A stretch of DNA of 32,653 nt from Bacteroidaceae bacterium (GTDB lineage Bacteria > Bacteroidota > Bacteroidia > Bacteroidales > Bacteroidaceae): positions 1 through 32,653 of the forward strand of contig JAFZYE010000031.1 of NCBI GenBank assembly GCA_017616445.1, in the 5' to 3' direction. The notes beneath the pieces were generated by a model that was not told the DNA's origin, ran no database searches, and saw nothing but the letters and a program-made list of their open reading frames with translations. This document shows, in pieces, positions 1-32,653 of this stretch (the first letter of the stretch is position 1; every line of letters begins with the position of its first letter). The position numbers and the translations under genes are program-made.

Positions 1-579
1 GCTGGCGAGGATCTCAACAAGGACTACGTCATGCTGATGAACGACCCCAGCCGCCCATATAATAAGGTATATGAAATCGACTACGACCGCCACGTCTATG
101 ACGGACACAACTGGCTCTACGTCAACATTCCCATCGAGGAGTTGGAGAGCATCGCCATCGCCTCGCTGAAGGACAGCTGCCAGATGTATTTCAGTTGCGA
201 TGTAAATAAGTTCCTCGACCGCAGTACAGGCATTGCCGACCTCCAGAACTTCGACTACGGAAGCCTCCTCGGCACCACCTTCGGCATGAATAAGAAGCAG
301 CGCATCGAGACCTTCGACAGCGGCAGCACACACGCTATGACCCTGATGGCAGTTGACCTCGACGGCGACGGCAAACCCATCAAGTGGAAAGTGGAGAACA
401 GCTGGGGGAGGGAGAGCGGCATGAGCGGCTACATCATGATGACCGACGAATGGTTCCGCGAATATATGTTCCGCGTGGTGGCGAACCGCCGTTACTGTCC
501 AGCCTCCGTGCTCGACATGCTGAAGCAAAAACCCGTAAGGCTGCCCGCATGGGACCCAATGTTTCAGGAAGAGGATTGA
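1..579 (+). CDS. pepC: Aminopeptidase C / bleomycin hydrolase-like C1B peptidase, 3' part
   Basis: The reading frame is open from base 1, so the gene starts upstream and only about the last 192 residues are present. The fragment contains STHAMTLMAVD and VENSWG, which match the catalytic His and Asn regions of papain-fold C1B peptidases (PepC/bleomycin hydrolase). The catalytic Cys would lie in the missing N-terminal part. Such enzymes are usually cytosolic hexamers that trim peptides from the N-terminus. The two peptide transporters directly downstream on the same strand fit a peptide uptake and degradation role. The family is clear; the exact specificity is not. Confidence 0.9.
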   Translation, partial: AGEDLNKDYVMLMNDPSRPYNKVYEIDYDRHVYDGHNWLYVNIPIEELESIAIASLKDSCQMYFSCDVNKFLDRSTGIADLQNFDYGSLLGTTFGMNKKQRIETFDSGSTHAMTLMAVDLDGDGKPIKWKVENSWGRESGMSGYIMMTDEWFREYMFRVVANRRYCPASVLDMLKQKPVRLPAWDPMFQEED

Positions 580-604
580 CCCCCTAACCCCCTTTAGGGG
601 GAAT
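577..604 (-). repeat. Palindromic CCCCCTAAAGGGGG element, intergenic copy
   Basis: Read on the minus strand this is TTCCCCCTAAAGGGGG followed by TTAGGGGGTCA. It begins in the stop codon of the peptidase gene and lies upstream of the first POT gene. It is nearly identical to the copy inside the MBL gene at 24559-24585. Related copies lie at 2893-2923, 7575-7603 and 32277-32310. Confidence 0.75.
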
Positions 605-660
605 AAATCCCCATTTGCGAGGAGGATTAAATAGTAAATCGTCAAATAGTAAATTAATTT

Positions 661-2211
661 ATGTTTCAAGGACAACCCAAAGGACTGTTTGCACTTGCAT
701 TAGCAAACACAGGCGAGCGTTTCGGCTACTACACCATGCTTGCCATCTTCACACTCTTCATGCAGGCCAAGTTCGGCTGGGACGAATCCATCGCAGGTAA
801 CGTCTATGCCATCTTCCTTGCTGTAGTTTATTTCTCACCACTCTTCGGAGGTATGATAGCCGATAAGATCGGATATGGTAAGTGTGTCACCATCGGTATG
901 ATTATCATGTTCCTCGGCTATCTGGGACTTGCAGTTCCGACAGGAGCTGACAACGTAGGTATGTACACGATGTTCGGAGGTCTGGCACTCGTTTCAATCG
1001 GTACAGGTCTGTTCAAGGGAAACCTTCAGGTACTTGTAGGTAATCTCTTCGACGACCCGAAATACTCAGACAAGCGTGATGCTGCATTCAGCCTCTTCTA
1101 CATGGCTATCAATATCGGTGCGATGTTCGCACCTGCTATGGCCAGCTACATCACCAACCAATATCTGGCACAATACAACATGGTATATGATGCTGCAAAC
1201 CAAGATCCTGCCTATCTGGAAGTGCTCTATGGAGCTTACGGACTGTGCTTCGGTGTAGCTTGTGGTTCACTCATCCTCTCTGCACTCATCTACTTCCTGT
1301 TCCGTGGTTGGTTCAAGCATGCAGATGTGACTGCTAAGCAGGCAAAGGCAACTGCTGCACCAATAGAGGAACTGACTCCAAAGCAGACCAAGGACCGCAT
1401 CATCGCCCTCTTGCTTGTCTTTGCAGTTGTCATCTTCTTCTGGATGGCATTCCATCAGAACGGTTCTGCACTCACCTTCTTTGCAAAGAAATATACCAAC
1501 CTGAGTGTCAGCGGAGGTTTGCGTATCGGCTTCAGCATCTTCAGTTTGGCTCTGCTCGCAGTAGCTGTGTACACAGGTTTCGGTACCTTCCAGTCGAAGA
1601 CCATGCAGAATCGTGTCATCTGTGGTGTGCTCACACTTGCTTGTGTAGGTGGTGCTATCGCACTCTTCATGGGCATGAGTGACCCATACAACGCACAGCC
1701 ATCTGACTTCCAGCAGTTCAACCCATTCTTCGTGGTTGCCCTCACTCCGTTCAGCATGGCGTTCTTCGGAGCGTTAGCCAACAAGGGTAAGGAAGTAAGT
1801 GCGCCTGCACGTATCGCATGGGGTATGTTGGTGGCAGCTCTCGGATTCGGAGTCATCACATTGGCATCTACCGACCTCATCTCACCAAAGGATCTGGGTG
1901 ACCAGACCCAAAGCATCCTTTCGCCATCTTGGCTCATCTCTACATACTTCACGCTCACACTCGCTGAGTTGCTCCTCTCACCAATGGGTATCTCATTCGT
2001 ATCGAAGGTAGCACCTCCAAAGTACAAGGGTATGATGATGGGTGGATGGTTCGTAGCAACCGCTATCGGTAACTACCTCAGTTCTATCCCATCGATGTTG
2101 TGGAACAAGATTCCATTGATGGCAAACTGGGGCATCCTCATCGGACTCTGCGTCATCAGTGCCATCGTCATGTTCGCACTGCTGAAGAAACTCAAGAAGA
2201 TGACGGCATGA
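661..2211 (+). CDS. POT-family proton-dependent oligopeptide transporter, first copy
   Basis: A 516-residue polytopic membrane protein of the POT/PTR (MFS) family, which imports di- and tripeptides with protons. The N-terminus carries the family hallmark NTGERFGYYTM, corresponding to the ExxERFxYY proton-coupling motif of TM1. TM4-5 carries GTGLFKGNLQVLVG and SLFYMAINIGAM, typical of the PTR2 signature. It ends with a basic cytoplasmic tail. A purine tract (GAGGAGGAT) lies about 40 bases upstream, too far to be a normal ribosome site. The stop codon overlaps the start of a second POT gene, and a C1B aminopeptidase lies upstream, so the three probably act together in peptide use. Substrate preference cannot be read from the sequence. 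Confidence 0.92.
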   Translation: MFQGQPKGLFALALANTGERFGYYTMLAIFTLFMQAKFGWDESIAGNVYAIFLAVVYFSPLFGGMIADKIGYGKCVTIGMIIMFLGYLGLAVPTGADNVGMYTMFGGLALVSIGTGLFKGNLQVLVGNLFDDPKYSDKRDAAFSLFYMAINIGAMFAPAMASYITNQYLAQYNMVYDAANQDPAYLEVLYGAYGLCFGVACGSLILSALIYFLFRGWFKHADVTAKQAKATAAPIEELTPKQTKDRIIALLLVFAVVIFFWMAFHQNGSALTFFAKKYTNLSVSGGLRIGFSIFSLALLAVAVYTGFGTFQSKTMQNRVICGVLTLACVGGAIALFMGMSDPYNAQPSDFQQFNPFFVVALTPFSMAFFGALANKGKEVSAPARIAWGMLVAALGFGVITLASTDLISPKDLGDQTQSILSPSWLISTYFTLTLAELLLSPMGISFVSKVAPPKYKGMMMGGWFVATAIGNYLSSIPSMLWNKIPLMANWGILIGLCVISAIVMFALLKKLKKMTA

Positions 2212-3599
2212 GTTCTCACCCTAAAGGTCTATACCTGTTATTCGTAACAGAGATGTCAGAGCGTTTCTCATACTACGGTATGAGAGCGCTCTTGACGCTT
2301 TATATGGTGGCAGCCCTGTTCACCATGACCCGTGCCTCAGAGGTTTACGGCACTTTCACCAGTCTCGTCTACCTCACCCCTCTCATCGGAGGTTACATTG
2401 CCGACCGCTATTGGGGTAACAGGCGTAGCATCCTGACGGGAGGCATCTGTATGGCCATCGGACAGTTCCTGATGTTCCTCAGTGCCTGCTTCATCCAGCC
2501 AAGCATACAGGTCGAAGGTGGGGCCATCGATCCCTCTGTAGATAACACCCTCGCCCTTTGGCTCATGGTATCAGGCCTTGGGATGCTGGTCATCGGAAAC
2601 GGACTGTTCAAGCCCAACATCGCCACGATGGTAGGCGACCTCTACCCGCAGGACGACCGTCGCAAGGATGCAGCATTCACCATCTTCTATATGGGTGTGA
2701 ATATCGGAGCTTTACTTGCCCCACTCGTCTGCGGACTCTTCGAAGGCAGCTTCCAAGACCCAGGACGCTTCCGTTGGGGATTCCTCATCGCTTGCATCGT
2801 CATCTCTCTGTCGATGATCATCTTCTGGACATTCAAGAACCGATTCCTTGTCACCCCTGACGGACGCCAAATCGGCCTAGCAAAACCCAAAGCTTCCCCT
2901 ATAGAGGGGGGACGGGAGGAGGGTCTTCTCACCCGCTCCGACTATATCCACATGTTGGTCATCGTGATTCTGGCTGTCTTCGTCATCTTCTTCTGGGCAG
3001 CATACGAACAGGCAGGCAGTTCACTCACCTATTTTGCTGATAAGCAGACCGACAAGACCTTCTTCGGATGGGAAATGCCTACCTCGTGGTTCCAAACCTT
3101 CCCAGCCTTCTTCTGCGTGGCACTTGCACCGGTCATGAACTGGATGTGGCAGAAGATGGGACGATTCGAACCCCATTCCATTCAGAAACTCGCTATCGGA
3201 CTCGCGCTCCTATCCTTGGCATATCTCGTCATAGCCTTCGGCGTGAAAGATGTGGAGCCAGGCATCAAGGTCAGCATCCTGTGGATTATCAGCCTCTATT
3301 TCATCCAAGTACTCGGCGAACTGTCCCTCTCCCCTATCGGCCTCAGTCTTGTCAGCCGTCTTTCACCCAAGAAATTTGCATCCCTCATGATGGGCATCTG
3401 GTATCTATCGACCTCCGTCAGCAATTTTGCTGCAGGCAAACTCGCAACCCTCTATCCCGAAGAAGGCCAAACCAAATACTTGCTCGGCATCCCTATTACC
3501 GACCTCCACGACTTCTTCCTCATCTTCGTCGTCATGTCCGCAGTCGCATCCATCATTCTCTTCTGCCTCTGTCCCCTGCTGAAGAAGATGATGAAGTAA
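2208..3599 (+). CDS. POT-family proton-dependent oligopeptide transporter, second copy
   Basis: A 463-residue POT/PTR transporter starting MSSHPKGLYLLF. The ATG at 2208 overlaps the previous stop as ATGA, which favours translational coupling. The open frame extends upstream to 2100, but that stretch lies within the preceding transporter and is not POT-like. TM1 carries TEMSERFSYYGMR, the ExxERFxYY motif, and later GNGLFKPNIATMVG and TIFYMGVNIGAL match the PTR2 signature. In the loop between the N- and C-terminal helical bundles (about residues 229-239) is an unusual SPIEGGREEG stretch encoded by the palindromic repeat at 2893-2923. The two copies are diverged paralogues, so they may differ in substrate range. 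Confidence 0.92.
   Translation: MSSHPKGLYLLFVTEMSERFSYYGMRALLTLYMVAALFTMTRASEVYGTFTSLVYLTPLIGGYIADRYWGNRRSILTGGICMAIGQFLMFLSACFIQPSIQVEGGAIDPSVDNTLALWLMVSGLGMLVIGNGLFKPNIATMVGDLYPQDDRRKDAAFTIFYMGVNIGALLAPLVCGLFEGSFQDPGRFRWGFLIACIVISLSMIIFWTFKNRFLVTPDGRQIGLAKPKASPIEGGREEGLLTRSDYIHMLVIVILAVFVIFFWAAYEQAGSSLTYFADKQTDKTFFGWEMPTSWFQTFPAFFCVALAPVMNWMWQKMGRFEPHSIQKLAIGLALLSLAYLVIAFGVKDVEPGIKVSILWIISLYFIQVLGELSLSPIGLSLVSRLSPKKFASLMMGIWYLSTSVSNFAAGKLATLYPEEGQTKYLLGIPITDLHDFFLIFVVMSAVASIILFCLCPLLKKMMK
2893..2923 (+). repeat. Palindromic element inserted in frame in the second POT gene
   Basis: The stretch TTCCCCTATAGAGGGGGGA followed by CGGGAGGAGGG matches the element at 577-604 (minus strand), 7575-7603 (minus strand) and 24559-24585. 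It is read in frame as S-P-I-E-G-G-R-E-E-G in a hydrophilic loop, where extra residues should be tolerated. Confidence 0.65.
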
Positions 3600-3630
3600 T
3601 GTACCCAATAACGAATTAAAACTAATTGAA

Positions 3631-5106
3631 ATGAACAAACTATTGACAATCATTATCGTCTTTGCCCTCTCCCTGACAGAGACCAACGCACAAGAATGGC
3701 AGAGCGTCGCCCTGTCAAACAGCATCACCCATCCGCAACCTATGACAGGTCTCGTACTATGGCCTGAAGAAGCGGAAAACCGTTTTGATACCTATGGTCA
3801 AAGCATCCAACTGGAATTCGCCTATTGCCTGCCCTGTAAGGTAGTAACAGGATGTGCTGACGATGGTACCATACAGTATAACTGGACATGGTTCGAAAAC
3901 ATTCTGTCGGACGTAGCATCACGTGGTCACCAGTTGATAGCACGCTTCCGCTACGAATATCCCTCTGGCACAGATGTCGATGGTCAAAAGGGTACCACAG
4001 CTGTCCCCGAGTACATCAAAAGCCGAAAGGACTACCATGAGACCTACGCCAAGAATCCAAATAACGACGGCCCCACGTACTATGCTGATTGGAGTTGCAA
4101 GGAACTGCAGCGCTTCACCCTGCAGTTTTATTCAGACTTTGCCCAACAATATGCTAACGACCCTCGTCTGGCCTTCCTCGAAGTGGGCTTTGGCCACTGG
4201 TCGGAATACCACATCTACGGTACAAAGTTAGAGTTTGGCATAAACTTCCCCACCAAGGATTTCCAGAAGGAGTTCTTCCTGCACATGAGCAATGTGATGA
4301 CGCAGATTCCCTGGCTGGTTTCTATTGATGCAGCTGACGACGAGTATTCTCCCATACTATTTGACAACGAACTGATGGCACTGAGTTTCGGACTCTTCGA
4401 CGACTCTTTCATGCACAAAGACCATGAGATAGGGAGCAGTGACGGCTACAACGAAGAGTGCTGGAATGCTATTGGAAAGCTTACCCGCTGGCAGCAGGGT
4501 GTCTGTGGAGGCGAAATCAGCTACTACTCGGCCAAGGACCAGAAGGACTTCCTTAACCCTTCTGGTATGTATGGCCACACATGGGAAGAGCAGGCAGCCA
4601 AATACCACATCACCTTTATGATTGCCAACGATGCTCCCCGTGGCAGCTACGGAACTGCTGCACGTTTCCGCGAGGCATCGATGGCCTCAGGCTATCGCAT
4701 GGTCGTTAAGCAATGTCTCACGAATGGTAGTACAACGCGTCTGCTGGTGACAAACGAAGGTATCGCCCCACTCTATCGCGATGCCTATTTCGCCATTGGT
4801 GACGTGCGTTCTACAGAGAGTCTGAAGGGCTTGATTCCTGGCACGGAGAAGTGGGTGGAGATTGCTGCTCCCGCAGATGCTACAAAATTACATATTGTCA
4901 GCGACTGCATCCTTGAGCAACAGGAAATAGAGTTCGAGGCAAATACAGAGGGAATCTCAACAGGCATCAGTCAGACGAGTGTTTCTGCAGAGACATCAGC
5001 AGAACCATCCTACTACAATCTGGCTGGCCAGCGGCTAGCAAAGCCCCAGAAAGGAATCGTTATTCAGCGACAGAACGAACAAAGCCACTACATGACAATC
5101 AAGTAG
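3631..5106 (+). CDS. Secreted DUF4832-like protein with Prevotella-type C-terminal tail
   Basis: A 491-residue protein. The N-terminus (MNKLLTIIIVFALSLTETNAQ) is a signal peptide with a likely cleavage after NAQ. The middle resembles the DUF4832/DUF4874 type of TIM-barrel-like domain: an Arg-rich strand (IARFRYEYP), then LAFLEVGFGHWSEYHIYG, a likely active-site-type region with a Glu. The C-terminus ends YYNLAGQRLAKPQKGIVIQ, a tail common on exported Prevotella proteins and similar to type IX-type sorting tails. Function is unknown, and a glycoside-hydrolase-like role is only suggested by the barrel motifs. It lies 31 bases after the second POT gene and may be read from the same transcript. 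Confidence 0.7.
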   Translation: MNKLLTIIIVFALSLTETNAQEWQSVALSNSITHPQPMTGLVLWPEEAENRFDTYGQSIQLEFAYCLPCKVVTGCADDGTIQYNWTWFENILSDVASRGHQLIARFRYEYPSGTDVDGQKGTTAVPEYIKSRKDYHETYAKNPNNDGPTYYADWSCKELQRFTLQFYSDFAQQYANDPRLAFLEVGFGHWSEYHIYGTKLEFGINFPTKDFQKEFFLHMSNVMTQIPWLVSIDAADDEYSPILFDNELMALSFGLFDDSFMHKDHEIGSSDGYNEECWNAIGKLTRWQQGVCGGEISYYSAKDQKDFLNPSGMYGHTWEEQAAKYHITFMIANDAPRGSYGTAARFREASMASGYRMVVKQCLTNGSTTRLLVTNEGIAPLYRDAYFAIGDVRSTESLKGLIPGTEKWVEIAAPADATKLHIVSDCILEQQEIEFEANTEGISTGISQTSVSAETSAEPSYYNLAGQRLAKPQKGIVIQRQNEQSHYMTIK

Positions 5107-5148
5107 AGTTTGTTGAAGGAAAGAAAAAAAACTCCCCTATTCACCTTT

Positions 5149-5206
5149 GAAAAGTGTAACTTTTTCCTTTGAAATGTTAAAAATACAAGGAAAGTTGCAC
5201 TTTTTC
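5149..5206. repeat. Long inverted repeat upstream of promoter
   Basis: Arms 5149-5171 and 5186-5206 pair almost throughout (left GAAAAGTGTAACTTT..., right the complement with GTTGCACTTTTTC), with a 14-base AT-rich loop. It ends 10 bases before the -33 element of the next promoter. It could terminate the upstream transcript or be a regulator binding site. The run after the stem is TTTTTCATAA, so termination is possible but not clear-cut. Confidence 0.6.
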
Positions 5207-5215
5207 ATAAAATAA

Positions 5216-5247
5216 TTTGGTTTATAAAATAAACTTGTTTAACTTTG
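5216..5247 (+). promoter_or_regulatory. Bacteroidetes-type promoter, TTTG-N20-TAACTTTG
   Basis: TTTG at 5216-5219 and TAACTTTG at 5240-5247 are separated by 20 bases, matching the Bacteroides housekeeping sigma consensus. The start codon is at 5381, so the leader is about 125 bases. That leader contains a TCTGC-GAAAA-GCAGA hairpin (5325-5339) and a short AAGTT/AACTT stem, so post-transcriptional control is possible. Confidence 0.8.
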
Positions 5248-5380
5248 CGGCGTGATTCGAAGCACATCGTACCTAAACTGTCCTTTCTGCAGGAGGATAG
5301 CGGCGGCACAAAAGAGAGTTCAAGTCTGCGAAAAGCAGATGTATTAAACCAAGTTTCAACTTAAAAACCAAAACAAAACA

Positions 5381-6079
5381 ATGGAAGAAACAAAAAATAT
5401 GACTGCCGAGCGCAGTTTGGAAATCATCACTCAGCAAATCGCACAAAGTCGCCGTTCTGTCTCGAAAGTGACAGGGCAGTCGCTCTTTATCTCTGGTATC
5501 TGCACGATGTGTACAGCTGTCATCATCGCTATCATCAACTATATTTTGATAAATAACGCAATTGTCGGACTAGGCCACCTGCTTTGGCTGGTACTCCCAA
5601 TCGTCATTTGGATTTTCTCGCGTAAATATAATAAGGATCGCGCACACGCACCCGTAGATATTGTCGGGTCATTAGTTGCTAAGACATGGTCGACGTTCGC
5701 ATGGTTCGTTATCGGCTTCTTTATCATTGCCCTCATCTGGGGATTTGTAGCAGCCCGATTTCTGCCACTCGAATCATATGCTGCCACACAAATCAAGGTT
5801 ACCCCTGTCATCGTGCTGCTGATGGGAATGGCCATCACCATCACAGGTCACATTCTGAAACAGCGTTGGTTGGTCATCTTCGGCATCGCAGCAGGTTTGG
5901 GTTGCTTCGTCTGGGAACACTTCGGCATGGGACAGACAATTGTGCTGCTGCTCTCAGACCAGCCACATCTTTCCCTACGTGCAGCCGCTGCTGCCACGAT
6001 GCTGCCTTGCCTCACCATCTTCGTATTCGCACTCGTTGGCCTGATGCTCCCAGGGCTGATGCTTAAAAAACAGAAATAG
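5381..6079 (+). CDS. Polytopic inner-membrane protein of unknown function
   Basis: A 232-residue protein with a soluble N-terminal segment (about 30 residues, MEETKNMTAERSLEIITQQI) followed by roughly six hydrophobic helices and a short KKQK tail. I do not recognise enzymatic or transport motifs. It is preceded by a strong promoter with a long leader and followed after three bases by a small winged-helix regulator. Pairs of a membrane protein and such a regulator are common in Bacteroidetes, which suggests the regulator controls or senses through this protein. The role is otherwise unknown. Confidence 0.75.
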   Translation: MEETKNMTAERSLEIITQQIAQSRRSVSKVTGQSLFISGICTMCTAVIIAIINYILINNAIVGLGHLLWLVLPIVIWIFSRKYNKDRAHAPVDIVGSLVAKTWSTFAWFVIGFFIIALIWGFVAARFLPLESYAATQIKVTPVIVLLMGMAITITGHILKQRWLVIFGIAAGLGCFVWEHFGMGQTIVLLLSDQPHLSLRAAAAATMLPCLTIFVFALVGLMLPGLMLKKQK

Positions 6080-6082
6080 CCT

Positions 6083-6370
6083 ATGTTTCCTACGTTAGAT
6101 CCCCTACTCCACTCTGAGTTGCGACTGGCCGTAATGTCGTTGCTGGTCAGTACGGAAGAGGCCGAGTTCCCGTATATCAAGGAGCAGACGGAAGCGACGG
6201 CAGGCAACTTGAGTGTGCAGATTGACAAGCTGTCGGCAGCGGGTTACATCGAGGTGGAGAAGACCTTCAAGGGTAAGAAACCTTGCACCATCTGCCGCAT
6301 CACCCCTACTGGCTTGAAAGCCTTCGAGGAATACGTCGAGGCCTTGAAAAGCTATTTGAATGCCCACTAA
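6083..6370 (+). CDS. Small winged-helix transcriptional regulator (MarR/HTH_34-like)
   Basis: A 95-residue single-domain protein. The order is a helix (LHSELRLAVMSLL), an HTH-like region (YIKEQTEATAGNLSVQIDKLSAAGYIEVEKTF), then a beta-wing (KKPCTICRITPTGLKAFEEYVEAL). NLSVQIDKLSAAGYI is the typical recognition helix and turn of the winged-helix DNA-binding class that regulates an adjacent membrane protein. The start lies three bases after the membrane-protein stop, so the two are one operon. Autoregulation at 5149-5247 is plausible but unproven. Confidence 0.85.
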   Translation: MFPTLDPLLHSELRLAVMSLLVSTEEAEFPYIKEQTEATAGNLSVQIDKLSAAGYIEVEKTFKGKKPCTICRITPTGLKAFEEYVEALKSYLNAH

Positions 6371-6373
6371 CAT

Positions 6374-6420
6374 CCCCCTTCGGTTCCCCTGTTATCGGGG
6401 GACAGGAATCCGAATAGGGG
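6374..6420. repeat. GC-rich imperfect hairpin between convergent genes
   Basis: CCCCCTTCGGTTCCCCTGT pairs imperfectly with ACAGGAATCCGAATAGGGG across a short loop. The reverse strand begins TTCCCCTATTCGG, so this may be a diverged relative of the palindromic element family. It lies immediately after the winged-helix gene and upstream of a stronger terminator. Confidence 0.5.
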
Positions 6421-6432
6421 AAAATAAAGAAA

Positions 6433-6470
6433 CATCCCCTTTGCCCAGAGAACAAAGGGGATGATTTTTA
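6433..6470. terminator. Bidirectional intrinsic terminator
   Basis: CATCCCCTTTG (6433-6443) and CAAAGGGGATG (6453-6463) form a perfect 11-bp stem with a nine-base loop, followed by ATTTTTAAATT on the plus strand. On the minus strand the stem follows the pyrD stop and leads into a T-rich stretch. It serves the convergent winged-helix gene and pyrD. Confidence 0.85.
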
Positions 6471-7373
6471 AATTATTCCAATGATATCTTGTAGGGAATC
6501 ATAGTGGTGACGGTCAAGCCAATCACTGACGCCCTGTGCCACCTTCACGCTGATGGTGGGGTCAATAAAGTTTCCTGTTCCTATCTCGATTGCTGACGCA
6601 CCTGCCATAAAGAACTCGATGGCATCCTCAGCTGTCATGATGCCCCCCAACCCAACGACTGGTATCTTCACGGCTTTAGCTACCTGCCACACACAACGCA
6701 CAGCTACAGGTTTCACAGCTGGTCCGCTCAATCCTCCTGTGTTAATAGACAGACGCGGTTTGCGACGCTCGATATCAATGGCCATTCCCATCAAAGTATT
6801 GATGAGACTCACTGCATCTGCTCCTGCATCTTCTACACTACGTGCAATATCGGCAATACTCGTCACATTGGGCGAGAGCTTCACAATAAGAGTCTTATCG
6901 TACACCTCACGAACAGCTTTCACTACCTGAGAGGCACCTTCTGTAGTCACCCCAAAGGCCATACCACCCTGTTTCACATTGGGACAGGAGATATTGAGTT
7001 CAATGGCAGGAATCTTATCCAACTCGTTGATACGAGCAGCACATGCGGCATAATCCTCAGGGCTGCTGCCTGATACGTTCACAATCATGTTGGAAGGAAT
7101 ATCTTTCACTTGCGGATAGATATGTTCGCAAAAATAGTCCACTCCTTTGTTCTGCAATCCCACACAATTGAGCATACCACTTGCGGTCTCAGCCATACGC
7201 GGATAATCGTTTCCTTCACGAGGATTGAGAGTGGTTCCCTTCATGATGATACCACCTATCTGTGAGAGGTCAACCAAATCGGCGAACTCCAATCCATATC
7301 CAAATGTACCCGATGCTGTCATCACAGGATTGACCATCTGCAATCCTGCTATCGTAGTCCTTATATCTGCCAT
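6468..7373 (-). CDS. pyrD: Dihydroorotate dehydrogenase B, catalytic subunit
   Basis: A 301-residue FMN enzyme of pyrimidine synthesis that oxidises dihydroorotate to orotate. NLNISC-type sequence [14 protein letters not shown] places Cys130 as the catalytic base, and a Cys here identifies class 1 enzymes. [13 protein letters not shown] and the [27 protein letters not shown] phosphate-binding region are also present. Together with PyrK it forms the NAD-linked class 1B complex. The start overlaps the pyrK stop by 13 bases, so the two are coupled. The gene ends just before a bidirectional terminator. Confidence 0.96.
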
Positions 7374-8158
7374 GTCAGTTCATTTATATTAAACACAGGT
7401 CCTTCCTTACATACACACACATTGCCTTTGACGGTCTTTTCCACACAACAAAGACAGGCTCCCAGACCGCAAGCCATGAGGTTCTCCAACGACACCTCGC
7501 ACGTTACTCCGTGCTCCTTTGCCCATTTGGCAACGGCAAGCATCATGGGTTTAGGACCGCAACATGAGATGCGAGCCCCTCCTCTTGTCCCCTTGAGAGG
7601 GAAAGACGCAAACGATTCTAAGAAGGAGTGGTTGGTGACAAAACCACGCTCACCCATTGAACCATCTTCGGTAGTCACATACACCTCTCCGTACTGGCGG
7701 AAGAGGTCTAACTGTAAGAGATTGCATGCAGAACGGCCTCCTAATAATAAATAAGGTGTAGCTCCAACCTGTTTCAGTTGCTTGGCATACTCCAACAGAG
7801 GCGCGATGCCGACACCACCTCCGACCAACAACACACTTTCTCCTGCTGTTCCTTGTGTAAAACCGTTTCCCAATGGGAACAACACATTCAACATATTGCC
7901 CACCTGCAGACTGGCCAGATGACGGGTCCCTTCACCCACCACCTGAATCAACAGCCACAGTTCATTGCGTTCCTCATCCACGAAATTCACAGAGATAGGT
8001 CGACGCAGAAAAGTCTGCGGACTATTCTCCACTTTGATTTCCACAAACTGTCCAGCACGAATCTCTGGCAGCGGTTCATTGTCTGTCAGCCTCAGCAACA
8101 CATACCCATCATTCGGATGCTCAACAGACACTATCTTTAAATCTTTACATTGTTTCAT
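7361..8158 (-). CDS. pyrK: Dihydroorotate dehydrogenase B, electron-transfer subunit
   Basis: A 265-residue FAD/[2Fe-2S] protein that passes electrons from PyrD to NAD. It has an FAD-binding barrel ([15 protein letters not shown]), an NAD-binding region ([16 protein letters not shown]) and a C-terminal iron-sulphur site (C230, C235, C238 and C250 in [11 protein letters not shown]...CVCKEG). I chose the ATG at 8158 because it overlaps the upstream endonuclease stop as ATGA; a Met three codons earlier (8167) is also in frame. Residues 185-195 ([11 protein letters not shown]) come from an in-frame copy of the palindromic element and look foreign to the family. The insertion sits just before the conserved CCGPKPM motif. 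Confidence 0.95.
7575..7603 (-). repeat. Palindromic element inserted in frame in pyrK
   Basis: On the coding strand: TTTCCCTCTCAAGGGGACA followed by AGAGGAGGGGCT. It aligns with the copies at 2893-2923 and 24559-24585 in the same orientation relative to coding, and with the same codon phase (the CCT codon in register). Translated as [11 protein letters not shown]. Confidence 0.6.
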
Positions 8159-8907
8159 ATACCCCATGCACTTGGTTTACATTCTTTCTCTATCTGATTC
8201 TCTAACTTATCGTTTAACTGGTAAAAGAAATCCAGTCCTGTCAGCTGTTCCACCTTGTCCACACTCACCGCATAATCGCGAATATCTTTATTGGCCGAAC
8301 CGTTTGGGTAGATAAAACCTATCGCTTTCGTGTTTTTACCTACCATCAGCACCACCTTGTAAAAACGATCTGGCACAGCAATGCGATAGTCTTTTCTACT
8401 ACCGATCCTCGTAGAAGGTTTCTTATCATAAATCGGACCTGCACAGATATAGATTCTGCCATAGTTGCGTGCCCACGAACGACATTGTATCTCCAGATCG
8501 TTCCATGCTCCAGAATTGAGTGCATGACTCTGCGGACACATGTTCGTCATATAGAAACACTCAATCATCGCTTTCTGGCTGTGTTGGTTATCGGCCGAAG
8601 GACACATGTGTCCCCTATCATATCGAGAACCTGAATAGTCGCTATGCTTCACCTGATAACGTTTATCTACAGATGGGTCGACATCAAAGAAATTTGAACG
8701 CTTTACCTTTCCCTTTGTTCGCTCTCTCGTCAGACACCATGCCACATAGGTGGGTGTCAGTCGCGAAGTATTGAAGGAACATGTATAGCCCTCATGTTTG
8801 ATATATTTCTCATCACTTCTATTCAGCGGTTTGGGAAGTTCAAGCTGTTGTGCTTTGATTCCCAAGCAGGCGAAAAGAAACATACTCAGTAAGACATAAA
8901 TCCTCAT
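8155..8907 (-). CDS. Secreted DNA/RNA non-specific endonuclease (NUC1 family)
   Basis: A 250-residue protein with a signal peptide (MRIYVLLSMFLFACLGIKAQ). It carries the beta-beta-alpha metal nuclease motif DRGH (residues 97-100, His100 the likely general base) and the downstream NSGAWNDLE region (Asn131 a likely metal ligand). Enzymes of this family cut DNA and RNA without sequence preference in the periplasm or outside. The stop overlaps the pyrK start, so the three minus-strand genes form an operon. That suggests salvage of nucleic-acid bases alongside pyrimidine synthesis, an inference from context. Confidence 0.9.
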   Translation of the reverse strand: MRIYVLLSMFLFACLGIKAQQLELPKPLNRSDEKYIKHEGYTCSFNTSRLTPTYVAWCLTRERTKGKVKRSNFFDVDPSVDKRYQVKHSDYSGSRYDRGHMCPSADNQHSQKAMIECFYMTNMCPQSHALNSGAWNDLEIQCRSWARNYGRIYICAGPIYDKKPSTRIGSRKDYRIAVPDRFYKVVLMVGKNTKAIGFIYPNGSANKDIRDYAVSVDKVEQLTGLDFFYQLNDKLENQIEKECKPSAWGI

Positions 8908-8976
8908 TTCGGCACAATTTTAGATTGTATAATCAAGATTTTTCACTTTCACGATTCACTATTCGTTTTTTTTTCG

Positions 8977-8984
8977 TAACTTTG
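8977..8984 (+). promoter_or_regulatory. -7 box TAACTTTG for tRNA-Thr
   Basis: TAACTTTG lies 30 bases before the tRNA, preceded by a T-rich tract (8966-8974). A clear TTTG -33 element at the usual spacing is not visible. The implied leader would be about 20-25 bases. Confidence 0.65.
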
Positions 8985-9013
8985 CGCTCCGAAATGAACG
9001 CATAGCTCGATTT

Positions 9014-9086
<73 letters not shown>

Positions 9087-9092
9087 CTAAAG

Positions 9093-9125
9093 ATGACTAT
9101 CTTTGTGCAAAGGTAGTCATTTTAA
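9093..9125. terminator. Intrinsic terminator after tRNA-Thr
   Basis: ATGACTATCTTT and AAAGGTAGTCAT form a 12-bp stem (one G-U) around the loop GTGC, followed by TTTAATTTA. It ends the tRNA transcript. It may also serve the convergent miaA operon. Confidence 0.85.
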
Positions 9126-9155
9126 TTTATAATATATTATATATAATGTATAATC
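9121..9155. repeat. AT-rich heptad array
   Basis: The bases fall into 7-base units TTTAATT, TATAATA, TATTATA, TATAATG, TATAATC. The last two resemble ATATAAT and GTATAAT of the array at 10650-10684. It lies between the tRNA terminator and the 3' end of miaA. Confidence 0.55.
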
Positions 9156-9197
9156 GTTTCATCTATCCGAAGATTTTCAGCATAATATTCCATTTTT

Positions 9198-10106
9198 TCA
9201 TTCCAATAGCGCTTGTATTCGCTCTATTTGCTGTTCTATCGACAATTTATCGACATCAATCCAATGGATATCCGTATCGTGAGCAAACCACGTCATCTGT
9301 TTCTTCGCATACACCCGCGTATTCTTCTTCATACGTTCGACAGCCATCGGGAGTTCCCATTCACCATCCAGCACTTTAAAGAGTTCCTTATAACCCACAG
9401 TGTTAAGTGCGTTCAACGTCTTCAACGGATACACCCTGCGTACTTCATCCATCAATCCCTGCTGTATCATCTGGTCAACACGTGCATTGATGCGCACAAA
9501 CAAGTTCTCACGTTCCCTCCTCAGACCAATCTTGACTATCTGGAACGGACGTCCCTTCGTTTGATTCTTTCTGAACGACGTATAAGTACGACCCGTTTGA
9601 TAGCAGATTTCGAGTGCATGAACAATCCGTTTGTGGTTCTTCTTGTCCGCAAGTTCATAGTATTCTGGATCAAGCAGTCTCAACTCCGCACATAACATAT
9701 CAAGTCCATCGTTCTCAAGCCTTGACTTCATCAGTTCGCGCGTCTCATCTGTAATGGTTGGAATATCATCAATTCCCTTCGTCACAGCATCGATATACAT
9801 CATGCTTCCTCCCACCATCAGCGCATAGTCGTTAGTCGCAAACTGACAATCAAGCAGATTGAGCACATCTGTCTCGTATTGCGCCGCACTATAATACTCC
9901 GTAAGCGGTAGGATATCCACGAAATGGTGCGTCACCTCCTGCAATTCCTCCTTCGTAGGTTTTGCCGTTCCTATATCAATATCCTTGTATATCTGACGAG
10001 AATCAGCAGAGATGATATCACATGACAAGAGCTTAGCAAGTCGAATGCTAAGCTCTGTCTTACCTACGGCAGTTGGGCCCAATAGGACAACCAGTGTCTT
10101 ATTCAT
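9198..10106 (-). CDS. miaA: tRNA dimethylallyltransferase
   Basis: A 302-residue enzyme that adds dimethylallyl to A37 of tRNAs reading UNN codons. It begins [19 protein letters not shown], with the P-loop GPTAVGKT, followed by the substrate-binding signature [17 protein letters not shown] chose the start at 10106, which overlaps the upstream stop by eight bases; an in-frame Met five codons earlier (10121) also overlaps it. It is the last gene of the lpxD-lpxC-lpxA-pRiA4b-miaA strand run and converges on tRNA-Thr. Confidence 0.95.
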
Positions 10107-10647
10107 ATGGATTGCCGTCACTGATTTCCAACCCTTCTAGTCCAATCTCCTCATCATCGATTCCATCACCGAACATATCATCGTCGTCATCAAGGCCAGT
10201 AGAGCTGTCGATTGGGTTACGAGCAAAAAGTTCATCGAAGTCGAGGGTCTGCTTGGGAGCATCACCCATCTGACGACTAACCTTTGGTGCCTTGAGAGAT
10301 TTGCCTGTGATGATTTCTGCCAACTCGATAAAGAAACAACGGTCGGCCAGAGGATCGAACGTATAAATCAAATGTTGCTTCTCTTCCTCGATCATATCTT
10401 CGAGATGAGTGTCAGCCATCACATAGGAATCCTGATCACTCTCCGTATCCATCTCTTCAAGGGTGATTTCCTGACACTTCTCCCATCCGTTCTCACAAAT
10501 GGTGAACGAAGTCATCTCACCATCCTCATAGCCACATGACTTCTGTATAGCCTTATGAAAATCCAGGAAGGTAGCATCTGCATCAATCTGTATTTCTCTC
10601 ATGAAGTTATCCACTTCGTCCGAGATGATAATAAAACGGTATATCAT
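10099..10647 (-). CDS. pRiA4b ORF-3-like / IS1096 passenger (TnpR-like) domain protein
   Basis: A 182-residue protein starting [19 protein letters not shown], with a compact domain: [31 protein letters not shown], then [19 protein letters not shown]. This matches the plasmid pRiA4b ORF-3-like fold, often annotated as IS1096 TnpR. Its tail is strikingly acidic ([21 protein letters not shown]). Its name hints at transposons, but there are no transposon ends here, and it sits stably in an lpx-miaA run, so it is likely a resident cellular protein. Molecular function is unknown. Confidence 0.85.
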
Positions 10648-10649
10648 AA

Positions 10650-10684
10650 AATCAATAGATAATTAACAATATATAATGTATAAT
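10650..10684. repeat. Heptad array abutting a start codon
   Basis: Units AATCAAT, AGATAAT, TAACAAT, ATATAAT, GTATAAT are exact 7-mers in one register, between the lpxA stop and the ATG of the pRiA4b-like gene (minus strand). The array ends three bases from the start codon. Confidence 0.6.
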
Positions 10685-10715
10685 AATTTCTCCCCATTGG
10701 AGAGTTAGAGAGAGC

Positions 10716-11489
10716 CTATCTGATGATACCTCGGCGGGAATCACCCACGAAGTCAATGATATATTGAATTTCGGGTCCCACATTGATGGTTTCACGTATC
10801 TGCTGTAATGCCTCTGAGGTTCTCAAGTTACTATTATAGATGATGCGATAAGCATTGTGGATATCGCTGATGAGATCAGTTGAGAAGTTACGACGGCGAA
10901 GTCCTACGAGGTTTATTCCACAATATGCAACAGGTTCACGTGCTGCTATTACGAATGGTGGTACATCCATACTGGTACGTGTTCCACCCTGAATCATCGT
11001 GTAACCACCGATACGGCAGAACTGATGCACGAGTACGGTTGCACTGATGATTGCATTATCGTCTACAATCACCTCACCGGCCAACTTCGTTGAGTTACCC
11101 ATGATGATACCGTTACCGAATTCACAGTCATGTGCGATATGGGCATTCTCCATGATGAGGTTGTTGCTACCCACCTTTGTGATGCCCTTGCTGGCAGTAC
11201 CTCTGTGGATGGTAACATTCTCACGAATCTTGTTGTTATCGCCAATAACCACTACAGAGTCCTCACCCTTGAACTTCATATCCTGTGGAACAGCTCCGAT
11301 TACAGCCCCTGGGAACAAGACGTTTCCGCTTCCCAAAGTCGTTCCTTTGAGCAAAGTCACGCTGTTCATCAATTCGTTGTTATCACCTATTTCCACCCCC
11401 TTGTCGATGAAGCAGAAAGGACCGATGATACAATTCTCACCGATTTTTGCCTCTGGGTCGATAAATGCTAATGGACTGATTTTTGACAT
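10716..11489 (-). CDS. lpxA: UDP-N-acetylglucosamine acyltransferase
   Basis: A 257-residue left-handed beta-helix enzyme that starts lipid A synthesis by adding a hydroxyacyl chain to UDP-GlcNAc. The hexapeptide repeats run through most of the protein (IGENCIIGPFCFIDKGVEIG). The ENAHIAHDCEFGNG motif holds the catalytic His120. A helical C-terminal region follows. It lies 24 bases downstream of lpxC on the same strand, within the lpxD-lpxC-lpxA cluster. Confidence 0.96.
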   Translation of the reverse strand: MSKISPLAFIDPEAKIGENCIIGPFCFIDKGVEIGDNNELMNSVTLLKGTTLGSGNVLFPGAVIGAVPQDMKFKGEDSVVVIGDNNKIRENVTIHRGTASKGITKVGSNNLIMENAHIAHDCEFGNGIIMGNSTKLAGEVIVDDNAIISATVLVHQFCRIGGYTMIQGGTRTSMDVPPFVIAAREPVAYCGINLVGLRRRNFSTDLISDIHNAYRIIYNSNLRTSEALQQIRETINVGPEIQYIIDFVGDSRRGIIR

Positions 11490-11513
11490 ATATTATATAC
11501 TTTTCGTTTTTCC

Positions 11514-12413
11514 TTATTCACTCAAAATCTTCCTCGCCACCTTGTTATTAATCGTGTGCCCAGGCTTATATGCTGTCACTTTCGCCATTAACGGACGTCC
11601 CACAAGAGCGAGGTCACCCAAGATGTCGAGCAACTTATGACGTGCCATCTCGTTCGGCCATGTGAGCGGACGACGGTTGAGATAACCCAGCTTAGTCGCA
11701 TCCAGATGTGGCACACCCATCTCATCAGCCAACATATCCAGTCGTTCCTGCGACTGCTGGTTCTCATAGATTACGATGGCGTTATCGAGGTCTCCTCCTT
11801 TGATGTATCCCAATTCAAAGAGCGGCTGAATATCCCTCACGAATACGAATGTACGTGCTGATGCAATCTCTGTAGCGAAGTCTTCTATATCATCCAGCTG
11901 AGCCGACTGACTGGCCAGCATCTTCGATTCGAAGGCGATGGTGATGTCCAGGCTGAGCTTGTCAGCAGGACTGATTACTATATGTTCACCTTTCGGACCG
12001 TCTACCACAACTTCTTTGTCGAGTTTCAGGAAACGCTTCTCTGCTTCCTGCTCCACCAATCCCACACGCTGTATGTTCTGTATGAATACCAATGAGCTAC
12101 CATCCAAGATGGGCATCTCGGGACCGTCAATCTCAATCTTGCAATTATCGATTCCCGATGCATAGAGAGCAGCCATTGCATGCTCAATGGTACTTATTTT
12201 AATATCTCCTTCTGCGATCACTGTCCCGCGAGTCGTCTCTACTACATTGGTAGCCAAACAATCTATGATAGGTTTTCCTTCAAGGTCTACGCGCTGCATT
12301 TTATATCCGTAATTCTCTGGAGCCGGACAGAATGTAGCCGTAATGACCTGGCCTGAATGAAGTCCTTTGCTTTTTACCGAAAAACTATCCTTCAGGGTTA
12401 CTTGTTTTTGCAT
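11514..12413 (-). CDS. lpxC: UDP-3-O-acyl-N-acetylglucosamine deacetylase, not fused to FabZ
   Basis: A 299-residue zinc enzyme that commits UDP-GlcNAc to lipid A by deacetylation. The catalytic/zinc residues are visible: E77-H78 in the [10 protein letters not shown] segment, H259 and D263 in [12 protein letters not shown], and H286 in [10 protein letters not shown]. Many Bacteroidetes, including Bacteroides and Porphyromonas, carry LpxC fused to a C-terminal FabZ dehydratase of about 460 residues. Here the frame ends right after the LpxC domain (KVARKILSE) and lpxA begins 24 bases later, with no FabZ remnant. The start overlaps the lpxD stop by 16 bases. Confidence 0.95.
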
Positions 12414-13450
12414 ATCTTCTTTAATTCGTCTATTTCATTTTGTAGTTCGTTCACCTGCTTCACAAGATCTGGCAGATTTTTATAGGCTGCTGCGCTACGG
12501 GCAAAATTTTGGTGTTCAATAGCAGGATAACCCATCACCGTACAATTGCCGTTTTTCAGTTTTCTTCCACCCGACAAACCAGACTGAGCTCCTGCATATA
12601 CACGGTCACCCAAGGTGATATGTCCAGCCACTCCTACCTGTCCGCCCAACATACACCACTCACCTATCTTTGTACTTCCTGCCACTCCTGCCTGAGCAGA
12701 CATGACGGTATGTGAACCTACTTCTACATTATGAGCAATCTGCACTAGGTTATCAAGTTTTACACCCTTACGCACAATTGTACTGCCCATCGTAGAGCGA
12801 TCGACACAAGTGTTAGCACCAATCTCCACATCGTCCTCGATGGTCACGATACCTATTTGTGGTATCTTCTCATACCCCTCTGCTGTAGGTGCAAATCCAA
12901 AGCCGTCAGCACCAATCACACTTCCTGCGTGGAGAATACAGTTGTTGCCTACCACACAATCGTGATAAACCACACTATTGCTGTACATGATGGTGTTCTT
13001 ACCCACTTTTGCACGTGCTCCAATCGTAGCATGCGGATGTAACTCCGCTCCGTCGCCCACCTCAGCATAGTCGCCAATAGCAACAAATGGTGCGATGTAT
13101 ACGTCCTTGCCCACCTTCGCGGTCTCAGCTATGAATGCAAGCGAACTGATTCCCGTACGTTTGGGCTTCATCGATTCATACAACTGCAACAACTTGCTTA
13201 CCGCCTCGTAGGCGTTCTTTACACGAATAAGTGTCACACTGACAGGTTGTGCCGGTGTGAAGTCCTCATTGACCAATACAACTGATGAACGTGTTTCGTA
13301 AATAAAGTGTTCGTATTGTGGATTGGCAAGAAATGAGATGGCTCCTGGCACTCCCTCTTCTATCTTTGCGAAGTTATTAATGACAGTATTGGCATCACCT
13401 TCAACCGTCCCATTGATATATGCCGCAATTTGCTGCGCTGTTATTTCCAT
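12398..13450 (-). CDS. lpxD: UDP-3-O-acylglucosamine N-acyltransferase
   Basis: A 350-residue lipid A enzyme that adds the second hydroxyacyl chain. An N-terminal uridine-binding domain is followed by hexapeptide beta-helix repeats. [11 protein letters not shown] supplies the catalytic His240. The C-terminus forms a short coiled coil ([18 protein letters not shown]). It heads the lpx operon, with a -7 box about 100 bases upstream, and overlaps lpxC by 16 bases. Confidence 0.96.
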
Positions 13451-13552
13451 TCTTGATAAAAAACTATTTCGGTTGAAAAACGGCGGTTAAGCAAGAACAA
13501 TCAAGCAAGCTTGAATTGCCAAGCGGTAGCAGTTTCACAACTAATTAGGGTG

Positions 13553-13560
13553 CAAAGTTA
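13553..13560 (-). promoter_or_regulatory. -7 box TAACTTTG upstream of the lpx operon
   Basis: On the minus strand the sequence reads TAACTTTG, about 100 bases before the lpxD start. A matching TTTG -33 at the usual distance is not clear. The leader contains the palindromic stretch TCAAGC-AA-GCTTGA (13503-13516). Confidence 0.6.
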
Positions 13561-13663
13561 CGAAATTATTGGCAATACAGAATGCTTAATGCTCAATTAT
13601 TTGTCAAAAAACAGAAAAAGCTGACCTCTTAACAACAAAACGCAACTAAAAGACCTATTTTTT

Positions 13664-13694
13664 TTTGTCGTTTGGGAAATAATGATTATTTTTG
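13664..13694 (+). promoter_or_regulatory. Bacteroidetes-type promoter of the glycoside hydrolase gene
   Basis: TTTG (13664-13667) and TATTTTTG (13687-13694) are spaced by 19 bases. The promoter overlaps the upstream in-frame ATG at 13682, so translation should begin at the ATG at 13742, which also gives a proper signal peptide. Confidence 0.7.
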
Positions 13695-13741
13695 CACTCA
13701 CAACGTTTACAGATTATAAACCATATCAAATCATCATAAGC

Positions 13742-16525
13742 ATGAGACTACTAACTATCACATTAATTGCACTTTTCATTGTTACAGGAAAACTGTCGGC
13801 CGCCAATTCGAAACAGACGGTCACACAAGTTACTTCAGCTGTCACCATCACAGATGATGTCGACTATATCATCACAGGCACAACACCCTTTACCACAGCT
13901 GGAAGTGTTAATATAGAGAATACCAACCATGCGGTTGTCATCGTCAAGCGCATCAAACCCAGTGCTGTCATCAAGTCGTGGATGAGTTTCATCTATATCA
14001 ATGGTGAGAAAGCGGTAAACGGGACCAACTGCCAAGTGAAGATGTACGACCGTGGTGCCATCATCTTCCCATACGGGAAAGACTTCAAACCCCTTACCTG
14101 CTACACAGAGAAGCGTTTTTTAGGAGAGTCATCCAACGACTATACAGAGGGGAGTAGCGGTGGATTCATGAAGGATCTCACGACAGCAACCCTGAACAAC
14201 AACATCAAGTCATTCAAGTTGAAACGTGGCTATATGGTCACCTTCGCTTTAGGACGCAGTGGATGGGGCTACAGTCGCTGTTTCATTGCTGATCAGGAAG
14301 ACCTTGAAATCGATCTCCCTGTCAACATGAGCGGTCGTGTATCATCATATCGTCTGTTCCAATGGTTCAACGCCCACAAAGCCGGACTAGCCAGCAACGG
14401 CGACTACGCTGCCAATTCTGCCCTCAACTCCTCGTGGTGTTACGATTGGGGACAAGGCAATGACAGCAACCTGCCCGATGTGGAGTGGGTACCCAACCAC
14501 ATCTACGAAGACTGGCCTTCTGCTGCTACCTGTGGTGGTGTTACGGGATCGTGTCACATGAAGACCAACAATGAACCAGGCAATAGTGCTGACGACCATC
14601 CGCAGAGTGTGGATGTGGTACTTGACAACTGGCAGAACCTTATGCGTACAGGTATGCGTCTCTGTTCCGAGAGTTCACACGATGGCAGTTGGGGTCACCT
14701 GCGTGCTTTCATCGACTCCATCGATGCACGCGGATGGCGATGCGACCTGCTTGACCTCCATTGCTACTGGGGAGCTCCCAGTTTCAACGACTTCAGCTAC
14801 TACTACAACAACTATGGCGGACGCCCCATTTGGATTTCAGAATGGGTGTGGGGTGCCAGTTGGAATGCAAGCAACTGGAGCAGCGGCGGCATTTTTGCTC
14901 AAGCACCCGACGGCAAGGATTCGTTTTCTGCAGCCAACCAGCAGAAATGCTATGAAGGCACAAAACCCATCCTCGACATCCTAAATGCTAGCAAATATGT
15001 CGAGCGATATGCCTATTGGAACAGCGAAGCCGATGCATCGAAGATATACCGAGACGGGCAACTCTCCACACTTGGCAAGTACTATGCAAGTATGGACGAG
15101 GGACTTGGCTATAACGCCTCCATCCAGAAAGTACCAAATGTGGTCTACCTCAAACCGACAGACCTGACAGTAACCTTCAACAATTCATCAGGTACATGCA
15201 CCTTGAAGTGGAACGACCTCAACGGTGATATGCTCGACTCCATGACCGTCGAATGCATGCGACCTGGCACCTCAAAGTATGTGTGGATTGGCAACGTAGC
15301 CCTCAAGGATATGTCAGCCAAGACTGGTGCATCCTACACCTTCAACGACCCCCATCCTGCATCAGGAGCCAACTACTACCGCATCGCAGCTTACCCTATC
15401 GGCAACAAGACGCCGAAATACTCGGGTGCCACACCTATCTCTGTCAGCTCTTCTGCGGGTAACGACATCATCCAATACGGACAACTTGACGTCACCAGCC
15501 TCGAAGCCCTCACCATCAATTTCAATACCACGATGACCGAAACGCCAGCCGTCTTTATGGGTATCGCTACGAACAAGAATGCCAACACCAATCCTGTGAC
15601 CCTCATCGACAAAGCATCAACGAAGAGTTTCACCTATAAGATGATTCCATGGGCTTACTCTGGTACCCAGACCCTCAGTTCAAAAGAGTCCGTCCCGTTC
15701 ATGGCAATGGTTCCAGGCAACTATATCTATGGAGCGATGACGATCGAAGTGGGTAGCACGAAACTCATCAGCGACACCGTTCAAGTCACCTTCCAACAAC
15801 CGTTCCCCGATGGAGTACTACCAGTTGTGATTGCTGAAGCCCGACCGTCCATCAAGAACAACACCATCAATCTACGCATCTGGGATGTCACCAACACAGG
15901 TTTCAAGGCCATCGCACTCTATGAGGGAGGTGTGGGAAAGCGTATCACACTCAACCAAACTGTCAACTACCTAGCATCTACACCCGGTCAGGCCACCATA
16001 GGCAATCAGGTACTCTTCAGCGCAGGACATTCTGCTGACCTCGTCTATGGCAGCAAATCCCAGAGGAAAGCACTCTTCCAACAGAACAATCCCGATGGCA
16101 CCGTTCCTGAAGGAGCAGACTCCTTAGCACTCGAAGACCCACTCATCTTCGGAGCACTCCAAACCTTCAACTACCCAACGGCTACCGTCCTTCGCCGTAC
16201 CATCGACTACACAGCCCTCAACTCCGACGGTAAGCTCCTCGTCTATGGAACCCGCATCATTCGTAATGTCGACACCTCTGCCACATCTTACAAGAATGAC
16301 CTCACCAGTGCCGATCGCTTCGGTTGGATATGTCTCTCCACCCCACAGCAGCAAGTTATCGTAGCTGATGTCAACCACGACGGAACCGTCGACACACAAG
16401 ATGTTCTTGCCATCTATCAATACATGCAAGACGGATCTGGCGATGGAGACTGCGACGTGAACAACGACAGCATCGTTGACACTCAAGATGTCCTTGCGGT
16501 TTACGAATACATATTGCAGCATTAA
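13742..16525 (+). CDS. Secreted glycoside hydrolase (clan GH-A-like) with dockerin-like C-terminus
   Basis: A 927-residue exported protein; MRLLTITLIALFIVTGKLSA is a signal peptide. A unique N-terminal beta-rich domain comes first (about residues 25-200). A TIM-barrel-like domain follows, with KTNNEPG (E278, likely acid/base) and IWISEWVWGASW (E367, likely nucleophile), the pattern of clan GH-A and the glycosyl hydrolase catalytic core families. A fibronectin-III-like domain starts near residue 475 and more beta-rich sequence follows. The end carries two Ca-binding dockerin-type repeats, DVNHDGTVDTQDVLAIYQYM and DVNNDSIVDTQDVLAVYEYI. The substrate is unknown; plant or host glycans are likely. 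It is monocistronic. Confidence 0.8.
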   Translation: MRLLTITLIALFIVTGKLSAANSKQTVTQVTSAVTITDDVDYIITGTTPFTTAGSVNIENTNHAVVIVKRIKPSAVIKSWMSFIYINGEKAVNGTNCQVKMYDRGAIIFPYGKDFKPLTCYTEKRFLGESSNDYTEGSSGGFMKDLTTATLNNNIKSFKLKRGYMVTFALGRSGWGYSRCFIADQEDLEIDLPVNMSGRVSSYRLFQWFNAHKAGLASNGDYAANSALNSSWCYDWGQGNDSNLPDVEWVPNHIYEDWPSAATCGGVTGSCHMKTNNEPGNSADDHPQSVDVVLDNWQNLMRTGMRLCSESSHDGSWGHLRAFIDSIDARGWRCDLLDLHCYWGAPSFNDFSYYYNNYGGRPIWISEWVWGASWNASNWSSGGIFAQAPDGKDSFSAANQQKCYEGTKPILDILNASKYVERYAYWNSEADASKIYRDGQLSTLGKYYASMDEGLGYNASIQKVPNVVYLKPTDLTVTFNNSSGTCTLKWNDLNGDMLDSMTVECMRPGTSKYVWIGNVALKDMSAKTGASYTFNDPHPASGANYYRIAAYPIGNKTPKYSGATPISVSSSAGNDIIQYGQLDVTSLEALTINFNTTMTETPAVFMGIATNKNANTNPVTLIDKASTKSFTYKMIPWAYSGTQTLSSKESVPFMAMVPGNYIYGAMTIEVGSTKLISDTVQVTFQQPFPDGVLPVVIAEARPSIKNNTINLRIWDVTNTGFKAIALYEGGVGKRITLNQTVNYLASTPGQATIGNQVLFSAGHSADLVYGSKSQRKALFQQNNPDGTVPEGADSLALEDPLIFGALQTFNYPTATVLRRTIDYTALNSDGKLLVYGTRIIRNVDTSATSYKNDLTSADRFGWICLSTPQQQVIVADVNHDGTVDTQDVLAIYQYMQDGSGDGDCDVNNDSIVDTQDVLAVYEYILQH

Positions 16526-16533
16526 CTCCACAC

Positions 16534-16578
16534 AAAAAAAGAACAGCGGGCATCCTTTCAGGGTTGCCCGCTGTTCTT
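16534..16578 (-). terminator. Intrinsic terminator overlapping the end of a small gene
   Basis: AAGAACAGCGGGCA (minus, 16578-16565) pairs perfectly over 14 bp with 16552-16539, and a T run follows at 16538-16534. The 12-base loop (16564-16553) contains the stop codon of the small minus-strand gene. The plus strand lacks a strong T run but may also stop the convergent glycoside hydrolase transcript. Confidence 0.85.
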
Positions 16579-16719
16579 ATGCTTCACCTTTCGCGTATAC
16601 GACTTCTTTGACCGATGTGTACGGTTAAATGAATGAAATCCGGGACCGAGCAGTTCTCGCTCCGCCTCCCGTCCTCCACGTTTCATTGCCTTGATGGCAT
16701 CCAGATTCAACCTTTTCAT
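16558..16719 (-). CDS. Small basic protein, ArfA-like ribosome-rescue factor candidate
   Basis: A 53-residue protein, MKRLNLDAIKAMKRGG... ending HKNSGQP. It has 15 Lys/Arg, 3 His and only 4 acidic residues, so it is expected to bind RNA. Two segments recall ArfA, which recruits RF2 to stalled ribosomes: an N-terminal LDAIKAM (ArfA DNAIEAL) and a C-terminal SKKSYTRKVKHK (ArfA GKGSYMRKGKH). The middle (LLGPGFHSFNR) is unlike ArfA. The terminator stem begins at codon 48, immediately after the conserved motif, and the stop codon lies in its loop. In proteobacterial arfA a hairpin inside the gene yields nonstop mRNA, so the protein is removed by tmRNA unless trans-translation fails. A -7 box lies 79 bases upstream. 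Alternative: an unrelated small ribosome- or RNA-binding protein. Confidence 0.7.
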   Translation of the reverse strand: MKRLNLDAIKAMKRGGREAERELLGPGFHSFNRTHRSKKSYTRKVKHKNSGQP

Positions 16720-16797
16720 GTTAGTGCTATGTTTGAAATCTTGAGTCCTGACTACTTTGTTCTTGCGTAGACTTCATCTATTCAATTATTTTCGTTG

Positions 16798-16805
16798 CAA
16801 AAGTA
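16798..16805 (-). promoter_or_regulatory. -7 box TACTTTTG for the small ArfA-like gene
   Basis: On the minus strand TACTTTTG precedes the ATG by 78 bases. No good TTTG -33 is seen at the expected spacing. It supports independent transcription of the 53-codon gene. Confidence 0.6.
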
Positions 16806-17384
16806 GCAAAAATTTTCGAATAAGGAATCATAAATCGTGAAAAAACAGAAGGAAAAATCATTTGTTTCGTGACAAATTTACTAAAAAAGCACTTAGTTTA
16901 TCGGTTTTGACCCCCTCTCAGAATATACTACAGGGCACATGTTTCAAAATCATAAGTTTTTTTACAGAATAATGTAAACTCTCGTGCGTAAGAATCTCTA
17001 ACTTTGCCACCGAAATCAGAAAGGGATGAGCGAATCCCGTTAAGAAATGACAGAAAATACTACTCTGAAAAAAATGATAGAATCAATATATATAAAAACT
17101 TTTCTGTTATTTACGACTAAGAAAAATTTCGAAAACTACTAGGAATCAATCAAGTTGTTTTTCGTATCTACGAGTAATTAGGTTAACTCATAAGAAATAA
17201 GGTTAAAAAATAGTTGTTTTGGAAGGGTAGCACATCGCGATGATGTGCTCTCTTTGTTATATAGATATACAGATACTCACTAATAGGTATTGGTGGATTG
17301 AAAAAAAAAGCGTACCTTTGCAGAAAATTTCAAAGATACATTGTCCATTTATAAAAACAGGGCACCCGATATCAACGTTATAAT
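16806..17384. other. Intergenic stretch with possible short transcript before feoB
   Basis: No long gene. A plus-strand -7 box TAACTTTG lies at 16999-17006. Downstream are a small GGGAT/ATCCC hairpin, a stem between 17045-17057 and 17100-17112 (AAATGACAGAAAA with TTTTCTGTTATTT, one G-U), and an 8-bp hairpin at 17229-17249 followed by CTCTCTTTG, which could end the transcript. A 31-codon frame (17047-17142, starting MTENTTLKKM) sits inside the first stem. This may be a small RNA, a short peptide gene or only AT-rich spacer. Confidence 0.35.
17289..17320 (+). promoter_or_regulatory. Promoter of feoB, ATTG-N20-TACCTTTG
   Basis: ATTG at 17289-17292 and TACCTTTG at 17313-17320 are 20 bases apart. 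The feoB start is 65 bases downstream. No Fur-type inverted repeat is obvious, though the AT-rich leader could hide one. Confidence 0.75.
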
Positions 17385-19748
17385 ATGAAACTATCGGAAT
17401 TGAAAACAGGAGAATCTGCTGTGATTGCCAAGGTATATGGTCACGGTGGATTTAGAAAACGTATCGTAGAGATGGGGTTCATCAAAGGTACGGAGGTACA
17501 GGTGGTGCTGAACGCTCCGCTGCAAGATCCTGTGAAATACAAAGTGATGGACTACGAGGTAAGTCTGCGTCGTGCCGAGGCTGACCTGGTAGAGGTTGTC
17601 ACGCAGCAGGAAGCGGAAGAGTGGCATCGTCAGCAACCTACCAACCAAGGTATCGTAGCCGACCACTGCGACTATCGGCATGAAGTAGCCGAAGCTCGCG
17701 GAAAAAATATCCTCGTGGCCTTTGTGGGCAACCCTAACTGCGGAAAGACCAGCTTGTTTAACATCGCAGGTAAAGCGCATGAACATGTTGGGAACTACTC
17801 AGGTGTGACGGTCGATGCGAAAGTGGGTAGCATGAAGTTCGAGGGTTACACCTTCAGCATTGTGGACCTGCCCGGCACCTACAGCCTCTCAGCCTATACA
17901 CCAGAGGAACTCTACGTGAGAAAATACATCATCGAAAAGACACCCGATGTAATCATCAATGTGGTGGATGCTTCGAATCTGGAACGCAACCTCTACCTCA
18001 CCGCCCAACTCATCGATATGGATGTACCGATGATCATGGCGCTGAACATGTATGACGAATTGAGGGAGAGTGGACACTCACTCGATATCAACCAGCTGGG
18101 AATCTTGCTCGGAGTACCTATCATACCTACTGTGGGACGTACAGGCGAAGGTGTGAAGGCCTTGTTTCATGAAATCATCGAAATCTACGAAGGAAAGCAG
18201 AAGACGTTCCGTCATATCCATATCAATCACGGTCCCCTACTCGAGAAGATGATTGAGCGGGTGGAAGCGCTGATACGTAAAAACCCAGAGCCACACCAGA
18301 ACTACTCGGGTCGATTCTTGGCTATCAAACTGTTGGAAAACGACCGTCAGGTAGAGGGTATTATAAAGATGCTACCCAACGCTAACGAAATTATCGATGA
18401 GCGTAATCGCTGTCAGGAAGAAATCAAACTGGAGTTGGAAGACGATTCTGAAGGAGCCATCACAGATGCCAAATACGGCTTTGTACAAGGAGCTTTGAAG
18501 GAGTGTTTCGAGAAGAAAACCGTGTACAAGCGGGTACTGACAAGACGTATCGATGCTTACGTGACAAACCGCTATCTGGGATTCCCTATCTTCCTGACAT
18601 TGATGTTTCTCACTTTCTTCTGTACCTTCACCCTCGGGCAATACCCAATGGACTGGATAGACAGCGGAGTTGCTTGGCTGAGCGACCTGATTAGTAGCCA
18701 CATGAGCGACGGACCACTGAAGGACCTGCTGGTCGATGGTATTCTGGCAGGAGTGGGCGGTGTAATTGTATTCCTGCCGAACATCATGATTCTCTATGCG
18801 TTCATCTCTTGGATGGAGGATTCGGGCTACATGGCGCGTGCAGCTTTCATCATGGATAAAATCATGCATAAGATGGGACTGCACGGCAAGTCGTTCATCC
18901 CAATGATTATGGGATTCGGCTGTAACATCCCAGCCATCATGGCCACCCGCACCATCGAAGACCGCAAGTCACGCCTGCTGACCATGCTCATCGTACCTCT
19001 GATGTCGTGCTCAGCACGTCTGCCTGTCTATATCATCATTATCGGCGCTTTCTTCCCCAAGCATCAGGCGCTGACCCTTTTTACCATCTATCTCACAGGT
19101 GTACTGATGAGTGTACTGATGGCGAAATTGTTCAGTCGTTTCGTTGTAAAAGGCGAATCAAGTCCGTTCGTGATGGAACTCCCACCCTACCGACTTCCGT
19201 CAGCCAAGTCTGTGGTACGCCACACATGGGAGAAAGGCAAGCAATACCTAAAAAAGATGGGTACTGTCATCTTAGCAGCCAGCATCGTTGTATGGGCGCT
19301 CGCTTACTTCCCCCATCATGAGGAACTCACAGGCGAACAACAAATGGAACAAAGCTACATCGGCCAATTGGGTAAGGCGGTCGAACCAGCCATCCGTCCC
19401 TGTGGCATGCAATGGAAAGAGGGGGTGAGCCTCATCACAGGTGTCGGAGCCAAAGAAATCGTCGCTTCGACCATGGGTGTGCTCTATGCCACGAATTCAG
19501 AAGAGGCAGAAACTGCTGAGTCAGACAGTTCACACCTGTCGAAGGTAATTGCCGGTAGCGGCATGACACCATTAGCCGCATTTGCCTTTATGGTGTTCGT
19601 ACTGCTCTACATGCCTTGTCTACCTGCCTGCATCGCCATCAAGCACGAATCGGGCAAATGGCGATGGGCGCTCTTCACAGCTTGCTACACTACCTGTCTG
19701 GCATGGATCTGTGCCACACTGGTTTTCCAAATAGGAAGCCTTGTTTAA
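17385..19748 (+). CDS. feoB: FeoA-FeoB fusion ferrous iron transporter
   Basis: A 787-residue inner-membrane Fe(II) importer. Residues 1-75 form a FeoA SH3-like domain (MKLSELKTGESAVIAKVYG), which many bacteria encode separately. The G domain follows: G1 GNPNCGKTS (115-123), G3 DLPG (161-164) and G4 NMYD (221-224; the usual NKxD is replaced, as in other Bacteroidetes FeoB). The C-terminal half is polytopic, with Gly/Pro-rich Gate motifs containing conserved Cys (MGFGCNIPAIM and LMSCSARLPVY). It is followed by a small Cys-rich partner at 19832-20011. Iron uptake under low oxygen fits the anaerobic lifestyle suggested by the window. Confidence 0.97.
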   Translation: MKLSELKTGESAVIAKVYGHGGFRKRIVEMGFIKGTEVQVVLNAPLQDPVKYKVMDYEVSLRRAEADLVEVVTQQEAEEWHRQQPTNQGIVADHCDYRHEVAEARGKNILVAFVGNPNCGKTSLFNIAGKAHEHVGNYSGVTVDAKVGSMKFEGYTFSIVDLPGTYSLSAYTPEELYVRKYIIEKTPDVIINVVDASNLERNLYLTAQLIDMDVPMIMALNMYDELRESGHSLDINQLGILLGVPIIPTVGRTGEGVKALFHEIIEIYEGKQKTFRHIHINHGPLLEKMIERVEALIRKNPEPHQNYSGRFLAIKLLENDRQVEGIIKMLPNANEIIDERNRCQEEIKLELEDDSEGAITDAKYGFVQGALKECFEKKTVYKRVLTRRIDAYVTNRYLGFPIFLTLMFLTFFCTFTLGQYPMDWIDSGVAWLSDLISSHMSDGPLKDLLVDGILAGVGGVIVFLPNIMILYAFISWMEDSGYMARAAFIMDKIMHKMGLHGKSFIPMIMGFGCNIPAIMATRTIEDRKSRLLTMLIVPLMSCSARLPVYIIIIGAFFPKHQALTLFTIYLTGVLMSVLMAKLFSRFVVKGESSPFVMELPPYRLPSAKSVVRHTWEKGKQYLKKMGTVILAASIVVWALAYFPHHEELTGEQQMEQSYIGQLGKAVEPAIRPCGMQWKEGVSLITGVGAKEIVASTMGVLYATNSEEAETAESDSSHLSKVIAGSGMTPLAAFAFMVFVLLYMPCLPACIAIKHESGKWRWALFTACYTTCLAWICATLVFQIGSLV

Positions 19749-19750
19749 GA

Positions 19751-19813
19751 GAAGTAAGAGGTAAGAGGTGAGAGGTAAGAGGTGAGAAGTGAGAGGTATG
19801 AAGTAAGAAATAA
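19751..19813. repeat. Purine-rich heptad array after feoB
   Basis: Nine exact 7-base units in one register: GAAGTAA, GAGGTAA, GAGGTGA, GAGGTAA, GAGGTGA, GAAGTGA, GAGGTAT, GAAGTAA, GAAATAA. It begins two bases after the feoB stop and ends 18 bases before the next start codon. The units resemble ribosome-binding tracts, though Bacteroidetes make little use of these. Confidence 0.8.
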
Positions 19814-19831
19814 AACACTTAAACCATAATA

Positions 19832-20011
19832 ATGACTCAGGAAGTCATCGTATATATCATCATCGGAGTGGCCGCCTTGGCTGTTGCCATCAGGGTCTAC
19901 CGCATCTTCACTCGCAAACACCACTGTTGTGAAAAGAGTGATGACGGATGCTGTTGTGAGGGCTGTGAGTTGGCAAAAGAATGCAATATGGGAAAATGTA
20001 AAAACAAGTGA
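19832..20011 (+). CDS. FeoB-associated Cys-rich membrane protein
   Basis: A 59-residue protein. An N-terminal membrane helix (VIVYIIIGVAALAVAI) is followed by a Cys-rich, positively charged tail (HHCCEKSDDGCCCEGCELAKECNMGKCKNK has eight Cys; written here in parts HHCCEKSD and CCCEGCELAKEC). This is the FeoB-associated Cys-rich/FeoC-like type found next to FeoB in Bacteroidetes and Firmicutes, probably a partner of the transporter. Spacing to feoB is 83 bases, filled by the heptad array. Confidence 0.88.
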   Translation: MTQEVIVYIIIGVAALAVAIRVYRIFTRKHHCCEKSDDGCCCEGCELAKECNMGKCKNK

Positions 20012-20103
20012 CAAATGCGATTAAGCGAGAGCAGAGTCAAATGTATTTGAACTATGCCTAGTGTGAGCATTTTGGACGAAGTCAAAAGTGAAAAATGAAA
20101 TAA

Positions 20104-20145
20104 TTTTCAATTATTAATTGTCAATTGTCAATTATTCATTACCTT
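20104..20145. repeat. Heptad array overlapping a promoter
   Basis: Units TTTTCAA, TTATTAA, TTGTCAA, TTGTCAA, TTATTCA, TTACCTT run in one register. They contain the -33 ATTG and overlap the -7 TACCTTTG of the next gene's promoter. Confidence 0.65.
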
Positions 20146-20147
20146 TG
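20117..20147 (+). promoter_or_regulatory. Promoter ATTG-N19-TACCTTTG with near-leaderless start
   Basis: ATTG (20117-20120) and TACCTTTG (20140-20147) are 19 bases apart. The first credible start codon is at 20157, ten bases after the -7 box, so the transcript would be almost leaderless. Confidence 0.7.
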
Positions 20148-20156
20148 CGCCTTGAA

Positions 20157-21251
20157 ATGACAACAAAACGATTAAACATACAGGAATTGGGCGTAAATAT
20201 CGAATATACGATATTTGCCCCTGAAGGAAAACTCGAAGAGATTCATGCGTTGCTGCATGTGACAGACCGTGAATCGGATTTCGCAACCCAATACCATCAG
20301 TTATTGCAGGCTCAGCAACAGTTTATCAAGGAAGTGGGCGGTGCAACGATAATGATGAAACGCTACTTCGTGAGCGATGCAACCAATCAGATGCCCCTGA
20401 TAGAAGACCTGGCCGAACATGTATCGGTCATTCAGCAACCACCTCTTGATGGCACGAAAGTGGCTGCGTGGCTCTATCTGCATAAGGGTGACAGCAATTA
20501 TCAGCATGTGTGGAAGATGAACCAGATAGTGCCTGAGGGCGACAGCTATCATCAGTCCCACACCCTGCTGGAGCGCTATGAGAAGGAGCTGAAGGAGCGT
20601 TATGATGCCAACATTGCAGAACACTGTATCCGCACCTGGTTCTTCGTACGTGACGTAGATACTCAGTACAAAGGGCTGGTCGTAGCACGCCGTGAAAACT
20701 TCGAAGCACAAGGACTGACCAACAAGACCCACTATCTGGCTTCTACAGGCATACATGGTATTCCTGCAGACACCAATGCCATCGTACAGATGGACACCTA
20801 TATGGTGAAAGGACTTGAACCTACCCAACAGACCTACCTCTATGCCCGCACCCATCTCAACCCAACCTACGAATATGGTGTAACCTTTGAGCGTGGAGTG
20901 AAACTCACCTATGGCGACCGTACCCACCTGCTGATATCAGGTACAGCATCAATCAACAACAAAGGTGAAGTGGTGCATGTAGGAGATATCCGCAAACAGG
21001 CCCATCGCATGTGGGAAAACGTCGAGGCTCTGTTGAAAGAAGGTGGAGCCGGTTTTGAGGATGTGATGCAGATTATCGTTTATCTCCGCGACACAGCCGA
21101 CTATGAGGTCGTTCGCCAACTATTCGCCAAACGGTTCCCAAATACTCCATACGTCATCACCTATGCACCTGTGTGCCGTCCTAAATGGCTTATTGAGATG
21201 GAGTGTATCGCTGTTACCAATCAGAAGGACGACCACTACAAGGACTATTAA
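20157..21251 (+). CDS. RidA/YjgF-superfamily two-domain protein, chorismatase-like layout
   Basis: A 364-residue cytosolic protein. The upstream ATG at 20118 lies in the promoter, so I used the ATG at 20157. A diverged N-terminal domain is followed by a C-terminal RidA-like domain: ISGTASINNKGEVVHVGDI, then DVMQIIVYLRDTADYEVV and APVCRPKWLIEMECIAV. The last segment corresponds to the conserved Arg and Glu region that binds the substrate carboxylate in RidA enzymes. Two fused RidA domains are the layout of chorismatases such as FkbO and Hyg5, but I cannot confirm active-site residues. It may deaminate a reactive imine or cleave a chorismate-like compound. Often annotated as a translation initiation inhibitor. 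Confidence 0.7.
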   Translation: MTTKRLNIQELGVNIEYTIFAPEGKLEEIHALLHVTDRESDFATQYHQLLQAQQQFIKEVGGATIMMKRYFVSDATNQMPLIEDLAEHVSVIQQPPLDGTKVAAWLYLHKGDSNYQHVWKMNQIVPEGDSYHQSHTLLERYEKELKERYDANIAEHCIRTWFFVRDVDTQYKGLVVARRENFEAQGLTNKTHYLASTGIHGIPADTNAIVQMDTYMVKGLEPTQQTYLYARTHLNPTYEYGVTFERGVKLTYGDRTHLLISGTASINNKGEVVHVGDIRKQAHRMWENVEALLKEGGAGFEDVMQIIVYLRDTADYEVVRQLFAKRFPNTPYVITYAPVCRPKWLIEMECIAVTNQKDDHYKDY

Positions 21252-21262
21252 GCACAGACAAC

Positions 21263-22171
21263 ATGGACAACATAGACAACAAGCCAAACAGACATATTAC
21301 CCTTTGGATGATTCTCATTTTCTTGATACTTGCAGTAGCAGGAATGGTGGCCTACATCTATTGGGACAAGACAGAAGAAGTAGATCAGGCAGCCGCCGAG
21401 AAGCAGGCATGGCTCAACATACAGCAGTTCGAAAGCAACATGCAACTCGACTCGCTCGAATCAGCAATCAGCTACTACCAATGGAACTTCGTTAACGGTC
21501 AACATGCCGATCAGGTGAGGATGCTGAAAGAAAAAATCGAGGCAGAGAAGAAAGACTGGGCAGCTGTACGCTATACCGATGCTGTGGAAGACATGGAGGA
21601 TTTCATTCGCAACCACAGTAACAGCTTCTTCCGCAACGAAGCGAACCGTAAACTCGACTCGCTCACCTACCTCGAAGCCGCAGATGAAGATACTTATCAG
21701 GCTTATGAGCAGTATCTCGACAGCTATTCCGACGGAATGTATGCCCAAGAAGCCAAGCAACGGATGGATAGGATTGACAACGGAGCAGTATCCGAGCACG
21801 AAGTGACAGATGCAGGACTTGTCATCAACAACCACTTCGTAGCATTGGCGAAGCAGAACAAGGAACTGTTGAAAAGCACGGTAGCCGATGTGGTCACCTC
21901 ATATATGGGCAAAAGCGACCTAACCCCTGCAGATGTCGAGAAATACATGTACAGCATCCATTCGGACAGTAGCAGGGACATCAGTTTCCAAATCAGGAAC
22001 CTTATTATCAACAAAGAGGTAGAAAACCACACTCCGACCTATTCAGGTCACTTCGTCCTGACCGAAATCGTACATCAGGGCGAGCAGACCATCCAGCACA
22101 CCTTTGCAGGAATGGCTAAGATCAACAGCGAAGGCCGAATCACATCGCTGGTCCTGTCACAACAATCATAA
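21263..22171 (+). CDS. Membrane-anchored helical-repeat protein of unknown function
   Basis: A 302-residue protein, started at the Met at 21263 (MDNIDNKPNRHITLW), 12 bases after the RidA-like stop; the frame is open upstream to 21203 inside that gene. One transmembrane helix (about 12-32) follows a short cytoplasmic N-terminus. Then come helix-rich repeats of roughly 35-40 residues (FIRNHSNSFFRNEANRKLD, YLDSYSDGMYAQEAKQRMD), in the manner of TPR-like proteins such as BamD. The C-terminal domain is beta-rich. It is likely an exported scaffold. It lies in a compact run with the permease gene downstream (four-base gap). Confidence 0.65.
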   Translation: MDNIDNKPNRHITLWMILIFLILAVAGMVAYIYWDKTEEVDQAAAEKQAWLNIQQFESNMQLDSLESAISYYQWNFVNGQHADQVRMLKEKIEAEKKDWAAVRYTDAVEDMEDFIRNHSNSFFRNEANRKLDSLTYLEAADEDTYQAYEQYLDSYSDGMYAQEAKQRMDRIDNGAVSEHEVTDAGLVINNHFVALAKQNKELLKSTVADVVTSYMGKSDLTPADVEKYMYSIHSDSSRDISFQIRNLIINKEVENHTPTYSGHFVLTEIVHQGEQTIQHTFAGMAKINSEGRITSLVLSQQS

Positions 22172-22175
22172 GCCT

Positions 22176-23414
22176 ATGCAAGAGATTTTCGATTTAATCA
22201 ACGAGATGTCACCCTTCCTGCTGTTGGGTTTCCTTCTGGCAGGACTGATGCATGCATTCATTCCTAACAGGATCTACACCCATTACCTGTCGGGAAGTTC
22301 GTTCAAATCGGTTCTTTATGCTGCTCTGTTCGGAGTTCCACTCCCATTATGCTCATGCGGAGTCATCCCGACAGCGATGTCAATGCGAAAAGAAGGAGCA
22401 TCGAAAGGAGCAACGGTATCCTTCTTGATTGCGACACCACAGACAGGGCTCGACTCCATCTTCGCGACCTACTCACTGCTGGGACTCCCCTTTGCCATTA
22501 TACGTCCTATCGTGGCATTCTGCACAGCTCTTATCGGTGGACAAGCAGTCAACCTGTTCAACAAAGAGGCTGCTGTGGCAGCAGAGCACACAGAACAACG
22601 CGACTACAGCGAGCAGCACCATAGTTTTATGGCAAAACTCATCGAAGCCCTTCGCTATGGATTCATCGAGATGATGGGCGATATTGGCAAATGGCTCGTT
22701 ATTGGACTGATTGTTGCAGGTCTCATCACCACATTTGTTCCACAGGAGTTCTTTGCAGCATTCGCCGACAACTCGTTCATGAGCATCCTACTGGTACTCT
22801 GCATCTCCATACCAATGTATGTTTGTGCCACAGGTTCTATTCCTATCGCTGTAGCGCTGATGCTGAAAGGGCTCACACCTGGAGCCGCTTTAGTGCTTCT
22901 CATGGCAGGACCTGCAGCCAATGCAGCATCTATCCTTGTTATTAATAAGGTGTTGGGACGCAAGACCCTGATCATCTACCTTGCTGCCATCGCACTAGGG
23001 GCAATCGGTTTCGGACTGGGCATCGACTACCTATTACCTCGCGAGTGGTTCATCCCCACCCTTGCCAAAACTGCAGATTGCTGCAACGATCACCCAGAAT
23101 GGTTCAACATCGGCTGTACCATCCTGCTGGCACTCCTGCTGCTCTACGCACTCATTGACCACCTTCGTGGTCACCACCATCATCATGGAGAAGAAACCTG
23201 CGAATTACAAGACAATATGCGGCGTTTCACCATCAAAGGAATGAACTGTTCACATTGTGCCAAAAACGCAGAGAATGCCATCAGCAAAGTGGAAGGCATC
23301 GAAAGCGTCAGCGTAGACCTCGCATCCGAGACGGCTACTGTCAAAGGGACTGCATCTGATGCAGACATCGCTCAAGCCGTTCAAGCAATTGGTTTCAAGA
23401 TCATATTAAGTTGA
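22176..23414 (+). CDS. SO_0444-type Cu/Zn efflux permease with C-terminal HMA domain
   Basis: A 412-residue polytopic permease of the DUF318/ArsP-related family. The N-terminal half has the paired cysteine motif PLCSCGVIPTAMSMRKEG and later ATPQTGLDS, both typical of the family. A cytosolic loop links to a second membrane bundle (YVCATGSIPIAVALMLKG). A His-rich linker (GHHHHHGE) leads to a C-terminal heavy-metal-associated domain with GMNCSHC. The likely job is export of Cu, Zn or another soft metal, with the HMA domain delivering it. I chose the ATG at 22176. Substrate is inferred from motifs only. Confidence 0.88.
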   Translation: MQEIFDLINEMSPFLLLGFLLAGLMHAFIPNRIYTHYLSGSSFKSVLYAALFGVPLPLCSCGVIPTAMSMRKEGASKGATVSFLIATPQTGLDSIFATYSLLGLPFAIIRPIVAFCTALIGGQAVNLFNKEAAVAAEHTEQRDYSEQHHSFMAKLIEALRYGFIEMMGDIGKWLVIGLIVAGLITTFVPQEFFAAFADNSFMSILLVLCISIPMYVCATGSIPIAVALMLKGLTPGAALVLLMAGPAANAASILVINKVLGRKTLIIYLAAIALGAIGFGLGIDYLLPREWFIPTLAKTADCCNDHPEWFNIGCTILLALLLLYALIDHLRGHHHHHGEETCELQDNMRRFTIKGMNCSHCAKNAENAISKVEGIESVSVDLASETATVKGTASDADIAQAVQAIGFKIILS

Positions 23415-23426
23415 TAGTTGAAAATT

Positions 23427-23517
23427 AGACTTTAGACTTTAGACCTTAGACGCTAGACTCTTTTACATTTTACATTATACATTTTATATTTTACATTTTA
23501 TATTTTACATTTTACTG
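23427..23517. repeat. Thirteen-unit heptad array up to the rsmG start
   Basis: Thirteen successive 7-base units in one register: TAGACTT twice, TAGACCT, TAGACGC, TAGACTC, then TTTTACA twice, TTATACA, TTTTATA, TTTTACA, TTTTATA, TTTTACA, TTTTACT. The unit type changes in the middle but the phase does not. The ATG of rsmG lies two bases after the end. Confidence 0.85.
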
Positions 23518-23518
23518 T

Positions 23519-24151
23519 ATGCATTATGCATTAACGAAATATTTTCCCAACCTGACAGCAGAGCAAACCACACAATTTGCCCAGCTGTATGATCTGTATA
23601 CCGACTGGAACTCGAAAATCAATGTGATTTCAAGGAAAGACATTGAGAACCTCTACGAGCATCATGTATTGCACTCGTTGGGCATCGCAAAGGTCATCAC
23701 GTTCCGTTCAGGAACCCGTGTGATGGATCTCGGCTGCGGTGGCGGCTTCCCAGGCATCCCATTGGCCATCCTTTTCCCAGATGTTCACTTCCATTTGGTC
23801 GACTCAATCGGAAAGAAAGTACGAGTAGCACATGAAGTTGCTACAGCTATCGGATTAAAAAACGTTGAATTCAGTCATGCACGAGGCGAGGAAATCAAAG
23901 ACAAGTACGATTTCATTGTGACACGAGCTGTAATGTCGCTGGTCGACCTCATGAAATGTGTCCGCAAGAATGTAGATAAGGAACAACGCAACTCCTTGCC
24001 GAACGGCATCATCGCCCTGAAAGGTGGCGAACTTGCTGGTGAAATGGCTTCTATGCGCAACATCTGCACCACATGGGATCTCTCCCAATACTTTGATGAA
24101 CCGTTCTTTGAAACAAAAAAGGTAGTACACGTAGCCATAAATAACAAATAG
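23519..24151 (+). CDS. rsmG: 16S rRNA (guanine527-N7)-methyltransferase
   Basis: A 210-residue SAM-dependent enzyme that methylates G527 of 16S rRNA. VMDLGCGGGFPGIPLAI is the family SAM-binding motif, preceded by NVISRKDIENLYEHHVLHS. LVTRAV-type sequence IVTRAVMSLVDL is also present. The start is two bases after the heptad array; an alternative Met is not visible nearby. Loss of this enzyme gives low-level streptomycin resistance in other bacteria. The gene appears intact. Confidence 0.95.
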   Translation: MHYALTKYFPNLTAEQTTQFAQLYDLYTDWNSKINVISRKDIENLYEHHVLHSLGIAKVITFRSGTRVMDLGCGGGFPGIPLAILFPDVHFHLVDSIGKKVRVAHEVATAIGLKNVEFSHARGEEIKDKYDFIVTRAVMSLVDLMKCVRKNVDKEQRNSLPNGIIALKGGELAGEMASMRNICTTWDLSQYFDEPFFETKKVVHVAINNK

Positions 24152-24180
24152 CCTCAAACTGGAGGGTCAGCTTATTAATT

Positions 24181-24864
24181 ATGCTAAATATCAAGACATT
24201 CCAAGTGAATCCGCTGATGGTCAACTGTTACGTCATCAGCGATGATACGAAAGAAGCCTGCATCATCGACCCGGGATGCATGGCTGAGACAGAATGGACA
24301 GCCATCAAGAATTACATAAACGACAAGGGACTGAAACTTGTCCACATGCTCTGCACCCATCTCCACTTCGACCACATCATGGGTTGCGGATTTGTGTACC
24401 GTGACTACCAGCTCAATATCGAAGGCAGCATGGCCGATCAGAAACAATACGAGCAACTTCGCGTCTATATGAACGCATTCGACCTCGACCCGTCGAGCAT
24501 TCCTCCAGTTCCACCTGTACACGACATCACCCCACCTCAAATGGGGTCTGAGACATCATTTCCCCCTAAAGGGGGTCAGGGAGTCCATTTCGGTACCCAC
24601 ACGCTCACCATTCTCAAGACTCCGGGACACACCCCTGGTGGCCTCTGCTTCTATTGCCCAGACGAAGATGTACTATGGGCTGGCGACACCCTGTTCCAAG
24701 GCTCCGTAGGACGTACCGACCTCCCTGGAGGAGACACTGATGCCATCATCAGCTCCATCCGCGATGTCCTGTTCACCCTTCCACCCACCACTCGGGTATT
24801 CACTGGTCACGGTCCATCTACCACCATCGACTACGAACAACGCTACAACCCTTTCCTCCGATAA
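24181..24864 (+). CDS. Metallo-beta-lactamase-fold hydrolase (glyoxalase II-like)
   Basis: A 227-residue protein with the HxHxDH motif THLHFDH (H60, H62, D64, H65), TPGHTPGG (H150), the bridging Asp in GDTLF (D169) and a late GHG. These are all the metal ligands of the family, so it should bind two metals. Residues 126-135 (SFPPKGGQGV) are encoded by a copy of the palindromic element and lie between the third beta strand region and the TPGH motif. They form a surface loop extension without touching the metal site. The substrate is unknown; thioester hydrolysis is likely. Confidence 0.88.
   Translation: MLNIKTFQVNPLMVNCYVISDDTKEACIIDPGCMAETEWTAIKNYINDKGLKLVHMLCTHLHFDHIMGCGFVYRDYQLNIEGSMADQKQYEQLRVYMNAFDLDPSSIPPVPPVHDITPPQMGSETSFPPKGGQGVHFGTHTLTILKTPGHTPGGLCFYCPDEDVLWAGDTLFQGSVGRTDLPGGDTDAIISSIRDVLFTLPPTTRVFTGHGPSTTIDYEQRYNPFLR
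24559..24585 (+). repeat. Palindromic element inserted in frame in the MBL gene
   Basis: TTTCCCCCTAAAGGGGGTCA followed by GGGAGTC. Almost identical to the intergenic copy at 577-604 and in the same codon phase as the copies in pyrK and the second POT gene. It is preceded by a CCCCACCTCAAATGGGG palindrome (24532-24548). Confidence 0.75.
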
Positions 24865-24982
24865 TCACACCTTTTTCAGCTCACCAGTAGAAACCTGTGT
24901 TTAGATTTTGGAAATTAAAACAAAAACACTAAAAAAACTTCATCGTGATTCCGATGCTATTCGCATCTTCTTGCCTAACCCT

Positions 24983-25023
24983 CATAGTCTGTGATTTCAA
25001 GCTTGCTTGACTCACATCCTATG
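24983..25023. repeat. Nested hairpin CATAG-GTGA-CAAGC
   Basis: CATAG pairs with CTATG, GTGA with TCAC and CAAGC with GCTTG, nested around a two-base TT loop with symmetric internal loops. The core TTCAAGCTTGCTTGA also occurs on the minus strand in the lpxD leader (13503-13517). Confidence 0.65.
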
Positions 25024-25092
25024 AAGCTTAGCCATAGCTTTCAGCTAAGAACCACTCGAAGAAAAAATATTAAAAAATTATACGTTCTCTTC

Positions 25093-25141
25093 TAAAGTTT
25101 AAAGTTTATAGTTGAGAGTTGAGAATTCAAGGTTCAATTTC
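25093..25141. repeat. Heptad array in the sigma54 spacer
   Basis: Units TAAAGTT, TAAAGTT, TATAGTT, GAGAGTT, GAGAATT, CAAGGTT, CAATTTC in one register, each ending in TT until the last. Confidence 0.65.
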
Positions 25142-25254
25142 AATGAATCCACCCACTATTTGTTATTTTTCACTTCTTGCAAAACAGGCGGCATCTCAGC
25201 AAAATTCAAACAAGTTTGACTTCTGCGTTCGATTTGCACTGTTTTTGTCCTTGA

Positions 25255-25368
25255 AGATGACATAACCTGTAAGGGTGCAGAGGTCGCTCGAAGTGGGCAC
25301 GGGAAGTTCACTTTCCGATGAACACATCGGGCGAATTCTGCAAAGCGACCAAAGGTTGCTTGTCATCT
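25255..25368. repeat. 114-base imperfect palindrome (cruciform or structured RNA)
   Basis: Ends AGATGACA and TGTCATCT are exact inverted repeats. Inside, AACCT pairs with AGGTT, GGTCGCT (25282-25288) with AGCGACC (25344-25350), and the centre forms CGGGAAG-TTCA-CTTTCCG. TGCAGA and TCTGCA could make an alternative pairing. It resembles no RNA class I can name. Confidence 0.55.
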
Positions 25369-25528
25369 GAAAGGTATTTTTAATATTTTTTTCTCTTTAG
25401 AGCTTTTTTATTTATCTGACATCACAGGATTTCACCAGTCACACCTTTTTCTTTTTTTAGCTATAAATAGTAAATTGGAACGGGCTAAATCGTAAATATT
25501 TGGTCTTTTTCCTTATTTTTCGCAATTT

Positions 25529-25562
25529 TGGCATGCTTTTTGAAATAAATTATGTAATTTTG
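25529..25562 (+). promoter_or_regulatory. Promoter region of the sigma54 activator
   Basis: A -7 box TAATTTTG lies at 25555-25562 without a good -33. Just upstream, TGGCATG-CTTT-TTGA (25529-25543) matches a sigma54 -24/-12 site in spacing, but the -12 GC is GA. A GGCAAAAGCC hairpin (25583-25592) lies before the start codon. Confidence 0.45.
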
Positions 25563-25613
25563 TCAGCTATTTCAAAAGGCAAAGGCAAAAGCCTTTAGCC
25601 ATCATCATGAATT

Positions 25614-26840
25614 ATGAACGAATCGAATCTACAAGCAATTAAACAACGGTATGGAATCGTGGGTAATGCACCAGAACTGAATCGAGCACTCGATATTGCA
25701 GTTCAGGTGGCACCTACCGACCTCAGCGTCCTGATTCAAGGCGAATCGGGTGTAGGAAAAGAGGTGATTCCAAGAATCATACACGATAAGTCTGCCCGCA
25801 AGCATCAGAAATACTTCGCCATCAACTGCGGATCTATTCCCGAAGGCACCATCGACAGCGAGCTGTTCGGCCACGAGAAAGGAGCGTTCACGGGAGCTGT
25901 AGGCGAACGTGAGGGTTATTTCGGAGCGGCCAACAAAGGCACCCTCTTCCTCGACGAAGTGGGCGAACTGCCCCTGAGTACCCAAGCCCGACTGCTCCGC
26001 GTGCTTGAGACAGGTGAATATATCCGTGTAGGCTCATCAGAGGTGAAGAAGACAGATGTGCGAATCATCGCAGCCACTAACGTGAATATTCAGAAAGCCA
26101 TCAGCGAAGGCAAATTCCGTGAGGACCTCTACTACCGTCTGGCTACCATTCCTATTAATATGCCGCCCCTGCGCGCACGAGGACGCGACATCGAGTTGCT
26201 GTTCCGCAAGTTCTCATCTGCATTTGCTGAGCGTTACATGCTCGACCCCATCGTGCTCACAGACGACGCGAAGATGCTGCTACAGAGTTATAAGTGGCCA
26301 GGAAATATCCGTCAGCTGAAAAACATCGCAGAGCAGATTTGCATCATCAGCCAGGAACGCAACATCACAGCCGAAGCTCTGGTGCAGTTTGGTATCACAG
26401 ACGACTCGAATACAGGCGGAGGACTCATCCTGGCCAATCAGGCCTCGCAAGGACAGCACACCTATGAGAACGAGCGAGAGTGGCTTGTGCATGCGCTGAC
26501 CAGCTTAGGCAAGGAGGTCAAGGAGTTGAAAGAGATGATCAACAATCAGCAGGTCATCCATCAACAACCAACCCACATCCTCCAGGAAGCCGAATACGCT
26601 GTCGCACCTGCATACGACCCCACTCCTGTGACACATATCAACATCCCGTCAGAGAACATCCAGAACGCGGTGGAATACGTTGAACCCACTCCTCGTTCGA
26701 TGAAAGAGGTGGAAGAGATACAAATCAAGGAAGCGCTGCAACGCAACCACTTCAACCGCAGCCGGACAGCGAAGGAACTGGGCATTAGCGAACGAACATT
26801 GTACAGAAGAATCAAAGACTATGGACTGGAAAAAGAATAG
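25614..26840 (+). CDS. Sigma54-interaction transcriptional activator without input domain
   Basis: A 408-residue AAA+ enhancer-binding protein that would activate sigma54 RNA polymerase by ATP hydrolysis. Walker A is GESGVGKE (43-50), the sigma54-contacting loop is GAFTGA (90-95) and Walker B is LFLDE (111-115). R-finger region FREDLYYRL follows. The C-terminus has a Fis-type HTH, NRSRTAKELGISERTLYRRI. A Gln-rich coiled-coil linker lies between. There is no N-terminal receiver, GAF or PAS domain, so control must come from elsewhere. It overlaps lptE by 20 bases, so it is read with envelope-assembly and secretion genes. Confidence 0.95.
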   Translation: MNESNLQAIKQRYGIVGNAPELNRALDIAVQVAPTDLSVLIQGESGVGKEVIPRIIHDKSARKHQKYFAINCGSIPEGTIDSELFGHEKGAFTGAVGEREGYFGAANKGTLFLDEVGELPLSTQARLLRVLETGEYIRVGSSEVKKTDVRIIAATNVNIQKAISEGKFREDLYYRLATIPINMPPLRARGRDIELLFRKFSSAFAERYMLDPIVLTDDAKMLLQSYKWPGNIRQLKNIAEQICIISQERNITAEALVQFGITDDSNTGGGLILANQASQGQHTYENEREWLVHALTSLGKEVKELKEMINNQQVIHQQPTHILQEAEYAVAPAYDPTPVTHINIPSENIQNAVEYVEPTPRSMKEVEEIQIKEALQRNHFNRSRTAKELGISERTLYRRIKDYGLEKE

Positions 26841-27342
26841 AATCATCATCACGCTCTGTCTGGTTTCGCTGGTCACACTCATTGCCTGCAAGGTCGAGTA
26901 TTCGTTCAATGGTGCCAGCATCAACTACAACGAAGTGAAAAGCATCTCGCTATCCAAATTTCCCATCCGCTGTGCCTATGTGTGGGCACCTATGGAAGGT
27001 ATGTTCTACAACAGCCTCAGCGATTCGTATGCCAAGAAAACCAAGTTGAAGGTGTTGAAGAAAAACGGCGACCTGCAGCTCACAGGCGAGATTACCGAAT
27101 ACAGCCAGACCAACAAATCCATCTCGTCCGACGGCTTCTCTGCCCAGACGCAGCTGAAGATGACGGTCAACGTCAGGTTCAAGAATACCAAAAAGCCAGA
27201 CAAAGACTTCGAACGGACTTTTTCTGCTGTCACTCAGTACGATTCCAAGCAACAGCTTAACTCCGTTCAAGAGCAGTTAGTGCAAGAGATGATTGACGAT
27301 ATTGTCGGTCAAATTTACAATGCAACCGTCGCAGATTGGTAG
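26821..27342 (+). CDS. lptE: LPS-assembly lipoprotein LptE
   Basis: A 173-residue lipoprotein; the signal sequence ends in the lipobox LIAC with Cys23 as the lipidated residue. The body (YSFNGASINYNEVKSISLSKF, then a beta-strand and helix region) matches the Bacteroidetes LptE domain, which plugs the LptD pore and helps place LPS in the outer membrane. The start overlaps the activator gene, implying coupling. Its presence with lpxACD shows a Gram-negative, LPS-making cell. Confidence 0.85.
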   Translation: MDWKKNRIIITLCLVSLVTLIACKVEYSFNGASINYNEVKSISLSKFPIRCAYVWAPMEGMFYNSLSDSYAKKTKLKVLKKNGDLQLTGEITEYSQTNKSISSDGFSAQTQLKMTVNVRFKNTKKPDKDFERTFSAVTQYDSKQQLNSVQEQLVQEMIDDIVGQIYNATVADW

Positions 27343-27388
27343 AAAAATCACAAATTGGCAGAAAAATCGCACAATATGCACAAAACGT

Positions 27389-27419
27389 TTTGCCATATCA
27401 GAAAAAAGTAATAACTTTG
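27389..27419 (+). promoter_or_regulatory. Promoter of secG, TTTG-N19-TAACTTTG
   Basis: TTTG (27389-27392) and TAACTTTG (27412-27419) are 19 bases apart. The leader to secG is about 55-60 bases, so secG can be transcribed apart from the activator-lptE unit. Confidence 0.85.
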
Positions 27420-27482
27420 CAACTCGTTTGTGATAACATCACATTGATTCGTAATATTCAAAATTCAAAATAACAAAAGAAA

Positions 27483-27866
27483 ATGTACACTTTAATTATC
27501 GTACTCGTGATTCTCGCAGCAATTCTCATGTGCGGAATCGTATTGATTCAAGAGTCAAAGGGAGGAGGTCTCGCATCAGGCTTCTCTTCATCAAACCAGA
27601 TTATGGGTGTCCGCAAGACCACGGACTTCCTCGAGAAGGCCACATGGGGACTGGCTATCATCATGGTCGTACTCAGCGTTGTATCTATGGCATTCGTAAC
27701 CAGAACAACAGCTGAAGAGCAGCCACTCACAGCTCCTATCACTACCCAGACTGACGCCAACAACGTGCAGTCATTCCCTGCAGCTACTCAGCAGGCACCA
27801 GCACAAAACACATCTAATGATGCTCAGGCTCCTGCCGAAACTCCAGCTCCCGCTACAGAAGAATAA
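27483..27866 (+). CDS. secG: Preprotein translocase subunit SecG
   Basis: A 127-residue membrane protein with two helices and the family motif SKGGGLASGF...SNQIMGVRKTTDFLEKATW, which together identify SecG of the SecYEG channel. The C-terminus is a long low-complexity tail rich in Ala, Thr, Pro and Gln (about residues 85-127), probably periplasmic or disordered. Confidence 0.95.
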   Translation: MYTLIIVLVILAAILMCGIVLIQESKGGGLASGFSSSNQIMGVRKTTDFLEKATWGLAIIMVVLSVVSMAFVTRTTAEEQPLTAPITTQTDANNVQSFPAATQQAPAQNTSNDAQAPAETPAPATEE

Positions 27867-27892
27867 GTCGTAACCCCTAAATCTGTCATAAG

Positions 27893-28417
27893 ATGAAAAG
27901 GGTACGATGTCCGAAATGTGACACCTTCATTGTATTCGACGAAACAAAATACAATGAAGGTCAGTCACTTGTTTTTGTTTGTCCCGGGTGCAAGAAGGAG
28001 TTCAAGATCCGCATGGGCAAGTCGAAGATGACGAACATTCACGAGGAACGCCAGATTGACGAAAACGCCTATAGTCAGGACTACGGCAGCATCATCGTCG
28101 TGGAGAACAAGTTCGCCTTTAAGCAGATCATACCGCTCGAACTGGGCGATAACGAGTTCGGACGATACCTCAAAGGGACCAACATCAACAAACCCATCGA
28201 GACAAGCGATCCCAGCATCGACACCTTCCATTGTGTCATACGAGTGGAACAAAACGCACGCGGACAGCTCAGATACATCCTGCGCGATGCGCCCAGCGAC
28301 ACAGGAACGTTCTACATGAACCAAATCCTGAAAGATTCGGACCGCATCAATCTGGAAGACGGAGCCATCATCACCATTGGGGCCACTACCCTCATCCTGA
28401 GAGCCGCGCAGAGCTGA
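27893..28417 (+). CDS. Zinc-ribbon and FHA domain protein
   Basis: A 174-residue protein. The N-terminus carries two CxxC pairs, CPKC and CPGC (residues 6-9 and 30-33), forming a zinc ribbon of the MJ0042 type. The rest is an FHA domain: GDNEFGRYLKG, SDPSIDTFHCVIRV and NLEDGAIITIGATTLIL. FHA domains read phosphothreonine, so it may take part in Ser/Thr kinase signalling. No kinase lies in the window. It follows secG by 26 bases, so co-transcription is likely. Confidence 0.85.
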   Translation: MKRVRCPKCDTFIVFDETKYNEGQSLVFVCPGCKKEFKIRMGKSKMTNIHEERQIDENAYSQDYGSIIVVENKFAFKQIIPLELGDNEFGRYLKGTNINKPIETSDPSIDTFHCVIRVEQNARGQLRYILRDAPSDTGTFYMNQILKDSDRINLEDGAIITIGATTLILRAAQS

Positions 28418-28459
28418 CCCACCCTACCCTCGCATCAGTTAACTGAAAACTAAAAAGAC

Positions 28460-29392
28460 ATGAACGACCCATTCGATACGATGCTATCACAAATCATACA
28501 GACATCGAACCCCAGCGTGTTCTTCAACTCATTCCAGAAGGACTACCACTGCTTCGATAATCTGCAGATGCGGAACGATCCGAAGATCAATCCGTTCAGC
28601 ACCGTTTACAACGAAAACTTCCATTTCGTCATCAGCGTGCAACACGGAACGATGAACCTCATCATCAACGGGCAAGAAGTCAAACTCAAGTCGAACGACT
28701 TCCTGCTGATTATGCCGTTCACCAAGATTGAGGTACTCACCTCCTTCTGCAGCTGTTTCTGTTGTGCCATCACCAACTACATCGCGCTCGACCTCTACAA
28801 CATGATTGGGATGCCCGACAACATCAGCGAGAACTGCTACACGTTCCATCACTATCATTTCCATCCCCAACAGACAGAGATGTTGCTGAACGACTATATG
28901 CGCCTCAAGGCCATCACCCTTCGTCAGTCAACACCGCTGCATGAGGAAATGCTGAAATCAGCTATCGGCATCTTCTTGTCCCACATGTTCTCGTTCCTGG
29001 CTGTAACCAACAAGATTGAATACAAGTCACCCTTATTCCTTCGTCAGGTGTTCGACAAATTCCTCCTTGCCCTCAGCCAGCACTATGCCACAGAGCGCAA
29101 AGTGGAGTTCTACGCCAAACTGCTCGACGTGCCTCCCAAACACATCACGGCGGCTACCAACCGCTATGCTGAGAAGACGGCATCGAGAGTCATCAACGAG
29201 TACGTCATCTTCAAAATCAAGGCCGTACTCTACAACAACCAACTCAGCGTGAAGGCTGTGAGCGACATGTTCAACTTCCCAAGTCAGAGTTTCTTTGGCC
29301 GCTATTTCAAACGTGTCACAGGCTATTCTCCTGCACGATTCATGAGCAGACATAGTAAGAAACTGTCGAAACAAACCCCATTCATGCCATGA
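28460..29392 (+). CDS. AraC-family transcriptional regulator, first of a tandem pair
   Basis: A 310-residue protein. An N-terminal cupin-like sensor region (VISVQHGTMNLIINGQEVKLKSNDFLLIMPF) is followed by a C-terminal AraC HTH, with the second helix-turn-helix signature SFFGRYFKRVTGYSPARF. The Cys-rich stretch FCSCFCC (about residues 95-101) is unusual and may bind metal or respond to redox. It overlaps its tandem paralogue by ATGA (29389-29392). Confidence 0.88.
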   Translation: MNDPFDTMLSQIIQTSNPSVFFNSFQKDYHCFDNLQMRNDPKINPFSTVYNENFHFVISVQHGTMNLIINGQEVKLKSNDFLLIMPFTKIEVLTSFCSCFCCAITNYIALDLYNMIGMPDNISENCYTFHHYHFHPQQTEMLLNDYMRLKAITLRQSTPLHEEMLKSAIGIFLSHMFSFLAVTNKIEYKSPLFLRQVFDKFLLALSQHYATERKVEFYAKLLDVPPKHITAATNRYAEKTASRVINEYVIFKIKAVLYNNQLSVKAVSDMFNFPSQSFFGRYFKRVTGYSPARFMSRHSKKLSKQTPFMP

Positions 29393-30309
29393 AAAGAAAT
29401 CCGACCAACCGATATATCGAAGACACAATGGCCCGAATCGGGAACATTGTACGATACACAGCCCAGTACAACGACTATGTGGTGCTCTACGACAATCTGT
29501 ACAATCGTACACGACTGTCCGACATCTATGCACCCGACAAGACCTACCTCATGGGCGATTTCACCTGCCTGTGGATTCATCAGGGGCAAGCCGTCATCAC
29601 CATCAACGGGAAGAATCAGACCATGAACCGCAAGTCCATCGTCATCATCCCGATGCAGGCAGCCTTCAAGGTGCAGCATGTAGCGCCCGACACACGCTTT
29701 TCGTTCATCCGCTACTCCGAAACGGCCATCATCCAAAGCATCAAGGACCTTGGACTCTACATGAACCGTTTCCTGCCCGGCCAGTTCGACGTGAACGACC
29801 TCTCAGGCGATACGTTCAAGGAGATTGCCAACCTCTACGACGACTTCCGTCAGGGGCTTGACCACAAAGAGCTGAAATACCTCAACATCTATGCTCGCAG
29901 CTTCTGCGACCTCATTCTGGTGTTCCTGCTCAACACCTTCAGCATCGACACCAAGATCAAGGGAAAGGCCATCTCACGTCAGGAGAACGTCTATCGGCAG
30001 TTCATCGACCTGCTCAACATCTACGCCACCCGTGAGCGCGAGGTGCAGTTCTATGCCGACCAGCTCGGCATCTCCCCCAAGTATCTCTCGACCGTCACCC
30101 AGACCTACAGCGGCAAGAATGCCAGCGAATGGATTGCCGACTATGTTGTGGGACTGGCCATCGAGATGATGCGCGAGAAACGCTGTAAGATTCAGGACAT
30201 CAGCGCCAACCTCAATTTCCCCACCCAGAGCTTCTTCGGGCGCTATTTCAAGCGCACTACCGGCATGTCGCCGAAACAATACACGTCGAAATACTTCGAC
30301 AAAGATTAA
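29389..30309 (+). CDS. AraC-family transcriptional regulator, second of a tandem pair
   Basis: A 306-residue paralogue of the preceding gene. It has the same cupin-like sensor (TCLWIHQGQAVITINGKNQTMNRKSIVIIPM) and the AraC signature SFFGRYFKRTTGMSPKQY. The Cys-rich stretch of the first copy is absent. Translational coupling through ATGA suggests equal amounts and perhaps heterodimers. No obvious target lies beside the pair except nhaA downstream, which begins 90 bases later. Confidence 0.88.
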   Translation: MKRNPTNRYIEDTMARIGNIVRYTAQYNDYVVLYDNLYNRTRLSDIYAPDKTYLMGDFTCLWIHQGQAVITINGKNQTMNRKSIVIIPMQAAFKVQHVAPDTRFSFIRYSETAIIQSIKDLGLYMNRFLPGQFDVNDLSGDTFKEIANLYDDFRQGLDHKELKYLNIYARSFCDLILVFLLNTFSIDTKIKGKAISRQENVYRQFIDLLNIYATREREVQFYADQLGISPKYLSTVTQTYSGKNASEWIADYVVGLAIEMMREKRCKIQDISANLNFPTQSFFGRYFKRTTGMSPKQYTSKYFDKD

Positions 30310-30312
30310 CGG

Positions 30313-30347
30313 GGAGTTAGGAGTTAGGAGTTAGAAGTTAGGAGTTA
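30313..30347. repeat. GGAGTTA heptad array
   Basis: Five exact units, GGAGTTA three times, GAAGTTA and GGAGTTA, starting three bases after the second AraC stop. A looser AT-rich run follows up to the nhaA start. Confidence 0.8.
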
Positions 30348-30399
30348 GACTTCAATTTTTCAATTTTAAAATATTAAAATATTACATTGTATTCTTGCC

Positions 30400-31833
30400 A
30401 TGAGACTCATTCCAACCTATAAATGGGCAAAGAACGTGAGAGCCGTGCGACTCACCAACCAAAGTTTCACACGCAAACCCTGGGCATCAGGACTCATACT
30501 CATTGTATGCGTCATCATTGCCATGCTGTTGGCCAACCTGCCATTCACACGCGGGCTCTATCACAATCTGCTCAACACCAGCCTTTCGATGAGCATCCAA
30601 AGCCCAACGCTGGTTGATGGGTCACATGTCATCGACTGGGTATTCCCAAAGGGCATGACTGTCGAGAAGTTCATCAACGACATCCTCATGGTCATCTTCT
30701 TCTTCACCGTCGGACTCGAAATCAAGCGTGAAGTCAGCTGTGGCGAGCTCTCCAGCCCCAAGAAAGCCATGATGCCAGTCATCGCAGCAGCAGGCGGAAT
30801 GCTCATGCCAGCCATCATCTACGCCCTCTTCAACCACGGTACCGATGCCGTGAGCGGATGGGGAATCCCCACAGCCACCGATATCGCCTTCGCAGTAGGC
30901 ATCATGTCCATCCTGGGCGACCGAGTGCCCATCTCACTCAAGGTATTCCTCACAGCCCTCGCCATCGCCGACGACCTGGGAGCCATCCTTGTGGTAGCCT
31001 TCTTCTATGGCGGACAAATCAACATCGCCCTGCTCGCCATCGCCCTCTTACTGCTGGCAGCCATCTACATCATGAACAGGATGGGCGAGACACGCATGAT
31101 GTTCTACCTCATCCCAGCCATCGCCGTCTGGTTCCTGTTCTACTATGCAGGCATCCACGCCACCATGTCAGGCGTTGTGATGGCCTTCATGATACCGATG
31201 AAAGCTCGCTACTCACGAGCCTACCTCACTCATAAGAACCGTGAATACGAACGCCGTCTCTTCGAGTATGAGAACTACGACGATGTTGAAGGAGAGACCA
31301 CCGAAGAGTTTCCGAACGACCTGCAACGCCACTGCCTGCGTCGCATGAGTTCCATCAGCAATAACACCATGGGCATGTCCTACCGATTGGAACATGCACT
31401 CAATCCATGGGTCAACTTCTGCATCATGCCCATCTTCGCACTCGCCAATGCAGGCGTAGAGATACCCGACCTCAGCTATTTCAACATCTTCCAGTGGACA
31501 CCAGAGTTGGGAAGTGTAGGAATGGGCGTGTTCTTCGGACTTCTGCTCGGAAAACCCATCGGCATCACCCTTGCCAGCTTCCTTGCCATCAAGTGCAAGG
31601 TAGGCGAGATGCCCAAACGTGCCACATGGCCCATGCTCTTTGCCGTAGCATGTCTGGGAGGTATCGGATTCACCATGAGCATCTTTGTCGACACCCTCTC
31701 CTTTGGAGCCTATCCCGACATCTGTGAGCACCTGCGTGCAAGCGGCAAGATAGCCGTCCTGCTCGGCTCCCTCTGTTCAGGCATCATGGGCAGCATCCTC
31801 ATCCATCTCTTCCACAAGCTGAAAGCAGATTGA
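30400..31833 (+). CDS. nhaA: Na+/H+ antiporter NhaA
   Basis: A 477-residue inner-membrane antiporter that expels Na+ in exchange for protons. ATDIAFAVGIMSILGDRVP and FLTALAIADDLGAILVVAFFYGG carry the paired Asp (AxxDD) of the ion-binding site. GIGFTMSIFVDTLSF is a later family motif. The protein is longer than the E. coli enzyme (388 residues) because of an acidic cytoplasmic insertion (EYERRLFEYENYDDVEGETTEEFPNDLQ; key part YENYDDVEGETTEEF). It follows the AraC pair on the same strand. Confidence 0.96.
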   Translation: MRLIPTYKWAKNVRAVRLTNQSFTRKPWASGLILIVCVIIAMLLANLPFTRGLYHNLLNTSLSMSIQSPTLVDGSHVIDWVFPKGMTVEKFINDILMVIFFFTVGLEIKREVSCGELSSPKKAMMPVIAAAGGMLMPAIIYALFNHGTDAVSGWGIPTATDIAFAVGIMSILGDRVPISLKVFLTALAIADDLGAILVVAFFYGGQINIALLAIALLLLAAIYIMNRMGETRMMFYLIPAIAVWFLFYYAGIHATMSGVVMAFMIPMKARYSRAYLTHKNREYERRLFEYENYDDVEGETTEEFPNDLQRHCLRRMSSISNNTMGMSYRLEHALNPWVNFCIMPIFALANAGVEIPDLSYFNIFQWTPELGSVGMGVFFGLLLGKPIGITLASFLAIKCKVGEMPKRATWPMLFAVACLGGIGFTMSIFVDTLSFGAYPDICEHLRASGKIAVLLGSLCSGIMGSILIHLFHKLKAD

Positions 31834-31878
31834 GACTTTAGACGCTAGACGCTAGACTGCGCCCTACCCTTTTTGCAC

Positions 31879-31966
31879 CCTCGCGAGGCTGCACGTGTTC
31901 CCTCGCGAGCCTGCAAGTGTTGCCTCGTGAGACTGCAAGTTTTCCCTCGTGTAGTGTCAATCTGAG
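31879..31966. repeat. Four imperfect 22-base tandem units
   Basis: CCTCGCGAG, CCTCGCGAG, CCTCGTGAG and CCTCGTGTA recur at 31879, 31901, 31923 and 31945, exactly 22 bases apart, with CTGCAAGTG-like sequence between. The units decay from left to right. Confidence 0.75.
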
Positions 31967-32002
31967 AATCACCAGTCGTCAGCTATAAATATGCCACACA
32001 GA

Positions 32003-32030
32003 GACTTTAGACTTTAGACGCTAGACTTTA
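32003..32030. repeat. GACTTTA heptad array
   Basis: Four units GACTTTA, GACTTTA, GACGCTA, GACTTTA. The same units occur at 31834-31854 and, in another phase, at 23427-23461. Confidence 0.75.
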
Positions 32031-32095
32031 GAAGAGAAAATATTTAAAAATTATGCGTTCTCAATTAAAGTTAGTAAGCATCAGCAGTCATTTGT

Positions 32096-32131
32096 CTGTA
32101 ACTCCTGCAACTCCTGTAACTCCTGAACTCC
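32096..32131. repeat. CTGTAACTC nonamer repeat
   Basis: Units CTGTAACTC, CTGCAACTC, CTGTAACTC and CTGAACTCC, each nine bases. The unit core is close to the complement of GGAGTTA at 30313-30347. Confidence 0.65.
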
Positions 32132-32276
32132 TTTCAAAGTGAACACCCACTTTTTGATATTTTTGTCTCTTTTTCTCCGAAGGACTTTTTTATCATTAAA
32201 CTAAACACAGGATTTTACCAGTAATCCAGTTTAGTTCATAAATTCGTAAGTTACTCCAGAAATAGATTTCAACTCT

Positions 32277-32355
32277 TTCCTCCCCCCTGGAGGAGTTAGA
32301 AGGGGCTCCTCTTTTTGTTACCCTTAAGGGAAAATTTTGTTTCCCCTAGGGGCTG
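32277..32355. repeat. Cluster of palindromic-element relatives
   Basis: TTTCCTCCCCCCTGGAGGAG followed by TTAGAAGGGGCTCC matches the family element. TTACCCTTAAGGGA (32318-32331) and TTTCCCCTAGGGGCTGC (32339-32355) are short palindromes of the same style. Confidence 0.55.
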
Positions 32356-32419
32356 CAAATTTTACTCTTGCTTTCTACAAAATAAAGACAAAGAATACGA
32401 TTAGTCAATCCACGAACCA

Positions 32420-32440
32420 TTTAACAATTCGATTGTTAAA
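32420..32440. repeat. Perfect 9-bp inverted repeat
   Basis: TTTAACAAT and ATTGTTAAA flank TCG. It could be a regulator site or a small hairpin for a gene beyond the window. Confidence 0.6.
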
Positions 32441-32653
32441 ATGTGAATATGTGAAGCCTATCATAAGTGTCAATATCCTTAGGAAAAATTGAATGATTCA
32501 TGTCTTTAGAGGCAAAAAATTGCAGTCTTATGATATGTTTTGTACTTCTCGAAGCCTTGAAAATCATAAAACCGTCAACACGGAACATTTTGTATATATT
32601 TACTATTCAGCCACTTATGGCGGTTTTGAGTAGCAAATTGTGACAGCGTGACA

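Follow-up and report, generated by a model that had tools for sequence, protein, structure and literature searches.

A Bacteroidales family of small basic proteins with repeated in-gene terminators and a likely ArfA/BrfA-type role in ribosome rescue

Introduction

Does a 53-codon gene on the minus strand (16558..16719) of a 32,653-nucleotide stretch of Bacteroidaceae DNA, hereafter the window, encode a Bacteroidota counterpart of the ribosome rescue factor ArfA, and does the terminator hairpin that encloses its stop codon place it under the same non-stop control? The preliminary description of this locus had raised both possibilities from the SYTRKVKH tail of the protein and from the stem that starts directly behind it. 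Bacteroidota are among the commonest gut bacteria. Among the titles and abstracts listed by our searches of open-licence PubMed Central, we found no ArfA-like non-stop rescue factor described in this phylum. The available text of a 15,259-genome survey puts arfA in 0 and arfB in 1,426 of the 1,956 FCB-group genomes, and states that arfA was detected with nucleotide profiles of known arfA genes (PMC11633108); the survey would therefore be blind to the Bacteroidales family described here. The accessible part of PMC6514570 names ArfB and the VLRF-1 family in Bacteroidetes and no ArfA-like protein, while that of PMC8012679 confines ArfA to a subset of beta- and gammaproteobacteria. In a word search, 'Bacteroid' was absent from PMC8012679 and PMC8874680, and the accessible portion of a jumbo-phage review (PMC7824862) names other rescue routes, ArfA being absent from that portion.

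Results

The window gene and its terminator hairpin

The open reading frame runs from an ATG to a TGA stop (16560-16558) and encodes a small basic ArfA-like protein whose C-terminus reads SYTRKVKHKNSGQP, as had been described. The tail motif SYTRKVKH, which the family alignments show to be conserved, occupies codons 40-47 (16579..16602, minus strand). AlphaFold2 predicted a helix of residues 2-24 (codons at 16648..16716, minus strand) followed by a flexible tail, with low global confidence (mean pLDDT 73.6, pTM 0.37). Comparison of this predicted fold with the PDB by Foldseek returned 0 matches, and searching PDB sequences with the family profiles gave unrelated low scores only, with neither ArfA nor BrfA retrieved.

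At codon 48, 22 nt past the Tyr codon, begins the 5' arm of a terminator hairpin (16539..16578, minus strand) that was recognized by its fold and by its terminator score on both strands. Its two arms, AAGAACAGCGGGCA (16578-16565) and TGCCCGCTGTTCTT (16552-16539), form a perfect 14-bp stem with the TGA in the loop, and are accompanied by a run of seven T (16534..16540, minus strand), two of which lie within the stem. The folding energy computed for the hairpin region as RNA was -34.8 kcal/mol (z -6.46), with 0 of 200 shuffles equally stable. The stem, T run and loop stop lie at the positions given in the preliminary description. On the other side of the gene, 78 nt from the ATG, TACTTTTG (16798..16805, minus strand) fits TAnnTTTG, the consensus of the Bacteroidota -7 element; the fit is weak evidence, and a second match lies at 16880-16873.

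The hairpin is closely approached from the opposite strand by a gene for a dockerin-bearing glycosyl hydrolase (Glyco_hydro_cc, Dockerin_1; 13682..16525, plus strand), whose stop codon lies 13-15 nt from the stem. The same hairpin also scores as a plus-strand terminator, with a T tract of 2.42 on the plus strand versus 4.66 on the minus strand. It may serve both convergent genes and is probably an ordinary, bidirectional terminator, and the overlap between stop codon and hairpin at the window gene would be explained by its being the shared terminator of a tight convergent pair. The stop codon of the window gene lies upstream of the expected termination point.

A patchy family in Bacteroidales

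The window belongs to a 2.38-Mb draft genome that is 70% complete. Searching its GTDB family for homologues of the 53-residue protein, as the preliminary description had proposed, revealed relatives in 15 of 101 genomes (own included), and the same 15 were found with the broad profile; the existence of these relatives argues that the window ORF is not a chance reading frame. In the order, the narrow profile matched 25 of 295 genomes, and the broad profile 26 of 295 at E<=0.01 and 24 of 295 at E<1e-5 (own included in each case), and in the phylum, matches occurred in 3 of 296 genomes, of which only two are convincing: that of the window and a second from its GTDB family. A search of genome contigs yielded 25 loci with relatives, in metagenome-assembled genomes, the majority from the rumen, that are labelled Prevotella, Prevotellaceae, Bacteroidaceae or Bacteroidales, along with one Muribaculaceae and one Paludibacteraceae. 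Deeper samples contained relatives in 24 of 118 genomes (family of genome G497) and in 13 of 18 (family of genome G448), both families having been picked for deepening after members with terminators inside the ORF were noticed there. Since the protein of one locus in this set (L122) is identical to Parabacteroides distasonis WP_005861590.1, the family of G497 is probably Tannerellaceae. Overall, the protein family is patchy and absent from most genomes of the order. No model in Pfam or NCBIfam claims the window protein, and NCBIfam membership was also rejected for four relatives. At one locus (L012, G090:C159), an in-frame TAG lies in the middle of the conserved core, apparently reflecting a broken copy or a sequence error.

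The family protein is conserved across most of its length, with a broad consensus of D-Y-x-K-A-x-R-K-x-S-R-E-x-E ... V-H-x-S-K-K-x-Y-x-R-K-x-K(H); the core of the window clade reads LLGPGFHS. Every row of three alignments (20, 28 and 19 rows) has R17, K39, Y41 and R43 (numbered as in the window protein), and K-x-Y-x-R is found in 90 of 93 members (missing in L028, L065 and L129). The basic YxRKxK(H) tail, in which a likeness to the SYxRKxKH of ArfA had been noticed, is conserved at the level of the family.

Many relatives carry a terminator inside the reading frame

In each member, the sequence starting at the conserved Tyr was searched for hairpins with a T tract behind them. Among the 93 distinct members, the best terminator lies inside the ORF, with its expected end ahead of the stop, in 41, after the stop in 11 and across the stop in 4 (the window gene, L031, L052 and L118), and 37 have none; under a strict cut (dG <= -9, T score >= 2.4), the corresponding counts are 41 inside, 7 after, 2 spanning and 43 without. 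As controls, 289 neighbours at these loci, each 100 codons or longer, were scanned from 25 codons before the stop, and here 3 had a terminator inside, 44 after and 7 across the stop, with 235 lacking one, under the strict cut (11, 65, 17 and 196, respectively, without the cut). Scanning the control genes over 50 codons gave 9 of 289 inside. Control genes with a convergent neighbour within 300 nt had an inside terminator in 1 of 81 cases, and in 2 of 81 with the longer scan. The family members with long open frames were scanned over a longer stretch than the control genes. A strong stop-spanning terminator as such is not very rare, being present in 7 of the 289 control genes. When the 41 tails were shuffled synonymously, 4 of 4100 shuffles scored as high as the observed terminator; for 37 of the 41 members, it was 0 of 100.

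The ratio of 41 to 93 is not a prevalence, because the two most deeply sampled families were chosen after in-ORF members had been seen, which raises the in-ORF fraction; the first survey, before these families were deepened, gave 13 of 57. Near relatives are also counted separately in the ratio. The in-ORF members are spread over ten GTDB families (f1, f52, f54, f58, f68, f73, f99, f105, f109 and f154, with L142 belonging to f105). In all 41, the stem begins 7-26 nt past the conserved Tyr codon. For 39 members, the distance from the stem to the stop is 3.7 to 51 codons; for the other two (L116 and L120), whose frames stay open for some 240 codons, it is about 239.

The position of the stem is shared, but its sequence is unrelated between lineages. 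An AAGGC..GCCTT type accounts for 23 members with 19 distinct hairpins, and the other 18 in-ORF members have stems such as TCCGGAT, GGAGGCTGT, GACCGGA, TCTCGACCG and further types. Within the AAGGC group, the first five pairs are invariant and the inner pairs change on both sides: pair 8 is A-T, G-C, G-T or C-G, and pair 7 is broken in 1 of the 19. The P. distasonis gene shares the in-ORF layout: it reads AGGCAGATGCCCAGAGGCATCTGCCT and then TATTTGTTTT, with its stop 18 nt past the stem. Like the window gene, L118 (genome G780) and the phage locus L146 have a terminator whose hairpin loop contains the stop; the close relatives of L118 (L113-L115) are of the in-ORF type. A weak T tract follows the in-ORF hairpin of L145, which lies on a 6-kb unverified scaffold filed as phage (MT837887.1) and may be bacterial DNA.

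The window clade lacks in-ORF terminators

In a tree of 87 rows and 56 columns with many weak forks, the window gene sits in a 36-row clade (support 99/93) that holds 0 in-ORF members, whereas the remaining 51 rows hold 40. Within this clade, apart from the window gene, a terminator spans the stop only in L031, and weakly (-8.2 kcal/mol). The preliminary description would have counted homologues without the tail or without the overlapping hairpin against its reading; in the window's own clade, this applies to the hairpin and not to the tail. The proposed arfA-like non-stop control finds its counterpart in the relatives (41 of 93) and is unsupported at the window gene, because the stop precedes the termination point, the clade contains no in-ORF member and the hairpin also scores as a terminator for the convergent gene. 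Non-stop control is apparently missing, as judged from these scans, from the Prevotella relatives and from most phage copies.

In the GTDB family, a tmRNA scored above the Rfam cut-off in 90 of 101 genomes, among them that of the window, and the same was seen in 33 of 40 genomes that carry in-ORF members. For the other 7 carriers, no tmRNA exceeded the cut-off in a scan that scores part of the candidates; one of them is a single-contig genome in which 27 of 47 tmRNA candidates were scored, and the missing tmRNAs may be assembly or search misses. Among the 101 genomes, tmRNA above the cut-off was lacking in 3 of 15 family carriers versus 8 of 86 non-carriers.

Copies on large phage genomes

Scans of IMG/VR revealed, among the matches listed, at least 15 loci, whose contigs measure between 14.9 and 436 kb; two of the phage-contig loci (L158 and L159) encode an identical protein, and in two others (L168 and L169) the match is confined to the tail. 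One further member (L146, locus 1501-1605) is carried by the GenBank phage LR745206.1 (634,780 bp). The 16 phage loci listed comprise 1 with an in-ORF terminator (L160), 1 with a terminator spanning the stop, 2 with a terminator after it and 12 with none. Neighbouring genes, scanned in part for L146, L157, L160, L161, L164, L165 and L170, include a terminase (L170), a polynucleotide kinase and a sigma factor (L161) and a head-tail adaptor match (L146), as well as DnaJ near the member in L146, L157 and L165. Given these phage-type neighbours, several of the loci are phage genes. In L146, L157, L164 and L165, the member adjoins a gene of 259-266 codons without a Pfam family. PHROGs held no family for the window protein and gave weak matches only for five phage members (best E 0.0074), and profile A2 as a query against viral contigs led nowhere.

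Relationship to ArfA

Scored on the broad family profile, E. coli ArfA reached 12.2 bits, with 0 of 3000 shuffles as high, and on the narrow profile 9.9 bits, with 2 of 3000 as high. Most of this signal comes from the tail, on which the ArfA-to-profile alignments centre. They fall downstream of LDAIKAM, so that the equation of this helix with the DNAIEAL of ArfA, suggested earlier, is not supported; when ArfA residues 1-33 alone were shuffled, 27 of 3000 shuffles on profile A2 and 181 of 3000 on profile A1 scored at least as high as the real sequence. Alignment of ArfA with the three family alignments by hhalign gave a short, weak match (probability 25, 58 and 18%), and in the reverse test with an ArfA profile, only 12 of 88 family cores scored higher than the 99th percentile reached by shuffled cores. 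The ArfA family PF03889 was rejected for the window protein, with no profile match to it at E 10 and none in its own genome; the same tool returned 9.2e-26 for E. coli ArfA and 2e-23 for Vibrio ArfA. Homology of the family to ArfA is therefore suggestive at best on sequence grounds. Since homology to PF03889 is not supported, the alternative that the preliminary description had also offered, a distinct or convergent family, fits better than kinship with ArfA.

Discussion

A Bacteroidales family with repeated in-gene termination is well supported at the level of sequence, and from it we infer a role in ribosome rescue. We consider it likely that the family represents an ArfA/BrfA-type alternative rescue system, with non-stop control in many relatives and an ordinary stop in the window clade. 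When a ribosome stalls on an mRNA that lacks a stop, the basic tail SKK-x-Y-x-RK-x-KH would thread into its vacant mRNA channel, and the helix at the N-terminus would help to recruit a release factor, so that the peptide is freed. Where the terminator lies inside the ORF and works as predicted, the factor's own mRNA would be stop-less and trans-translation would tag and destroy the product; the factor would then accumulate only if the capacity of tmRNA/SmpB is exceeded. Members of the window clade, the window gene among them, have an ordinary stop and would probably be constitutive or otherwise controlled. Against this reading stand the 52 of 93 members, window gene included, that are without an in-ORF terminator, as well as the short and weak ArfA match, the 7 in-ORF carriers with no tmRNA above the cut-off and the patchy distribution of the family.

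The window gene itself could also be expressed from a non-stop mRNA if an RNase III-like activity cleaved its stem before the stop. The hairpin begins within the range of distances from the Tyr codon seen in the in-ORF members, a loop stop recurs in L118 and in the 634-kb phage LR745206.1, and both arfA and brfA are described as RNase III-cleaved in the available text of PMC11633108 and PMC6881298. However, the stop is situated upstream of the T run, the 36-row clade offers no in-ORF member and no second stop-spanning one beyond the weak L031, and strong stop-spanning terminators also occur in unrelated neighbouring genes at the frequency given above; we regard such cleavage as unlikely.

A similarly low probability attaches to the idea that the protein binds the ribosome for another purpose, for instance as a factor in hibernation or assembly or as a translation modulator of phage origin, the in-ORF terminator in some lineages being a tmRNA feedback unrelated to rescue. 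A small, basic protein that is found in large phages, and many of whose members lack non-stop control, would suit this idea, but in all 41 in-ORF cases the terminator stands directly behind YxR, and to our knowledge the only experimentally characterised factors with a terminator behind the tail, arfA and brfA, are rescue factors. That the ORF is the leader peptide of an attenuator for a downstream gene appears extremely improbable: the terminator does overlap the end of a short ORF, and 14 of the 41 in-ORF members are followed by a co-directional gene, yet the following gene is convergent in the other 27, the window and P. distasonis genes both face convergent genes, and conservation extends across most of the protein.

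The preferred reading, alternative rescue with non-stop control in many relatives, shifts the interest from the window gene to these relatives. If a non-stop-controlled factor does operate in Bacteroidota, this would show that cells repeatedly invent the same circuit, in which a backup protein uses its own broken mRNA to sense failure of the main system, and a conserved YxR with an immediate in-frame terminator would be a signature for finding more such factors. The phage-borne copies raise the question of who controls ribosome rescue in infection. It is conceivable, although we lean slightly against so broad a claim, that a release-factor-recruiting rescue family arose within Bacteroidota separately from ArfA and BrfA, with stop-free mRNA in many lineages, and that large phages carry constitutive copies which free ribosomes from cut mRNAs during infection without host tmRNA.

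Among proteins to which the family can be compared, DUF7230 (PF23876), which is without known function, matches weakly over the same tail: E<=1 was reached by 8 of 20 members, the best at 0.0097, and these matches fall below its curated cut-off; E. coli ArfA itself matches DUF7230 at E 0.11. DUF7230, phrog_2701 and phrog_6310, all small proteins of no known function, weakly match the YxRKxKH tail and may be rescue-like factors too. ArfT of Francisella is short with a basic tail, as is the family, although this tail reads KKGGSTNKK and not YxRKxKH, and it resembles the window clade in being without a terminator or RNase III site before the stop, according to the available text of PMC6299226.

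ArfA (YhdL, PF03889) of Gammaproteobacteria and some Betaproteobacteria shares with the family its small size and a YxRKxKH tail that follows lysines, but the alignments place KGKGS before the Tyr in ArfA and SKK-x-Y-x-RK there in the family, and the N-terminal halves differ. A terminator before the stop has been described for arfA and is likewise present in many of the relatives, whereas the window gene would retain the stop in its transcript. BrfA (YqkK) of Bacillus subtilis, compared here by its description only, is reported in the accessible part of PMC6881298 to have an N-terminal helix and a later basic region with a Lys-His pair contacting 16S rRNA, a layout in which K49-H50 of BrfA would correspond to K46-H47 of the window protein. 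The same text places an intrinsic terminator within the coding region of brfA and states that the fusion product was seen only without SmpB (PMC6881298). This architecture of arfA and brfA, with the terminator ahead of the stop codon, is common to 41 members of the Bacteroidales family.
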